Assembly: GCA_026692885.1 (NCBI GenBank)
Contig: JAPLNJ010001228.1
Location: 1-61,152, forward strand
Direction: 5' to 3'
Origin: Planctomycetota bacterium
GTDB taxonomy: Bacteria > Planctomycetota > Planctomycetia > Pirellulales > Pirellulaceae
DNA: 61,152 nucleotides
The notes under the pieces are model-generated. The model worked only from the letters and a program-made list of their open reading frames with translations. It was not told the origin of the DNA and did not search any database. Position numbers and translations under genes: made by a program. Positions within the stretch are counted from its first letter, which is position 1. Every line of letters begins with the position of its first letter. Below, piece by piece: positions 1 to 61,152 of the stretch.

Positions 1-302
1 GCCGCCGCAGGCGGCGGTGAATGCGGCGAAGGGGAATAAAGGTGGTGGGGGCCGCTGTTAGTGACCGAACCCTTTTTCCACTGGGGCAAGCCCAGTGGGG
101 AAAGTGGCGGAATAATAACGACTTATGCTTAACCTCGTACCATTCGAGACAAGCTCGGCGGGGGCCTAATTTGTCTCTAGGCGGACAGTTACGCCTCATC
201 AGAATCGGCAAAGTGGCGCTGTACAATTGGACCGCTTGCGGTTGACATTGAGCCGTTTAACCGACAACGCAAACTTGGTCAAAGCAAAGGACGTCGCAAC
301 CG
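1..302. other. Left edge, no gene seen
   Basis: The first 20 bases form a short GC hairpin (GCCGCC, loop GCA, GGCGGC) that could be the terminator of a gene lying left of the window. I find no convincing coding signal in the rest. An AAAGGA ribosome-binding site lies about 10 bases before the ATG at 303. Confidence 0.4.
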
Positions 303-788
303 ATGGAAGATCACAAAACCGTGGTAGGCAGTTTTTCCTTAGAACGCGATGGTTGGGACCGGTTGGTGCTCACGGATGAGACGGGAGACCGCTACGTTGG
401 GGTCGAAGCTGTGCGGGCCTTTCCCATCTCGGACCCGCAGCACGCCATCTCGATTTGCGACAGCCAAGGCCGGGAGATCGTGTACCTCCCCGCGTTGGAC
501 GGGCTGCCGCCGGGAATCCGGGAGACGCTGGAAATCGAACTATCTCAGCGCGAGTTCGTCCCCCTCATTCGACGGATCCTAAACGATCCGCCCGACACCG
601 AACCGACGGAGTGGAAAGTCGAGACCGACCGCGGTGTGACGGTCTTCCAGTTGGAGAGCGAGAGCGACGTCCACCGCAACGAGGCCGGTCAAGTGACGCT
701 GGTGGACGCCCACGGAATCCGGTACTTGATCCCCGATTCGCGACAACTCGACGCCCATAGCCGACGCGTGCTCGACCGGTTCCTGTAA
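303..788 (+). CDS. DUF1854 family protein
   Basis: A 161-residue soluble protein without signal peptide or membrane segment. The pattern V-R-A-F-P-I-S near residue 37, then a D-x-x-G-R-E-I strand, L-P-P-G-I-R, and a conserved E-L-x-x-R-E-F-V-P-x-I-x-R-I block near residue 80 matches the DUF1854 family. That family is often encoded beside ABC transporters linked to cyanophycin genes. The second half (W-x-V-E-T-D-R-G, V-D-A-H-G-x-R-Y) is also family-typical and the length is normal. Any partner genes would lie left of the window; the right neighbour is an unrelated convergent gene. The biochemical role is unknown, and family membership is a recognition from memory. Confidence 0.75.
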   Translation: MEDHKTVVGSFSLERDGWDRLVLTDETGDRYVGVEAVRAFPISDPQHAISICDSQGREIVYLPALDGLPPGIRETLEIELSQREFVPLIRRILNDPPDTEPTEWKVETDRGVTVFQLESESDVHRNEAGQVTLVDAHGIRYLIPDSRQLDAHSRRVLDRFL

Positions 789-814
789 GGCAGGACCGCG
801 CAGGAAACGCTACG

Positions 815-3772
815 CTACTCCGCCAGCATCGCGGCCAGGCGTTGCCGCAGCTCGATCAACCGCTGCTCTTGCTGTTTGTCGAACGAGCCGAGTCGCTGGC
901 CGTAGCTATCCATCCAGTTGATCAGCCGACTCCAATCCTCGGTGGATAGCTGCACGTCGTAATGGCCCTGCTCCAGCAGCGGTATCAACGGGTTGGTGCC
1001 CGCGGCGCCGGCGCCGACCAGCGAACGGCCTTCCCCGTACCGGGCTCGGACGTGCTGGCGCAGGCTGGGCCGGCCGTAGTCCAGCAAGGCGGCGTAGGAC
1101 TTCTCGGCCGTCAGATCGAACTGCGGATCCTGGCCCTTGGGCTGATGGCAAGAGACACACTGCCGGTCCAGCATCGGCTGCACCAGGACCTGATAATCGA
1201 AGGGCCAGGAGCCGGCCGGCCCGGGCGTGATCTTCGAAGGCTCACGACGCATCGCCACCGGTGACGTGGCATTCCGCGGCGAAGTCGTGCGCGGCTCGTG
1301 GCAGCCGATACACGAAGCGCTCTGACCCGGCTGAACGTACGTGCCACTCCGCATCGTCTGGACGGCGATGCCGCGTTCGTCCAACGCCTGCAGGAAGAAC
1401 GTCACGCCGGCCGGCACGCGGAAATAGGCCGAGCCGTCCGCTTCCACGGGCACCGTACCCAGCACGAACTTGCCGGGATCGTCGTTCGTAACGCCCATAC
1501 TCGGACTGTTCATCACGGGATGCGTCTTGGGGGGCACGCCGATCAGTCGCAGCTGGCGGATCGAACCGCGCGGGATCGAGCCCAGACCCTCATACACGTT
1601 GACCAACAGCATCCGACCTTCCTGCGAGTCGGCCCAGTCGGCCGGCGAGGGCAGGCGGGGCGGCTGCTTTCGCGATTTGATCGGGAGCGGCGTCTCACTG
1701 CCGATGTCGGGATCGCGATACAGCAGGTTCAAGTTGCCGAAGCCATCGAACAGGTACAAACCGAGATCATTCATCGGTCCCGGCATACCCCATTGCGGTC
1801 GCGGCGTGCCGGGAGGCAGCGGCTGATGACTCCAGGACACCAGGTAATGTTCCTCGGACAGCGGATAGGCACCGGCGAAATAGGTCTGCGGCCAGCCTTC
1901 GGCTTCGGGGTAGCAGACTTCCGGCGTCAGTCGCGTGAGCGGCTCCACGCCATCAGGGCCCAACCGTGGGTCCAGCAACACCAACGGACCGCCTGTGTGG
2001 GCGTGGTGCCCGGAGGCGGTAAACACGATCTTGTGCGAATTCGGCACGGCGCGCGGCTCGAAACTGCAATGCGGACTGCGGACGAAGTTGCCCCAGACGA
2101 TCTGGGCGTTGGTGCCGTCCGGTAAGGTCGACCACAACTTCATGAACGGCATGTTGTGACGATCGACATAGTCCCAGCGGGAGTACAGGATCCGCCCTTC
2201 GTGGTCGATGCTGGGGGTCCACTCGAACATTTCGAACGGCGAGATTTGAACCAGATTGCCGCCGTCCGCGTCCACCGCGTGCAGCGTGTACACGGCCACC
2301 GGCCGTGACGCGTCGCCACCGCACCGGACGTAGCTGTCCGGCTGAGCGCCGTCGATGCACTCGGCGGCGCTGGCCTTGCCGCATTGCACGTATTGTCCGC
2401 GACGGGTGGACAGAAAAATGATCCGGCCGTCCGGCAGATAGCGACCGTCGAAATCGTCGTACTTGCCGTGCGTCAGCCGGCGTAGGCCGGTGCCATTGAG
2501 GTTGATTTCGTAAAGATGGTAGAACGCGTCTTCCGGCACATTGGCTTTGTTCAGTTTGTCGGGCTCGGCCGCCAGTCCGGGATAGTACTTGCAGTGTGCG
2601 AACAGGACTTTGCGACCGTCGTAGGACAAGTCGGGCCGCAGCACGTTGCCCAACGGCAGTTCGGTGCTCAGACAGCGCAGTTGGGGCGAGTCGCTTTTGA
2701 ACTTCTCCAGCACGAACAGCCCGCCGCCGGGCCGCGAGAACCAGCCGTAGTACTGGTCGGACATGTGCGTGAAGTTGCCCGGCGCGCGTTTCACGAACAG
2801 CAGATCCTCGAAGTCCAGCAGCGGATTGGCCAGCGTCAGCTGGCGCACCGCCCAGCGGGCCTGCAAATAAAGCTGCCGCCGCGTGGCATCTGCCGCAACA
2901 GGCTGGGAGGGCGAGGCTCCCGCCGAGCCGGCCTGCGCCGGCAACTTCTGCCAAGCCTCAACGGCTTGCTGCAGCACAGCGACTTGGCCAGCAACGTTGA
3001 CCCCGAGCATGCGCAGATTCTCGGCGAGCTTCAGGCCGCGTTCCACGACTTGGGGCAGCGGGTAGTTGAGGGGCGCGGCCACGATCATCTCGGCGGGCTG
3101 GGTGGTGGGAACGGGACCGTGGAGGACGGACCACTGGCTCGCGCTCGATTGGTCGGCCGGCTTGCCACGCGCGACATTCTCCGAACTACCGACGCGGTAG
3201 ACTTCCACCTCGTCCAGATGCAGATACTGCTGCTCCGGTAACTGAATTCGCACGAAGCGCGCCGGCGCAGCCTTCAAGAGCACGGTCAGTGGCAGGGTAT
3301 CCGGGCGGCCGAAGAACAGGCTCCCGTCATGCTGGTAGGCTGGTTGCCAGGCTTTGCCATCCTCCGAGAGCAGTACCTGGAGCCGCGCCGCGCGATCTTC
3401 GACCTTACCGTCGCACCGGTTGTAGATCAGCACCTTGTCCAAGGCGAGCGACGTGCCCAGATCCACCTGCCACCACGCTTTGGCGTCGGCGTTGGTATGG
3501 AATCCGTAAGTGCCCTGCTTGACACCATCGCAGCCGCCAGCTGCATCTTGTTGCGTAGTAACCGTCACCGCGGCCACGGCTGTCCCGTTCGACGGTGGCA
3601 GGTTCCGCACCACTTCCTGACGCAGCCAATCGGCCTCGATCTGTTCGCGGCTGATGACTGTCTTCGGTTCGGCACACACCGCGGTCGGCGGCCAGCACGT
3701 CGCCGCCATGGCCGTCGTCAACAGAAACCAAATTGCCGGACCAACACGGGCAGCGTTACCACACGAGCACAT
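815..3772 (-). CDS. HzsA-like secreted protein with discoidin domain and two CXXCH motifs
   Basis: A 985-residue exported protein. Residues 1 to about 34 form a signal peptide. Residues about 40-190 resemble a discoidin (F5/8 type C) carbohydrate-binding domain (W-W-Q-V-D-L-G, V-L-I-Y-N-R-C-D). The middle, about 330-700, is a TolB/PD40-like beta-propeller with repeated D-G-R-I-x-F/Y blades. It resembles the middle domain of the hydrazine synthase alpha subunit. Two CXXCH haem-binding motifs stand near residues 821 and 872. Such proteins are common in planctomycetes and are not evidence of anammox; the substrate is unknown. A paralogue lies at 8401-11628. The gene is convergent with the DUF1854 gene, with only 26 bases between stops. 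Confidence 0.8.
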   Translation of the reverse strand: MCSCGNAARVGPAIWFLLTTAMAATCWPPTAVCAEPKTVISREQIEADWLRQEVVRNLPPSNGTAVAAVTVTTQQDAAGGCDGVKQGTYGFHTNADAKAWWQVDLGTSLALDKVLIYNRCDGKVEDRAARLQVLLSEDGKAWQPAYQHDGSLFFGRPDTLPLTVLLKAAPARFVRIQLPEQQYLHLDEVEVYRVGSSENVARGKPADQSSASQWSVLHGPVPTTQPAEMIVAAPLNYPLPQVVERGLKLAENLRMLGVNVAGQVAVLQQAVEAWQKLPAQAGSAGASPSQPVAADATRRQLYLQARWAVRQLTLANPLLDFEDLLFVKRAPGNFTHMSDQYYGWFSRPGGGLFVLEKFKSDSPQLRCLSTELPLGNVLRPDLSYDGRKVLFAHCKYYPGLAAEPDKLNKANVPEDAFYHLYEINLNGTGLRRLTHGKYDDFDGRYLPDGRIIFLSTRRGQYVQCGKASAAECIDGAQPDSYVRCGGDASRPVAVYTLHAVDADGGNLVQISPFEMFEWTPSIDHEGRILYSRWDYVDRHNMPFMKLWSTLPDGTNAQIVWGNFVRSPHCSFEPRAVPNSHKIVFTASGHHAHTGGPLVLLDPRLGPDGVEPLTRLTPEVCYPEAEGWPQTYFAGAYPLSEEHYLVSWSHQPLPPGTPRPQWGMPGPMNDLGLYLFDGFGNLNLLYRDPDIGSETPLPIKSRKQPPRLPSPADWADSQEGRMLLVNVYEGLGSIPRGSIRQLRLIGVPPKTHPVMNSPSMGVTNDDPGKFVLGTVPVEADGSAYFRVPAGVTFFLQALDERGIAVQTMRSGTYVQPGQSASCIGCHEPRTTSPRNATSPVAMRREPSKITPGPAGSWPFDYQVLVQPMLDRQCVSCHQPKGQDPQFDLTAEKSYAALLDYGRPSLRQHVRARYGEGRSLVGAGAAGTNPLIPLLEQGHYDVQLSTEDWSRLINWMDSYGQRLGSFDKQQEQRLIELRQRLAAMLAE

Positions 3773-3807
3773 GGGAATTGCCTTTCACGCAAAGTCGAGC
3801 GGGGCAG

Positions 3808-3933
3808 GTAGGTCAGGCTTTCCAGCCTGACGTCTCCTTGTAGGTCAGGCTTTCCAGCCTGACATCTCCTTGTAGGTTAGGCTTTCCAGCCTGACATCGG
3901 GTTGTTGGAGTCAGGCTGGAAAGCCTGACCTAC
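3808..3933. repeat. Three tandem 32-bp palindromic units plus one inverted copy
   Basis: A unit beginning GTAGGTCAGGCTTTCCAGCC starts at 3808, 3840 and 3872, an exact 32-base period. An inverted copy lies at 3910-3933. Each unit holds a perfect hairpin (CAGGCT, TTCC, AGCCTG). The array lies between the HzsA-like gene and the 3' end of rnpB and could act as a terminator. Related units occur near 8347 and 28003. Confidence 0.8.
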
Positions 3934-3955
3934 GCCGCGCGTTCCTCCGAAATAA

Positions 3956-4375
3956 GGTCTCGAAGTGGATCTGTAAGCCGGGTTCTGTACCTCGCAGCGC
4001 GAGGTGATGGTCATTTCTCTAGGACACCCGTTTGCACGGCGCCTCCAGCGACCTACCCGGGAGTCGATGGCGAGCCGGACCGGCTCGCGGCGGTTTGCAC
4101 CGCCTGCTCCCTGTTTGGTCTTGCTCCGGGTGGGGTTTACCAAACCAATCGAGTCGCCTCGACTGCTGGTGCGCTCTTACCGCACCATTTCACCCTTACC
4201 TGAGCTACAGGAACACATTTGTTCCGGCAGCCATCGGCGGTATGTTTTCTGTGGCACTATCCCTAGCCTCACGGCCGGTCGTCGTTATCGACCACCCTGT
4301 CCTGCGGAGCCCGGACTTTCCTCTCGCTCTGGCCCTAAGGCCAGAACCAGCGACCATCCGATCCACTTCGAGACC
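3956..4375 (-). ncRNA. rnpB: RNase P RNA (class A)
   Basis: This is the catalytic RNA of RNase P, which matures tRNA 5' ends. On the minus strand the ends pair as a perfect 16-bp P1 helix (GGTCTCGAAGTGGATC at 4375-4360 with GATCCACTTCGAGACC at 3971-3956). Conserved core segments are present: GAGGAAAGTCCGGGCTCC near the 5' side, ACAGAAAACATACCGCC, GGTAAACCCCACCCGGAGCA, and AGAACCCGGCTTACAGATCC just before the 3' P1 strand. The length of about 420 nt is normal for a bacterial A-type RNA. The ends are set by P1, so they could shift by a few bases. Confidence 0.95.
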
Positions 4376-4380
4376 CCAGC

Positions 4381-4409
4381 AGTTTGACGCAACTCGCGTG
4401 CGGAGTCAA
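4381..4409 (-). promoter_or_regulatory. Possible rnpB promoter
   Basis: On the minus strand TTGACT (4409-4404) and CAAACT (4386-4381) are separated by 17 bases, and the -10-like box ends five bases before the inferred 5' end of rnpB. The -35 matches 5 of 6 consensus positions but the -10 only 3 of 6, so this rests mainly on spacing and position. Confidence 0.4.
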
Positions 4410-4415
4410 TCTTGC

Positions 4416-4421
4416 TATAAT
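4416..4421 (+). promoter_or_regulatory. TATAAT box before the M14 gene
   Basis: A perfect TATAAT lies 30 bases before the ATG of the M14-type carboxypeptidase. No good -35 box stands at the usual distance, so the promoter call is weak. Confidence 0.3.
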
Positions 4422-4450
4422 TACCGCTCCAATTCCAGGAGATCCATCCG

Positions 4451-5722
4451 ATGCCCACCCCGCCTTGCCAAGGTCGTCTGACGCTGTTGCGATCGTTGTC
4501 GCTCTGTTTCGTGCTCGTGCCGGTCGTGGCCCGCGGGTTGTCGGCCGACGGGTTGTCGGCCGACGACGCGTTTCGAGTGGACGCCGACTTTCCGGGCGGC
4601 AACATCGTGGTGACACGGATGGCTGACGACACGGCTTCTGTGGCACCGGATCAGCGCGATACGCAACGCGGCGAATGGTGGTTCTACTGGAACCTACGAT
4701 TACGGGGTCCGGACGACAAACCACTGACGATCACGTTCACGGACAAGAACCCGATCGGCGTGCGCGGGCCAGCTGTCAGCACGGATGCCGGCGCGACCTG
4801 GCGCTGGCTGGGTGCTGCTGCGGTCAAGACCGCGCGCGTCGACGGCCGACAGACGTGGTCGTTCCAGGCGCGCGTGCCCGCCGGGAAGTCGGAGGTCCAC
4901 TACGCCTTCTGCCCGCCCTACACCGAGAGCCACCTGCGGGCGTGGCTCGCCGACCACGCGAACCAGCCTGCACTGCGGGTCGAGGAACTCTGCCGTAGCC
5001 GGAAAGGACGGGCCGTCGAACGGCTGCACGCCGGCTGCCTGGATCGCGCGCAGAGCCGGGGCCTCGTGCTGCTGACCTCGCGACATCATGCCTGTGAGTC
5101 GCTGGCCACCTACGCGCTGGAAGGCTTCCTGTCGGCGGTCCTGGCCGACGACGAACTCGGCGCCCGCTGGCGCGAGCGTTGGGAGGTCGTGGCCGTCCCG
5201 TTCATGGACCGGGACGGCGTCGCCGACGGCGACCAGGGCAAATTGCGAATGCCCCACGATCACAACCGCGACTACAACGCTCAGCCGCTGTATCCGGAAG
5301 TCGCGGCGCTGCAGCGTTGGGGGCAGGCGCCGGGCGGCCGCGTCGTCGCCGCGCTCGACTTGCACTGCCCCCACATCCGCGGCGAATGGAACGATCGGGC
5401 GTACTTCGTCGGTCCGCCCGACGAGGGCTTGTGGCAAAAGGAATGTCGCTTTGCCGCCGTGCTGGAACAGACGCAGCAAGGCCCGCTTCGGTTTCGCGCC
5501 AAGGATTGCCTGCCGTTCGGCACGGCCTGGAACACCAACGCCAATACACGTCAGGGCAAGTCCTTCGGCAACTGGGCCCGTGAGGCTTTCCCGGACGCCC
5601 GGTTGGTCGCCAGTCTGGAACTGGCCTACGCCGATGCGTTAGGCGACGAGGTCAACGCCGACACCGCCCGGGCCTTCGGCCGGGATCTGGCACGGGCCCT
5701 GGCCAAGTACTTGGAGCAGTGA
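4451..5722 (+). CDS. M14-type zinc carboxypeptidase-like protein
   Basis: A 423-residue exported protein; the first 27 or so residues look like a signal peptide. Residues about 35-165 form a beta-rich N-terminal domain (W-W-F-Y-W-N-L-R-L-R-G) seen in bacterial M14 proteins. The peptidase domain follows. H-H-A-C-E-S places the first zinc ligands at about H213 and E216. P-H-D-H-N-R-D-Y carries the conserved N-R segment, and L-D-L-H-C-P-H supplies the third zinc histidine. It probably trims peptides or peptidoglycan-linked amino acids outside the cytoplasm. The start is supported by GGAG 9 bases upstream. It has a diverged paralogue at 40253-41518 with the same domain order. Confidence 0.8.
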   Translation: MPTPPCQGRLTLLRSLSLCFVLVPVVARGLSADGLSADDAFRVDADFPGGNIVVTRMADDTASVAPDQRDTQRGEWWFYWNLRLRGPDDKPLTITFTDKNPIGVRGPAVSTDAGATWRWLGAAAVKTARVDGRQTWSFQARVPAGKSEVHYAFCPPYTESHLRAWLADHANQPALRVEELCRSRKGRAVERLHAGCLDRAQSRGLVLLTSRHHACESLATYALEGFLSAVLADDELGARWRERWEVVAVPFMDRDGVADGDQGKLRMPHDHNRDYNAQPLYPEVAALQRWGQAPGGRVVAALDLHCPHIRGEWNDRAYFVGPPDEGLWQKECRFAAVLEQTQQGPLRFRAKDCLPFGTAWNTNANTRQGKSFGNWAREAFPDARLVASLELAYADALGDEVNADTARAFGRDLARALAKYLEQ

Positions 5723-5778
5723 CGTGCGACGTTAACTGCGAAATGCCGTCACTGCTAGGCGGTCCCGTCCGAGAAGCT

Positions 5779-5831
5779 CCCGACTCGCCAGCTGCCCGCC
5801 ACCGGAGGCGGCGGGCAGCCGGCGAGTCGGG
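5779..5831. repeat. 22-bp-arm hairpin after the M14 gene
   Basis: Arms 5779-5800 and 5810-5831 pair with one mismatch around a 9-base loop. It begins 57 bases after the M14 stop codon and may terminate transcription, although there is no T-run. Confidence 0.7.
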
Positions 5832-5881
5832 CCGGTCGGATATAGGGCTCCGGGTTAGGCACCGGGCGGGAACACTCCCAC

Positions 5882-6152
5882 CGACTTACGTCTTTGAAGT
5901 TGCGCATTTTCATGGTCCCCACCCGGCCCCGTGCCGGTGGAGGTAGGTTTGGCGACTAGGCGTCGCCCGCGCCGTGGCATGCCCGTTCCGCGCTTGCCGC
6001 CGGACCGCCGCCAGCGACGGCGGTCCGGCGGCAAGGGCGGAACGGGCGCCGTTTTGTGGGGTTCCGCATAGTTTTCAAACCTGTTTCCACCGACGCGGGG
6101 TCGGTGGGGCAGTCGTCGGAACCAAAATGCGCAACTTCAAAGACTTACGTCG
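5882..6152. repeat. 271-bp palindromic element with terminal and central inverted repeats
   Basis: Ends 5882-5910 and 6124-6152 are inverted repeats matching at 27 of 29 positions. Inside, 5981-6010 and 6018-6047 form a 30-bp-arm hairpin with one mismatch and a 7-base loop. There is no transposase gene. The layout resembles a small non-autonomous element or a large folded RNA or DNA repeat. No target duplication was identified. Confidence 0.65.
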
Positions 6153-6340
6153 GGAGCTTCTCGGGGGCGATCACGACACTGCGAGCATTTCGCAACGTTA
6201 TGATCAAGGCCAGCGAGCATCGTCGCTCGATTTGATTTTTTCACAGCCTGGGAGCCAGGGAACGCGAGAATCCGGGAGGCCCGGGAGAAACGTGCCCCCT
6301 CTTTTCTCGCGAACCGGCAGAGAGGAAGATGGTCCGGGAC

Positions 6341-6450
6341 ACACTCGCCCGACGCGCAAGCGAGGGTGGCAACGACAACTTCCTACCAGGAATCTGGGTG
6401 TAAGCCGCCGCACCGCCAACCCCACCCTCGCTGGTGCGTCGGGTCAGTGT
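6341..6450. repeat. 29-bp inverted repeat pair upstream of the patatin gene
   Basis: 6341-6369 and 6422-6450 match in inverted orientation at about 25 of 29 positions (core CCCGACGC and GCGAGGGTGG). They end about 50 bases before the patatin start codon and could influence its transcription. Confidence 0.6.
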
Positions 6451-6500
6451 GGGTACACGATTCCTGTTCGCTTGTCATAATGTCTTAAGCCGGGGCAGAC

Positions 6501-8105
6501 ATGATTGCACCTCAGACCGGACCTTTGGGAAAGATCGCTGTGGCGCTGTCGGGCGGAGGCTACCGCGCGGCGGCTTTTCATTTGGGCCTGCTCGATGTCT
6601 TGCACGCCAGCGGTCTGCTGGACCAGGTGGTTGCGTTATCGACCGTCTCCGGTGGGACGATTGTCGGCGCCGCCTACGCTTTGGCCGTGGCCCGCGGGCA
6701 GGATTTCCCGACGTTCTACCGTGAGTTTTACGAGCAGTTACACCAGCGGCCGTTGGACAATGCCGTGCAAATACTGCTCGGCTCGGAGGCCCGCCAGCTG
6801 CCGACCGCGACCCTGATCGCCGCTCAGGCCGAGGTCTATGACCGAATCTTTTTCCGACATGCCAAGTTCGGCGAAATCCTGAAAGCAGAGACGCGTTTGC
6901 GGGAAATCGCCTTCAACGCGACCGACTTCGCGGCCGGACTACCGTTCCGTTTTCAAAAGAGCAGCCGCGAGCGTGTCCGCATCGGCAACGGTCGCCACAT
7001 CATCCCGGCGGAGATCGCCGCCGAGTTGCGACTGGCCGATATCGTCGCCGCCTCGTCCTGCTTTCCGGCAGGCTTTGAACCCTTCGCCTTTCCGGACGAC
7101 TTCCAGTGGAGCCAGCGGGCGGAGATCAAGCGGAAACTCGTCGAGCAATACGACGATCGGTTCCACGAGGCGGTTCCCTTGATGGACGGCGGGGTGGCCG
7201 ACAATCAGGGCGTGGACAGCTTGCTCACGGGGATCGACCGCTTGGACAAGGCTGCCGCGGAAACCGACCGGGTGGGGCTGATTCTGATCTCCGACGTCAG
7301 CCAACGAGCCCAAGGGCCGCTGTTGGCCACCGCCGTCCGGCCTCAGCGCGGCGGTCTGCGCGTGAGCTGGTTCCTCGGCTGTGCCCGGCTGCTCTTTGTC
7401 GCCGCCACGGCGTCGCTGGTGGGACTTGGCTGGCAACTCGTGGAATCGATCCGCGCCGGGAACGTGCGGTGGTGGCCGGACCTAGTGACCGTCTATTTCC
7501 CACTGGCGCTGTCGCTGCTGTTGGTTGTGGCACTGGCGGTCACGCGCAGCATTGTGAAGGCTCGGTTGATCGACCGGCTGCCGCGTTCGGGCCTCGACGT
7601 GCCGCAGCTGCTGAAACGGATGCCGTTGCGTCTGTTGCTGGACCTGCTCTGGATGCGCGCCCAATCGCTGATCGCGATGTCCGGCGACGTGTTTATGAAA
7701 AGCATCCGCGACCTGCGTTATCGAGAACTGTATTCCAGCGACGAGTATCGTAACCGCACGGCGGCGAACTTGATCTACAAACTGTCCGAGTCGCAGTACC
7801 GCCCGCCCAGCGATCTGCCGGAGTGGCGGAAGCCGACCACCGAGATGCAACAGATTGCCGAGCGAGCCGCCAACATGCCCACGATTCTGTGGTTCGAACA
7901 CGACCGGCAACTGCCGGAGGTAGTGAGCTGTGGCCGATTCACGACCTGCCACACGCTGTTGAATCACTTGGTCGAGCGCTACGGTGCCGACTTCGAACGC
8001 GCCGATGACGACACGCGTCAGAGGTGCGGGAAGCTGCGGGAACTCTGGACGACCCTCCAAAAGCAGGCGCTGCTGGAGCCCACGCAGCCCTTGGCGGACA
8101 CCTAA
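6501..8105 (+). CDS. Patatin-like phospholipase with membrane segments
   Basis: A 534-residue member of the patatin-like lipid acyl hydrolases. The oxyanion motif G-G-G-Y-R-A-A-A-F is at 18-26. The nucleophile serine sits in T-V-S-G-G-T at S50, and the dyad aspartate in M-D-G-G-V-A-D at D229. Two strongly hydrophobic stretches at about 293-312 and 328-350 suggest it is anchored in the inner membrane, with the catalytic domain before them. The C-terminal third (about 360-534) is charged and unassigned. There is no signal peptide. It stands alone between repeat-filled spacers. The family hydrolyses phospholipid or galactolipid acyl chains; the substrate here is unknown. Confidence 0.85.
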   Translation: MIAPQTGPLGKIAVALSGGGYRAAAFHLGLLDVLHASGLLDQVVALSTVSGGTIVGAAYALAVARGQDFPTFYREFYEQLHQRPLDNAVQILLGSEARQLPTATLIAAQAEVYDRIFFRHAKFGEILKAETRLREIAFNATDFAAGLPFRFQKSSRERVRIGNGRHIIPAEIAAELRLADIVAASSCFPAGFEPFAFPDDFQWSQRAEIKRKLVEQYDDRFHEAVPLMDGGVADNQGVDSLLTGIDRLDKAAAETDRVGLILISDVSQRAQGPLLATAVRPQRGGLRVSWFLGCARLLFVAATASLVGLGWQLVESIRAGNVRWWPDLVTVYFPLALSLLLVVALAVTRSIVKARLIDRLPRSGLDVPQLLKRMPLRLLLDLLWMRAQSLIAMSGDVFMKSIRDLRYRELYSSDEYRNRTAANLIYKLSESQYRPPSDLPEWRKPTTEMQQIAERAANMPTILWFEHDRQLPEVVSCGRFTTCHTLLNHLVERYGADFERADDDTRQRCGKLRELWTTLQKQALLEPTQPLADT

Positions 8106-8222
8106 CTCGTCTAGCCGCGAGCGCGGGGCAAGGGGGAGACGGCTGGGGTGAGGAGCAATGCCGTTAAGAACTGGCGCATCAATAGCTGTCGGGTTCTCAA
8201 AGTAGTCATCGCGGCGGAGCGT

Positions 8223-8282
8223 GGCAGAGCCAGGACGTGGATCTTCTGCTTGTGCGGTCTTCATCCGTGCTCTGGCTCTGCC
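8223..8282. repeat. Imperfect hairpin, GGCAGAGCCAGG family
   Basis: 8223-8242 and 8263-8282 pair with 4 mismatches in 20. It belongs to the same repeat family as 24338-24414 (ATCCGTG plus a GGCTNTGCC core). It lies between the convergent patatin and HzsA-like genes, so a terminator role is possible. A partial CAGCCTGG-type unit follows near 8347. Confidence 0.55.
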
Positions 8283-8400
8283 ATCCGTGCGGGAAAAAGA
8301 CTGAAGATCCCAACCGTGAGTTAATACGATATCTTCGAGCGGCCCGTGTCAGCCTGGAAAGGCTGACCTACAGAAGGCGCGCAGCACACCACCTCCGACG

Positions 8401-11400
8401 CTACTTTTCGTCACTGTCGTACACTTTCTGGCCAGCCCGCAGCGCCGCGCGATTGCGCAGTTCGATCTGCCGCCGCAAGGCGTACTTGGCCTCGCGGCGT
8501 TGGTCCACCTCGCACGGCTGGAAATCGAGTGTGTCACCTCGCGGGCGCTGGACCAGCTGGGCCTGACCGGCCTGAATGATCGCCAGGGTCTCCCGGTAGC
8601 GTGCGTCATTCTTGTCCGAGAACCGGGCCAGCACCGGACTGAGTTCCGGCCGGTCGAAGCTGACCTCCGGCCCCCGGTTGCCGCTGTAGCTCCGCTGAGC
8701 GCCGAAGTCCTCGCCCGTCAATTGACTCAGCCGTCCCAGTTGCGCCGCATCCAGCACCACGCGGCCGGTCAGGCTGTCGGGATACGCGCTGGCATAGGTG
8801 GGATAGTAAACCCCGTTCAGATCGACCCAGGTCGCGATGCGGTCGAACTCCTCGGCAGTCAACCGCAACTGCTCGTGCCCTTTCGTTCCCGCAGGCGAGG
8901 GGGGAGCGTCAGCCGTCGGATGCCCCGCCACTGGCTCGGCTCCCGATATCCGCGACGGCAACAAGACCTGAACCAACCGGCTCGCCCGCGCTCCCCAGGA
9001 GTACGCCGGCTGGATCTCGGCCGGCCCCGCTCCGACGCAGTGGAGATAGCCTTTTCGCCACAGTTCCGTGTAGGCCGTATTGAACGTCAGCGTCCGGTCG
9101 GAGGCCAGGTTGAGCTTCTGTCCCGCCTCTTGTCCGTAATCGTGGCACGAGACGCACTGCTTGTCGAATACCGGCTGCACCTCGGCCATGAAGCCGAACT
9201 CGCGCGGCGGTCCGTACCAGCCCTCCAAGCGGCTCGGCGCCCGCCGCCAGGCCAGCGGCTCGGCCGACGCTGCGCCTTCCCGACCGTTGGGCCATTCCCG
9301 ACCTGACGCATGCGGCGGCGCGCTGCGGCGTTCGTCGTGGCAGCCGACGCACGACGCTCGCTCGCCCGACTGCACCGTGGTCCCGCTCCGCATCGACTGG
9401 ATCATCAGGCCGTTCTCGTCCAGGAGTTGGAAATAGACGAACTTCTCTGCCGGCACGGCAAACAACGCGGAGCCGTCGGTTTCCACTGGCACCGTACCCA
9501 GGATGCGTTTGTTTTCCAGGCTGTGCCAATTCATGCCGGGCGCCGTGTAGCCCTGCCCGAACCAGGCGCCGGGCGACCAGTGCCGTTTCTCCGGCGATTC
9601 GACCACGCGCAGGCTCTTGACCGAACCGCGTTTCACACCTGCCATGTGCGTGCCGCGGTAGACGTCGGCCACATAGAAATGGCCATCTTGATTCTCGAAG
9701 TCGCGCCGGGCCGGGATGACCGGCGGCCGCGGCTGTGCGGCCAGCGGCAGCGGATCGTAACAGCCCGGCTCCTCGTAGTGCAGCAGCAGTTCATTGCCGA
9801 ACACGTCGACCAAGTACAGGCCCATCTCGTGTCCGTAGCGGGCGTCGCCTTCGATCCACTTCTGGCCGGGCCGCATGGTCATGCGCGAGCAGAGGAAGTA
9901 CTTGTCCGACAGCGGCCAGGGGCATTCGTACTTGGGATACACGGAGATGAAGTCATCGCAGTCGAACGCACCGCCCGCCCGTACCTGGTTGATCGCGTCG
10001 GCCGGCCACGTGCGGACCACCGGTTCGCGCCCGTCCAGCCCCCGCGCGCGGTCGATGATCGCCAACGCACCCCACAGCCGATGGTGGTGCATGCCGAAGA
10101 CACATAGCAGTTGCTGGGTGCCCGGAATGCTGCGCGGATAATAGACCGCGCCGGGCGAGGCCGTGTTGTTGCCCCAGTAGATCGCCTGGTTGGTGCCGTC
10201 GGGATTCACCGTCCAAATCCCGTGCGCGTCGCCGAAGTTGCGGTCCACGTATTCCCAGCGCGCGTACAGGATCCGGCCGTCGGGCGTGAGCGCGCCGTGA
10301 TTGTCGAACAGATTGTTCTTACCGATCTGGTGGATATTGGCGCCGTCCGGTTCCATGCGGAACAAGTTGGCCCCAATGTCTCGGCTGCACTGGTTGTACT
10401 TCGGCTCGCGCGTCGACGAGAAGGCGATGTGGTCGTCGGGCAGGTACAGCGGATCGAAGTCGCAGACGCCTTCGGCCGATGTCAATTGACGCAGGCCCGT
10501 GCCGTCGGCGTTGAGTTCCCAGATATGGTAGTCCTCGCGGACATGGCGCCGCATCGCGCACACAATCCGCTGTCCGTCGAAGTGAACTTCCGGATCGCGG
10601 ACCACGCCCTCGGTCAAGGTGACGAGCGTCTTGGTTTCCCCGGTGGCCAGGTTGATGGTCTTCAGCGCGCCGGGGCCGGCAAAACAGTTCGTGTTGATCT
10701 CGCCGGTATGAAACAAGGTGTCGATCGCGTGATGGCCGCCGAGTTTGTACTGATTGCGGACCACGTACAAGATCGGCTGGCCGCTAACCAGCGGATTGGC
10801 GACCAGCGCCTCGCGGCGCAGCGTCTCCAGGTCCTTGATCAGGTTCGGCAATTGCTCCGGTGGCGTCTCCGCGAACCGCTTTTCCAACTGTGCGCATCGC
10901 GCAGCAAATTCGGCACCCCGCGGGTACTTGGCGGCAAAGGTCTCCGTCAGATCCGCGATGGCTTGCTGGAGGCCTGACAGGTTGGCTTCGCGGAGCGTGG
11001 CTTCCAGTCGCTGCCGAGCCAGTCGGACCGCGAGTTCCGCCCACCGCCGCTGCGTGGCGTCGGCATCCAGGCGGCCCTGGGCGGTGAAGTCATCGAGCGT
11101 GACATGTCCCCAGCCGCCCGTCTCGCGGTCGACGACCCGCAAGAACACCGACTGGCCGACCAGTTGTGGCGCGGTCCAGGCCACGCGTTGCATGACCTCG
11201 GTATGCGCCTTGCCGCGCGCGACCAGCACCTCTTTCCCGTCGAGCGTGCACAGGGCCACGTAGGCACCCGCCTGGGTGCCGGAGCCGACCAGCAGCGACA
11301 TTTCCGGGCCGGTCAGTACGAACACCGGCGACTCGATCACGCCCGTCATACGGTCGTTCGACGTCTGGCCCGGCTGCTGCTCGACGGTCGACAGATAGTA

Positions 11401-11628
11401 CTTGCCCTGCTTGTTATACTTTTTTTCCGGATACGCATTGTGGTACTCCGCACGATCGGAGACCACGTAGTCGAATTGCCCTTCGACGACTTTCCAACCC
11501 TGCAAGTCGCCCGTCTCGAAATCAAAGCGAACGACCTCCTGAGCCGCCGCAGCCAGCGACGACGCGATCGAGACGATGGCCAGTACGACAGGGGCCAGTA
11601 CGACGATGGATCGAAGCGGTCGGTGCAT
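8401..11628 (-). CDS. HzsA-like secreted protein with jelly-roll N-terminus and two CXXCH motifs
   Basis: A 1075-residue exported protein. Residues 1 to about 33 are a signal peptide. Residues about 35-185 form a beta-sandwich ending in G-G-W-G-H-V-T-L-D-D. Strikingly, this resembles the N-terminal domain of the two GH32 proteins in this window (G-G-W-G-H-I-N-V-D-Q). The middle is a PD40/TolB-like propeller (blades with D-G-R-I-L-Y-A-R-W-E-Y). Two CXXCH motifs are at about 760 and 825. It differs from the paralogue at 815-3772 mainly in the N-terminal domain and in an extra C-terminal stretch of about 150 residues. The role may be a periplasmic c-type cytochrome-like or binding protein; no substrate is visible. 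Confidence 0.8.
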   Translation of the reverse strand: MHRPLRSIVVLAPVVLAIVSIASSLAAAAQEVVRFDFETGDLQGWKVVEGQFDYVVSDRAEYHNAYPEKKYNKQGKYYLSTVEQQPGQTSNDRMTGVIESPVFVLTGPEMSLLVGSGTQAGAYVALCTLDGKEVLVARGKAHTEVMQRVAWTAPQLVGQSVFLRVVDRETGGWGHVTLDDFTAQGRLDADATQRRWAELAVRLARQRLEATLREANLSGLQQAIADLTETFAAKYPRGAEFAARCAQLEKRFAETPPEQLPNLIKDLETLRREALVANPLVSGQPILYVVRNQYKLGGHHAIDTLFHTGEINTNCFAGPGALKTINLATGETKTLVTLTEGVVRDPEVHFDGQRIVCAMRRHVREDYHIWELNADGTGLRQLTSAEGVCDFDPLYLPDDHIAFSSTREPKYNQCSRDIGANLFRMEPDGANIHQIGKNNLFDNHGALTPDGRILYARWEYVDRNFGDAHGIWTVNPDGTNQAIYWGNNTASPGAVYYPRSIPGTQQLLCVFGMHHHRLWGALAIIDRARGLDGREPVVRTWPADAINQVRAGGAFDCDDFISVYPKYECPWPLSDKYFLCSRMTMRPGQKWIEGDARYGHEMGLYLVDVFGNELLLHYEEPGCYDPLPLAAQPRPPVIPARRDFENQDGHFYVADVYRGTHMAGVKRGSVKSLRVVESPEKRHWSPGAWFGQGYTAPGMNWHSLENKRILGTVPVETDGSALFAVPAEKFVYFQLLDENGLMIQSMRSGTTVQSGERASCVGCHDERRSAPPHASGREWPNGREGAASAEPLAWRRAPSRLEGWYGPPREFGFMAEVQPVFDKQCVSCHDYGQEAGQKLNLASDRTLTFNTAYTELWRKGYLHCVGAGPAEIQPAYSWGARASRLVQVLLPSRISGAEPVAGHPTADAPPSPAGTKGHEQLRLTAEEFDRIATWVDLNGVYYPTYASAYPDSLTGRVVLDAAQLGRLSQLTGEDFGAQRSYSGNRGPEVSFDRPELSPVLARFSDKNDARYRETLAIIQAGQAQLVQRPRGDTLDFQPCEVDQRREAKYALRRQIELRNRAALRAGQKVYDSDEK

Positions 11629-11886
11629 TGCGAATCCCCTTGGCGACGACCTCCCGAAAAAATAACCCCACCTGAGGCCTTGCGGCAGGTCGCGTGGGGA
11701 GCAGATAGCGCTCGAATTTGGTACGCGTACTATATCGGAAAAAGCGGGCGAGTCTACGTGTCTTGTTCATCAGCGGTGCCCCACGCCCAACGCCGTTAAG
11801 TATTTTGACGCTACTCCACAGCGTTGGGTGGGCCAGAGCGGGCAAGGCGAGAAAGCTCTCCAAGTAGCAACAACGGTGATTTGCTG

Positions 11887-12042
11887 CTAGCCCGTCCCAG
11901 GCCAAGAAACCGAGCGCCGGCCCACCAGGATCCACTGAGCACTACGGAGGTTCGAGACATGCGCGTCGAGCGGATTCGAAAGCGTGGCGTCGTCCTCGTC
12001 GAACAGGTGTTCGTAGAGAATGCGTTCGCGTACACTGGCGTC
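11887..12042 (-). pseudogene. Relic of an OmpR-type response regulator
   Basis: A 51-codon open stretch without a start reads V-R-E-R-I-L-Y-E-H-L-F-D-E-D-D, then N-P-L-D-A-H-V-S-N-L-R. This is the helix-turn-helix and recognition-helix pattern of the OmpR/PhoB winged-helix output domain (compare V-x-R-x-x-L-x-E-x-x-x-D and V-D-V-x-I-x-x-L-R). The receiver domain and the C-terminal strands are missing. The call is a motif match only. Confidence 0.45.
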
Positions 12043-12048
12043 ATGAGA

Positions 12049-12099
12049 ATCACCTCTCTGCGCGCCAGCCGGACTCTGAATTGCCTTGAGGCGGTGTAA
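12049..12099 (+). pseudogene. Fossil 3' end of a PQQ-like propeller gene
   Basis: The reading S-R-T-L-N-C-L-E-A-V followed by TAA resembles N-R-T-L-Y-C-I-E-A-V near the end of the intact PQQ-type gene downstream. At DNA level 12061-12096 matches 13775-13810 at 31 of 36 positions. It is probably the tail of a duplicated copy that was otherwise lost. Confidence 0.5.
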
Positions 12100-12116
12100 C
12101 CGAAAGGAACAGCCAA

Positions 12117-12533
12117 GTGAGACCCACCAGAATTGTAGCCGTTCTTCGGGCGTTCTTGCTGGTGATGGCCGTCATGCCCGGCCTAGCCCAGGAGCCGTCC
12201 AAAGAACAACGTCCCGTACGGCCCTACTGCATTGTCGATACGGGGCAGAAGAACATCTTCGCCGACCGAGAACAACTGCTCAAAGTGCCCAAGCCGAGCG
12301 CGCCGTTCTTTGGCCAGGATGGCTTCTACCAAGAAACATCGCAGCGATCCCAAGACCCCGCTAACTTCCCCCAGGGCCGCGGCCCGCAAGGCGACGCGAT
12401 CCGCATCTACAACTACGTCCGCCCCGTCCGGAGCATGGATCCAAAATCCGTGCGGCTGGTTGAGCCTGATCTGGCGTCGTGTCCCACGGTTGTTTTGTTA
12501 CGGAGAAGACCATGCATCGGCATGAGTGGGTGA
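12117..12533 (+). pseudogene. DUF1566 (Lcl-type) protein with its middle missing
   Basis: A 138-codon frame with a GTG start, a GAAAGGAAC ribosome-binding site and a signal peptide. After it comes I-V-D-T-G-Q, then P-F-F-G-Q-D, the usual beginning of secreted DUF1566 proteins. It then jumps directly to F-P-Q-G-R-G-P-Q-G-D and R-I-Y-N-Y-V-R-P-V-R, the usual end of the same family. The repeats and central domain, perhaps 200 or more residues, are absent. After V-R-P-V-R it runs on into unrelated sequence and overlaps the next gene by 22 bases. It reads as an in-frame internal deletion; whether any product is made is unknown. Confidence 0.6.
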
Positions 12534-13840
12534 TACTGTCATTCTGGCTGGCGATAGCAGTGATTCGCCCGGCCCCAGGTGCCGACTGGCCGCAGTTCCG
12601 CGGCCCGAATGGCGCTGGCATCGCCGCGACCGATGCCCAGCCCGCCAGCGTGTGGAGCGATTCGCAGAACATCCGATGGAAGGTGCCCTTGCCCGGCCCC
12701 GGTTCTTCCAGCCCCGTCGTTTCGGGTCAGCGCATCTTTGTCACGTGCTACACCGGCTACGGCGACGGTGGCGAGGGGGGCAGTCCGGAGCAACTTGAAC
12801 GCCATCTGCTCAGCATCGAACGTCAGACAGGGAAGATTCTTTGGGATCGGGCGGTGGCTGCGGAGTTGCCCGAAGACGCCTTCCACGGTTACCTGACCGA
12901 GCACGGTTACGCCAGCAGCACCCCGGTTACCGACGGCGAGCGGATCTATGTCTTCTTTGGGAAGACGGGCGTGCTCGCATTCGACTTCCAGGGTCAGCAG
13001 CTCTGGAAGGTCAACGTCGGCAAGGAATCGAGCAATCGGCGTTGGGGTTCGGGCGCGAGTCCGGTGCTGTACAAGCACACGGTCATCGTGAACGCCGCCG
13101 AGGAGAGCCGCTCGGTCCGGGCACTCGATCGACTCACCGGCCAGGAAGTGTGGAAGGCCGAAGCCGACAGCCTGGAACTCTGCTTCGCCACGCCCGTGCT
13201 GGTGGACTGTGAGGGCGGACGCACGGACCTCGTCCTCGCGATTCCGGGCGAGCTGTGGGGACTGAATCCCGACACCGGCAAGCTGCGCTGGTTCGCAGAG
13301 ACTGACATCGCCGGCAACATCTCGCCCAGCGTCGTGGCGGCCGACGGCGTGGTCTATGTTACGGGTGGATTCCCGCGCCAAGGCAGCGCGGCGGTGCGGG
13401 CAGGCGGCAAAGATAATGTCACGAAGACGCATGTCCTGTGGTCCAGCCAGAATGCCTCCTACGTGCCCACGCCGGTGGTGCTGGGCGGCTATCTTTTCGT
13501 CGTCAGCGACCAGGGCCTCGCCATGTGCTTCGATCCCAAGACCGGCAACGCGATCTACAAGGAGCGACTGCCGGGCGCGAGCAGCGGCGGCGGCAAGCCG
13601 TTCTACGCTTCACCCGTCTACGCCAATGGCCAACTCTACGCGGTGAGCCGCCGCAACGGGACTTTCGTGTTCGAGGCGAAACCCGAATTCAAACTCGTCT
13701 CCCACAACAAGCTCACGGACGACGATTCCGACTTCAACGCTACGCCTGCGGTTGTGGACCGGCAACTTTTCTTACGTTCCAACCGGACTCTGTATTGCAT
13801 TGAGGCGGTGCCGACGGCAGACGCCGACAAGCCCCAGTAG
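12512..13840 (+). CDS. PQQ-like beta-propeller repeat protein, secreted
   Basis: A 442-residue exported protein. An upstream in-frame ATG exists at 12479, but the one at 12512 follows GGAGAAGA closely and starts a good signal peptide, so it is preferred. The mature part begins D-W-P-Q-F-R-G-P-N-G, typical of planctomycete PQQ-like (outer-membrane assembly BamB-like) propellers. Blades contain G-x-x-L-W-x and A-x-D-G-V-V-Y-V patterns through to the end. These proteins are often linked to sulfatases in planctomycetes, and a sulfatase gene does follow 107 bases later on the same strand. Bound cofactor and activity are not evident. Confidence 0.85.
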   Translation: MHRHEWVILSFWLAIAVIRPAPGADWPQFRGPNGAGIAATDAQPASVWSDSQNIRWKVPLPGPGSSSPVVSGQRIFVTCYTGYGDGGEGGSPEQLERHLLSIERQTGKILWDRAVAAELPEDAFHGYLTEHGYASSTPVTDGERIYVFFGKTGVLAFDFQGQQLWKVNVGKESSNRRWGSGASPVLYKHTVIVNAAEESRSVRALDRLTGQEVWKAEADSLELCFATPVLVDCEGGRTDLVLAIPGELWGLNPDTGKLRWFAETDIAGNISPSVVAADGVVYVTGGFPRQGSAAVRAGGKDNVTKTHVLWSSQNASYVPTPVVLGGYLFVVSDQGLAMCFDPKTGNAIYKERLPGASSGGGKPFYASPVYANGQLYAVSRRNGTFVFEAKPEFKLVSHNKLTDDDSDFNATPAVVDRQLFLRSNRTLYCIEAVPTADADKPQ

Positions 13841-13947
13841 CGACGGAGCTATGAACCCAAGGTGAGAACCCGCCCCGCCGACGAATGAATCGCGAAGGTC
13901 AACCAGTTCGTTCGTCTTGTGGGAGCCGGCCTACCAATGGAGAAACC

Positions 13948-15324
13948 ATGAACCGTTTGCTGTTTGCCTGTGTCTTGCTCACCTCGGTCACCGCCGCTGC
14001 TAAACCGCCGGATGGCAAAGAGTCTCGAACCGCGCCGAACATTCTGGTCTTGATTGCGGACGATTTGGGCTGGGGGGACATTTCCTTGCACCAGGGCGTA
14101 CCGCGCACCCCGCACGTGGACCGACTGGCGAGCGAAGGATTGGAACTGCAACGGTTCTATGCCTACCCGGTGTGCAGCCCAACCCGCGCGGCTTTCTATA
14201 CCGGCCAGATGCCGCGTCGTTTCGGGATCGTCTATCCGCTTGGCCCGCGCGAGCCGGGACTACCCGCCGGCCTGCCCACCCTGCCGCGCACGCTCCAGTC
14301 TGCCGGCTACCAGACGTTCCTCGTCGGCAAATGGCACGTCGGCACCCAAAGTCCGCCGCGGCAAAGTGGCTTCGACCATTTCTACGGTTTCATGAACGCC
14401 GAGGTGGATTACTTCGCACATACCGGGCGGGGTGGCGTACTGGACTGGCAACGCAACGATCAGACCGTCGAGGAACAGGGTTACTCCACGATTCTCTTCG
14501 CCGACGAGGCGATTCGGCTGCTGGAAAAACGCGACGTGACCCGGCCGTTCTTCCTGGAGGTGGCGTTCAACGCGCCGCACTTCCCCTTGAGTGCCCCTGC
14601 TGAGTATCTCGCCAAGTACCAGGGTCTTTCCCAGCCACAGGCCACGTATGCCGCCGTGGTGGACGCCCTCGACGCCGCGATCGGCCGCATCCTCGCCGCG
14701 TTGGACAAGCAGGAACTGCGCGACAACACGCTCGTGGTCTTCTTCTCCGACAACGGTGCGAGCGGCCGCGAGGGCGGTAGCAACGGCCCCTTCCGCGCCG
14801 GCAAAGCCACGGTCTTCGAGGGCGGCATTCACACTCCGTGCTTGATGCGCTGGCCCGGCCAAATCCAAGCGGGCACCGCGACCCGGCAGCCGCTGGCCGT
14901 GCAGGACCTCTTCCCCACCCTGGCCGCCGCCGCGGGCGTGACCGTGAAAGAAGCCTCCCACCTTGATGGCAAGAATCTCTGGGAATTGCTCCGCAGCGGT
15001 CAGGTGCAAGACCGCGGCCCCTTGGTCATCGCTGGGACCGATATCGCGATTCTTGATGGTGATTGGAAGCTGATTGAAACCAGCGACGGCCAGCGAGCAC
15101 TCTACCAGATCACCCAGGACCCCGGCGAAACCAGGGATCGGTATGCCAACTCCGTCGAGATTACCCAGCGGCTCGAAGCCGAACTGGCCCGAGTGAAGCA
15201 GGACCTGCCGGCCGTCCGCGTCCGGCCACACCCCGGTCCCGGAAGCGGCGGGAGGCCCGGCGGTCCCGGTATTGGGGGTTCCAAACCCCCGAGAGGAAAA
15301 CCGGCTCCACGAACCGATCCGTAA
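13948..15324 (+). CDS. Secreted sulfatase (formylglycine type)
   Basis: A 458-residue arylsulfatase-family enzyme that would remove sulfate esters outside the cytoplasm. The ATG at 13948 is chosen over 13885 because it follows GGAGAAACC and starts a signal peptide. The mature start P-N-I-L-V-L-I-A-D-D-L-G-W-G-D gives the metal-binding aspartates. C-S-P-T-R at 76-80 is the signature whose cysteine becomes formylglycine. G-K-W-H-V-G carries the conserved lysine and histidine, and F-F-S-D-N-G the second metal pair. The C-terminus ends in a Gly/Pro-rich tail of about 30 residues, probably disordered. An anaerobic or aerobic maturase would be needed and is not in this window. Confidence 0.93.
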   Translation: MNRLLFACVLLTSVTAAAKPPDGKESRTAPNILVLIADDLGWGDISLHQGVPRTPHVDRLASEGLELQRFYAYPVCSPTRAAFYTGQMPRRFGIVYPLGPREPGLPAGLPTLPRTLQSAGYQTFLVGKWHVGTQSPPRQSGFDHFYGFMNAEVDYFAHTGRGGVLDWQRNDQTVEEQGYSTILFADEAIRLLEKRDVTRPFFLEVAFNAPHFPLSAPAEYLAKYQGLSQPQATYAAVVDALDAAIGRILAALDKQELRDNTLVVFFSDNGASGREGGSNGPFRAGKATVFEGGIHTPCLMRWPGQIQAGTATRQPLAVQDLFPTLAAAAGVTVKEASHLDGKNLWELLRSGQVQDRGPLVIAGTDIAILDGDWKLIETSDGQRALYQITQDPGETRDRYANSVEITQRLEAELARVKQDLPAVRVRPHPGPGSGGRPGGPGIGGSKPPRGKPAPRTDP

Positions 15325-15411
15325 TTCTTTTGGTCCTGTTCAGTGGTCATGGTTCGCGTCCTTCGTATTCACGACTCTAGTCTGGCAATTGGAGCGAGAG
15401 GGGGCTAACCC

Positions 15412-18204
15412 ATGTTGCAAGGAATGGTGACGGGAGGAGTCAGCGTCCTGATGGCCGTGCTGTCGCTGTTAGGGCTAGTATCTGCGGCGCGGGCAGCAGA
15501 GCCGCCGACTGCCCGACCAACCGTGTTGTCTACCGGTTGCCAATTGCCTGCGCCGCCCCAAGCCGGCACGGAATGGCAGCCTCCGGTGAGCCAGTTGCCT
15601 GAAGTTTGGGGTAGCGCCGTCAAAGTTCTGTTGAGATACGGCTTCGGGGACCCGCGCAGCTGCGAGTACCGCGAAGTCGAAATCGCGTGCGGAAACGCAT
15701 GGTCCAATCGCGGCTTTCTGGTGAAGACGCATGCGTGGTTGATTCCGTTGCGGCCGGGCGATGCCCCGAATGCCCCGCGGTTCGTTGTCACCTGGAGCGG
15801 CTTGGTGTATCCCGCGGCAACGGTCGGTGAGCCCGCGGACCTGAAGGCCGACGTCGAACAGCAACTGCGGGCGCCGCCAAGTCGCTCTTGGCTCCCGGAA
15901 GCAGCGTTGGTCGATCACAAGCTCTCTCATCCGTTGCGAGGTTGTCTGTTGTTCGTGCTGGGCGAGGCGGCACTCGCGGAACGGGCCTGGAAGCAGGCGG
16001 GACCGCAGCTTACGAATCCTCGTACCAAAAAGCCGTGGACCGACAACGGCGATCCCTATCTCGGTTTGGTCCGAGAGTGGGCCTGGGTGCATTTTGATCG
16101 AGCCGTGTGTGCTCACCTGCGCGGCGACGACATGGTGGCGCTGGCGAGCGCGGAGATGCTGGTCAAGTTGCGTGCCGAGGTGGAGCAGGAGGCCCCGCGG
16201 CACGGATTCCAGCCACCGCAGGACAGCGGCGACCCTTTCCAGCCACCGCAGGACAGCGACCATCGGCCACAGTCGTTTCTCGAGTTCTTGGATGCCATTG
16301 AGGTGCTCGCCGAGGACCAGGCCCGGCGAGTCAAAGCCGCTCCTGTCACACGGGTGCTGGCGCAGGACGCCGCTCCGATTGCCGATACCAAGGAACGCAT
16401 CGCGGCGCTGATTCGCGATTTGGAGATTGTGGAGGAGACGCAGGATGGCCAGCCGGGTGGCGTGAGCCTGGGAGCGTCTCCGGTGGTCAAGGCCCTGGTC
16501 AAGGAGGGGCCCGCCGCGGTCGAGCCGCTGTTGGTGTGCCTGGAGACCGATCGCCGACTCACCCGATCGGTTTCGTTTCATCGGAGCTTCCTCCCGACCC
16601 GTCAGTTGATCGGCGTGGATCAGGTTGCTTTTGCCGCGTTGCAAGGAATCTTGAAGACGCGCACCTTCGGACCGCAGACCGAGTATGGCTACCGGTCTGC
16701 GGGAACCGTTTCGGACGACAAGCGTCGCTTGGTGGCCCAAGAGGTTCGCGAGTTCTGGAACAGAATGAAGACGTCTTCCGATGCCGAGCGGTGGTATCGG
16801 GTGCTGGCAGACGCGACGGCCACCGACAAACAGTGGCTGGAGGCGGCGGAGAATATCACGCGAAGAGTTCCTCGTCCTGCACCGCCGCCTGGACAGAAGT
16901 TGAAGATCCCACCTATCGCCGCCGAATTGAACGACGACCGGCCGCTGCAGGGTGCCGAACTGCGCTCCCGCACTCAACCCAGCGTGAGCGAATTGTTGGC
17001 TGAACGGTCCGATCGAATAACGACGCTGGAGACAAACAGTACGCGCCGCATCTTCCTGCTGGCAGAGGCTTGCAAAATGACCCTCTATCTGGCGCGCTGG
17101 GAACCCAGCGCCGCCTTGCCGGCACTCCGGCGCCGAATCGAGCAATGCCGCGAACTGCAACGGGACAAGTTCTACGGTCCGTACGCCAAGCTGCTCAACG
17201 GTTCGATCAGCCAGTTGGTGATGGCCGGCGCAGATGCTGGGGCCGCGGAATTCATTGCCAAGTACGTTGAGTGGCTGAAGGAGCTGCGGCCGGAGCAAGT
17301 GGAGCCGCCTGCGGGGCTGCAAGTGTTCCGTCCCCTGGGCCGTTACCCCGACAATCCCGATTTGTCCCGGCTGGCCACGGAGTTGTTCTCCGCTGGCTCG
17401 CGCTGGCTGCCGCTGTCCGAACGGCTCGGGCACAACTGGTATCAGCTGGTCAACTCGCCGTTGGTCAGCGTCCCGGCCTTTCGTGAACTGCTGAATTCAC
17501 AGCTTCGCAACCAGGAGTCGTTCGGCACGTTGACGGTCGAGGGGTCGATGTGGAAGCTGACGACGCTGTCCAGCACTATGAGCCAGCGTATCGCGCGTCC
17601 ACTCGCGAGAGATGATGTGGACCCGGCGAATCCTCCAGCGATGCGTTACGGCGACTTCATCGCCTGGAAACTAAGCACGCTCGAAGGGGCACCGGAATTC
17701 GAGCCGTATTGGCCCACGTCGCGCAAGGATGCGGCGGTGGCCCGCCTGACAGCGTTTTTAGATCGTTGGGGCCATGCGTTTCGGGATCGTAGCCGGGACC
17801 TGACACGACCGGTCTCCCCCTTTGGCACGGCACGGTTTCGGCTCGACAAACTCGCCCGGCCGGCGACACCTGACGACGTGACCGCAGGACGGGCGATCTT
17901 CTCATTGGCCGCGACGGGAGCCCAGGTGCGGACCGTTGCTTTGCCGATACTTCCCCAGATGGCACGCTGGAAGACACTGACCGAGTTTCCCGTCAACCCG
18001 ACGGGACTGAGCGACGCTCGCCCTGGCCAGCCGACGACGGCGTATGATCGTGCCGGCTACATTTGGCAGGCGGAAGAAGTACTGGTGGACGGCGGCTGGC
18101 AACGCTTCTTCGGCTTCGTGGGGAACCATGTCGTTGCCAAGGTCCCCGCAGAGGAGGTCGAATTCCTCGAAGAGTTTGGCCAGGAACCGTTGTTACGCTG
18201 GTGA
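15412..18204 (+). CDS. Large secreted protein of unknown function
   Basis: A 930-residue protein with a clear signal peptide (about residues 1-29). I recognise no catalytic family. Residues about 355-410 look like a HEAT-like helical stretch (V-K-A-L-V-K-E-G-P-A-A-V-E-P-L-L). Around 265-280 there is a short duplicated phrase, F-Q-P-P-Q-D-S, from a tandem DNA duplication at 16207-16258. The C-terminus has W-Q-A-E-E-V-L-V-D-G-G-W-Q-R-F-F-G-F and may be a small beta domain. The gene lies 87 bases after the sulfatase on the same strand, so cotranscription is possible. Good codon structure over the full length makes it a real gene. Confidence 0.75.
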   Translation: MLQGMVTGGVSVLMAVLSLLGLVSAARAAEPPTARPTVLSTGCQLPAPPQAGTEWQPPVSQLPEVWGSAVKVLLRYGFGDPRSCEYREVEIACGNAWSNRGFLVKTHAWLIPLRPGDAPNAPRFVVTWSGLVYPAATVGEPADLKADVEQQLRAPPSRSWLPEAALVDHKLSHPLRGCLLFVLGEAALAERAWKQAGPQLTNPRTKKPWTDNGDPYLGLVREWAWVHFDRAVCAHLRGDDMVALASAEMLVKLRAEVEQEAPRHGFQPPQDSGDPFQPPQDSDHRPQSFLEFLDAIEVLAEDQARRVKAAPVTRVLAQDAAPIADTKERIAALIRDLEIVEETQDGQPGGVSLGASPVVKALVKEGPAAVEPLLVCLETDRRLTRSVSFHRSFLPTRQLIGVDQVAFAALQGILKTRTFGPQTEYGYRSAGTVSDDKRRLVAQEVREFWNRMKTSSDAERWYRVLADATATDKQWLEAAENITRRVPRPAPPPGQKLKIPPIAAELNDDRPLQGAELRSRTQPSVSELLAERSDRITTLETNSTRRIFLLAEACKMTLYLARWEPSAALPALRRRIEQCRELQRDKFYGPYAKLLNGSISQLVMAGADAGAAEFIAKYVEWLKELRPEQVEPPAGLQVFRPLGRYPDNPDLSRLATELFSAGSRWLPLSERLGHNWYQLVNSPLVSVPAFRELLNSQLRNQESFGTLTVEGSMWKLTTLSSTMSQRIARPLARDDVDPANPPAMRYGDFIAWKLSTLEGAPEFEPYWPTSRKDAAVARLTAFLDRWGHAFRDRSRDLTRPVSPFGTARFRLDKLARPATPDDVTAGRAIFSLAATGAQVRTVALPILPQMARWKTLTEFPVNPTGLSDARPGQPTTAYDRAGYIWQAEEVLVDGGWQRFFGFVGNHVVAKVPAEEVEFLEEFGQEPLLRW

Positions 18205-18588
18205 GCCGCGGGAGCTGACGTTCGTGGACGACACCACGTCTTAGCCGAGCTTCTGATTTTCCTCGACGAGCTGTGAAGCTGCGTCTTGGCAGCAATCGTC
18301 GAAGCCGCCAACGTCAGTTGGCCGGAGCTTCCCGCAGCTCAACCTACGCGGGACGGGCGACAAGCTATTGGAAGCCGCCAGCGTAAGCTGGCCGGAGTCT
18401 CCCGCCCAACACCTATTCGCGGGCCGCCAGATAGGTGCAGGGGCGGGAACGCTCCCACCGGCTGACGCCGGGGGCTTCTCGTGGTGCGGGCCATCGCGGC
18501 TGGGTTAGGGGCGGCAAACCTCTCCCGGCTCACGCCGGGAGCTTCCTCTCACGCCGCGAATGCGCAACTTCAAAACTCGCGTGTCGGG
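18205..18588. repeat. Spacer filled with GCCGGAG-type repeats
   Basis: No gene is seen. Two direct copies of a 35-base unit starting GAAGCCGCCA lie at 18301-18335 and 18371-18405. Further degenerate CCGGCTGACGCCGG-type palindromes occupy 18455-18545. A copy of ATGCGCAACTTCAAA lies near 18559. The gap separates convergent genes. Confidence 0.65.
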
Positions 18589-19200
18589 TTAGTGTGAGGG
18601 GCAGGTCGCCAGACCGATCACACGGTCGGCGGCGCCGTAGTAGAGCAGCCACTGGCCCTTGAAGGGGACCATTCCGTTGGCGACCGTGGTGTGGCCGGTG
18701 AAGCCTTGCTTTTCCCAGTCATATTCCGGATAGAGGAAAGGTTCCTTCTGTTCCTTCAGCACGGTCTTCAGGTCCTTCCCGTCGATCAGAGCCTGGCGAA
18801 GCACCCAGGCACCGAGCGAGTGGTGGCCGCCCTGCGTCATCAGCAGGATGCCGTCGTCGCGCAGCAGGGCGATGGCGCCGGCCTCGCGGCCTCCCCCCGG
18901 CCAGACCGCCTTGCCGACCGGAGTCCAGTCGATCAGGTTCTCGCTCCTGGCGAGGCCGCAGGGATGGGTGTCTTGTTCCTCCCACCGGACTTCCTGGCTG
19001 CGGACCGGACATGTGAACCGGGACTCGGGCGTCGGCCGCAAGACCGGTTCCTGATGCTTGACGAACGGCCCGATGTCCCAGCCCTCCGGGGTGGCGTGGC
19101 CCGACACGGTGGCGGGCAAGAAGATCGGCGCGGCGACGACTGAGGCCGTGGCGGCCAGGGTTCTCAGAAAATCGCGGCGGGCTGATTGGTGACTTGTCAT
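18589..19200 (-). CDS. Shortened GH130-like protein with Tat signal
   Basis: A 203-residue protein. The N-terminus R-R-D-F-L-R-T-L-A-A is a Tat export signal. The mature part begins like a GH130 mannoside phosphorylase/hydrolase (P-V-L-R-P-T-P-E-S-R-F, then V-R-W-E-E-Q-D-T). It then passes straight to G-L-A-R-S-E-N-L-I-D-W, skipping the strands that normally carry the N-P-A and Y-R-A motifs. It ends at Y-Y-G-A-A-D-R-V-I-G-L-A-T, also GH130-like. Full members have about 300 residues or more, so this is probably a catalytically impaired internal deletion kept in frame. Its ATG overlaps the stop of the DUF2961 gene (ATGA), so translation is probably coupled. Confidence 0.65.
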   Translation of the reverse strand: MTSHQSARRDFLRTLAATASVVAAPIFLPATVSGHATPEGWDIGPFVKHQEPVLRPTPESRFTCPVRSQEVRWEEQDTHPCGLARSENLIDWTPVGKAVWPGGGREAGAIALLRDDGILLMTQGGHHSLGAWVLRQALIDGKDLKTVLKEQKEPFLYPEYDWEKQGFTGHTTVANGMVPFKGQWLLYYGAADRVIGLATCPSH

Positions 19201-21083
19201 GGTTTCTCCAAAATCACACAGTCCAGACCGAAGAAATGCTTCGCGCCCTTCGCGGCGGGGTTCGCCCCGGCGACTTCGACGCGGAGGGTGAACTGGCCGT
19301 CGCGCGGCACGAACACGCCCAGCGGAAATGCTGGGGCAGGTTGCACAGAATCCGCGTAGCCGTCGAAGGCGGCGGTCACAGGCTGGCCGCTGACACGGAA
19401 TCGCAGCGTGGCGTAGTCCGGGGCCTGGGTGGCGTACAGCACCAACTTGCGCGGCGTGACATCCGGAGCGGGCCAGGAGATTTCCACCGAGTCACCCACG
19501 GCCGTGGTCTTGCCCAACAACTGCCGGCCGCTGCTCCAGCGTTCACCGCCGAACGGGTCCATGTCCTGCTCGCCCACGAAGAAGTCGCCGGACTTCGCGA
19601 GTACCTTCATCGTTTCGCACTCGATCGCGCCCGGTTTGGGCCGCGGGGCGTTCGCCGCGATGGCTTCGGCCAGCGTGGGAACAGGCAACGCGGCTTCGCG
19701 CGGCTGAGGGCTGACGGTCGAGGTCACACTGGGAAAGGCATACCAGTAGGTTGTCGCGGCGTACGTGAGCGTGGTCCGTTTCCAGGAAATCAGTTCGATG
19801 TCAAACTGCAGGGAGCGGCGGAACGGGATGCCGTCCAGGTTGCGCGTGCGGGTCGAAGTGTTGTGGCCTTGGGTCATCGGCTGGTCCATGCGCGGCTCGC
19901 CGCAGAACGGCGTGTTGTGCACCGGCTTGGGCGCGTAGGAATAGCCGTAGTAGTCCTCGGTGCCTGTGCCCACGTGCGAGGGAAACGATTCTCCGTCCAC
20001 CCAGATCTTTTCATCGCCCTCGCCGTACCAAGTGGCGATCGGATTGAACAGCGCGAGGGTATCGCCGACATAGACTCCGCGGCCCGCGAGCTTCACGAAG
20101 TTCCAGTCGCTGGGGGGCGGAGTCTTGAGCCCGGCTTCATAATGCCACGCGGTGTGGAAGTGCATGGAGCGGTCATCCCAGGTCCAAGGGCCGATGGTCA
20201 GGCGAAGGGAGCCTTTGATTGGCTGTTCGGCAAGATTCGCCAGAGTGACGCGGGCGTTCTTATGGTAAGGCATCACCCAGCGGCAGACCAGCGTGCCATC
20301 GGCGAGCACGGTGCGATACCAACTCTGCACCGCGTTCAGTCCGCCGGCAGCGAGCTCCTTTTCCGTCGCCATGCTCTGTCCTTGTGCTTCGTCGGGCGGT
20401 GCCAGGAGCGTTTTCTGGACCTGCTCCACCGCGGGCCGGGCCGCCTCCAGCGCGGCGCGAGTGAACGTCTGCACGGCCGTGCCCGCCGCATAGGTGCGGT
20501 AGTTGATCTGGTAGTAGCGCGAACTCTGGCCGGCTTCCTCCCATGTGATCTTGCAGTGCTTGGCATAGGGAATGGGGAGGTAGAAGTTATTGCCGCCGTT
20601 GCTGTCGGGCCGGTAGCCCGGATGTGGCTGGACTAGCGGCGGGCCAAGCTTCAGGTCGCCGCTGAGCAGGTCGTAGGCGGGGAAGGCCAGCGCCGGTTCC
20701 GCCGCACCGTCCAAGTAGAAACGCAGCGTGCCCTTTTTGTTTCTGTCGGTGGTCAGCCAGAAACGCACGATGCCGCCGGGCCCGGCGGCGTCCAGCATCA
20801 CGCGTTCCCGGCGGCCCTGATTGTCTTCGGTGCGAAGGAACTGGTTCTGATCGCTGTTGGCGAACCAGCCCGGTTTATCCGGGGCCACGGTCGCACGGTC
20901 GTAGCTGCTGGCCTGTCGGCAAGTGAACTCCGGCTGCGGCCAGCGCGCGACGGCGGCGTAGTCAATCATCTCGCCGAGCAGCGATTCCAGGGTGACTTCG
21001 GCACGGGCACTCGCCGCCGTGAGCCAAGCCACGGTCCCAAGGACTGCCCGGATGCAGAGACGCGAAGACAGCGTTTGGTTCAT
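19197..21083 (-). CDS. DUF2961 / GH172-family protein, secreted
   Basis: A 628-residue exported protein with a signal peptide of about 28 residues. The DUF2961 core is clear. It has the double jelly-roll with G-T-G-T-E-D-Y-Y-G near residue 370, R-M-D-Q-P-M-T-Q-G-H-N, and R-R-S-L-Q-F-D-I-E near 430. A C-terminal beta-sandwich of about 130 residues follows. Family GH172 includes difructose-anhydride-forming or hydrolysing enzymes and alpha-D-arabinofuranosidases. It sits 122 bases after a GH32 gene on the same strand, so action on a fructose-containing furanoside is a reasonable inference. It overlaps the following GH130-like gene by 4 bases. Confidence 0.85.
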   Translation of the reverse strand: MNQTLSSRLCIRAVLGTVAWLTAASARAEVTLESLLGEMIDYAAVARWPQPEFTCRQASSYDRATVAPDKPGWFANSDQNQFLRTEDNQGRRERVMLDAAGPGGIVRFWLTTDRNKKGTLRFYLDGAAEPALAFPAYDLLSGDLKLGPPLVQPHPGYRPDSNGGNNFYLPIPYAKHCKITWEEAGQSSRYYQINYRTYAAGTAVQTFTRAALEAARPAVEQVQKTLLAPPDEAQGQSMATEKELAAGGLNAVQSWYRTVLADGTLVCRWVMPYHKNARVTLANLAEQPIKGSLRLTIGPWTWDDRSMHFHTAWHYEAGLKTPPPSDWNFVKLAGRGVYVGDTLALFNPIATWYGEGDEKIWVDGESFPSHVGTGTEDYYGYSYAPKPVHNTPFCGEPRMDQPMTQGHNTSTRTRNLDGIPFRRSLQFDIELISWKRTTLTYAATTYWYAFPSVTSTVSPQPREAALPVPTLAEAIAANAPRPKPGAIECETMKVLAKSGDFFVGEQDMDPFGGERWSSGRQLLGKTTAVGDSVEISWPAPDVTPRKLVLYATQAPDYATLRFRVSGQPVTAAFDGYADSVQPAPAFPLGVFVPRDGQFTLRVEVAGANPAAKGAKHFFGLDCVILEKP

Positions 21084-21205
21084 GGCGTTTCTTCTTCACG
21101 GATTTGCGGATCGAAAAACTATACTGCCCGCGGGCAGCATATCTCGTCCCGGTCGGGGACGTTGGGTTCGCACGTCGAACCACGCTTGCCCATGTTCACG
21201 AATTT

Positions 21206-23407
21206 CTATTTCTTCTTCCACGCCGAGTTCATCTCGTAGGCCTGGAGCGACTCGACGGTGAGCGCCCCGCCCTCGGCCGTCAGCGAGATGGTGCCCAGCG
21301 GCTGGCCCATGTCGCGGCGAGCGGCGGTCTTGAAGCAGGCGCCCCCGCCGCCCACCACCTCGTACATCGGACGGTCGACCAGCACGCGGAACGTCACTTT
21401 GCCGCCCCGCAGTTTCAGCGGCATCTCGTCGAGCTTCTGGGCGGCGAAATCGTAGGTCACCTGATTCTCGCCAAAGCCCAGCACGGCCTTCGACGCAGTA
21501 CCCTGTTTCACGGTCACCAGGATGTCGAAAAGCTGGTCCTGCGCGTCCCACTTGATCGGCGACTCGGCCGTAATCTCCTGGCCTTCGGCCGTCTGCGGGT
21601 TCGGCTTGCGGAGTTGCTCCAGTTCCTTGATCGGCGAGGCAAACATGCGGAGGCCCTCGTCGGTCGTGTGCAGCGTCAGGTTGGTCGGGACGCTGAACGT
21701 CTGATTGAACGGCATGTCCGGCATGTTGATCCGCGCCCAGCCGATCTGCACCACGCGCCCGTCGGGCGAGTTACTGAAGTTTTGCGAGGCGTAGTAGGGG
21801 CCCCAGTGGAACTGGTGCTTGCCCTCGTGCTCGGGCGTGAACTGCTTGCCGTCGAAACTCCCAATCGCATACTTAGCGTCCGCGGCGTAGATCACCCACT
21901 TCTTCTTCGCCGGGTCACCGTCGACCGGCAGTTCAAAGATCTCGGCGCACTCGAAGTAGCCGGGGATGTTGCTCTCTCTCGCCCACTCTTTGAGGTCCTT
22001 GCTCGAATAGATGGCGATGTTCCGGCCATGCTCCTTGTCTTCGTCGAAAACGGCGATGATCCAGTGCTTGCCCGGTGCGTACCAGATCAGTTTCGGGTCG
22101 CGGCCGCTGTGCTTGATGACGGGGTTATTTTCGTAGTACTTCCACGTCTTGCCACGATCGTTCGAGTAGGCCAACGATTCGCCGCAGCCGGTGTCGGTGA
22201 ACGCCAGCACGATCGTCTTCTCGTCGCCCTTTTGCCAACCGGCCGTGTTGAGTAGATCCACATTGCCGCTGCCGGAGAAACAGTTATTGACGGCCATCGA
22301 CGGATGGCGGTTCTCGACCTTGCCGCCGAACGGGCGCAGCGCGTGGTCCTGCTCGGTCCAGTGGATCATGTCGGGGCTGGTGGCGTGGCCCCAATACATG
22401 TTGGCCCAGTTGCGGCCTGCCGGGTTGCTCTGCCAGAAGAGGTGATACTCGCCGCCGTAGTAGCACATCCCATTCGGGTCGTTGTTCCAGCCGCGCTTCT
22501 GGCTGAAATGGAACTGCGGGCGGAGCGCCTCGTCGTAGAGCGGTTGAAGGTGAGGGATCTCGTCGCTCGACTTGAACATCGCGCAGATCTCGGGCGCTGC
22601 GTTGGCCACGATCTTCGCGGTCTGGCCGAGGTACTCCGACATGTCGAGATAGGCCCACCAATCGATGGCGTCCTTGCTTGGCGCGAAGTCACAGTCGAGC
22701 TTGTGGACGAGAGTCTCGCCGACCATGATGGTCGTCCGGCCCCGTTGGCCGCGATTCGACACGGGAAAGACGATGTACTTGCCGGTGATCTTGAGGTCCT
22801 GGGTGTTCTCCGGGTGGGGACTTTCATTGACGGGCTTGCGCGCCGCGGAGGCCGCTTTCTTCTCAGACTTCGTGTTGCTCTGCACGATTTGATCGACGTT
22901 GATGTGGCCCCAGCCGCCGGACGCGTCGTCGACGATCTGGAGGATGGCTTTCTGGCCCTTGTATTGCTTGACGTCCCAGTTCTCCCAGTTGAGGAACTCG
23001 CTGCCACCCGGGCGAGTGTTGGGACCGGTGGCGCTGAGGACGACTTTTCCGTCGATCAGCAGATTCATGCAGGTCTTCCCCGGCTGTCCGCCGCCACCGA
23101 TGAGGAACTTGAGGTAATCCCGCTCGATCGTGAACTCGGGCGAAGTGAGCTTGCCCGTCGGCTTGTCGCCGCCGAGGAACGAGTTGACAAGCCCTTTTCC
23201 TTCGAAACCGGCGACCTGCATCTGGCCGCCCAGCGTGCCTTTGGCCGGCCCCTTACCGAACGCTTCGCCTTCGACTTTCCAATCGCCGTAGGTCGCGGCC
23301 TCGAAATCGTTGATCAGGATGTCGTCCGCGGCGTTGGCCGACGACGACAGGGCAAATGCACAATGCAGAAGTAGCAGACAGCTAGCCAAGATCGAAAGTC
23401 TTTTCAT
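21206..23407 (-). CDS. Secreted GH32 fructosidase (levanase/inulinase type)
   Basis: A 733-residue enzyme counted from the ATG at 23407, which starts a good signal peptide; the longer frame from 23500 adds an unlikely leader. After the signal, about 150 residues form a jelly-roll ending G-G-W-G-H-I-N-V-D. The GH32 five-blade propeller follows. W-N-N-D-P-N-G carries the nucleophile D310, S-G-R-D-P the transition-state aspartate D437, and F-E-C the acid/base E486. The C-terminal beta-sandwich completes the fold. It would release fructose from fructans, sucrose or similar sugars. It is first in an operon with DUF2961 and GH130-like genes and is paralogous to 49890-51983. Confidence 0.92.
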   Translation of the reverse strand: MKRLSILASCLLLLHCAFALSSSANAADDILINDFEAATYGDWKVEGEAFGKGPAKGTLGGQMQVAGFEGKGLVNSFLGGDKPTGKLTSPEFTIERDYLKFLIGGGGQPGKTCMNLLIDGKVVLSATGPNTRPGGSEFLNWENWDVKQYKGQKAILQIVDDASGGWGHINVDQIVQSNTKSEKKAASAARKPVNESPHPENTQDLKITGKYIVFPVSNRGQRGRTTIMVGETLVHKLDCDFAPSKDAIDWWAYLDMSEYLGQTAKIVANAAPEICAMFKSSDEIPHLQPLYDEALRPQFHFSQKRGWNNDPNGMCYYGGEYHLFWQSNPAGRNWANMYWGHATSPDMIHWTEQDHALRPFGGKVENRHPSMAVNNCFSGSGNVDLLNTAGWQKGDEKTIVLAFTDTGCGESLAYSNDRGKTWKYYENNPVIKHSGRDPKLIWYAPGKHWIIAVFDEDKEHGRNIAIYSSKDLKEWARESNIPGYFECAEIFELPVDGDPAKKKWVIYAADAKYAIGSFDGKQFTPEHEGKHQFHWGPYYASQNFSNSPDGRVVQIGWARINMPDMPFNQTFSVPTNLTLHTTDEGLRMFASPIKELEQLRKPNPQTAEGQEITAESPIKWDAQDQLFDILVTVKQGTASKAVLGFGENQVTYDFAAQKLDEMPLKLRGGKVTFRVLVDRPMYEVVGGGGACFKTAARRDMGQPLGTISLTAEGGALTVESLQAYEMNSAWKKK

Positions 23408-23546
23408 GGGGGATTCCTTGTTGTTCATCCTGTTTTCGTTTTGGTTGACAAAAAGATGGGGAGAATCCCACGTTCCGAAGGAACATTTTTTTGTCATCAA
23501 TGTTTTTGTCCTCTCCGTTCCGAGTGCTAAGTACTGGATCGTCGGT

Positions 23547-23614
23547 ACGTGGGATAGGCTTCCAGCCTGTCATGTTTTCACGCAGGAAATTGACAGGCTG
23601 GAAGCCTATCCTAC
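23547..23614. repeat. GGATAGGCTTCCAGCCTGTC palindromic element
   Basis: The arms GGATAGGCTTCCAGCCTGTC (23552-23571) and its exact complement (23592-23611) enclose a 20-base loop. The same element sits inside the SEFIR gene at 34457-34521. Here its right arm supplies the last codons and stop codon of the CHAT-type fragment, so the element either truncated that gene or became its end. Confidence 0.85.
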
Positions 23615-24178
23615 TGCCTCGCGGATCGCTTGGGCCAGGGGTTCCAGGAATTGCCGCAGTTCGGCGGGGAGCGAGGCGGGGAGGGGCGGGAGTTGGCCGG
23701 CGGCGAGGTGGCGGAGGAACGCGACGAAGTCGGGAAAGGGGGCGGGGAACTGATCGAGCTTGGCCAGATTCTCTTCCACGGCGGGATCGAGGTCTTGCGG
23801 CTGGGCCTGACCGAAGCCGGCTTGGGCGCAGGCGAGGGCGAGTTGCTGGAGGGCTTTCTGCATCTGGGCGGGCAGGCCATCGCCGCCTCCGGCGCGGCGT
23901 TTGAGTTCGGCACGCAGGTCATTGCGCTGCTTGGCCCACGCGGCGGCGGCACGCGTGTCGCTTCGGGCCTGGGCAATCTCGGAGAGGATGACCGCTCCAC
24001 CATCCGGCAGGTCCATGTAGTCTTCCAGATACCAACGCAAGTTCTCGTAGTCGTCTTCCTCGAGAAACGGCGTGAAGTCGCCCTCCACGCCCAGGGCGTT
24101 TCCGGCCACGTCGGTGAACTGCACGCGAAAACGGTTGTCTGCGGACGGACTGAAGCGGACGCGGATTTCCTGCAACAC
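23606..24178 (-). CDS. Fragment of a CHAT/NTPase-type protein
   Basis: About 190 residues from a GTG at 24178, preceded by GAAAGGGG; a longer frame to 24319 exists but its first 45 residues look like translated repeat DNA. The start R-V-R-F-S-P-S and then F-x-x-D-D-Y-E-N-L-R-W-Y-L-E-D-Y resemble the leader segment of planctomycete and cyanobacterial CHAT-protease proteins. The second half has L-P-A-E-L-R-Q-F-L-E-P-L, like linkers of large TPR or NACHT-type proteins. The CHAT, NTPase or TPR domains themselves are absent. The stop codon lies in a palindromic repeat. Most likely a broken conflict-system gene. Confidence 0.5.
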   Translation of the reverse strand: MLQEIRVRFSPSADNRFRVQFTDVAGNALGVEGDFTPFLEEDDYENLRWYLEDYMDLPDGGAVILSEIAQARSDTRAAAAWAKQRNDLRAELKRRAGGGDGLPAQMQKALQQLALACAQAGFGQAQPQDLDPAVEENLAKLDQFPAPFPDFVAFLRHLAAGQLPPLPASLPAELRQFLEPLAQAIREAVG

Positions 24179-24686
24179 GATTCCATGCCCCTTTCGGCAG
24201 TCCTGGCGAACCCTTGACCCACGCCTGCCAATCTGCTTCACCGTCCAAACAAGCGGAACGGGGTCGCTCCGCTTCGGCTTGGGATCGGAGCCGAAACAAA
24301 ACCGGCATTTATCCGGCATCCCGGACTTCCTCTTTTCTTATCCGTGCCCCGGCCTTGCCATCCGTGCTAACCATGACCTGAATAGCAGGGATGGCAAAGC
24401 CGGGGCACGGATGAGGAGTGACCCAACTTCACCGTTTGTTAGCCAATTGCAGGAGTTATTTCAGCCTCGTGCCTCGCTCGTCCCACCCTGCCATACAACG
24501 AACGGCCCAAGTTAGCGCATTTTCGTCGAACCTGCAAGTCGGAACATGGCCTCTTCGCCCTCGTGAGGCGAGTTCCCGAGGGGATGCGTTCCCGGCCGGA
24601 TGCGCTGCCACGTCACGGTATCCGGGCTCCAGAAAAGCCTCCAGTTCACGGACAACATTCCATCTTCGGAAAGGTATCTGCTTCGA
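24179..24686. other. Spacer with one strong hairpin
   Basis: The first part may still be decayed coding DNA of the CHAT-type gene (read up to 24319). A hairpin occupies 24338-24414. The rest, to the end of the PD40 gene at 24687, shows nothing I can name. Confidence 0.5.
24338..24414. repeat. 31-bp-arm hairpin, ATCCGTGCCCCGG family
   Basis: 24338-24368 and 24384-24414 pair with about three mismatches around a 15-base loop. The same family occurs at 8223-8282. It could terminate transcription; its recurrence suggests a dispersed repeat. Confidence 0.75.
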
Positions 24687-25700
24687 CTAGTTCGGTGTTG
24701 CTTCTCCATGGGGGTAGCGGTAGTCGGCGTTATCGTTCGTCGACACTTTCGCGGTGGACCCGCCTTTCACGGTGTACAGGAAGAGTTCCCCCTTGCCGGT
24801 CCTGTTGGCGTGGTAGACGATAGCGGTTTCGTCCTTGGTCCAGCGCGGGTAGGCATACCATGGAGACGGATTCGCTTCCTCGTTGGCAAACGGCTTGGCG
24901 TTGGTAATGGTGCGTTTCTCCACGTCGAAGACAGCGACGTAAAGAGTGCGTCCCGTGTCTTTGTATTTGAATCCCGTTTGATACTCGAAGCAGACCATTG
25001 TCTCGCTCGGCGAGACACTGACGCGATCCAGGATCCCCTTCGTCCCCAACTCGCAGTCGATGCGTTCGAAGCGGGGTTCCCCGCCGACACTGCGCGTCAT
25101 CAGGAAATAGCCGTAGCCTTGCTGCGGGTGTACCGACTGGACGAGAAGTCGGCCGTCTTTGACGCAACTGTAGACCCAGGTGTGGTGCCTCTTATCCGTG
25201 ACGGCGACCTCCTGGCCGGGGACATTGCCCACCTTGCTCTGCACCACGTAGAAGCCGCCCGTCTCCGGGTTCTTCCGGTTCCAGACGGGTGTGTTCGACC
25301 CGTCGCGAGTCCAGGTGGGATTGAAATCCGTGAAGGTGCCGTCGCTCAGCGTGTGGAAGCCCGTGCCGTCCACGTTGATGATGCACATCGCGGTGATCCA
25401 ATTCGTCACGACCGGGTCGTCCTTCAAGCGGCGAAAGAAGACGAGCCTGTCGCCGGTCTTCGACCAGGACGGCTTGAAGTCCTGGTGCCCGGTTGTCAGC
25501 GGCTTGCCTTCCGGGGAGCCGTACGTGTTGACGTGGATTTCGCCGTTAACAAAATAAGAACCCCGAAAAGCGGTGCTCTTCACGCCGATTCGGGCCGTGG
25601 CCTGCTCGGGCGTGGCGACGTTCTCGTCCGCGGATTTGGCGCTACTCGGGGCGACCAATGCAATGGCCATACAGGTCATCAGTACTTCGATTCTCTTCAT
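24687..25700 (-). CDS. Secreted PD40/TolB-like beta-propeller protein
   Basis: About 337 residues from the ATG at 25700, which has an AAGGAG site and begins a signal peptide. The protein is a series of PD40 blades: F-K-P-S-W-S-K-T-G-D-R-L-V-F-F, F-N-P-T-W-T-R-D-G, V-S-V-S-P-S-E-T-M-V, and Y-P-R-W-T-K-D-E-T-A-I-V-Y-H. It resembles oligogalacturonate-lyase-like and TolB-like propellers but I see no diagnostic catalytic residues. It lies 29 bases downstream of the aldo/keto reductase gene on the same strand, so the two are probably one transcript. Binding or sensing of a sugar in the periplasm is an inference. Confidence 0.75.
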   Translation of the reverse strand: MKRIEVLMTCMAIALVAPSSAKSADENVATPEQATARIGVKSTAFRGSYFVNGEIHVNTYGSPEGKPLTTGHQDFKPSWSKTGDRLVFFRRLKDDPVVTNWITAMCIINVDGTGFHTLSDGTFTDFNPTWTRDGSNTPVWNRKNPETGGFYVVQSKVGNVPGQEVAVTDKRHHTWVYSCVKDGRLLVQSVHPQQGYGYFLMTRSVGGEPRFERIDCELGTKGILDRVSVSPSETMVCFEYQTGFKYKDTGRTLYVAVFDVEKRTITNAKPFANEEANPSPWYAYPRWTKDETAIVYHANRTGKGELFLYTVKGGSTAKVSTNDNADYRYPHGEATPN

Positions 25701-25729
25701 CGTCGTTGCTCCTTTACGGTTTGCAAGAT

Positions 25730-26776
25730 TCACTCAAACCTCATCTTCCTGATCGCATCGGTGTCATATAGCTTGGCCGAGAATTCCGTCAGCAGGGCCC
25801 GGTCCTCTAAGGTGTAGGCGGTATCGCCGGAGAGAATCTTGATGTTGGCATCGACTTCTTCTTTCAGACGCATGCCGATGTTCAGGACATGAATGCGTTT
25901 GTCCTGCAGCACATAGCGAATAGCGGCGGCGGGGAGTTGCTTGAGACGCTGCTTGTCGAACCCCGGCACAAGGTATCCCGACCAAGCGCCGAGCATGCCG
26001 GCGGCGATCACCTTCATGGCCACGATCCCCAGGCCCAGTTCATGGGCTTTCGCGACGCAGGCGTTCCGTAGTTCGACCATTCTAGCGGAATGCACCTGAT
26101 CGTACCCTCGCGGGATGTAACCGTAGGCCAACATGCACATGTCGAAGCCGCCCGATGAGATCAAGGCCAGTGCCTTGTCGAAGTAGCCGTGGGCGGACAG
26201 TCCGACGAACCGGGTGACCCGTTCGTCGCGGAGCTTGGTCAACTCCGCCTGGATCTTCATCGCCTGCTCGACGGTCATTTGCTCCAACCCCGGCGTGCCG
26301 TGGATCAGGATGGCGTCGAGGTAGTCCGTCTGCAGTTCTGCGAGCGATTTCTCCACCGCGCGGCGGACGTTGTCCGGTTCCGTCGTTTCGACCTTCGTGA
26401 CCAGGTAGACCTCCTTGCGGATGCCCTTCAGTGCTTCCCCGAGAATCGACTGGCTCTCCAGGTAATTGCCGGCCGTATCGAAGTACCGCACCCCACGGTC
26501 GTAGGCGTAGCGGACCAACTCGACGCGTTCCTCGCGGGAAAGTGGATTGAGCCAAGCCTTCGGCAAGGCCGCGCCTCCGTAGCCCAGAATCGGCAAATCG
26601 AGGCCGGTTTTGCCGAACGGTCGCTTGGCAATCTGCTTGGCGGCGATCGGTGATTCATCTGCCACAGACACGGCTGTGCGGAACGCGGCGCTGCCAACGA
26701 CCGTCGCCACGCCCGTCCTCAGGAAATCTCGCCGGCCGATCGTTTCACCCGCCCGTGGTTGGACATGCTCCGTCAT
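25730..26776 (-). CDS. Tat-exported aldo/keto reductase
   Basis: A 348-residue protein. I-G-R-R-D-F-L-R-T-G-V-A is a Tat signal, so the enzyme is exported folded, probably with its cofactor. The AKR barrel starts R-P-F-G-K-T-G-L-D-L-P-I-L-G-Y-G. The catalytic tetrad is recognisable as D and Y in F-D-T-A-G-N-Y, K in L-V-T-K-V-E and H in L-I-H-G. The C-terminal part has G-L-S-A-H-G and M-K-V-I-A-A-G-M-L-G, as in exported planctomycete AKRs. It would reduce or oxidise a carbonyl sugar derivative with NAD(P)H; the substrate is unknown. First gene of a likely two-gene operon. Confidence 0.88.
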   Translation of the reverse strand: MTEHVQPRAGETIGRRDFLRTGVATVVGSAAFRTAVSVADESPIAAKQIAKRPFGKTGLDLPILGYGGAALPKAWLNPLSREERVELVRYAYDRGVRYFDTAGNYLESQSILGEALKGIRKEVYLVTKVETTEPDNVRRAVEKSLAELQTDYLDAILIHGTPGLEQMTVEQAMKIQAELTKLRDERVTRFVGLSAHGYFDKALALISSGGFDMCMLAYGYIPRGYDQVHSARMVELRNACVAKAHELGLGIVAMKVIAAGMLGAWSGYLVPGFDKQRLKQLPAAAIRYVLQDKRIHVLNIGMRLKEEVDANIKILSGDTAYTLEDRALLTEFSAKLYDTDAIRKMRFE

Positions 26777-26964
26777 GAACGACTCCTTCTGTTCACTGGA
26801 TGCGAAGTCTGAGGGAAGTCAGGATGGTGCGGCGCGCCGGCATCGCCCGCCGACTGGTGTTCGCTGCGGTCGATTCCGGCGAACACCGAGTCTCAAGCCG
26901 CGCCGGACTCTCCTCGCCTGTGCGGATTGTAGGGGAAATCAGAGGGCGATTCCGTTGTCTTTTT

Positions 26965-26993
26965 GTATCAAATTGTATCCAACTGTATCGCCG
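26965..26993 (+). repeat. 29-bp direct repeat, left copy
   Basis: A TGTATC-rich 29-mer that recurs with one mismatch at 28189-28217. The pair encloses the HigBA module and its promoter. A looser GTATCC/GTATCA version lies near 28856. Confidence 0.75.
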
Positions 26994-27119
26994 CTCGGCA
27001 TCATGGGTCGCAAGGTGAAAGCCGATATCCACCAAGCCCAGGGCTGGGTCGAAGAAGAATTCACACTGAAACGTACACGGTAGAGCTTGGGGAGCCCACG
27101 TTAGCTGCGCTGCCTCGCC

Positions 27120-27148
27120 TTGACGTGTTCGCAATTTGCGTACACAAT
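27120..27148 (+). promoter_or_regulatory. higBA promoter with overlapping palindromic operator
   Basis: TTGACG (27120-27125) and CACAAT (27143-27148) are spaced by 17 bases. A 21-base near-palindrome at 27125-27145 (GTGTtCGCAA, centre T, TTGCGtACAC) fills the spacer. A HigA-type antitoxin commonly represses its own promoter at such a site. Transcription start and repression are inferred. Confidence 0.6.
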
Positions 27149-27185
27149 ACACCACGTCACCGACCCCGGAAGGAGAGCCCACGGC

Positions 27186-27512
27186 GTGAATGTCATCTCG
27201 CGGCGAGCGATTCTGGATGCTGGGGTGCGTCATCCTGACGCCGAGTCCGCACTGACGGCCTGGTACAAGGCTGCCAGGCAGGCCCGGTGGGAACGCCTGC
27301 ACGACGTGCAAGCCGTACTTCCGTTCACCGATCAGGTCGAGTGCTGCTTGGTGTTCAACGTGTGCGGCAACAAGTATCGGCTGATTTGCCGGGTGAGTTA
27401 CGCCAACGCATGGACAAATGGCACCTTGTGGGTGAAGCACTTTCTAACCCACGCCGAGTACGACAAACAGAAATGGAAGAAAGATTGTCTGAAGGGGCGT
27501 GCTCAGCTCTGA
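27186..27512 (+). CDS. higB: HigB-family toxin (mRNA interferase type)
   Basis: A 108-residue protein from the GTG at 27186, which follows GGAAGGAG by about 9 bases; the longer frame from 27120 runs through the promoter. The sequence begins V-I-S-R-R-A-I-L and has H-P-D-A-E-S-A-L-x-A-W-Y-K, then F-N-V-C-G-N-K-Y-R-L-I and F-L-T-H-A-E-Y-D-K near the end. This is the standard HigB-like RelE/ParE-fold toxin pattern, with N-K-Y-R and H-x-E-Y-D as family marks. Such toxins cut ribosome-bound mRNA. The antitoxin gene follows 47 bases later. Length is normal and the frame is intact. Confidence 0.88.
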   Translation: MNVISRRAILDAGVRHPDAESALTAWYKAARQARWERLHDVQAVLPFTDQVECCLVFNVCGNKYRLICRVSYANAWTNGTLWVKHFLTHAEYDKQKWKKDCLKGRAQL

Positions 27513-27559
27513 GCGGCGGACGGCGGAAATGCGCTGACGATTGATCCGAGGGAGGTCAC

Positions 27560-28006
27560 ATGACTACGGTATTCAAGACCGCATACGAGTCGTTACTTCT
27601 GGACTACTTGCCGCGCCCGGTTCGCACGCAGCGCGAGTACGAGCTGGCTTGCCGTCAGATTGCCAGGCTGATGAGTGGGGGTCCGGAACTGCCCCAGGCC
27701 GAGAGCGAATTGCTCGAAATCCTTTCGCTCCTCGTGGCGCAATACGAATCCGCGGACCACTCGATCCGCGATGCCTCGCCAGCCGAGATGTTGGCCTTCC
27801 TGATCGATGCGCGGGGCGTGAGCAACGCCGCGGTGGCTCGCGAAACTAGGATTCCCCGCTCGGTGATTACCGATATTCTGGCGGGGCGGCGCGGCGTCAG
27901 CACGGCGAACGTGGCCAAGCTCGCCAAGTACTTCCATGTGTCTCCAGCCGTGTTTATCGCCGAGCCGGCCTCGCAAGGCGAGCGGCAGGAAATAACTTAC
28001 CCGTAG
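27560..28006 (+). CDS. higA: HigA-family antitoxin with HTH domain
   Basis: A 148-residue antitoxin. The N-terminal half (Y-E-L-A-C-R-Q-I, L-L-E-I-L-S-L-L-V-A-Q-Y-E) is the helical part that in this subfamily contacts the toxin. The C-terminal half is an XRE-type helix-turn-helix (N-A-A-V-A-R-E-T-R-I-P-R-S-V-I-T-D-I-L-A-G-R-R), expected to bind the operator at 27125-27145. It has its own GGGAGG site. The last residues (G-E-R-Q-E-I-T-Y-P) are encoded by the left arm of a 111-base palindrome that continues past the stop, so the natural C-terminus may have been replaced. Confidence 0.88.
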   Translation: MTTVFKTAYESLLLDYLPRPVRTQREYELACRQIARLMSGGPELPQAESELLEILSLLVAQYESADHSIRDASPAEMLAFLIDARGVSNAAVARETRIPRSVITDILAGRRGVSTANVAKLAKYFHVSPAVFIAEPASQGERQEITYP

Positions 28007-28087
28007 GTCGGCCCTTCCAGGCCGATCGGGACGGTCTTGGAAGACCATCCTACCTTAAGTCGGGTAAGTTATTTCCTGCCGCTCGCC
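27977..28087. repeat. 27-bp perfect inverted repeat overlapping the higA end
   Basis: 27977-28003 and 28061-28087 are exact inverted complements (27 of 27). The 57-base interior holds a GTAGGTCGGCCCTTCCAGGC palindrome and an inverted GGTCTTGGAAGACC. Without a transposase gene, it looks like a small mobile repeat with terminal inverted repeats, or an elaborate terminator. Confidence 0.85.
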
Positions 28088-28188
28088 CAACCACCCGTCT
28101 CTGTCCCCGTTCACGTTTCTGGTTCGCATGGAGCGTAGAGCAAGGCCCTGACCCGGCCGAACTACGCCCCCGACACGTTGGACGCAGC

Positions 28189-28217
28189 GTATCAGATTGT
28201 ATCCAACTGTATCGCCG
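28189..28217 (+). repeat. 29-bp direct repeat, right copy
   Basis: Matches 26965-26993 at 28 of 29 positions. The distance between copies is 1224 bases, and the interval is the HigBA module. It lies 42 bases from the 3' end of the truncated kinase gene. Confidence 0.75.
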
Positions 28218-28258
28218 TCGCCCTGAGAACCTTCAGGCGACTGCAGACCTGCTTAGCG

Positions 28259-28816
28259 TCAGTCTCGCACTGGCCATGTCGTCCGAATCCGGCAGCCGCC
28301 GAGCGGGCAGGTCAAGGCCTCGACGCTGCCGCCGTGCTGCGCAACGATCCGTTTCACCAGGGCCAGACCCAGCCCCACGCCGCGATCCGGGGAGTTACCC
28401 TGCAGGCGGACAAACGGCTGGAAGACTCGCTCGCGCTCGGATTCTGGGATTCCGGGTCCATCGTCGTCAATGTCGACGATCGTGGCTCCCACCGTCGCCT
28501 GCGTGCTGATCGTCACGCGACTCTGGGCGAACCGACCGGCATTGCCCAGGAGATTTCCGAGGACACGTTGCAGTCCCGCTCGCTCCGCCACGATGACCGG
28601 CTCGTCCGCCACGCCTTCGTCCACATCGAACTGAATGGCGGGATGCAGGGCGGCGTGCTTCGGAATCAGGACGTCGAGCACGTCTCGTAACGCGATGGGT
28701 TCGCGATCGAACTGCGGCTGGGCGGTTTCCGCGCGCACGTAGCTGAGCAACTCGCCGACCAATTCGTCGAGTTCCTCGGTCGCGGTTTCCAACCACGACA
28801 GCCTGCGGTCGGACAA
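28259..28816 (-). pseudogene. Truncated sensor histidine kinase
   Basis: About 185 codons, with only a TTG available as start and an open frame continuing upstream. It begins at the end of the dimerisation helix (L-D-E-L-V-G-E-L-L-S-Y-V-R). The ATP-binding domain is complete: N box L-G-N-L-L-G-N-A, G1 box D-D-D-G-P-G-I-P, F box V-F-Q-P-F, G2 box G-V-G-L-G-L-A-L-V. The phosphorylated histidine, membrane segments and sensor domain are absent, and no response regulator gene is adjacent. It is most likely a 5'-deleted remnant of an RstB/EnvZ-type kinase, although an ATPase-only protein cannot be excluded. Confidence 0.7.
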
Positions 28817-29040
28817 ATTGTACCGCCTACGCAGTGGGAACGGACGACCGGAGTGTATCCGTTTGTATCAACCGTTCCCTACGTTTACCGCGCGGAGCTG
28901 ATTTGATACTGTGAAGCCATCAGTGCGAATGACGAGTCTCCCCCAAGTCTTCACGCACGGTAGAATGTCGCTTGCCGGTGGGGCTGCGATGCGACGCCAA
29001 AGCCGACAAATAGATTCGGGATTGATCTCCGGAAAGTAAA
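28817..29040. other. Spacer between kinase relic and S9 gene
   Basis: A degenerate GTATCC/GTATCA stretch near 28856 recalls the 29-bp direct repeats. GGAAAG lies just before the ATG at 29041. Nothing else is recognised. Confidence 0.4.
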
Positions 29041-31368
29041 ATGACTACCAGAACTGAAACCCTCTGCACCGTGTTGCCGGGCCGCTCCGGCAGTCACTCC
29101 AACCTTGGCTTGCGCCTTTGCCGCGCTGCTGCCTTCCGGTGGGCCTTGATGTTCCTGGCGACGGCCTCGTTCACCCGACTGGCACAAGCAGCCAGCACCT
29201 CGGCGGAAGAAAACGCCCGCTGGCTGGCGCAAATCGAGCCGCGGATCAAGGCGATTTACGAAAGGGACGAGTTTGCCATACGCTCCTTCACTGCGACTTG
29301 GCTACCGGATGGCTCGGGTTATCTGAAGTTGGAGACGCCGGCCGGCGCGTCCGTAGTGGAGGTCGCGTGCTACGATGCCGCCGACGGCCAACGCACCGTC
29401 GTGGTGCCCACTGAGAAACTCGTCGTCCCCGGCAGCTCGCAGCCGCTGATGCTCTGGTGGTTCCAGCGTGCGCCGTCGGGTAACCGGTTCTTGTTGCACG
29501 GGGACATCACCGAAGGCAAGCGCCGGAGCGGCCATTGGCTGTATGAGCCCGAGTCGGGTGCGTTGCGCCCGGTAGATGACGGTCCCGGACTTTGGTTTGA
29601 TGCGAATGCCTTTTCGCCGGATGGCCAGCGGCTTCTGGCTACCCGCGGCGCAGACTTGATCGTGTTCGACATTGCCAGCGGCCGGACGATTCCGCTGACC
29701 AAGGACGGCGATCCGGGGACCATCGAAAACGGCCACCGGGCCTGTTGGAGTCCCGACGGTCAATGGATCGCCTATATCCAGTCCGACTCCTCGGCCGTCC
29801 CGAAACGGGCGGTCCTGGTGCCCGGCGACCCGACCTATCGCACCTTCCGGGAACAACGCTATGAACGGATCGGCGGGCCGATTTCCACCTTCCGCATCGG
29901 CGTCGTGGGCGTCGAAGGCGGTCCCACGCGCTGGATCGGGCTGGCCGACAAACCGGGGACCTTCTACCTCAACCAAGCGAGCTGGGCCGGGAATTCCGAC
30001 GAATTGCTGGTCGAGAAATTGAGCCGCTACCGGGATGCACGGCAATTCCTGCTCGTCAACCATCGCACCGGCGTGATCGCCAAAGTCTACGCGGAAACCG
30101 ATCCCGCCTGGGTGGATGCGAATATGTCGACCAACGGAGGACTGGAGTGGGTTCGCGGCGGCCGGGCCTCGGTCATTATCAGTGAGCGGGACGGCTGGCG
30201 GCGCGCGTATGTCGTCTCACGGGACGGCTCGGACATGACGCCGATCACTCCGGCGGGCAGCGATCTGATCGCGCGCGGCCAAGTGGATGACAAGAACGGA
30301 TGGTTCTACTATGACGCCTCGCCGGCCAACGCGACGCAACGCTACCTCTACCGCGCGCGCCTGGATGGAACCGGCGCGCCCGAACGGTTGACGCCGCCGG
30401 ACCAGCCTGGCTCGCACCGCTATGTGTTTTCCCCCGACAGCCTTTGGGCGTTCCACACGTATTCCACCTTCGACAAGCCGCCGGTGAACGATCTGGTGCA
30501 ACTGCCGGAGCATCGGAGCGTGCGTGTGCTGGAGGACAACGCCACTTTGGCTGCCCGGGTGAAGCCCCTCATCACGCGGCCGACCGAGTTCCTCCAACTC
30601 GACATCGGCGGCGGCGTGGTGATGGACGCATGGATGATCAAACCACGCGATTTCGATTCCGCGAAGAAGTATCCGGTTTTCGTGTACATCTATGGCGAGC
30701 CGGCCGGACAAACGGTGCTGGACGACTGGCGCGGCGGGGGGCACGCCCTCTTTCACCGGGCGGTGGCCGATCTGGGCTATCTTGTGGTTTCGATGGACAA
30801 TCGGGGCACGCCGGCGCCCAAGGGGGCGGCGTGGCGGCGGGCGGTGTTTGGCAGCCTGGGGCCGCTCTCGACCGAGGAGCAGGCCGCGGGCCTGAAAGCG
30901 CTGGCGCGTCTCTGCCCTTTCGTGGACCTTTCGCGCGTGGCGATCTGGGGCTGGAGCGGCGGCGGCTCGAACACGCTCAACGCGATGTTCCGCAAGCCGG
31001 ACGTTTACCACGTGGGCATTGCGGTCGTGCCGAAGCCGCAGCCGCAGTACTACAACGCCTGGTATCAGGAGATTTACATGCGCACGCCGAAGGACAATCC
31101 CGAGGGCTACCGCACCTGCGCGCCGATCACTTACGCCGAGGGGTTGCGCGGCGACCTGCTGATCATTACCGGGTCGGGCGAAACCAACACGCACATCGAG
31201 ATCACGGAAGGGCTGGTGGACCGGCTCATCGCCTTGGGAAAAAGCTTCGACTACTTCGTCTATCCCAATCGCGACCACGGGCTCCATGAGGGCGTGGGGA
31301 CGGATGTTCACGTGCGCATGTTGATGGCCCGGTATCTCATGGAACACCTGCCTCCGGGGCCGCGTTGA
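29041..31368 (+). CDS. S9-family prolyl-oligopeptidase/DPP-IV-like peptidase
   Basis: A 775-residue exported serine peptidase. The signal region is long (hydrophobic core about 33-52). Residues about 60-480 form the DPP-IV-type propeller (blade S-P-D-G-Q-W-I-A-Y-I). The alpha/beta-hydrolase domain has G-W-S-G-G-G-S with nucleophile S639 and D-H-G-L-H with H746. At the place of the third catalytic residue, where DPP-IV has G-x-x-D-D-N-V-H, this protein has G-S-G-E-T-N-T-H, that is Glu instead of Asp. It may still be active, but this should be noted. The family removes dipeptides, usually after proline or alanine. The next gene starts 30 bases downstream. Confidence 0.87.
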   Translation: MTTRTETLCTVLPGRSGSHSNLGLRLCRAAAFRWALMFLATASFTRLAQAASTSAEENARWLAQIEPRIKAIYERDEFAIRSFTATWLPDGSGYLKLETPAGASVVEVACYDAADGQRTVVVPTEKLVVPGSSQPLMLWWFQRAPSGNRFLLHGDITEGKRRSGHWLYEPESGALRPVDDGPGLWFDANAFSPDGQRLLATRGADLIVFDIASGRTIPLTKDGDPGTIENGHRACWSPDGQWIAYIQSDSSAVPKRAVLVPGDPTYRTFREQRYERIGGPISTFRIGVVGVEGGPTRWIGLADKPGTFYLNQASWAGNSDELLVEKLSRYRDARQFLLVNHRTGVIAKVYAETDPAWVDANMSTNGGLEWVRGGRASVIISERDGWRRAYVVSRDGSDMTPITPAGSDLIARGQVDDKNGWFYYDASPANATQRYLYRARLDGTGAPERLTPPDQPGSHRYVFSPDSLWAFHTYSTFDKPPVNDLVQLPEHRSVRVLEDNATLAARVKPLITRPTEFLQLDIGGGVVMDAWMIKPRDFDSAKKYPVFVYIYGEPAGQTVLDDWRGGGHALFHRAVADLGYLVVSMDNRGTPAPKGAAWRRAVFGSLGPLSTEEQAAGLKALARLCPFVDLSRVAIWGWSGGGSNTLNAMFRKPDVYHVGIAVVPKPQPQYYNAWYQEIYMRTPKDNPEGYRTCAPITYAEGLRGDLLIITGSGETNTHIEITEGLVDRLIALGKSFDYFVYPNRDHGLHEGVGTDVHVRMLMARYLMEHLPPGPR

Positions 31369-31398
31369 ATCTACACCGTGAATGAGGAGCTTGTTTCA

Positions 31399-32334
31399 AT
31401 GAGAATACGAATACGACATGTTGGGTGTTCTCCCCTGCTTGCCCGGGCAGTGCTGTCGGGGACTGCGCGCCTGACGGGTAAGGGAACGGGGACTGGCTTC
31501 GTCCGCGGCGTCCGTCCTCTGTTGCTGGTCGCGTGCGTGGTGGCGCTGGCCGTTTCTGTCGCGGACGGGCCGGTGTATGGCCAGGACGTGAAGCTCTGGC
31601 CCGACGGCGCGCCGGGGGCCAAGGGCACCGACAATGACGATACGCCCACGCTGAAGATCTTCCCGCCACCGCAGGACGCCAAAGGTCCGGCCCCGGCCGT
31701 GCTGCTGATCCCCGGCGGGGGGTACAAACACATTTCGGGCTACGTTCACAACACGCTGCTGCCCGGCGGGGAGCATGCCGAAACAGGGGCCGCGGCCATC
31801 AAACGCCTGACCGACGGCATGCTCCGTCTCAAGACCTGGATCCCCGCAGGCCCGCTGGCAAGACTGCTCGAGGTCAAGATCTGGCTCGAGTGGAACTCGA
31901 CCCAGGGCCCGTGGGGCGGGACATCGGCCTACCAGTATCACCCGGGTCGCGACTGGCTGCTCGACATGGACTTCAATCCTGACAAGCACAAGTGTGTCGA
32001 GTTCGGCGATGCGGCATCGCTGGCCAAGAGGTCCCCCGACGCCACGGCCAGTGTCCTGTTGCACGAGTTGGCCCATGCGTATCACGACCATGTGCTCACC
32101 TTCAACGATCGTGATGTCCTGGCCGCCTACAAGCGGTGCGTCGAGGGCACCACGTATCCCGAGCGAGACTGGGTCAAGAGCGACCACAAGGAATTCTTCG
32201 CCGGCGCGACGACACGCTACTTCGGAAGGAACGAAGAACGCGAGGCGGTGGGCAAACGCGATCCGGTCCTCGAGGCGTTTCTCCAGAAGACCTGGGGCAA
32301 GCCCAACGCCACCATGGATACGCCCTGGGAATGA
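31399..32334 (+). CDS. Chimera of esterase N-terminus and HExxH metallopeptidase
   Basis: About 311 residues from the ATG at 31399 (GAGGAG upstream). After a signal peptide comes L-W-P-D-G-A-P-G-A-K-G, then P-A-V-L-L-I-P-G-G-G-Y. This is the opening of secreted esterase/lipase alpha/beta-hydrolases, including the oxyanion H/P-G-G-G segment. At about residue 113 it changes abruptly into a different protein, with L-L-H-E-L-A-H-A-Y-H-D (zinc histidines near H222 and H226) and D-H-K-E-F-F-A as candidate third ligand. The esterase catalytic serine, aspartate and histidine are missing. It reads as an in-frame fusion of the ends of two genes; the peptidase half may be functional. Confidence 0.7.
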   Translation: MRIRIRHVGCSPLLARAVLSGTARLTGKGTGTGFVRGVRPLLLVACVVALAVSVADGPVYGQDVKLWPDGAPGAKGTDNDDTPTLKIFPPPQDAKGPAPAVLLIPGGGYKHISGYVHNTLLPGGEHAETGAAAIKRLTDGMLRLKTWIPAGPLARLLEVKIWLEWNSTQGPWGGTSAYQYHPGRDWLLDMDFNPDKHKCVEFGDAASLAKRSPDATASVLLHELAHAYHDHVLTFNDRDVLAAYKRCVEGTTYPERDWVKSDHKEFFAGATTRYFGRNEEREAVGKRDPVLEAFLQKTWGKPNATMDTPWE

Positions 32335-32714
32335 ATCGCTGGTCAATCAGCCGCAGCACGAGTGCGAGATCGAGGCCATCCGACGCTGCATCCGGCGCGG
32401 GCAACCATTCGGCAGAAATAGTGGGGTAAGCATCCTGCTTGCCTTTCGATTCATCGCGTCAATCGCAAGCTGGAAGCTTACGCCACCGCATCGGTTACCC
32501 CAAGATTGAGCCTTGAAGACGCACTAGCAATACGACCCAATGCCAACCGCGCGCGGTATCTGTACCGCAGCGGACCCTTGTCTCAAAGCCGGGCGGGGGT
32601 CAGAATACGTGTCAACCTGGAGACCGGCCGTTTTGGCTCGCAGACGCTCGAGCACGTCTGCGTCCTGAAGCGGAACGACCGGACGTGCCCCCGATTCCGA
32701 CGGGACCGACACCG
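32335..32714. other. Spacer with a GTGGCGTAAGC-family hairpin
   Basis: An imperfect hairpin at 32421-32486 (arms of 22 bases, about four mismatches) belongs to the GTGGCGTAAGCTTCCAGC family also seen at 35940 and 52151. No gene is recognised before the ATG at 32715. Confidence 0.55.
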
Positions 32715-35700
32715 ATGAGCGAAATCACCGTCTTCATCAGCTACAGCCACGATTCCGACGCCCACCGCGAGCGGGTGCTCGCGCTCTCCGAACGCTTGCG
32801 TAAGGACGGTATCGACACCGTCCTCGACCAGTATGTGAACGGTGCGCCGCCGCAGGGCTGGCCGCGGTGGATGCTCGACCAACTGGATGCCGCCGCGTTC
32901 GTGCTCGTGATTTGCACCGCGACCTACTACCGCCGTTTCCGCGGCCATGAAGTTCCGGGGCAGGGCAAAGGGGTGGATTGGGAAGGCGCGCTCATCACGC
33001 AGGAGATTTATGACCAGCGCAGCACGACGCTGAAGTTCGTCCCCGTCCTCTTGTCTGCGGACGCAGACGGGTTCATTCCCGAGCCGCTGCGAAGTTTGAC
33101 GCGGTACGCACTGACAGCGGAAGCGGCTTATCAGAGCCTGTACGATTTCCTGCTCGGCCAAGCCGGCGCGGAGGCTGGACCTGTGGGATCGCTCAAGACC
33201 AAGGCCAAGCGGAAGGCCGCGCCGCTGACGTTTGGCGACGAACCCGCCAAACGGCCGGCCGAGGCCGACATCTCCCGCATCATCAAGTACGCCCCGGCGG
33301 AACTGGTCGGGCGCGAGGCGGAGACGAAGATTCAGGCCGCTGCCTGGGAACAGGCGGTCAGCGGCGAAACGAAACGCCCACACGTGCTCACGTTCGTCGC
33401 GCTGGGGGGCGAGGGGAAGACGTCGCTGGTGGCGAAGTGGGCGGCCGATTTGGCGCATCGGGACTGGCCGGGGTGCGAGGCGGCTTTCGCGTGGTCGTTC
33501 TACAGCCAGGGGACGCGGGAGCAACTGGCGGCTTCGTCCGACTTGTTTTTGGCGGCGGCCCTGACCTTCTTCGGCGATCCGGAGACGGCGGCCAGTGCGC
33601 AGGGGGCGTTCGACAAAGGCTGGCGGCTGGCCCAGCTGGTGGGCCAGCGGCGGGCGCTGCTCGTCCTAGATGGCCTGGAGCCGCTGCAATACGCGCCCAC
33701 CGCGCCCACGCCAGGCGAACTGAAGGACCAGGGCCTCGCCGCCCTGCTCAAAGGGCTGGCCGGCAGCAGTCGCGGCCTGTGCGTGATCACCACTCGGTAT
33801 TCGATCCCGGATTTGAAAGCCTTCTGGCAGACCACCGCGCCGGAGCACGTATTGAAGCGGCTGTCCTTGGCCGCCGGCGTGGCGCTGCTCAGGAAACTCG
33901 GCGTGCAGGGAAGTGAGCGGCCAGGCGCTAGCCGCCGGTCCGAACCGACACGCGACCCGCGGCTAGCGCCTGGCGGCTCACAAGCGCTGAACGAATTTGA
34001 GCAGTTGGTCGAGGATGTGCGGGGCCACGCGCTCACCTTGAACCTGCTCGGCAGTTACCTGCACGACGCCCACGCCGGGGACATCCGCAAACGCGATCTC
34101 GTGAAGCTGGCGGAAGCCGACGCCGAGGAACAGGGCGGCCACGCCTTCCGGGTCATGGATGCGTATGCGCAGTCGTTGGAGCGCGAGGGGGCGAAAGGCC
34201 AACGCGCCCTGGCCGTGCTGCGGCTGCTGGGGTTGTTCGACCGGCCCGCGGCGGGCGACTGCCTGGCCGCGTTGCTGGAACCGCCCGCGATTCCGGGCCT
34301 GACCGACGTGCTGGTCGGGATGAGCGAGGCGCAGCGGAACGTGGTTTTCACGCGGCTGGCGACTGCGAAGCTGCTGACCGTGAACCGGGACGCGGCCGGG
34401 ACGTTGGTCTCGCTGGATGCGCACCCGCTGATCCGCGAGTATTTCGCGAAGCAATTACGTGGGATAGGCTTCCAGCCTGTCATTGATCCGGGGAATAACA
34501 GGCTGGAAGCCTATCCCACGTGGCGGGCGGCGCACCGGCGGCTGTACGAACACCTCTGCGCGAGCACGAAGGACAAGCCCGACGCCACCCTCGAAGACCT
34601 CCAACCGCTCTACCAAGCCGTGGCCCACGGCTGCCAGGCGGGATTGCAAGAGGAAACGCTTGCCAAGGTTTACCGCGACCGCATCCTTCGCGGCGGAGAA
34701 CACTACACATGGCACAAACTCGGGGCCTACGGTTCAGAGTTGGGTGCACAAGCCTGCTTCTTCGAGCAACCTTGGACCCGTCTGTCGCCGGTCATCACTG
34801 AGAGCGGTCAAGCCTGGCTGCTGAACGAAGCCGCCTTCTGCCTGCGTGCCTTGGGCCGGCTGACCGAGGCCCTCGAGCCGATGCGGATGTCGGGGGAGAT
34901 GGACGTCAAAGTGGAGCAGTGGAAAGGCTCGGCCATCAGCTACAGCAACCTGAGCGAGCTGGAGCTGACGCTGGGCGAGGTGGCCGGGGCGGTGGGGGAC
35001 GCCTCGCGTAGCGTGACCTACGCCGACCGCAGCGGCGATGCGTTTGATTCGATGGACCACCGCACGACCCATGCCGACGCCCTGCACCAGGCGGGCCGCC
35101 GGGCCGAGGCGGAGGCGCGCTTCCGCGAGGCCGAGCAGATGCAGGCCGAGAGCCAGCCCGCCTACCCGCTGCTGTATTCCCTGCCGGGCTTCCGGTATTG
35201 CGACCTGCTCTTGGCCGACGCCGAGCGTGCCGCGTGGGGGAGGACTCACGCAAAGACGCAAAGCCGCGAAGAAGACCTTTGCGTCTTAGCGCCTTTGCGT
35301 GAGATCTTGGAAGCCTGCCACACCGTCGCCCAGCGCGCGACGCAGACACTCGAGTGGGTTGAGTCGTGGCAGAAAGACGTCCTCAGCGCTGCCCTCGACC
35401 ACCTCACCCTGGGCCGCGCCACGCTGTACGCGGCGATCCTTCAGGAATCTCCCCTCTCAAATCTGAAATCTGAAATGGAACAGGCCGTGTCCGGCCTCCG
35501 CCGCGCCAATCGCAGCGACTATCTCCCGCGAGCCCTCCTCACCCGCGCCTGGCTGCGGCTTCTCACGGCGGCGCGCACCGGCCCCGAGAGCGCGCAGAGC
35601 GACCTGGACGAAGCCCGGGAAATCGCCGAACGCGGACCGATGCCGTTGTTCCTCGCCGACATCCGGCTCAGCCGAGTACGGCTGTTTGGAAGTTTGAAGT

Positions 35701-35861
35701 GTGAAGTAGGAAGTGGGAAAGAAGAGGAGAAATATCCGTGGGAGTCGCCGGAACATGACCTGGCCGAGGCGCGGCGGCTGATCGAGAAACACGGCTACGG
35801 GCGGCGGAAGGAAGAACTGGAAGAGGCGGAACTCGTGATCCTCGGCCCACCCGAGCCCTGA
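32715..35861 (+). CDS. SEFIR-domain STAND NTPase with TPR-like C-terminus
   Basis: About 1048 residues from the ATG at 32715. Residues 1-140 are a SEFIR domain (V-F-I-S-Y-S-H-D-S-D, then V-L-V-I-C-T-A-T-Y-Y), related to TIR signalling domains. Residues about 200-500 are a STAND/NB-ARC-type NTPase: P-loop G-G-E-G-K-T-S with K235, Walker B L-L-V-L-D-G-L-E. A helical TPR-like region follows (about 640-1048). In bacteria this architecture is associated with phage defence or programmed response. The gene carries several dispersed repeats in frame: about residues 400-423, 581-603, 844-864, and likely 913 and 993. The reading frame survives all of them. It lies alone between repeat-bearing spacers. 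Confidence 0.85.
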   Translation: MSEITVFISYSHDSDAHRERVLALSERLRKDGIDTVLDQYVNGAPPQGWPRWMLDQLDAAAFVLVICTATYYRRFRGHEVPGQGKGVDWEGALITQEIYDQRSTTLKFVPVLLSADADGFIPEPLRSLTRYALTAEAAYQSLYDFLLGQAGAEAGPVGSLKTKAKRKAAPLTFGDEPAKRPAEADISRIIKYAPAELVGREAETKIQAAAWEQAVSGETKRPHVLTFVALGGEGKTSLVAKWAADLAHRDWPGCEAAFAWSFYSQGTREQLAASSDLFLAAALTFFGDPETAASAQGAFDKGWRLAQLVGQRRALLVLDGLEPLQYAPTAPTPGELKDQGLAALLKGLAGSSRGLCVITTRYSIPDLKAFWQTTAPEHVLKRLSLAAGVALLRKLGVQGSERPGASRRSEPTRDPRLAPGGSQALNEFEQLVEDVRGHALTLNLLGSYLHDAHAGDIRKRDLVKLAEADAEEQGGHAFRVMDAYAQSLEREGAKGQRALAVLRLLGLFDRPAAGDCLAALLEPPAIPGLTDVLVGMSEAQRNVVFTRLATAKLLTVNRDAAGTLVSLDAHPLIREYFAKQLRGIGFQPVIDPGNNRLEAYPTWRAAHRRLYEHLCASTKDKPDATLEDLQPLYQAVAHGCQAGLQEETLAKVYRDRILRGGEHYTWHKLGAYGSELGAQACFFEQPWTRLSPVITESGQAWLLNEAAFCLRALGRLTEALEPMRMSGEMDVKVEQWKGSAISYSNLSELELTLGEVAGAVGDASRSVTYADRSGDAFDSMDHRTTHADALHQAGRRAEAEARFREAEQMQAESQPAYPLLYSLPGFRYCDLLLADAERAAWGRTHAKTQSREEDLCVLAPLREILEACHTVAQRATQTLEWVESWQKDVLSAALDHLTLGRATLYAAILQESPLSNLKSEMEQAVSGLRRANRSDYLPRALLTRAWLRLLTAARTGPESAQSDLDEAREIAERGPMPLFLADIRLSRVRLFGSLKCEVGSGKEEEKYPWESPEHDLAEARRLIEKHGYGRRKEELEEAELVILGPPEP
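33913..33981. repeat. Palindromic repeat inside the SEFIR gene (copy 1)
   Basis: Arms 33913-33939 and 33955-33981 pair with two mismatches in 27. They encode an Arg/Pro-rich insert (E-R-P-G-A-S-R-R-S-E-P-T-R-D-P-R) between the NTPase core and the following helices. The composition is unlike the flanking protein. Confidence 0.85.
34457..34521. repeat. Palindromic repeat inside the SEFIR gene (copy 2)
   Basis: 28-base arms 34457-34484 and 34494-34521 pair with one mismatch. Its sequence is almost the same as the intergenic element at 23547. It encodes G-I-G-F-Q-P-V-I-D-P-G-N-N-R-L-E-A-Y-P-T without a stop. Confidence 0.9.
35244..35306. repeat. CACGCAAAG-type repeat inside the SEFIR gene (copy 3)
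   Basis: ACTCACGCAAAGACGCAAAG and the inverted GCGCCTTTGCGTGAG form an imperfect hairpin. It encodes T-H-A-K-T-Q-S-R-E-E-D-L-C-V-L-A-P-L-R-E in the TPR-like region. Similar CACGCAAAG palindromes are widespread in bacterial intergenic DNA. Confidence 0.75.
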
Positions 35862-36011
35862 CAGGCCCGGCCCTCGGCTGACAAAACGCCAGCACGGGCG
35901 GACGCGGAAACTGATCCCGACTTCCTTCCTTGGGTTTCTGTGGCGTAAGCTCCCAGCTTGCGGTAGATGGTAGCTCTGGACCGAGGTTCCACAAGACAGA
36001 AGAGGTGACTG
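35862..36011. other. Spacer with half a GTGGCGTAAGC repeat
   Basis: GTGGCGTAAGCTCCCAGCTT at 35940-35959 is one arm of the family seen complete at 52151-52210. AGAGGTGACTG provides the ribosome site of the next gene. Confidence 0.5.
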
Positions 36012-37196
36012 ATGAGAGTTGTAAGAGAGTGGATTGGCAGTGTGGTGGCTCTGGCGATGCTCGCGGGGTTGAACGGGGTGCCGGCGGCTGCCGCTGATCA
36101 GCCCAAGCAAGGCCCCGTGAAGGTCTTCATCCTGGCCGGGCAATCGAACATGGAAGGGTTGGGTGGTGTCCGCACGCTCGACATGCTGGGAGCACATCCG
36201 ACGCAGGGGCACCTGTTGAAGAAGATCAAGAAGGAGGATGGCTCCATCGTCGTGCGCGATGATGTGTTTGTTTCGTATCAGCGTGGCTCGGAAAAGATCA
36301 AGCGGCCATTGACGGTGGGTATGGGTGGCTGGGGGGCGGACTGGTTTGGCCCGGAGTTGATGTTTGGCATTGAGATGGGCGATTACTACAAAGAGCAGCC
36401 GGTTCTGCTGATCAAGACTTGCTGGGGTGGGCATAGTCTCTACAGCAATTTCCGTCCCCCGAGCGCCGGCAAACCGGCCTACGAGACGGGAGCCAAACCT
36501 GAGGACATTGGCGCGTCTTATCACAAGCTGGTGAAAGAAGTGCGGGAGTGCCTGGACAAGCTCGACACCGATTTTCCGCAGCTCAAGGGGTTGAAATATG
36601 AACTCTGCGGATTCGTCTGGTTCCAGGGCTGGAACGACATGTGCGCGGACGGGAAGATCCGGCAACAAGTGTATGCTGAGTACTGCCCGAATTTCGTTCA
36701 TCTCGTTCAGGACCTGCGCGCCGAGTTCAAGGTGCCAGACCTGCCGGTAGTTGTGGGTGAACTGGGCGTTGGCGGCGAAACCGGGGATAAATCGATGATC
36801 GATTTCCGGGCCGCACAGGCGAAGATCGCGACTAGCCCGGAACTGAAAGGCACGGTTGGTTATGTGCGGACGGCTCCCTTCTGGTATCCAGCATTGGACG
36901 AACTGCCGCGAAAAGTGGGCGCTGAAGAAGGGCGGGTGAGAAAAGCGGTTATGGCGCAAGTCAAGGAGGAGATGAAGGGCAAGCCGGAGAGTACGGATGC
37001 CAAGAAGATGGAGCAACTCGTAAACGCGGCGGTTGATAAATCGCTCCAGAAGGATGCCGCGTACCAGCAAGCCAAAGAGGAGTGTGAGAAGCACGTCAGT
37101 AACTGGTACTGCCACTATCAAGGAAGCGCCAGGGTGTACGCTTTGGTTGGCTATAGTCTGGCCGAAGCGATGAAACCGCTGTTGGAGAAAAAATGA
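36012..37196 (+). CDS. Secreted SGNH acetylesterase (sialate O-acetylesterase-like)
   Basis: A 394-residue exported esterase; residues 1-28 are a signal peptide. F-I-L-A-G-Q-S-N-M-E-G carries the SGNH nucleophile at S45. G-G-H-S-L-Y and the later W-F-Q-G-W-N-D-M motif give the oxyanion glycine/asparagine pattern of the SASA (DUF303) family. H-L-V-Q-D-L-R-A-E-F and L-P-V-V-V-G-E-L-G follow as usual. The C-terminal 90 residues are lysine-rich and helical, ending W-Y-C-H-Y-Q-G-S-A-R-V-Y, which restores the family's last strand. It would remove acetyl groups from acetylated sugars. It runs opposite to the long glycosidase series that starts at 37631. Confidence 0.85.
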   Translation: MRVVREWIGSVVALAMLAGLNGVPAAAADQPKQGPVKVFILAGQSNMEGLGGVRTLDMLGAHPTQGHLLKKIKKEDGSIVVRDDVFVSYQRGSEKIKRPLTVGMGGWGADWFGPELMFGIEMGDYYKEQPVLLIKTCWGGHSLYSNFRPPSAGKPAYETGAKPEDIGASYHKLVKEVRECLDKLDTDFPQLKGLKYELCGFVWFQGWNDMCADGKIRQQVYAEYCPNFVHLVQDLRAEFKVPDLPVVVGELGVGGETGDKSMIDFRAAQAKIATSPELKGTVGYVRTAPFWYPALDELPRKVGAEEGRVRKAVMAQVKEEMKGKPESTDAKKMEQLVNAAVDKSLQKDAAYQQAKEECEKHVSNWYCHYQGSARVYALVGYSLAEAMKPLLEKK

Positions 37197-37210
37197 GGCC
37201 CTGACGATTC

Positions 37211-37551
37211 ATGAAGCAGCAGACTTTGTTCGTCGCGCTCGCAGCCGTGATCGCGGCGTCGATGACGATCGTGGTGGATGCTCGGGCCACGGAAGCCGCC
37301 GGCCCGAGCGGCAGGCCTCCACGAAGGCCCAACGTGATCTTGAACAACACGAGCCGGTTACCGCAGACATGGTCGGGGTGACCTTCTCCCTCGATCTGAA
37401 GGCGGGCCCGTCCATACTTGAGGGCCGTTTCATCGACGAGACATCGGGTCAATGGCGAAGCCCGTTCTACGTCTACGTCAAACGCATCGGTATCCCCAAA
37501 GTGGGCGCGGCGGCGCCGGCGGCACGGCCGGCCACAACGACAGGCAACTAG
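37211..37551 (+). pseudogene. Sulfatase relic: 5' and 3' ends only
   Basis: From the ATG at 37211 the frame gives a signal peptide and then R-R-P-N-V-I-L, the start of a mature sulfatase. Almost immediately it becomes, in another frame (37369 onward), F-S-L-D-L-K-A-G-P-S-I-L-E followed by S-P-F-Y-V-Y-V-K-R-I, the usual C-terminal strands of planctomycete sulfatases. The catalytic C-x-P-S/T-R signature and about 400 residues are missing, and a frameshift separates the halves. It is not a functional gene. Confidence 0.6.
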
Positions 37552-37630
37552 GCATTCCAAGATTCCTGACAACGTCTTGGGCCTGGAAAGCCGATCTGTG
37601 AACGTACGGAAGCGAAGGAACTGAACCTTT

Positions 37631-39586
37631 TCATTTCGCAGGTGATACGCGGATCAACATGACGCCGTGACGCGGGATCTCGGCGGTGAAGCCGTCGGTC
37701 TGTTTGCCGAGGTTCTGTTGGCGCCACAGGTCGCGTACGAATTGCGGGCCGGTTAGTTTCAACTCGGCCCAGATGGTCGAAACCGAGACGGTCTCGTCGC
37801 CGAGGTTGAACAGCCCGACCGCGAGCGAGCCGTCGGACATCTCCTTCGCATAGACCTTGATGTCGCCACGGGTCGCGACGCAATTCCCCATGCGGCCGAG
37901 AGGATCCTGGTTGACCTCCAGCACCTCGTCGTTGCAGAGCAGGTTGTGCGTGAAGTCATCGATCTTCGTCAGGTCGCAGCCCAGAATCAGCGGAGCCGCC
38001 ATGATACACCACAGGCTCATCTCCGTGTATTGTTCGTCGTCATCGAGCGGCGAGTAGTGCCCCATGGTGCCCACGGTCATCATGTCCGGATCGTTCCAGC
38101 AGCCCGGTTTGACAAAGGGCTCGTGCCCGCCCTGTTGGAAACCGATCCCTGCCATGCTGCCCCAGGATCCCCCAATGTCGCCGGTGGTGCGCCAAGTGTT
38201 GCCATGGACCTCGGAGGCCCATTCCCAGACATTGGCCATGCCGTATTGGCACATGCTGAAGACGATATCCCGCTTCTGGACGCGGAGGTATTTGTCCATC
38301 ACCGCATACGGCTGTTTGGCGTATTCCTTGCCTCTTCCATCGCCCTTGACCACATGGTTGTAGCTGCACCAGTCATATTTCAAGTAATCGAACCCCCACT
38401 CCGCGAAGCGTTCCGCATCCTCTTTCTCGTGCTGCCAACTGCCCACGCAGCCGCCGCAGGTCGTGGGTCCGGGCGAGGAGTAGAGGCCCGCCTTCAGCCC
38501 AAGCCGGTGGCACTCGTCCGCGAACCCCTGCATGTCGGGGAAACGCTGGTTGCTGTTGATCCGGCCGGTGGCGGGGTCGCGCTCGACCCCATGCAGCAAG
38601 GGATCCCACTCAGCCTTGTTCTGGACCTCCCAGAAGTCGTCGATGTTGACGTACATGTACCCGTGATCGCGCAGTCCGCTGGCGGCCATCGCCTGCGTCT
38701 GGGTGCTCATGATCGCCTGTGTGACGCGCCGATTGTAGAAGTTCCAACTGTTCCAGCCCATCGGTGGGGTGAGGGCGAGCGTTTCCCCGGCAACGATCTT
38801 CAACTCGCGGGTGGCTGAGCTCCTGGCGTTGGTGGCGGTCAGCTTGACCCCATACGTTCCCTCCGCTGGAGCCGTGCCGGTGATGATGCCCGTAGCCGAA
38901 TCCAAGCTGAGCCCTTGGGGCAGTTCCTCGGCGGTAACCTTCAGCGGACGTTGGCCGGTCACGGGCACATAGAACTGGAACGGATTGCCGGGGCGTGCGC
39001 CAAACACCCGCGGGCCGTTGATGCGAGGCGTGAGCGGCTCGGCAGGCGTAAGAATCTTGCGGGGGATCGTGCCATCGACGGTAACGGGAGCCTCACCGTC
39101 GTACGTAATCGTGGCGTTGGCCCAATCGCCGGGGCCGTCGCCACCCATGCCCGGGACATCCCCATTCCTCAACCAGAGCACCAGTTTCTTGACACCGGTC
39201 AGATCCACATCGACCGTCGCCGGGCTGCTGCCGACTTTCATGATCGGGCTTTTCCAGAGCAGCTTGCCATCGTCCTCGACATAGAAGACGACGTTGTCAT
39301 ATCTCTTGTCGCCCTCATCGTTGACCCCGACGATGGCCTTGAACCGCTTGGCCGTGCCATGGCAGTCAATGACCAGACGATACTTGGTGCGTGCGCCAAT
39401 CCCGTTGGTGTAGACAACACCGCCCAGGGTGATCGGCTTTCCTTTGACCGTGGACTTGTTGGCAACGGCCTTCCAGTTACCTTGCACTGCTTTCGTAAGG
39501 TCGAGACTGGACACCGCAATCTCGCCAGCCGAAACCGTGGAAGCCAGGGTCAGGGCGGCGAGGATCAGTTCTGTAATGTTGTGCAT
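37631..39586 (-). CDS. Secreted GH27 alpha-galactosidase-like enzyme with NPCBM domain
   Basis: A 651-residue exported enzyme. After the signal peptide, about 20-165 is an NPCBM-type carbohydrate-binding domain (G-G-V-Y-T-N-G-I-G-A-R-T). Residues 185-265 form a putative Ig-like He_PIG domain (P-L-K-V-T-A-E-E-L-P-Q-G-L). The GH27 barrel starts P-P-M-G-W-N-S-W-N. Y-L-K-Y-D-W-C supplies nucleophile D405 and T-T-G-D-I the acid/base D470. G-L-Y-S-S-P-G-P-T-T-C-G-G-C carries the conserved cysteines. A beta-sandwich ends the protein. It probably removes terminal alpha-galactose or a related sugar. It is the last gene of the minus-strand carbohydrate series running from 51983. Confidence 0.9.
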   Translation of the reverse strand: MHNITELILAALTLASTVSAGEIAVSSLDLTKAVQGNWKAVANKSTVKGKPITLGGVVYTNGIGARTKYRLVIDCHGTAKRFKAIVGVNDEGDKRYDNVVFYVEDDGKLLWKSPIMKVGSSPATVDVDLTGVKKLVLWLRNGDVPGMGGDGPGDWANATITYDGEAPVTVDGTIPRKILTPAEPLTPRINGPRVFGARPGNPFQFYVPVTGQRPLKVTAEELPQGLSLDSATGIITGTAPAEGTYGVKLTATNARSSATRELKIVAGETLALTPPMGWNSWNFYNRRVTQAIMSTQTQAMAASGLRDHGYMYVNIDDFWEVQNKAEWDPLLHGVERDPATGRINSNQRFPDMQGFADECHRLGLKAGLYSSPGPTTCGGCVGSWQHEKEDAERFAEWGFDYLKYDWCSYNHVVKGDGRGKEYAKQPYAVMDKYLRVQKRDIVFSMCQYGMANVWEWASEVHGNTWRTTGDIGGSWGSMAGIGFQQGGHEPFVKPGCWNDPDMMTVGTMGHYSPLDDDEQYTEMSLWCIMAAPLILGCDLTKIDDFTHNLLCNDEVLEVNQDPLGRMGNCVATRGDIKVYAKEMSDGSLAVGLFNLGDETVSVSTIWAELKLTGPQFVRDLWRQQNLGKQTDGFTAEIPRHGVMLIRVSPAK

Positions 39587-39601
39587 GTTTTTATTTCCTG
39601 T

Positions 39602-40182
39602 TTAGCGGTGCGTTGGCCAGTCGTCGGTGCGGAAGGGAGAAGCGGGCAGGCCGGCGCTGTTGTAGAGATTGCAGCCTTCGGGATTATCAGCCCAGGCGTA
39701 ACGCACGGCCACCGGTTGGGGCACTTGGCCGCTGCTGACGAGAACGCTCTCGCCTTCGATCCGCGCCTCGGCCCAGACGAACTTCTGGTCGGCGCCGGCG
39801 ATGGCGAAGCGTTGCAGCGGGCCGCCCTTGGCTACCAGCCCGCCGTCGGTGTGGGCGAACGTGAGGCGGATGGTCTGACCCTCCACCGTCATGGCATATT
39901 ACCGACGCGCAACCGGCGCGGCTCGGCACTGGCCTTGAGCGGATCGAGTTTCACCAGCCACTTGCCGGTCGCATCGGCCTGCGCCGTCTTATTCTGCCCG
40001 GCAAACTCGACCGTTACTTTCTCACCGGCATTTGCCCAACCCCATACAGGAACGAGCTTGTCGCGTTGCAAGACCATGTGATCGGAGAAGACAGCCGCGA
40101 GTTTCAGCTCGGCAGCGTCCAGCGCGGCCAGCGGTGCCAGCAGTAGGGCGGTGAGGAGCGGGAGGGATTTGAGTTTGTTCAT
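39602..40182 (-). pseudogene. Sialate O-acetylesterase relic: both ends, middle missing
   Basis: The 5' frame (40182-39889) gives a signal peptide and V-F-S-D-H-M-V-L-Q-R, then V-W-G-W-A, the usual start of the larger SASA family. It stops at V-G-N-M-P. The overlapping next frame (39892-39602) starts with the family's last domain: [29 protein letters not shown] and F-R-T-D-D-W-P. The G-Q-S-N catalytic region and about 300 residues between are gone, with a frame change at the joint. The signal-peptide DNA is shared with other genes of this series. Confidence 0.75.
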
Positions 40183-40252
40183 GCTTGTATTCGTTGGTCG
40201 TGCAGACGGCGGGGCATGGCCCCGTTTCAGGAGTTGTTCTCATGCTGCGCTG

Positions 40253-41518
40253 TCAGCGTCTCTCGGGGCGTTCGGCGAGATACTCGCGCACCGCGGCGGC
40301 GAGATTCGCACCCACGGCGCGGTAGCCTTCGGTGTTGCTGTTTTTGTAATTCCAGATCGTCTCCAGGCACACGCTCACCGTGTGTGGATTGCCGTTCATG
40401 CTCACCCAGTTCGCGCTGATTTGCTGCCACAACGGATGATACGCGGCCCCGGTGGTCTTCGGCTTGTTGCTCATGGGAATGAGCGGCTGGATTTTGCTGA
40501 TGCGCTCGTAGGCCAGGGCGATGAAGCGATCCCGCAGGCCGATCATCGGCTCTTTCAGCGTGCTGCTTTCGAGGATGTAGAAAAAGCTCGGATCGCCCGG
40601 CGCGGGATTGTGCAGGTCGAGGAAGACGTCCATGCGGCCTTCCTTAATCAGCGCGCTGACCTTCTCCTTCGCAGCGACAACTTCATTCCAATGCGGCCGT
40701 TCCGACCAATCGCGATTGTGATCGTGCGGTTGCGCGTCCTTGCCGCCGTTGCCCGTCGCGGTGTTGTCGATGTCCATGATCGGCACCAGGAGAATTTCGG
40801 CGTGCTGCCGCAGCCATGCCGCCTCCGGCGCATCACTCACGAGCCATTCGCCAAACCCCTGCGCCACCCAGCTCGATCCGCTCTCCCACGCGTGTTGCCG
40901 AGCCTGCACCCATACGCCGAAACGCTGCGACTCTGTGCGCCCGCCTTCCTGCACACGCAGCATCGGCACGCTGCGACCTTCGCGCGAGCGGCAAAGTTCC
41001 TCCACCCTTGCGTGACGCGACTTTTCGCTCATCGCCCGCACAAACGCCGCTGCCGTGGAAGGCGTGTAAGGCGGTCCCCAAGCCACGAACAGCGACGCCG
41101 CATCCGCCTTGATCGTGTAAGTCATCACGTCTCCTTCCTTCGTGCCTGTCTCCGTTTGCCGCCAGTTTCTGCCATCCGGGGAAAACGTCGCCTGCGCCGG
41201 CATGGAAAACGCGGTTGCTTCGCGCACGATGGCGGCCAGGGCTGTGGATTTTGTTTCCGCCGGGCTGTTGCCACGCAGGCGAAGCGTGATTGTCTCGCCG
41301 GGAGTGATGCCGTTGACCCGAAAATACCACCAGCAAGGCCAGCCCCGACCGGAATCACCGCCCGGCCTGAAGCTGATGCTGCGTGCAGTCCCGTCGATCT
41401 CAACCTGGCTGACCGAGGCTCCTTCAAAATCCGAGATAACCGTCAGCGGCTCCGCGGCGTCCAGCGCGGCCAGCGGTGCCAACAGCAGGACGGTGAGGAG
41501 TGTCAGGGTGGGTTTCAT
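40253..41518 (-). CDS. M14-type carboxypeptidase-like protein, secreted
   Basis: About 421 residues from the ATG at 41518 (AGGAAC upstream); a longer frame to 41551 is less likely. The signal peptide contains L-L-L-A-P-L-A-A-L-D-A-A, shared with neighbours. An N-terminal beta domain (W-P-C-W-W-Y-F-R-V-N-G) is followed by the zinc peptidase domain: R-Q-H-A-W-E-S with the H-x-x-E pair, H-D-H-N-R-D-W, and F-L-D-L-H-N-P with the third histidine. The C-terminal T-I-W-N-Y position may carry the general-base region in diverged form. It is paralogous to 4451-5722 and may process peptide-linked material beside the glycosidases of this operon. Confidence 0.8.
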   Translation of the reverse strand: MKPTLTLLTVLLLAPLAALDAAEPLTVISDFEGASVSQVEIDGTARSISFRPGGDSGRGWPCWWYFRVNGITPGETITLRLRGNSPAETKSTALAAIVREATAFSMPAQATFSPDGRNWRQTETGTKEGDVMTYTIKADAASLFVAWGPPYTPSTAAAFVRAMSEKSRHARVEELCRSREGRSVPMLRVQEGGRTESQRFGVWVQARQHAWESGSSWVAQGFGEWLVSDAPEAAWLRQHAEILLVPIMDIDNTATGNGGKDAQPHDHNRDWSERPHWNEVVAAKEKVSALIKEGRMDVFLDLHNPAPGDPSFFYILESSTLKEPMIGLRDRFIALAYERISKIQPLIPMSNKPKTTGAAYHPLWQQISANWVSMNGNPHTVSVCLETIWNYKNSNTEGYRAVGANLAAAVREYLAERPERR

Positions 41519-41557
41519 GGTTGTTCCTATCGTTTTAAATTTTGGTTTCATTGCTGC

Positions 41558-42370
41558 TTATTGCGAAAGACAAGCTCCCTTGCCAGGAAATGGCGTCGGG
41601 GAACTCGGCGTAGAGGAGAGAGACGGCAGGAGTGCCTTGACAGTGGGTTCGGGGGGGAACTCGCGCTTGGAGAGCGCCTCGCGGAACAGATCCACGTTCG
41701 CCTTAACGACCTTGCGGTCATAGGTCATGAGGCCGTTCTCCGGCACCTTCTCCAGCCACACCGTCTGCCAGATCCCCGAGCTGGGGGTGTACCAGATGTC
41801 GCCGCCGCCGAGGCGCTGCTTGCCGGACGGGCCGCCGCCGGTCGGATCGAGAACGGCGACCACGAGGCGGTTGGCGCCCGGTTGCAGCGCCTCGGTGATG
41901 TCCCAGGAGAACGCGTCGTAGCCGCCCCGGTGGGTCCCCAACTCCTTGCCGTTCACCAGCACCGTCGCTTCATAATCCACCGCCCCGAAGTTCAGCAGCA
42001 GATGTTCCCCCTGGGCCAGAGCGGGCGCGGTGAAGTCTCGTGAATACCAGAGGCGATCCTCTGGCGTGAACTTCCGATTCACCCCGGAGAGTGCGGACTC
42101 GATGCAGAACGGGACCAGAATCTTGCCGTCAAACTTCGCCGGTTGCGGATCGGTCTTCTTCGTCACGGCATAATCCCACAGCCCGTTCATGTTCACACTA
42201 TTGTCGCGAAACAGTTGCGGCTGCGGATACTACGGCAGAGGATTATTCGGATTCACCTTGCCGGCCCATTCCGTCATGATGTGCCCCGGCACGGGTTTCC
42301 AATCAGCAGCGTGCATTGCAGCCAGCGGTGCGAGCAACAGGGCGGCGAGGAGGGTGATGGTGCGTTTCAT
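41558..42370 (-). pseudogene. GH2-type beta-galactosidase relic
   Basis: The ATG at 42370 opens a shared signal peptide and reads W-K-P-V-P-G-H-I-M-T-E-W-A to N-N-P-L-P, where TAG interrupts. In the same frame it continues Y-P-Q-P-Q-L and then N-M-N-G-L-W-D-Y-A-V-T, the normal GH2 start. A GAG-to-TAG change would explain this, because the family usually has L-P-E-Y-P there. The sugar-binding domain follows (W-Y-S-R-D-F, N-F-G-A-V-D-Y-E-A, V-N-G-K-E-L-G-T-H-R-G-G-Y) as far as G-I-W-Q-T-V-W-L-E. The catalytic barrel is absent and unrelated residues close the frame. Both a nonsense codon and a large deletion are visible. Confidence 0.75.
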
Positions 42371-42381
42371 GACAAGTGTTC

Positions 42382-45300
42382 TCACGGCATTACACTAAGA
42401 GTGCCGGCTCCCTGGATGGAGTCGGCTGCGTTTGCCGAGGAGTACACTCCCGGGGGCTGAGGTTTCCCGTCGAGGGTCAATGTGCGGATATTCATTTGGC
42501 CTTTGAAGTTCAGCTCCAGCGTCGCGCCGCTCGCGATGGTGATCTCGGGGTTCGCGCCGAGGCTGCGCTCGGTGGCGATGGCGAGGATGCCTTGCTTCAC
42601 GGTGGTCGGCCCGGTGAAGGTGTTTGCGCCGGAGAGCGTCCATTTTCCGGTGCCGGATTTGCTGATGGCGGTGGTGGCTTTGCCGGCACGGTCGTGCGGG
42701 TCGGTGATGGTGCCGGAGAGTTCGCCGGTGCCGGCGGTGCTGCCGGTGAGTACGATGGTTTTGTTTGCGTCATAGCCGGCGATGAGGAAGGCGCTGGTGA
42801 GTTTGAGCAGGCCGGTGCCGGATTGGTCGAACGTCACGGTGGCGTATTTTCCGGCGAGATTCACCACGCGGTCGGAGGTTTCCCCGGGGCCGGTGTAGAT
42901 GAGGGCGCAGTCGCCGTCCTGGCCTTCTTCGCCGATGACGATCTCGCCGCTTTCAATGTCGGTCGGCGCTCCGAGGCTGCTGCTGGCTTTGCGCATTCCC
43001 TGAGTGAAGCTGTTGAGCGACGAGACGCTCAACGTCCCGCTCTCAAGAACCGTCCGGCCTGTGTAGGTGTTGTTGCCGGATAGCTGCATCGCGCCCGGCC
43101 CGCATTTCTTGAAAAGAAACGGGCCGCCGCCGGGGCCTTTGGAATCCGCGAGGTTAGCTGAAATGATCACGGGCTGTGTGGCGTTGGTGGTGTCGAGCGA
43201 GAGAAACGATCCGCCCATCAACCCGTTGTCATTCATCGAGCGCGTGAGGTTCCCGAGCAGCGTGCCCACTTGTACGCCGGTGAACTCGCCGGGGCCGCCG
43301 ACATTCAGTCGCAGCGTCGCGGCTTTGTGGATGGTGACGTTCGCCGGCGTCCATTTCGCGGTGTCGCCGTTGTAAAGTCCCGCAGCCTTCTTCACAATCA
43401 GCGAGCCCGGAAAGACGGTGGTCGGCCCGGTGTAGGTGTTCGTACCAAGGAGCGTCACGGTGCCGCCTGGCACCATGTTGAGGTACGTCCCATTGTTGCC
43501 CAGCATCGTCAAGCCACCGGTTCCGCTCATCCCGCCGGACAGCGTGCAATTGCCGATGAGATTCGCGATTCCGTTGAGCGTAATGGGACCGCTCAAGGTG
43601 CAATGAAAGAGCGTGCCTTGATGGATGATCACAGGGTTGGTGAGGTTGCCCTCAGCGGACAAGGTGCCGAACTTGTCGAGTGTCACTGTGCCGGTTCCGA
43701 GGCCGTCCGTCTTCCGGACGTTGATCTTCCCGCCGTTGATGAACGTCCCGCCGCTGTAGGTGTTCGCGTTGTTGATTTGCAGTATCCCGAAATGCACATC
43801 GTGAAAGTTGATGCCAGCGACATCGGAATCGCCGGAACTGTTCAGGATCAGGGCACGGGGACCGGAGATGGCTTCGTTGAAACTGATGAAGCAATTGGGG
43901 TCCTTGTCCGGCGAGGTAATCACCGTGAGATCCTCCTGAAGCGTCACGGGCACGTTGATGTCCACCCGTTGACACTTACTCGCACGGATCGCCGGCGGAA
44001 TATCATTCGCACGCTCTTTGTCGAACGTCAGGCCGTTGCCCGTCACGACCAATCCCCCGGACCGCTCTCCCAGCACGAGCTGGTTCAGCAGAAACCCGGC
44101 TTTCAGATCATGCTTCACCGTACAGGCGCCACCTTGGTTGAAGCTCAGAATATAGTCCGACTGACCCGCGCTCGCTGGCGCGGCTCCGTTGGCCGGATCG
44201 TTCGACCACCTTGCCGCATCGCTCCAGTTGCCGCCCTCCGCTTTGCTCCAGGAGAACGCGTTCGGCTTGTCGCTCCTGACCACGGCCACCGTAACAATCT
44301 GTGACGATCCACCCTGCGCCGTGACGGTGTACGTCTGCGGCCTGGCGAAATCCCGCGCCGTGCCAGAAGCGGGCACTGCCGTGGCAAAAGGCGACAGCGT
44401 GAACGTGGGGGCCAGGGCCGTCACGTCCGTGGTCATCGGCACAGTGACGCCAATGCGGTTTGTGGACATGGCCGTGGATCGCGCGCCCGGCAGCGTGGAC
44501 GTCAGCATCTCCTTCGCCTGGCTGATGGCCGTCGTCTTCACCGTCACGACATAGCTTCTGGCCGAGCCATCCCGCGCGGTGACGGTGTAGGTCTGCGGTT
44601 TGGAAAAATCGCGACGGGTGCCGGACGCCGGGGTCACGGCGGCATCGGCGGACACTTTGATCGTAGGCGCGAGCGCCGTGACATCAGTCCCGTAGGGAAC
44701 CTGAAGACGGATGCTGGTTTTGGAAACATGCGCCGGAGGCAGATCAGGAAAACGGAATTCCAGAATATCCTTCGAGAGAGGAGCGACGAAGGGCTTTTCG
44801 TCCTTGAGGCTTCCCAACGGCGGCGCCCCTCTTGCATCATGGGCCGTGTGCGGCAGCGTCGCCGCCTTCGCCACATCGATGTAATTCGTCAGGTCGCGTA
44901 TGGCGATGCACTGGTAATTGTTAACCTTCAGATACTGCATCATCGCCTTGAAGGTCGCGGGCTCCAGACTCACCGGCGGATGCTCCCTATCCGGAACCCC
45001 GTGAAAGGTGAGCACCACCACCCGGCCCTGGCAGGCCTGCTGCACATGCTTGATGAAAGTCTCGATCGGTAGCCCATCCGTAACCGAGAAGGACGGCACA
45101 TCGAATGGATTGTCCACCGTCGGACGGTAAGGACGCTCATGACCGCCCCGCCCAAACGTGTAGCCGCGTGCGGCGAGATCCGGACAAATCGGCCAGACCA
45201 CATTGTAGATCGGCCAGCAGACCGTCGTCATCTTCGGGCCGTGATGCGCCACCACTTCATCCTCCATCCGTAGATAATTCTCCAACCCTCCGCCATGCCC

Positions 45301-45609
45301 GTACGTGTGGTTGCCGATTTCAAAGCCGTCCGCGTCCATCGCGACCATCTGCCGGTAGGTCAGATACCAGTCCTTGCGCGTCTTGAACGAATCGAAGTTG
45401 CAGACATAAAATGAGGCGCCGAAGCCGAGTGGTTTCAGAATCGGAGCGACCACCGTCGCATGGCTGGCCGGACCGTCGTCGAACGTCAGCACAATCAGCC
45501 GGTCGGGGATCGGCTTGAGCAGGACGCCGTTCGGATCCGGATCAAGCGCCCGAACCATCGCCAGCGGTGCCAGCAACAGGGCGATGAGGAGCGTGAGGGT
45601 GTGTTTCAT
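42382..45609 (-). CDS. Polysaccharide deacetylase fused to autotransporter-type beta repeats
   Basis: About 1075 residues from the ATG at 45609. The signal peptide is of the shared L-L-L-A-P-L-A type. Residues about 35-265 are a NodB-type deacetylase: L-T-F-D-D-G-P at 41-47 supplies the metal and catalytic aspartates, and G-N-H-T-Y-G-H the two metal histidines. Two similar domains of about 90 residues follow (F-S-K-P-Q-T-Y-T-V-T-A, then F-A-R-P-Q-T-Y-T-V-T-A). The last 600 residues contain autotransporter-associated beta-strand repeats (T-Y-T-G-P-T-T-V, T-Y-T-G-R-T-V-L-E-S-G-T-L, T-F-T-G-P-T-T-V). The repeats would form a long surface beta-helix carrying the enzyme. Confidence 0.85.
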   Translation of the reverse strand: MKHTLTLLIALLLAPLAMVRALDPDPNGVLLKPIPDRLIVLTFDDGPASHATVVAPILKPLGFGASFYVCNFDSFKTRKDWYLTYRQMVAMDADGFEIGNHTYGHGGGLENYLRMEDEVVAHHGPKMTTVCWPIYNVVWPICPDLAARGYTFGRGGHERPYRPTVDNPFDVPSFSVTDGLPIETFIKHVQQACQGRVVVLTFHGVPDREHPPVSLEPATFKAMMQYLKVNNYQCIAIRDLTNYIDVAKAATLPHTAHDARGAPPLGSLKDEKPFVAPLSKDILEFRFPDLPPAHVSKTSIRLQVPYGTDVTALAPTIKVSADAAVTPASGTRRDFSKPQTYTVTARDGSARSYVVTVKTTAISQAKEMLTSTLPGARSTAMSTNRIGVTVPMTTDVTALAPTFTLSPFATAVPASGTARDFARPQTYTVTAQGGSSQIVTVAVVRSDKPNAFSWSKAEGGNWSDAARWSNDPANGAAPASAGQSDYILSFNQGGACTVKHDLKAGFLLNQLVLGERSGGLVVTGNGLTFDKERANDIPPAIRASKCQRVDINVPVTLQEDLTVITSPDKDPNCFISFNEAISGPRALILNSSGDSDVAGINFHDVHFGILQINNANTYSGGTFINGGKINVRKTDGLGTGTVTLDKFGTLSAEGNLTNPVIIHQGTLFHCTLSGPITLNGIANLIGNCTLSGGMSGTGGLTMLGNNGTYLNMVPGGTVTLLGTNTYTGPTTVFPGSLIVKKAAGLYNGDTAKWTPANVTIHKAATLRLNVGGPGEFTGVQVGTLLGNLTRSMNDNGLMGGSFLSLDTTNATQPVIISANLADSKGPGGGPFLFKKCGPGAMQLSGNNTYTGRTVLESGTLSVSSLNSFTQGMRKASSSLGAPTDIESGEIVIGEEGQDGDCALIYTGPGETSDRVVNLAGKYATVTFDQSGTGLLKLTSAFLIAGYDANKTIVLTGSTAGTGELSGTITDPHDRAGKATTAISKSGTGKWTLSGANTFTGPTTVKQGILAIATERSLGANPEITIASGATLELNFKGQMNIRTLTLDGKPQPPGVYSSANAADSIQGAGTLSVMP

Positions 45610-45620
45610 GGTGTTCGATT

Positions 45621-45866
45621 TCATTGTTCGGCGGCGGCATTCCGGATCGATTTCAGTTCGTGGGCATCGAACTCGACGAGCTTGGCGTTGCCGCCGTTCG
45701 CTGTGACCGAGACCTTGTCCACGTCCAGCTTCGTGCCGGCGCCAGTGGTGGTGATGTAGATCTCCCCGTCATCGCCGACAATATCCATCAGCGACCGGTC
45801 GAGCAGAACCTGCAGCTTGATCCTGCCTGTCCCGAGCGCTGTCGAGTGGCTGGAACAGAGTCGCAA
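45621..45866 (-). pseudogene. C-terminal fragment of a GH32 enzyme
   Basis: About 81 codons beginning only with a TTG. L-Q-V-L-L-D-R-S-L-M-D-I-V-G-D-D-G-E-I-Y-I-T is the end-sandwich pattern of GH32 enzymes (compare L-I-V-Y-I-D-R-T-V-L-E-V-F-A-S-D-G in the GH32 at 49890). It closes H-E-L-K-S-I, like V-Y-K-L-K-S-I. The catalytic propeller is absent. It fills the gap between the 1237-aa gene and the deacetylase gene. Confidence 0.7.
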
Positions 45867-45881
45867 ACGCGAAGAACTATC

Positions 45882-48800
45882 CTATTTTACCAGCGTTTTC
45901 CACGTCACATAATCCATGCCGATCAAGGTATTCGCTGACGCGGGATGTGTTCCCTGGCAGATGATTTTTAGTTGGTGTTTCCCTTGCGTCAGCTTCATGG
46001 GATTGAGCGTGAGGACAGAAGGACTTAAGAGCTTCGGATGGTAGAGATCCACGGTATCGCTCATGGGTCCGTCGTCGAGTTGGAAGCTGAAAATACCGTA
46101 GTCCTGCGCTTTGGAAAGATGCAACTGTAATTCGCACTCAACTGTTTGCTCCAGGGGAATCTCCAAGACCAATGAATCGCCCTTGCTCAATCCACCCCAC
46201 CATACCAATTGGCTGTCGTTGCTCCAGTCGCCCACGTATGATCCCATTGCTTGGGGCGCGACCCTGCCCCGGCTTACCGACACAACGCGCAAGCCTTCCC
46301 CTTCAATGACTCCTTGGACTGGGGGACGCCGGACAAAATCCCACCCCACCTTGACGGGAAAGTACTCGCTGCGGAGACCATCGGTATCCTCGGCCCAAAC
46401 ATAGATGTCTTCATGCTCTTGAATCCGGGCCCTGTCACCGGGCTTCACTTTGCCGACCCAGCAGCGGGTCTCCGGATTATAGGAGAGCCCGTGCTGGCCC
46501 ATCCAGTCAAAACCGGACTCAAAGAACATGACCCGACGTACCTTCTCCGGTGGTAGATTCACTTTCACGCGGAGCTCGGCTGCGTTGGTCAGTGTGACCT
46601 TGCCCATCATTCTGCCTTCGATTACCGTCGGTCCTTCACCGCTGCAGTAGCGGGACGGCGGCGCGGGAACCAAGGGTGTCTTGTAGATGACGCATGGTTC
46701 CGCGCTCCGAGCCTCCTGGAGAACTTGGTTTGTCTCCGCCTCGTCCGGATACAGGAGAAAAGGCCCCATGAATGTGTTGGCGTCGAGCGATTGGAAGAAT
46801 AGCTCCAACCGATTCTCCGTTCCGTAGTTGAGGAGATCGGTTGCATCGACATAGGCGGCACTGGATGGGCCATCCCAAAGCACGGGGCTCACAAGCTTGC
46901 CGTTGAGCGTCACCAATACTTCGGCCCGCCTGAGAAAGGGAATGATCAGCCACAATCGTCCTGGCCTTGCACCCACAAAGTTATGATAGCTGTAGGAGAG
47001 TCGCTTCTTGCTCTCCGGATCCTGCCAGTGGGCAATCTTTGCATCCATCTCGGCAAAGTTCTTTGGTCTGGCTTTTTTCAGACGCTGAGGTAACGCTGAA
47101 TCAAGGGTGAACGTCGTCGAGAGCTTGATCGCCGTGGCTCCGGCGTGGCTTGGGAATGCAAACGATTGGCCATCGGCCAGTTTCCATGCATCCAGTTCGC
47201 GCACCTGCTTTTCTCCGGCAAACTGCACTTCCAGCGAGATCTCGCCGTCTGCGGTGATCAGCTTCTGCGGAACATCGTTCACAGTCACGCTCTTCACGTC
47301 ACCGGAGTTGAATAGGCGGACTCGTATCGGCAAACGCTGGCCCGGTTTCCCCATGACACCCGTAATCCGGAGCGCGCCGCCATTCGCGGTCACGTTGCCC
47401 GCCGCGCCGAGCAGAACCGGCTCTTTCTTGCGGGCAACCTTATTCAACTCGAAAACATAACAGGAATTGGCCGGGACGATGATGCGCGTGGTGGCCCCAT
47501 GCTCGAACATGGATTTGCCATCGGCATCAAGCACCACCTTGCGAGCCTCCGAGGGATAGAGCTCGGCGAACTCGTAGCGGCCCGGTGTTTGCAGATTGAT
47601 CTCGTCGCCGACCTGAAACCTGATCTCGGAGGCGCGAGGATTGCCATTGAAGAGAAAGACAAAGCCGTGAGCGCCTTTGATTCGCGCATAACCGTCCACG
47701 GCGCCGGGCTGAACCTGCTCGCCGAACGGCTCGGTGTAATTGACATACTCAAAGTTGTCTTTGGCCCAGCGGAGCCACTTTTGGTAGAACTCCACGTAGC
47801 CAGGGACCAAGTTTGTCTCAAAGGGCAGGATCGTCGGCATGACCGACCCGGAGATGGCCAGGGACGACAGAAAACTGTATTTCCAGCCCGCGTAATCCCA
47901 GGCCTTGATCAGTTCCGGATCGAATCCGCCCTCGCTGATGCGATGCACGAGCGCATGGCCTGTGACGGCCGGCGTGAAGCGGAACCGCATGCTCCAGTTG
48001 TTCTGGAAACGCAGGCCGTCGGCGTTCTGGCGATCATCGCTGATCTGATTGTGTCGCGTGCTGACGATGATGGTCTGTTCGTTATAAACCTCGTGCTGAT
48101 CCACATTTTTCAGGCCCCAGAGCCCGAAGTTCTTGGTGCCGTAGAAGCCCTGGATGAACAGGCCGGGATTCGCCGCCTTCAAGCGCCCCATCAGCTCGAT
48201 GCAGTTTCGCCAACCCTTGTAGGCTCCTTTGCCCGCAATGTGGCCGTGTGACTCATCATGGCAGTTCATGCCGGAGCCGAGACTGGGATCCCAGCTCCAG
48301 TTACTCAGGTGGTAGTTTTGAATGGTGTTGTTCTGAGCGGTGAACCACCACTGGTAATAGTCGTCGCAGGCCAGGCAGTTGTCAGGAGCGCGGCATCCGG
48401 CGGCGTCACTTTTCTTCCACTCCGGTTTGTCCGGTCGGAAATTGAGACCTGCGGCATTGCCTTCCCCACCATGTGCGGCGCAGCCCATATAGAACCCGTA
48501 GGAGATGCCCTTGCTATTGGCGTAGTCGCAAATCTGCCGGGCCACCGCGTTGGTGTCGTCCGGCAGCACGTTCCAGAACTCTTTTTCGGCGGTCGGCTTC
48601 TGATAGGGATGCAGGGGTTTGAAGATAATCATATCTCCGCCAATCGCGGCGAAAGTGTCGATGGTTTTGACGAAATAGTCCTTGTCCTTCTCCGTGCCCG
48701 GCATTTGCGGCAGCGGGTGAAAGAACTGGTAATTGATGTTGAGAAACTGCTTCTGCGCCGGCGCCAGGTAATCGAGGGCAAAGACCCGCATCGCCCGCAT

Positions 48801-49595
48801 TTCATTTCGATCCATCGGCTTGTAGCCGGAGCCGTTGGCATTGTAGCGAAAGTCCCGCCCGCTATCCGCGACCATCACCCCGGACTTGCGATACACGCCG
48901 ATGAATTGCGGCTCGCTCGTGTAACCTTCGCCAGCCTTGAGGATCAATCCCGGCTCGTAGCTCAAAGCGACTCCCGACTTATCGAGATCGGCTTGGAAGA
49001 ACGGGTTCTCGATGCCGGTAAAGAGTCCGCCGTTGTCATGGCGGATGAACTCCACCGTCGGCGCGGCGATGAAGGTGACATAGTGCACGACTTCACTCGC
49101 TGGCTGCGTGAATGTGGTGCCGCCCAACGTCAGCCTTTCCAGCCTCGTCTCGCCGGGATTGGCGATCTTCACGAATCGACGAAAGAAGCCGCTTTCAACT
49201 CCAAGCGTGTAAACAAGACTGATGCCGATCTTCGCGGCATGGCCCGGTGCTCCGAACTCATAACGAAACTCGATCTCTCGCGCGTCCGCCGTCACACTCG
49301 CCGGCTTCACATCCCGATTCGAAAACTCACCGAGGTCGGTCGCCACGACGAACACATCGGAGCCGAACGCATAGCTCTCCGACGTCAACAAGTTCTCGAC
49401 CGACATCAACCCGCCTCCCTCCGCGATGCGCACTTTGATGTTGGTGTTTTCCAACAGCTGCGAACCGGCTGCCATTCCGCACGGCGACACCAGCACCGTC
49501 AGCAACACAATCGCGAGAAGATGCGAGGTGCGTCTTGCCAACGGCGCCCGCGGCAGGGCGATTGTCGGATTCGTGCGGATTCCGAGTTTCAACAT
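45882..49595 (-). CDS. Large secreted glycosidase-like protein (clan GH-D-like)
   Basis: A 1237-residue exported protein (signal peptide about 20-45 after a charged leader). An N-terminal beta-supersandwich (residues about 45-290) is followed by a barrel-like region. This has I-I-F-K-P-L-H-P-Y, Y-G-F-Y-M-G-C-A-A-H-G and D-D-Y-Y-Q-W-W-F, reminiscent of GH36/GH31-like alpha-galactosidase families. N-Y-H-L-S-N-W-S-W-D and Q-G-F-Y-G-T-K-N-F-G-L-W-G follow. The last 450 residues are beta-rich accessory domains. I cannot place the catalytic pair with confidence. It lies 4 bases after the GH32-like relic, in the middle of the carbohydrate series. Confidence 0.7.
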   Translation of the reverse strand: MLKLGIRTNPTIALPRAPLARRTSHLLAIVLLTVLVSPCGMAAGSQLLENTNIKVRIAEGGGLMSVENLLTSESYAFGSDVFVVATDLGEFSNRDVKPASVTADAREIEFRYEFGAPGHAAKIGISLVYTLGVESGFFRRFVKIANPGETRLERLTLGGTTFTQPASEVVHYVTFIAAPTVEFIRHDNGGLFTGIENPFFQADLDKSGVALSYEPGLILKAGEGYTSEPQFIGVYRKSGVMVADSGRDFRYNANGSGYKPMDRNEMRAMRVFALDYLAPAQKQFLNINYQFFHPLPQMPGTEKDKDYFVKTIDTFAAIGGDMIIFKPLHPYQKPTAEKEFWNVLPDDTNAVARQICDYANSKGISYGFYMGCAAHGGEGNAAGLNFRPDKPEWKKSDAAGCRAPDNCLACDDYYQWWFTAQNNTIQNYHLSNWSWDPSLGSGMNCHDESHGHIAGKGAYKGWRNCIELMGRLKAANPGLFIQGFYGTKNFGLWGLKNVDQHEVYNEQTIIVSTRHNQISDDRQNADGLRFQNNWSMRFRFTPAVTGHALVHRISEGGFDPELIKAWDYAGWKYSFLSSLAISGSVMPTILPFETNLVPGYVEFYQKWLRWAKDNFEYVNYTEPFGEQVQPGAVDGYARIKGAHGFVFLFNGNPRASEIRFQVGDEINLQTPGRYEFAELYPSEARKVVLDADGKSMFEHGATTRIIVPANSCYVFELNKVARKKEPVLLGAAGNVTANGGALRITGVMGKPGQRLPIRVRLFNSGDVKSVTVNDVPQKLITADGEISLEVQFAGEKQVRELDAWKLADGQSFAFPSHAGATAIKLSTTFTLDSALPQRLKKARPKNFAEMDAKIAHWQDPESKKRLSYSYHNFVGARPGRLWLIIPFLRRAEVLVTLNGKLVSPVLWDGPSSAAYVDATDLLNYGTENRLELFFQSLDANTFMGPFLLYPDEAETNQVLQEARSAEPCVIYKTPLVPAPPSRYCSGEGPTVIEGRMMGKVTLTNAAELRVKVNLPPEKVRRVMFFESGFDWMGQHGLSYNPETRCWVGKVKPGDRARIQEHEDIYVWAEDTDGLRSEYFPVKVGWDFVRRPPVQGVIEGEGLRVVSVSRGRVAPQAMGSYVGDWSNDSQLVWWGGLSKGDSLVLEIPLEQTVECELQLHLSKAQDYGIFSFQLDDGPMSDTVDLYHPKLLSPSVLTLNPMKLTQGKHQLKIICQGTHPASANTLIGMDYVTWKTLVK

Positions 49596-49599
49596 AGGG

Positions 49600-49893
49600 T
49601 TACTCTTCCGTGTAAAGCGACTTCATTTTCCAACACGTGAGCTCCTGCACCCCCACGTCGCCGCCCCGGGCCAACGACGCCGCACGCTCCGCACCTTCCA
49701 ATCTCACGTTCAACTTCACCGCGCCGTGAATGGTCAACCGATGGCGTTGCACCGAATCCTGGTCATCGCCAAAATGCCAACCAGCCACTGCATCTTGGAA
49801 GGGTGTGCCCGCGGCACAAGTCGCGGTGGTGGCGGGCGCCAGCAGCAGGACGGCAAAGGTGAGGAGGGTGGGTTACATGAGGAGAAGCTTCAT
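49600..49893 (-). pseudogene. GH32-like relic: both ends, middle missing
   Basis: The ATG at 49893 overlaps the stop of the upstream GH32 gene (ATGA) but is followed after five codons by TAA. In the same frame the text continues L-L-T-F-A-V-L-L-L-A-P-A-T-T-A, a signal peptide. Then W-H-F-G-D-D-Q-D-S and L-N-V-R-L-E-G-A-E-R-A-A-S-L-A-R-G-G-D form the start of a laminin-like/GH32 protein. It passes directly to Q-E-L-T-C-W-K-M-K-S-L-Y, the GH32 C-terminal strand. Perhaps 450 residues are missing. Confidence 0.65.
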
Positions 49894-51983
49894 TTTGTGC
49901 CCGGCTCCCAGATCGACTTCAGTTTGTACACCTGCAACGATGTCATTTTCTCTTTGCCGTCGGCGAACTCCACCGCGACGGATTGATCTTCCGGCTGCGG
50001 GACGAACGGCAGCGGGATGTAGCTCAGGCCATCGCTGGCAAACACCTCCAGCACGGTGCGGTCAATATACACGATGAGGCGTTGCTTGCCGTCCACCAAC
50101 GGCGCGGGAGCACGGTGGTTGTTGACGACGATTTCCTGCTTGGCGACGTCGTAGCTGATCGTCGCGCCGCGAACCGTGAACGTCACGTCGCCCGGCTCGA
50201 ACTCGGCACGCACTTCTAGCAGTTCGCCGCGGCATTTCGAGAGGTCGTCACCGCGGTAGGAGGCGACGCGCAGCGCCTTCAGTTCCTCTACCGGCTGCCA
50301 CGTCAGACGCGGGCCGTCGGCGGTCTGACGCAGCTTCAATTCCAGCGGCAATGACATCGCCTGGTTGAACGGCATGCCTGGTGTGGCGGTCTGGAGCCAG
50401 CCGATCTGGACGACGCGTCCTTTCGGTTCCTGGCTGAACGTTTGGGCCGCATAAAAACCTCTGCCAAGATGCCCCTTCAAGTTCGACGTTTCGGGCGTGA
50501 ACGTCTTGCCGTCGAACGCACCGACCATGTAGTCGCTGTTGGCTGCGGTCAGGACCCACTTGCCGGATAACTCAAAAATGTCCGGGCATTCAAAGAACCC
50601 GGCGATCCGGCTCTGGAACGTCCACGTCTTCAAATCCGGTGACGTGTGGAACGCGATGTACCTTTCCTTCTCGAATTCGTCGTACACGGCCATCACCCAT
50701 TGTTTTGATGCGGCATGCCACAGCAGACGCGGATCGCGGCCGGCATGCTTGACGGCCGGGTTGCCCTCGAATTCCTGGAACGACCGGCCCCGGTCGCTGG
50801 AGTACGCGATGCACTCGCCGCGGCCGGTGCTGGTGTAAGCGGCGACGATCAACTCGTGATCGCCTTGCTTCCAGCCGCTGGTGTTGGTCTGGTCCACGAC
50901 GGCGCTCCCGCTGAAGGCCCAGTCGCCGAACTTGTACGGATAGATCGCGATCGGCAGTTCCTCCCAATGCACCATGTCACGACTGACGGCGTGGCCCCAG
51001 TGCATGTTGCCCCACGGCCAGCCGTACGGATTGTGTTGGAAGTAGAGATGATACTCGCCGTCGGCGAACACCATGCCGTTCGGGTCGTTGTTCCAGCCGC
51101 GCCGCGGTGAGAAATGCAACTGGGCCCGCAGCGGTTCCCGGTACAGCTGGTCCGCGTTCCAGATCGCATCCGATTGCGTGACGAGGTCCAGCGTCTTCGC
51201 GTCCTCCGCGAGTTTCTCCACGCGCACCGTCGCCTGCTTCCCGTGCCACGCGATCACGTCCAGATGCGCAAACCAATCCGGTTCATCCGCCAAATCCAGC
51301 TCGAACTCGCGCACAATCTCGCCAGCCACGAGCACCGCGACGCGTTGCTTCTTGCCCTTCTTCGGCGCGTTTTTCACCGGGAAATGCAGATACCGTTTCT
51401 CGATCGTCAACTCCCGCTGTTGCGCCACCAGCTTCACCACGGCGGCAGTCGGCTTGTCGCTCAACACGATCTGGTCAACGTTGATGTGCCCCCAGCCGCT
51501 GGTGGCGTTGTCTACAATCTGGATTTGCGCCGGCTTGCCGGCCAACTCGCCCACGTCCCACGACGCCGGTGCCAATTCCTCGCTGCCACCCGGACTCGCG
51601 TTCGGCCCGACCGCTGTTCGCACGACTTTGCCGGCCACGAGCAAGTTCAGGCACGTCTGGCCCTCATGGGCGCCGCCGCCGATGAGGAAGGTGATGAACT
51701 TGCGCTCGATCTTGAACTCCGGCGACGTCAGCGTGCCGGTGGATTTGTCGCCACCGTAGAAACTGTTGACCAGCCCGTGGCCGAGGTAGCCGCTGACTTC
51801 CATCTGTCGCGGCAACGTCCCCTGCGCCGGTCCCGAACCGAACGCTTCACCGGCGGTCTTCCAATCGCCGTAGTCCTTGCCCTCGAAGTCGGCAAGGACG
51901 ATGTCGGGGTCCGCTGCCTGAGCCAAGGTTGAGCCCCAAGACAGGGCGACGAATGCGGCGAACAACGCGAAAGCTGATCTCAT
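49890..51983 (-). CDS. Secreted GH32 fructosidase (levanase type), second copy
   Basis: A 697-residue exported enzyme with AAGGAGC before its ATG. Signal peptide 1-23, then the same jelly-roll as in the first GH32 (D-F-E-G-K-D-Y-G-D-W-K, G-W-G-H-I-N-V-D-Q-I). The catalytic propeller has W-N-N-D-P-N-G with D300, G-R-D-P-R with D417 and F-F-E-C-P with E465. The C-terminal sandwich is complete. It hydrolyses beta-fructosidic links. It is the first gene of the long minus-strand series down to 37631. A short palindrome (GGGGACAGGACCCT type) lies just upstream at about 52004-52068, and the remains of a LacI-type regulator lie beyond it. Confidence 0.92.
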   Translation of the reverse strand: MRSAFALFAAFVALSWGSTLAQAADPDIVLADFEGKDYGDWKTAGEAFGSGPAQGTLPRQMEVSGYLGHGLVNSFYGGDKSTGTLTSPEFKIERKFITFLIGGGAHEGQTCLNLLVAGKVVRTAVGPNASPGGSEELAPASWDVGELAGKPAQIQIVDNATSGWGHINVDQIVLSDKPTAAVVKLVAQQRELTIEKRYLHFPVKNAPKKGKKQRVAVLVAGEIVREFELDLADEPDWFAHLDVIAWHGKQATVRVEKLAEDAKTLDLVTQSDAIWNADQLYREPLRAQLHFSPRRGWNNDPNGMVFADGEYHLYFQHNPYGWPWGNMHWGHAVSRDMVHWEELPIAIYPYKFGDWAFSGSAVVDQTNTSGWKQGDHELIVAAYTSTGRGECIAYSSDRGRSFQEFEGNPAVKHAGRDPRLLWHAASKQWVMAVYDEFEKERYIAFHTSPDLKTWTFQSRIAGFFECPDIFELSGKWVLTAANSDYMVGAFDGKTFTPETSNLKGHLGRGFYAAQTFSQEPKGRVVQIGWLQTATPGMPFNQAMSLPLELKLRQTADGPRLTWQPVEELKALRVASYRGDDLSKCRGELLEVRAEFEPGDVTFTVRGATISYDVAKQEIVVNNHRAPAPLVDGKQRLIVYIDRTVLEVFASDGLSYIPLPFVPQPEDQSVAVEFADGKEKMTSLQVYKLKSIWEPGTK

Positions 51984-52069
51984 GGTGAAAGCTCCTTCGT
52001 CAAAAGGGGACAGGACCCTCTTGCCGGAAGGGCCCGTAGGGTGCTTCGCACAAAAGGGTCCTGTCCTCT

Positions 52070-52316
52070 CTTGGCGAGCTCATGCGCACGCTGGAACGGC
52101 TGGGCATCCGCGTGCCGGGCAAAGTCCGGTTAGCACGGTTCGAGAAACAAGTGGCGTAAGCTTCCAGCTTTCGATGCCACTTTATACCGCAACCTGGAAG
52201 CTTAAGCCACGGAGCCATCGGAAAGATTTCCCGAACGGTGCTTGGTGGGCTTCCACGACGGGAAGTACGCCACGCTGCTGTCCGTGCCGCTGACGACGAT
52301 CCACCAACCCGAATAG
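52070..52316 (+). pseudogene. LacI-family regulator relic split by a palindrome
   Basis: 52070-52150 reads L-G-E-L-M-R-T-L-E-R-L-G-I-R-V-P-G-K-V-R, like the segment before the last strand pair of LacI-type sugar regulators. 52239-52316 reads V-G-F-H-D-G-K-Y-A-T-L-L-S-V-P-L-T-T-I-H-Q-P, the next LacI segment (usually G-F-D-D). Between them sits the repeat at 52151-52210, and the first half stops on a TAA inside it. No DNA-binding domain is left. Given its place beside GH32, it may once have controlled fructan genes. Confidence 0.6.
52151..52210. repeat. GTGGCGTAAGCTTCCAGC palindromic element
   Basis: 20-base arms 52151-52170 and 52191-52210 pair with two mismatches around a 20-base loop. Related copies are at 32421-32486 and 35940 (half). 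It interrupts the LacI relic. Confidence 0.8.
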
Positions 52317-52735
52317 AATCCCTACCCGCTAGTCGCTCTGCGGCTGTTGCCGCGACGCTGTGCCGCTGATTTGTTTGGCCCTTTTGGGGCGAGAACACCA
52401 GGAATATCCACCGTCTTTGCCGCCCAACTTCCGTAAACAATATCCGTAAACAATACCTGCCCGATTGCTTTCCTGCGCCAACCCCAACTTTGCATCACCC
52501 TAGGCTCGCCCTCCCATACCATTGGCAACCGAGGACTCAATAGGCGGCAGGGTGGGGCCAAACGGTGAGCAGCGGAGTTGGAGTAGCGGTTGACGGCATC
52601 CTCAGAATCCGGTCTTACGGCGGCCGAGTCAGCAGGTCTGGCTAACCGGGTCGAGCAGGGCACACAATTGCAGCCGGGCCGACGCGGCGACCAGTGGACC
52701 CGCTTGGGGAATACGCGAGAGGGAGCACGACAGCC

Positions 52736-52984
52736 ATGTCAATGAACATCGCACTCGACCTTACCGAGCGGGAGCTCCTGGAATTACGCCAACGGACCAA
52801 GGCCACCGACTGCGGCGACGCTGCGTCCCGCGCCGCCCGGGAGTTCTTGCGAACGTGTCGGCTCCGCGAACTGACATTGATGGCCGGACAGCTCGACTAC
52901 GACGAGCAAGCCTGGCGAGCACTTGATGAAGCCGAGTTGAGCGGCCCCCAGTTGTTCGTGGACGTGGAACCGAATGATGGCTGA
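52736..52984 (+). CDS. Small antitoxin-like protein without visible toxin
   Basis: An 82-residue protein from the ATG at 52736, behind GAGGGAGC; an in-frame upstream start at 52694 is less likely. The opening I-A-L-D-L-T-E-R-E-L-L-E-L-R-Q-R-T and the helix A-A-R-E-F-L-R-T-C-R-L-R-E-L resemble small VapB-like or RHH-type antitoxins. An acidic tail (D-E-A-E-L, F-V-D-V-E-P-N-D) could bind a toxin. No PIN-domain or other toxin follows within 1 kb, so it would be an orphan. The family call is tentative. Confidence 0.55.
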   Translation: MSMNIALDLTERELLELRQRTKATDCGDAASRAAREFLRTCRLRELTLMAGQLDYDEQAWRALDEAELSGPQLFVDVEPNDG

Positions 52985-53984
52985 TCGGATTCTGATCTCC
53001 ACGGACTGACGCGTCTGCCCTGCCGAAGCGGCCATCGCGGCCTTCCGGCTCCCCGCTCGCGCCGCACCCATGACACGGCAGCGAACCGGCTTCCGTGCGC
53101 GCGAACGATGCCGACTGCTGGGGAGGGCGCAGAATGTCGGGCGCAGAATGTTGCGACCGGCTAGCGAATCCGCTATGCTGACGCGTGGTTTGCGGTCGGA
53201 CGCCGCGACGCATCGGCCCATCGTCCCGCGGGTCGGGCGAGACGCCGTCGGCTCGGTTCGCCAGAAGACGGCCGCGTCCGTCGGGCCCCAGCGTACCGAG
53301 AACCCCACTCGCGGACGTCTTTTCGGCATCTTGAATTGTGAGATGGCTTTTGGGCACTGCGGTGTACGGGGATGTGCGGAAGTGCCATGAACTCGCCGTC
53401 GGAAGCCGAAAAATGAAGGATTGAGGAACGGGGGTTTCGACGCGTCTATGCAGCGTCGGTGTGTCGGACCGATGCGTCGGTTGCGCAATTGACTCGGGTC
53501 ACGACCACGCCGTATCCACCTGGGTACACCGAGCCCGTGCCTGTCCGGCAGTTGCGGTCGTGATTCCCGCGCCGCGAGACGCGGATTCGATCCGACACTT
53601 GACTGGATAGAATGCCACGCGCAGCCTGTCTGCGTCAACCAACCACCACCGTTTTGGGTTCTCACGTGGCTGTGGGACGGCCTTTTTCCACGTATCGGGT
53701 GACTTCAACGCAACTTACGGTTGTGACCGCCAACTGCGTTTCTTAATTGTACGGAAATCGTAACAGTCGACGAGCGACATCAGGCACTACTCATGTTACG
53801 CATAACGAACCAGTTTCACCGGCGGGGGGCGGGACGCTTGCCGAAAACAGAGAGCGGCCCGCCCACCGTACAGCAGCCTGTTATTCCAATTGTTTGCCTT
53901 GTGCTTGTTGGGAATGACGTCTTGCGATAGTATTTCGGTGGGCCGGAACCTGAAAGAGAAGAAACGAATGAGCCCTCGTCTTTA
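52985..53984. other. 1-kb spacer without recognised gene
   Basis: Frames on either strand up to 293 codons lack domain-like or consistent coding character, and none starts at a good ribosome site. The GC content falls towards the right (from about 53730), leading into the AT-richer TIR-WD40 gene. That change may mark the edge of acquired DNA. Confidence 0.45.
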
Positions 53985-56858
53985 ATGGGCAACTCCGGTT
54001 TTGGGATGTCATGCATGAAATATGTATTTGATCTATTCATCAGCTATGTCCGGGAGGACCGCGTCATTAGTATCGCGGGACGGCCCTATTCCCTGCTTCG
54101 GAATTTGAAGCGAACCTTGGAGGAACATCGACATCCCGACGATTCATCCCGTCGCTTCAAAGTGTGCACAGACCTGGAGGACTTTGAATTAGGTCAGACC
54201 GTATCGACAACGATCCAGGAGAACGTCCAAAGAAGCGCGGAACTCCTCGTCTTGGCATCGAAAAATGCGGCCGAGAGACCCCGCTGGATTGAATTTGAGT
54301 GGCGGTGCTTCCAGGGGCATCGCCCGGATCGCCGACCGCTCGGCGTCTGGATCGACCAGCCACCTTCTGAAGTATTTCCGGACATCTTCTTGCCTGACGA
54401 TTTAGTCGCCGATCTTCGGCCGCTCGACGACCAGACAGAGTGGGAGGACCGCCTCTTGGTGGAGTCAAGTCGGATCGTTGCTCGAGTCTGGGATCTCCCA
54501 TTTGCCCGCGTACTTGACCGTTTTCAAGAGGAATATAGACAGACCGCGAGAGCCAAAGCGGCCGAAGAGGGCGCGATGCTCGCAATGCTGGCTAGAACAG
54601 CTTGGGAAGGCGGTGACGTTCCCAAAGCGTTTCGCCTCGCCCGGGACTCGTGGTGCAAGAACCACAATTTGTTCGCCCAGCGGCTGCTGTTTGAGGTGCG
54701 AGACCACCCGCTACAAGGGGCATTCTTTGAACCTCAGCCCGCTCGGTCCGTTCGGCGTCTACCTCGAAGTGAAGCGTTCGTTGCTGCGCATGGCGCTTTC
54801 GAACGCCGACCCGGCTACGTCGTCGTAAGACAATTGGATGGAATAGCACAAACAAGGATCGAAACCAAAGACCAAAATGTCGATGCAGTCGTCTCGCCCA
54901 GCGAAGAATACCTTGTGACGCGAACAGGATGGGGCTTTGGACACTGCGAAGCCCAAATCTATCGTCGAAGTGGTGAGCGCATGGGGCAAATCGACCACGA
55001 TGACACCATTGAGGACGTCGCCTTTACTTCGGATAGCGCGCGAATATTCACTGGAGGAGCAGACGGGACCGCCCGACTGTGGAGTCTCAAAGGCGAAGAA
55101 CTCTTGCGACTCAGTGACATGTGGCACGTTGGCGGGGTCGCATGCTCACCAGATGGTGGAATCCTGGCTACCGCAAGTTGGGATGGGAAGATACGACTTT
55201 TCTCCATCGACGGGCACCCGATCCGAGAGATGTCTCAGGGAAATGAGAAACTCCAGCGAGTCTGGTTCGACAACAGCGGGAAATGGCTAATTTGCACCGA
55301 GTATCGATTTAAGGGGTATGTCTGGACCATCGAAGGAGAGTTGTTGGCCGAAGTTGAGTGTGCTGGCGACGAGAATCCGCCAGGAATTGCGCTACAACAG
55401 TGTCGCCTTGCGGCAGGACTTGGAGAGCGACTGAGTGTTTACGATCTTTTGGAACCCCCGCAGAAACGAGACACTTTAGAGAAGCATCCGACCTGGATTC
55501 CATTTTCCTCGATCCTAAATAACCTCAGAAAACGCGTTCGATCCCATCAGACTCGGGTGTCTGCTCCGACGCTCCTTACAACGGATCAACCCATCAACTC
55601 GGTTCATCTATCAGGCGACGGGACTAGGATCGTTGCTCGTTGCAACACCCACCAAAGTCACCCAGGCCTTCCCACCAAGGGTTCTCTGGAGGTTTGGTCG
55701 GTTGACGGCCGTAAGAATAGCGTACTGGCGCACAACGCTCGCGTGACTGGAGCTGACATCTCCAGCGGCGGAGAATGGGCCTTCAGCTCCTGCGAGGACG
55801 GGGGCGTCCGAATGTTCCGGATCGAGCAAGAAAAGCCATTGGTCATTGGTGGCTATCCAGGACTCAACGACATTCAATTCCTCCCTGAAGACGAGGGCGT
55901 CATTCTCGCGCATGCCGATGGACGCATATGTATCTACGACCTCAATGCCATTCTGAAGAATGAATTCATTCATGAGCGGCATATCGCTCGCGTCGAAGTC
56001 GATAAGCGAGGATGTTTGTTGCTCGGCGGTCATTCCGATACCGCGACCCTGTGTACGGTCCAAGGTGAGACGATCGCCAAGTTTCGTCACCCCAAAGACG
56101 TGGGCCTAGTCAGGTTTTCCAACACTCAAGAGCTTATCCTGACTACCGCCTATAACACCGCCTACCTGTGGGACCGTTCTGGCGCCCTCAAAGCGAGCCT
56201 ACATCACTCAGATGGCGGAGCAATGACCTGCGCATCATTCTCTCCAAGCGACAAGTATATCTTGACCGCCGGTTTGGACAAAACGGGAGCAAGGCTGTGG
56301 TCACTCGACGGCCAGTTGCTTGCCGCCTTCAAAGGAGGTGAGGACGTCTATGTTTCTACAGCACTATTCCTCTCTGATGGCGAAACGGTCTTGGTTGAAA
56401 GCCTAGGAGCGGAGCTGTTGGACATTTCGGGCACGTCTCTCAAGAGACTCACCACTTGGTCACACGAGGTTGCAGTTACGCCCTCCAACGAAGTGGTCGT
56501 CATACCCCATAGCGGACATCCTGTAGACTCTGTGGCCCATCTTTTCAGTGACCTCGGTGAAGAGCGAGCGATCTTTCGGGTGGAGTCGCCTATCTCCATC
56601 ATCATACCCACGGCCGATGGTCAGCGTCTGATCATCGGATCAGAAGACGGGATTACACTATGGGACCGGTCTGGAATTCGGCTTACCAAACTTCACAACG
56701 GACGCGTAGATAGAATCCGAACGAACTCAACCGGGGGCTGTATTATGGCGAAGGCCCATTTTGGAGACCGAGTTTTCCTTTGGTCGAGATGTTCACCTCA
56801 GACGATATCCGAGTTTTACCATTCACGTTTTCCCGAAGCTCCAGAGATGCTTGACTAA
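53985..56858 (+). CDS. TIR-domain protein with WD40 repeats
   Basis: About 957 residues from 53985; the ATG at 54015 (M-K-Y-V-F-D-L-F) may be the true start. Residues about 11-175 are a TIR-like domain. It has F-D-L-F-I-S-Y, D-L-E-D-F-E-L-G-Q, L-L-V-L-A-S-K-N-A and W-I-E-F-E-W, whose glutamates near 103-105 sit where TIR NADases keep their catalytic Glu. Residues about 185-235 are helical. From about 270 to the end run WD40-type blades (F-T-S-D-S-A-R-I-F-T-G-G-A-D-G-T-A-R-L-W). In bacteria, TIR effectors with propeller sensors are linked to phage defence by NAD depletion. Base composition is clearly lower in GC than the neighbours, suggesting transfer. Confidence 0.83.
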   Translation: MGNSGFGMSCMKYVFDLFISYVREDRVISIAGRPYSLLRNLKRTLEEHRHPDDSSRRFKVCTDLEDFELGQTVSTTIQENVQRSAELLVLASKNAAERPRWIEFEWRCFQGHRPDRRPLGVWIDQPPSEVFPDIFLPDDLVADLRPLDDQTEWEDRLLVESSRIVARVWDLPFARVLDRFQEEYRQTARAKAAEEGAMLAMLARTAWEGGDVPKAFRLARDSWCKNHNLFAQRLLFEVRDHPLQGAFFEPQPARSVRRLPRSEAFVAAHGAFERRPGYVVVRQLDGIAQTRIETKDQNVDAVVSPSEEYLVTRTGWGFGHCEAQIYRRSGERMGQIDHDDTIEDVAFTSDSARIFTGGADGTARLWSLKGEELLRLSDMWHVGGVACSPDGGILATASWDGKIRLFSIDGHPIREMSQGNEKLQRVWFDNSGKWLICTEYRFKGYVWTIEGELLAEVECAGDENPPGIALQQCRLAAGLGERLSVYDLLEPPQKRDTLEKHPTWIPFSSILNNLRKRVRSHQTRVSAPTLLTTDQPINSVHLSGDGTRIVARCNTHQSHPGLPTKGSLEVWSVDGRKNSVLAHNARVTGADISSGGEWAFSSCEDGGVRMFRIEQEKPLVIGGYPGLNDIQFLPEDEGVILAHADGRICIYDLNAILKNEFIHERHIARVEVDKRGCLLLGGHSDTATLCTVQGETIAKFRHPKDVGLVRFSNTQELILTTAYNTAYLWDRSGALKASLHHSDGGAMTCASFSPSDKYILTAGLDKTGARLWSLDGQLLAAFKGGEDVYVSTALFLSDGETVLVESLGAELLDISGTSLKRLTTWSHEVAVTPSNEVVVIPHSGHPVDSVAHLFSDLGEERAIFRVESPISIIIPTADGQRLIIGSEDGITLWDRSGIRLTKLHNGRVDRIRTNSTGGCIMAKAHFGDRVFLWSRCSPQTISEFYHSRFPEAPEMLD

Positions 56859-57403
56859 TTCAATTGCTGGGAATAGCAGGTGTCAATCACCGTTCATCTA
56901 GCGTCTGCATGTGCTGCCAGCTGGGTAGTGGATAAACGCTTTTATCGGGCCGGCGCAGCGACAGACGGAACGCTCGCGCCTCAGGCGCTGCAGGCAAAGG
57001 ACGACACCAGCTGATTGAGTTCGGCGTCACCCCGACGACTCCCAAGAACGATACTACGCCGGCCGCTGCCTGCTGTGTGAGAACTGAAGACTTCGCGCCA
57101 GCAGGTGTGTTGGTTCCGTTCGATCAGCTTATTGTCTCTGCCGCAGACCGGACATGCAGAAGTGCTTTGACGGTCTGTCCGGACTTCTCCGCAGCGAGCT
57201 TGGTCGTGAATCGACGGACGGACGTCTGTTTCTGTTCATCAGTCGTCGCCAAACACTTCCAACTCGCGGCGCGGGACGGTTGTCACAGTAACCTGCATCG
57301 GTCACATCGACCGACGCGGGTTGGCAAGAAACGTATGAACGACGTCACTCACGCCGCAAAACGATTTCGGTACGCCTGCACCAGCGCCCCCAAACCCAGT
57401 TGA
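56859..57403. other. Spacer without recognised gene
   Basis: A candidate plus-strand frame at 57077-57403 has no domain character and an unusual Cys/Ser-rich composition, so it is not called. No strong hairpin or repeat was noticed. Confidence 0.4.
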
Positions 57404-57832
57404 TTATTGACACTCGAACCCAGAAACCTGTCTGGTTCGGCTTCTTCTGAGCAGCTTGGCCTCGGCCGGAAGGATGCCGGTACGCAGCAGATCGGTGTGG
57501 CCCAGGTACTGACGGCGTCGAACGTCGTAGACGTGAGCCTGGGCACTGAGCTTCACCACCAGCGCCTCGGCAGGCGGATTGCCCATCGCCCGGTCCGGCA
57601 GGATTCCCAGGAACCGGGCCCGGCCATTGTCGAAGACGTACCAGCGGACGTCGGTCCGCAGGTTGCCGAGCGGGTCCTGGACCTCGATGTCGCTGCGGGC
57701 TCCGGCCGGCCACCCCTGCGTGTACGACGGGCCTCCGAGCCCGTCGGTCTCGTCTGGGGCCCCGACTTCGGCGGCTTCGGAGAGCCGTCGTACATCGCCC
57801 GACTTCGGCGGCTTCGGAGAGCCGTCGTACAT
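57404..57832 (-). pseudogene. C-terminal fragment of a glycosidase, with repeat-derived start
   Basis: The useful part, about codons 45-130, reads D-P-L-G-N-L, V-R-W-Y-V-F-D-N-G-R-A-R-F-L-G-I-L, then A-H-V-Y-D-V-R-R-R-Q-Y-L-G-H-T-D and I-L-P-A-E-A-K-L-L. This looks like the final beta-domain of secreted planctomycete beta-galactosidase-like or amylase-like hydrolases. The frame's N-terminus (D-V-R-R-L-S-E-A-A-E-V-G) is translated from the 35-bp repeats at 57763. The catalytic part is lost, and the tail after A-K-L-L is out of register. Confidence 0.5.
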
Positions 57833-57834
57833 CG
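57763..57834. repeat. Two identical 35-bp units with 37-bp period
   Basis: CGACTTCGGCGGCTTCGGAG begins identical 35-base copies at 57763-57797 and 57800-57834. A related inverted piece (ACGACGGGCCTCCGAGCCCG) lies at 57724-57743. The unit is self-complementary in part. Confidence 0.8.
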
Positions 57835-58144
57835 GTCTTCGACGGCTCGACCAGGACTTTGCGCAGGGCCCCCCACTCTTTGCTGCGGACGAGAGTCTTT
57901 CAGGTACAGTCCGTACCCCTTGCCGACTTCCTTCGCACCCTGCCGACGGAAATCGAAGACATCACCCAGCAGGCTGTGACTGGGAGCGGCGGTCTCCTTC
58001 GCGCCGTAGCAACGTAGGCCGAAGTTTCATACATCCCAAACAACCCCGCAGTCACCTTGATCTGTCCTATGGTTCTTCCCATCCTCGCTCCGATCCCGAA
58101 TAGTCCGATCCGTAGCGGCAGTGCACCTGTCTGACAGGAAGCAC
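57835..58144. other. Spacer before the GH95-like gene end
   Basis: No gene or strong repeat is recognised beyond the edge of the 35-bp repeat array. The gap lies downstream of the minus-strand GH95-like gene. Confidence 0.4.
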
Positions 58145-60937
58145 TCATCGCGTGCCTCCCATAACTTCCGGCGACAAAGCAATGATCTCTGTCGCCGCCG
58201 TCTTCAAGGTAAAACGGTCACCGCGGACGGTTTCAGCCTTCTTGCCGTTGCGAACCAGGTTCACCTGTCGACCGGGCCATGGATTCTGCACGGTGCAGTC
58301 ACGGCCTTTTTCGCTCACAATGCGCACCTGGCCAACCAGGCCATCCTTAAGTTCGGCCGACATCAGGAACGCGCCGCGGGCTCGCAGGGTGCCGAACCGC
58401 GCGTCCATCTCGCGCGGCCAGCAGGGGAAGAATCGCAGCACCCCCTCGTGACTTTGCAGGAGCATCTCCTGGATCGCGTTCGGCACGATGCTCTGGTGTT
58501 CCATGCCGTGGGGATTGCCACGGATCATGCCGTTGGGCCAAGCCAACTGTTCCAGCATCGACGACATTTCCTGGAAGATGACCTGCGGATCGCATCCCAC
58601 CCGCACCGCAGCCGCGTAGAAGCTGTTCATGCCGTTGAAATCAACCCACCGGTTCATCACCCGAATCTGGTTGCGGGCGCGCTGCAGAAGTTCCGGCGGA
58701 CTATCCAGCCCGAGGCCGCCAGCCGGATAGATGTGCTGGATGCCGAGGGTGTTGTCCTGCCACCAGGGTGTGCCTTTCTCCGTGTAGCGGAAGATTGGCA
58801 GATTCAAAGTCTCGTCGTTCCGCGGCAGGTGCTTGGGCCAGAACGTCTCCGGAAGATCACGGACCGTGCAAGTGGGGTACGGGGCCAGATGATCGCGGAT
58901 ATGACTCCATTTTTCGCGGCGGTCGACATCCACGCCCAGTTCCTGGCTCATGTCCAGAGCGAGGTTCAAGACCATCCGCACGAGGCCAATGGAAAGCAGT
59001 CCATTGACATCGTCGCCGGACTCCTCGTGAATCGGGTCGAAGTAGTCGTTGTACTGTCCATCCTCGAATTTGAGCCAGTTCTCCCAGAAGGTCGCGACTC
59101 CCTTCACGTACGGGTAGGCTCGCTTCCCGAAATCAAGGTCATCGGTCGCGTACCACTGCATGGCCAGCGGTACGCAGGAGTAGGCACCGTTGCTCTTCTG
59201 TTCGGGAGACTGGCCGCCGCGGCCCAAGGCCCGCCCGGCCGCGTGGCAGCACCCCAACGGGGCAATCGTGCGACATTGATAGATCCCCGCCACGCTCTCG
59301 GTCCGGACGCTCGCGTCGTTCTCCGTTCTCTGGGCCACGTGAAAGAAGGGATGACTGCAGGGATCGGCCTGCTCGATGTGGTTGGCGGCGTAGAGCCCGT
59401 AGAAGGGCGCTACGAAGTTGTAGTTCAAGAAATAGCACCCACCCCAGGCACTGAAATCCGTCGTCACCCAGCCGAACAGGCCGGGTGGGAATTCCGGATC
59501 GCGGCTGGCGCTGGCCATGACGTAGTGGGATAGGTAGTAGCGTTGCTCCAGGACTTTGTCCGGGATCTCGACGAACGATGCGTTCCAGAAGCGGCGCCAC
59601 CAAGCCTCGTGCGCGTGGCGGAGTTCCGCCAGACGAGCATGGTCAACCGCCAGCGCGCGTCGCACGACCGCCGCCCGAAAATCCTTGTCGTTGAAGATGC
59701 TGTCTACCGCGGCGACCAGCATAACGGGTTTGCCGGGTTCGACGGCGAAGGAACCGTTTCCGTCTAGGTTGCGCAATCCGCAGGCGGCGCCCGTCGGAAT
59801 CGGCGTGTCCTTTTCAAAGCAGCGCTGGACAACCTGGACACCACTCGCTTGGTCCGGGATTGGCGATTCCTTAAGTTCCGCGGTCTTCCGCCCATCCACG
59901 TACAGGCAGAAATCCTGTCCGTCGCACACGCCGGCTAAGTGCACCCATTGGCCCCCCGGGATCGGCTCCGGCGCCTGGACAAAGACGTCCCCGATGGCAA
60001 ATCGCGGCTTGCCTCCCGAAAGTCCCAGGCTCCAATGCTTGTTCCACTCCCCTTGACTGAGAATGTAAGCCGTCGCCAAATCGCGGTTGTGCTTGACGAA
60101 AGCCGACACCGTGACGGCTTTTCCGGGTTTCCAAGGGTCGGAATCGATGTATCCCGTCTTGCCGTCCAATTTCAGGGCCTGGCCTCGCACACCGTCGACG
60201 AAGGACGTTGTACCGTGTGCAATGCCCTGATCGATCGAGCCCTCGAAATCCCAGTGGCGTACCAGACCGTCGGCAACCTCGCCCCTGTCGGCCAAGGTTT
60301 TGACTTCATCCGCGGATAGCGCGCGACCGTAGATGCGGACCTCGTCGAGCGCGCCGTCCAGGTACCAACGGCCCTTGTCATACTGTTCCCGCCCGAGCTG
60401 AATGCGACCTGAGCCTCCGGAGAGTGGGGGCGGTACGCGGTCGGGGAGTGACAGCCGGGCAGTGCCCTGGATGACGCCTTTCACCGCCTGGAGTTTGATC
60501 CACAGCAGGTTGTCCGTCGCCATCACGCCAGTTTCCAGGGCCAGTGTCCGCCCGCCCTTTTCAAAGCGTCCGGTCGTGACCGCGGTGAGCAGGTCCTGCT
60601 CCATGTGGTAGGAGGCGTCCTGCAGTTCGGGGAAGACGAGATCGAGTCTGGCCAGAGGGCGAGGAGAACCGCCGTGGGAATTCAGGGTCCACAGGTCATT
60701 TTTGTTGATGTAGAACTGCAGCTTCCCCGGTCCACCGCCGATGGCCACCAAGGTGTCACCGTTGCCCAGCAGCGGGGCATCGACGGCGCCGGCTGACGGG
60801 ATGTTGACCGGTGGTTTTGTGAAGACGGCCTTATGCCGCGAGACAATGGTTTCGCTGTCGGATTTCGTCGTTTCTGCACTGGAAACGAGTGGCAGCCCAA
60901 ACAGGGCGACAGCAGCCAAGGTCAGAGATCTCTTCAC
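58145..60937 (-). CDS. Secreted GH95-like glycosidase with inserted LamG domain
   Basis: About 930 residues from the GTG at 60937, preceded by AAAGG and starting a clear signal peptide (K-R-S-L-T-L-A-A-V-A-L-F-G). The ATG at 61051 would add 38 residues with another hydrophobic stretch. Residues about 25-165 form a beta-supersandwich (G-N-G-D-T-L-V-A-I-G-G-G, K-N-D-L-W). A LamG-type domain (about 175-370: G-R-W-Y-L-D-G-A-L-D-E-V-R-I-Y-G-R) is inserted. The alpha-helical barrel follows (Y-F-L-N-Y-N-F-V-A-P-F-Y-G-L, H-E-E-S-G-D-D) and then a beta C-terminus. This is like GH95-type or related fucosidase/galactosidase families; the catalytic residues are not assigned with certainty. Confidence 0.78.
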   Translation of the reverse strand: MKRSLTLAAVALFGLPLVSSAETTKSDSETIVSRHKAVFTKPPVNIPSAGAVDAPLLGNGDTLVAIGGGPGKLQFYINKNDLWTLNSHGGSPRPLARLDLVFPELQDASYHMEQDLLTAVTTGRFEKGGRTLALETGVMATDNLLWIKLQAVKGVIQGTARLSLPDRVPPPLSGGSGRIQLGREQYDKGRWYLDGALDEVRIYGRALSADEVKTLADRGEVADGLVRHWDFEGSIDQGIAHGTTSFVDGVRGQALKLDGKTGYIDSDPWKPGKAVTVSAFVKHNRDLATAYILSQGEWNKHWSLGLSGGKPRFAIGDVFVQAPEPIPGGQWVHLAGVCDGQDFCLYVDGRKTAELKESPIPDQASGVQVVQRCFEKDTPIPTGAACGLRNLDGNGSFAVEPGKPVMLVAAVDSIFNDKDFRAAVVRRALAVDHARLAELRHAHEAWWRRFWNASFVEIPDKVLEQRYYLSHYVMASASRDPEFPPGLFGWVTTDFSAWGGCYFLNYNFVAPFYGLYAANHIEQADPCSHPFFHVAQRTENDASVRTESVAGIYQCRTIAPLGCCHAAGRALGRGGQSPEQKSNGAYSCVPLAMQWYATDDLDFGKRAYPYVKGVATFWENWLKFEDGQYNDYFDPIHEESGDDVNGLLSIGLVRMVLNLALDMSQELGVDVDRREKWSHIRDHLAPYPTCTVRDLPETFWPKHLPRNDETLNLPIFRYTEKGTPWWQDNTLGIQHIYPAGGLGLDSPPELLQRARNQIRVMNRWVDFNGMNSFYAAAVRVGCDPQVIFQEMSSMLEQLAWPNGMIRGNPHGMEHQSIVPNAIQEMLLQSHEGVLRFFPCWPREMDARFGTLRARGAFLMSAELKDGLVGQVRIVSEKGRDCTVQNPWPGRQVNLVRNGKKAETVRGDRFTLKTAATEIIALSPEVMGGTR

Positions 60938-61152
60938 GGTTCTTGCCTTTCGCTTGTAGAGTGTGTGTGGGCGGCGAGCGTCGCTGTCCGGGAGTTCGAA
61001 CGGAAAGGCCAGCAGGCAGCAGAATGCGACGATTGTACCTCGGTGCTTCACAGTCAGGTTCCTTTGGTGGGTGAAATGACATGCTATCCGCCGGGCAGCT
61101 GATTCGCCACCGGAGCCCTGCTGCGCGCCGACAAGTGGGCGCTCGGTCGGAC
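60938..61152. other. Right edge
   Basis: Contains the alternative start of the GH95-like gene (61051) and its upstream region. No promoter was identified and no further gene begins before the window ends. Confidence 0.4.

Follow-up and report, generated by a model that had tools for sequence, protein, structure and literature searches.

How did several palindromic repeats come to lie within a single open reading frame, and does the encoded protein tolerate them? The question is raised by a gene in a stretch of planctomycete DNA (61,152 nucleotides, hereafter the window). We consider it probable (about 80%) that repetitive DNA from the carrier genomes has repeatedly entered the loops of this immune-type SEFIR-STAND family, and that these loops tolerate in-frame inserts. 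The features of the window are given in Table 1.

Table 1. Features of the SEFIR-STAND-like gene and the related repeat in the window
Feature	Position	Strand	Description
SEFIR-STAND-TPR-like gene	32715..35861	+	1048 aa, intact open frame, ATG at 32715
Palindrome A	33913..33981	+	GTGAG-ended inverted pair; residues ~400-423, loop after NTPase core
Palindrome B	34457..34521	+	GTGG-tagged REP-like head-to-head dimer (REPIN-like); residues ~582-603
Palindrome C	35245..35303	+	CTCACGCAAAGACGCAAAG inverted pair; residues ~844-863, hypervariable loop
Heptamer tandem repeat TCTGAAA x3.1	35455..35476	+	loop D
Heptamer tandem repeat GGAAGTG x4.6	35688..35719	+	loop E
Second copy of palindrome B	23546..23614	.	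outside called ORFs; ends GTGG / GTAG (opposite strand)

The gene and its protein

The ORF listing of the gene begins at an upstream GTG (32685), which gives 1058 aa. In a profile search, the SEFIR profile (PF08357; E 7.5e-15) and the TIR_2 profile both matched above their cut-offs, NACHT fell below its own (23.5 against 26.7 bits) and TPR_12 was weak and also below cut-off. A Walker A-like GGEGKTS at residues 231-237 was invariant or nearly so across the family alignment (A2) and was followed downstream by LLVLDGLEPL; we take the gene to be of the STAND type partly from such motifs. The PADLOC system bSEFIR (PDLC03957) shared the N-terminal SEFIR domain (E 4.4e-43, residues 1-164), in a strong but partial match that spanned profile positions 35-197 (163 of 412) and left the NTPase and the C-terminal part outside. 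Homologues were abundant, with 5559 at E ≤ 1e-20 among 7998 scored. These matches agree with the immune-type STAND NTPase named in a preliminary description of this DNA, and from its sequence the gene is predicted to encode an immune-type SEFIR-STAND protein.

Palindromes and heptamer arrays in the reading frame

The three clear palindromes described earlier within one open frame were recovered by an inverted-repeat search and measured 59–69 bp. Their arms were 28 nt at 93% identity for A (33913-33940 and 33954-33981), 28 nt at 96% for B (34457-34484 and 34494-34521) and 27 nt at 85% for C (35245-35271 and 35277-35303). Each palindrome was in the sole stop-free frame among the three forward frames, and no stop is introduced by any of them, as had been noted. 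The inverted-repeat scores were 25 for B, 22 for A and 15 for C. When the gene's codons were shuffled 300 times, the top scores were 17 and 15, each obtained once, and 214 shuffles contained no score of at least 11. A chance origin of A and B is ruled out, since both exceeded all 300 shuffles; C was near the edge by score alone, with 2 of 300 shuffles reaching 15, but its arm is nonetheless a multicopy repeat in other genomes (see below).

The two arms of each palindrome were oriented head to head, and in their construction A and B resemble REP pairs. A tag of the GTAG type was found in B, where GTGG was present in 90 of 97 B-type arms, while A ends in GTGAG and C has no such tag. Across the query and its homologues, arm ends read GTAG, GTGG, GGAG or other.

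Two further segments that had been taken for likely palindromes, at about 35450-35480 and 35690-35725, turned out to be heptamer (7-bp) tandem repeats, and no inverted repeat of at least 10 nt was reported there. An 18-mer related to the D heptamer was found in 6 of 20 genomes, against three matches for the reversed control, all in genome G016; the E pattern (19-mer) was found in none of the 20 genomes searched.

Our own finder detected nine strong palindromes in the window: A and B in the gene, two in a doubtful 168-aa frame (5974-6477) and five outside called ORFs, with C just under the threshold. One of them, near 23547, had been called nearly identical to B. This holds for the arms, as the first arm of B was identical at 28 of 28 nt and the second had one mismatch in the 20-nt core, but not for the spacers, which differ.

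Dispersal in other genomes

The arms of all three palindromes were dispersed in other planctomycete genomes, which bears out the view that repeats were absorbed in frame. The B arm (≤1 mismatch) occurred in 11 of 61 genomes of one planctomycete family with up to 149 matches, and across the phylum the A arm (≤2 mismatches) occurred in 4 of 199 genomes with up to 25 matches and the C arm (≤1 mismatch) in 14 of 199 with up to 145, all counted in relatives rather than in the source organism's own genome.

The A arm was identical at 27 of 28 nt to repeats flanking both sides of a Y1_Tnp (RAYT-like) match in genome G123, itself weak at 24.5 bits (cut-off 23). No Y1_Tnp adjoined B or C among the matches listed. 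Genes of this type were found in all 20 genomes searched, including six without a B match, and their presence is therefore non-discriminating. In G123, 12 of 23 A-type copies were within called ORFs, mostly short ones or near an end, with no clear in-gene case.

Two types of entrant would be at work. The first would be short REP/REPIN-like palindromes that pair two head-to-head arms, each of them a small hairpin with, in most cases, a GTAG or GTGG tag; RAYT-type Y1 transposases probably move these palindromes, also in the source organism. The second would be heptamer arrays, probably spread via slippage or recombination.

Probable repeat capture at the loops of homologues

Loop A was 29 aa long in the query against family modes of 5, 18 and 21, and segment A was absent from homologues. 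Loop B was 27 aa long, compared with 13 residues in 137 of 159 sequences. Loop C was filled by 17-95 residues of varied kinds in all 153 sequences having both anchors. The proposed check, whether homologues lack exactly these segments, came out positive for A and, by a shorter loop, for B, and C offered no clean insertion. We found no homologue carrying the same segments without repeat-like DNA. The A and B peptides were shared only by the protein sequence P0001 (89% backbone identity), which fits inheritance. Between the query and P0001, loop identity was 1.00 for A, 0.96 for B and 0.94 for D, but 0.19 for C and 0.32 for E.

In the family alignment, 297 insertions of at least 8 aa were at positions common to two or more sequences. 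Only 30 were in residues 1-390, including 11 in a linker at 175, and the others clustered after 402, 490-492, 582-600, 846, 913, 954-959, 991 and 1011. Many of the clustered insertions, chiefly those at 402, 913 and 1011, were length variants of the family itself and not repeats. Among 163 aligned family sequences, repeats other than those of the query occupied the same loops as in the query.

The loop DNA of several unrelated homologues had palindrome scores above every shuffle. At the set threshold, 46 homologue frames contained 11 palindromes, none of which was in residues 1-390; eight fell in one of the originally defined loops B, C and D, two at residues 489-492 and one at 951-959. The last two sites were named loops F and G after the palindromes seen there, so that the 11 span five loops, and the loops and peptide classes were all defined post hoc. 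In 7 of the 11, both arms had GTAG among their first 11 bases. An identical repeat (28 of 28 nt) was found in loop B of homologue L008 and loop C of L025, and the repeat in loop D of L010 matched that in loop E of L029 reversed (31 of 33 nt). A weaker palindrome (score 15, below threshold) was present in the NTPase region of L003.

REPs elsewhere are thought to function as RNA elements (excerpts of PMC3733652), and the palindromes might likewise act as mRNA hairpins or regulatory sites with only incidental peptides. We find this extremely unlikely, as the D and E arrays are non-palindromic yet similarly placed, and the positions track protein loops rather than distance from the gene ends.

Of 47 relatives, 35 had one open frame across the whole matched stretch, some being short contig-end pieces, and 12 did not. 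In L032 the same B arm was at loop B with the frame broken there, and L041 is a broken family member. Such cases might be expected if the repeats were piling up in a pseudogene in the making, which we nevertheless judge very unlikely given the 35 open relatives, the query frame open across all of its codons, the fact that A, B and C each use the one frame without stops, and the intact GGEGKTS motif.

For capture by tolerant loops, insertion itself would be broad, and out-of-frame, stop-bearing or core-disrupting cases would be lost. The survivors, probably near-neutral, would keep the frame open and be confined to some seven permissive loops past residue 390.

Probable origin within the carrier genome, and density

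The arms of four homologue loop palindromes were searched in their own genomes and all four were repeated there (22–134 matches): that of L003 had 134 matches in genome G008, that of L037 had 110, mostly at 2 mismatches, in G004, that of L014 had 36 in G014 and that of L025 had 22 in G012 (≤3 mismatches). Strong palindromes were also denser in family frames (11 per 122.5 kb) than in ORFs of the same genomes (10 per 557 kb; ratio 5.0, P 0.0004). The excess shrank to a ratio of 3.0 (P 0.013) when flanking ORFs served as the reference, and to 3.7 (P 0.002) against all other ORFs with an insertion shared by L008 and L045 counted once.

Relation to known repeats

In-frame REPs are already known. 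Di Nocera et al. (2013; excerpts of PMC3733652) described GTAG/CGTC REPs as tagged palindromes within ORFs that encode 20-30 aa, more than half being dimers or groups, with a link to RAYTs. They reported GTAG repeats in the PVC superphylum, many of them intragenic in Opitutus terrae, found different REPs at about one site in recB of two Xanthomonas species, and proposed a relation to linkers or loops. The genes concerned in those excerpts are varied and many act in DNA repair, whereas here one immune-type family has several loops refilled by different host-genome repeats, plus heptamer arrays. Rickettsia palindromic elements also place palindromic DNA in frame in protein genes (excerpts of PMC10969869 and PMC3733652), but their length was first reported as about 150 bp and their ends are of the CGTC type (PMC3733652), in contrast to the shorter, mostly GTAG/GTGG-type palindromes here. 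Coxiella QMITEs are mobile inverted-repeat elements at times in frame inside ORFs; they are a MITE family from one species, and the excerpted description (PMC5896051) does not mention recurrence at fixed loops.

Searches of an open-access library listed no report of repeats being taken up again and again at set loop positions in a family of immune type, and this appears to be a new form of in-frame repeat uptake. Genome repeats would here become coding sequence repeatedly at the same loops of one protein, in bacteria as distant as planctomycetes, verrucomicrobia and acidobacteria. This natural series of loop swaps could show whether inserts are merely tolerated or alter detection by a STAND sensor. 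Repeat-derived peptides may also distort protein alignments and domain calls, which calls for caution.

Uptake by other gene families

In genome G001, 10 of 22 examined B elements were inside ORFs of at least 350 aa, with the B repeat in DUF7133/cytochrome c, S9, VIT and PSD proteins. It was present as well in a TIR_2 protein and in a specificity protein of type I restriction, and in related genomes further strong palindromes were found within genes of the kinase, FtsX and DNA methylase types. Uptake restricted to STAND or defence genes is excluded by these cases, and because other large proteins carry repeats too, the sensor gene is not the sole taker.

It had been suggested that the repeats either diversify the sensor or are tolerated in loose linkers. 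Tolerance in loose loops is directly supported by the present data, and diversification only indirectly, by the fast turnover of loops. Capture in the C-terminal sensor part might be positively selected, with new loops altering recognition and keeping pace with phages. The replacement of loops C and E between the query and P0001 with A, B and D kept, the hot spots past the SEFIR domain and NTPase core, the 3-5-fold density excess and the B repeat in the TIR_2 and restriction specificity proteins are all consistent with such selection, which we consider unlikely because loose loops account for the same pattern and the repeat is found in other large proteins, with DUF7133 showing two different repeat-like inserts at nearly one loop. 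It is likewise doubtful that the family uses host mobile palindromes and heptamers as raw material for recognition loops and rebuilds them from a new host's repeats after horizontal transfer; sensor surfaces would then be host-specific without dedicated diversity machinery.

We compared 121 sequences each of the STAND family, DUF7133 and a DPP-IV peptidase (window 29041-31368). With repeat motifs written after viewing the STAND loops, insertions of at least 8 aa and those in a repeat class numbered 223 and 22 for STAND, 84 and 2 for DUF7133, and 7 and 1 for DPP-IV. Over whole proteins the same motifs separated the families poorly (65/121, 56/121 and 9/121, respectively); 42 of the 56 motif-bearing DUF7133 sequences come from one class, which is presumably a conserved motif of that family. 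The GRG_GEG class, which also matches Walker A (188 hits outside loops), was left out of this comparison but is included in a separate count, 79 of 163.

We also searched with a dictionary of 32 palindromes outside ORFs, taken from 40 background stretches only. The control family yielded more places overall (59), 56 of which were one conserved seven-residue chance match. The best match had an E of 7e-6 in STAND against 0.007 in the control family, and of the 20 STAND places scoring at least 26 bits, 18 were in the seven loops, compared with 1 of 5 for reversed peptides.

Palindromes and heptamer arrays within the SEFIR-STAND-like gene

Three inverted repeats, A, B and C, were found inside one open frame in the SEFIR-STAND-like gene (the query), as had been claimed, and each occupied the only forward frame that was free of stops. 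The best scores in 300 codon shuffles of the gene were 17 once and 15 once, compared with the observed scores in the table. The preliminary description also listed two further likely palindromes, at which no inverted repeat was reported; these sites turned out to be heptamer tandem arrays of TCTGAAA and GGAAGTG. We named the protein loops holding the palindromes and arrays A–E. Heptamer-type tandem arrays were significant in 6 of 35 sequences at loop D and 4 of 34 at loop E (query included), and arrays scoring at least 12 numbered six in loop D and two in loop E, compared with 3 in 1500 background segments.

Features of the query gene and its repeats in the window
Feature	Position	Context	Score or match
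SEFIR domain protein gene	32715–35861	1048 aa	
Inverted repeat A	33913–33981	within query gene	score 22
Inverted repeat B	34457–34521	within query gene	score 25
Inverted repeat C	35245–35303	within query gene	score 15
Second copy of B	23546–23614		one mismatch in one arm; 0 expected by chance

The assignment of the protein to an immune type was upheld by a profile search in which PF08357 (SEFIR) matched with an E-value of 7.5e-15 and TIR_2 was also above its cut-off; the NACHT match (23.5 bits) was under the cut-off of 26.7 and the TPR match was weak. The PADLOC bSEFIR model covered the first 164 residues only.

Repeat type and copies elsewhere

The near-identity of B to an element near 23547 was confirmed for the arms; this second copy ended in GTGG on one side and GTAG on the other. 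Short inverted repeats were abundant across the window, and further palindromes outside long frames lay at 3840–3933 (starting with GTAG), 5779–5831, 24340–24412, 27977–28087 (perfect 27-nt arms) and 52151–52210. A 168-aa frame at 5974–6477 with two strong inverted repeats (5981–6047 and 6340–6451) may be repeat DNA and not a gene.

Copies beyond the window were counted in planctomycete genomes other than its own. In the planctomycete genome that carries the homologue L032 (G001), the B arm had 35 matches with up to two mismatches (reversed control, 0); with up to one mismatch it was present in 11 of the 61 genomes of that planctomycete family, with a maximum of 149 matches. In the 199 phylum genomes, the A arm (up to two mismatches) was present in 4, including G123 with 25 matches (reversed control, 1), and the C arm (up to one mismatch) in 14, with a maximum of 145 matches.

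Both arms of B form hairpins tagged with GTGG, a tag found in 90 of 97 arms matching with at most one mismatch, and the two arms are placed head to head, as in dimers termed REPINs. This build is that of the GTAG-type REP dimers described in PMC3733652, which also reports REPs inside ORFs and the occurrence of GTAG repeats in the PVC superphylum. In G123, inverted A-type copies at 659355 and 659916 lay either side of a match to the transposase profile Y1_Tnp (659435–659722; E = 1.3e-4; 24.5 bits, cut-off 23), and 27 of 28 bases of the flanking arm were identical to the A arm of the query. Only this flanking arrangement was informative for a transposase link, because Y1_Tnp was present in all 20 genomes searched, including 6 without a B match at up to one mismatch. 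Within the G123 stretches examined, ORF calls covered 12 of the 23 A-type matches; most of these 12 were in short ORFs or close to an ORF end.

Loop turnover among homologues

Of 7998 proteins scored, 5559 were homologues at E ≤ 1e-20, and we aligned 163 sequences comprising the best 120 of these, the query and 42 of the 47 loci that a genome scan had found. Loop A was 29 aa long in the query and its near relative P0001, with main modes of 5, 18 and 21 aa elsewhere; since it was ∼5 aa in near outgroups such as P0002, P0003, P0005, P0007, P0008 and P0009, A fits an insertion of ∼70 bases. Loop B was 27 aa in the query and 13 aa in 137 of 159 sequences, and a piece of the native loop has been replaced there. 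Homologues accordingly lack segment A and are shorter at loop B. At loop C, length ranged over 17–95 aa throughout the 153 sequences, and the query's C peptide was seen in none of the other sequences displayed from the alignment. Loop D of the query had the commonest length (17 aa, 66 of 154), and loop E was 15 aa against 5 aa in 91 of 151. In one planctomycete homologue (L032, 2577–2600), the same B arm was present at loop B and the reading frame was broken there.

Between the query and P0001, the backbone was 89% identical, with corresponding values of 1.00, 0.96 and 0.94 for loops A, B and D, and 0.19 and 0.32 for loops C and E. Given this divergence and the different repeat-like peptide (LECGG...PPHSK) in loop C of P0001, the loops change in a protein that is itself retained. 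Among the matches listed, the longer homologues P0064, P0067 and P0073 (1355–1706 aa) also had a nucleoside phosphorylase domain (PF01048). One Verrucomicrobia assembly had four family matches (L003, L020, L035 and L041), each on a different contig.

Recurrent repeats in family loops

Among 46 family frames, 11 strong palindromes were detected at the set threshold, 8 of which fell in B, C or D under the initial loop definitions; the others mapped to residues 489–492 (two) and 951–959 (one), and loops F and G were named only after this mapping. None of the 11 mapped to residues 1–390, and a weaker L003 palindrome (score 15, under the threshold) mapped to residues 243–297. In 7 of the 11, each arm had GTAG among its first 11 bases. 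Among loops long enough to pass a length cut-off, self-complementarity exceeded all 40 shuffles for loop B of L014, L008, L045 and L006, loop C of L003, L025, L029, L006, L045, L008, L005, L009, L012 and L011, and loop D of L003, but not for loop B of L030, loop C of L013 and L027, loop D of the other 10 tested or loop E of the 11 tested.

BLAST found family loop repeats outside genes as well, and one repeat in different loops: loop B of L008 matched loop C of L025 (28/28 nt), loop D of L010 matched loop E of L029 in reverse (31/33 nt), and loop C of L029 matched sequence beyond the gene in L006 (50/51 nt). Arms of four of the 11 palindromes were searched in 18 genomes with up to two mismatches (three for L025). 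All four were repeated in the gene's own genome (L003, 134 matches; L037, 110; L014, 36; L025, 22), so the loops apparently take up repeats carried by the current host; reversed-pattern controls gave 0, except for single matches in four genomes for the L014 arm. The L003 arm was not exclusive to its own genome, with 94 matches in G010, where the L014 arm also had 45, mostly with GGAG. At least nine GTAG-type repeat arms clustered within 1.5 kb at G004:C278:2783-4298.

By peptide motifs, which were chosen after viewing so that the counts are only indicative, 79 of 163 sequences had a repeat class in one or more of the seven loops, with 63 of 153 (∼50 label changes on a backbone tree) at loop C and 14 of 159 (11 changes) at loop B. 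A cleaner test used a dictionary of peptides built from the 32 palindromes that lay outside ORFs in the background; 18 of their 20 matches to STAND proteins were in loops, compared with 1 of 5 for reversed peptides.

Palindrome density and proposed mechanism

In the background of 628.8 kb, taken from 40 hand-chosen stretches of 18 genomes, ORFs (557 kb) contained 10 strong palindromes and the remaining sequence 32. The 11 palindromes in 122.5 kb of family frames exceeded the density in background ORFs 5.0-fold (P = 0.0004) and in flanking ORFs (9 in 300 kb) 3.0-fold (P = 0.013); with the common insertion of L008 and L045 counted once, the ratio to all other ORFs was 3.7 (P = 0.002). Three of the nine flanking palindromes (two at L030, one at L032) were inside tblastn matches of broken family members.

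Most likely, mobile palindromes would insert at many places and heptamer arrays would grow through slippage; selection would then remove every copy that is not in frame, free of stops and within a permissive loop of the protein, which is of immune type and belongs to a family found in many phyla. Changed loops may alter sensing, a possibility made worth testing by the excess density, the location outside the core and the loop turnover. Intragenic REPs and RPEs are already known, and PMC3733652 notes two recB genes in which different REPs lie at roughly one position; in the open-access literature searched, we found no report of recurrent repeat capture in an immune-type family.

Repeat capture in other proteins

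Greedy ORF calling in 80 stretches from four planctomycete genomes placed 36 of 85 B-type elements in ORFs of at least 100 aa, many of them doubtful. In G001, excluding the copy in the family member itself, 10 of 22 were in ORFs of at least 350 aa, and the proteins with a B repeat included DUF7133/cytochrome c, S9, VIT, PSD and one TIR_2 protein; G443 had one in a type I specificity protein. At L138 (2596–3645), the B repeat preceded the TIR domain in frame in a 350-aa protein, and at L167 (2027–3985) it fell within a type I restriction specificity protein.

Repeat capture is therefore general, yet the STAND family carries more: with 121 sequences each, insertions of at least 8 aa numbered 223 in STAND (22 in a repeat class), 84 in DUF7133 (2) and 7 in DPP-IV (1). 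Whole-protein motif counts separated STAND from DUF7133 poorly (65/121 versus 56/121). The two DUF7133 repeat-class insertions were at nearly one loop: near residue 648 of the alignment, P0252 had a repeat-like peptide that differed from the B repeat of L125 but lay in almost the same loop, a hint that permissive loops common to members exist in other families too.
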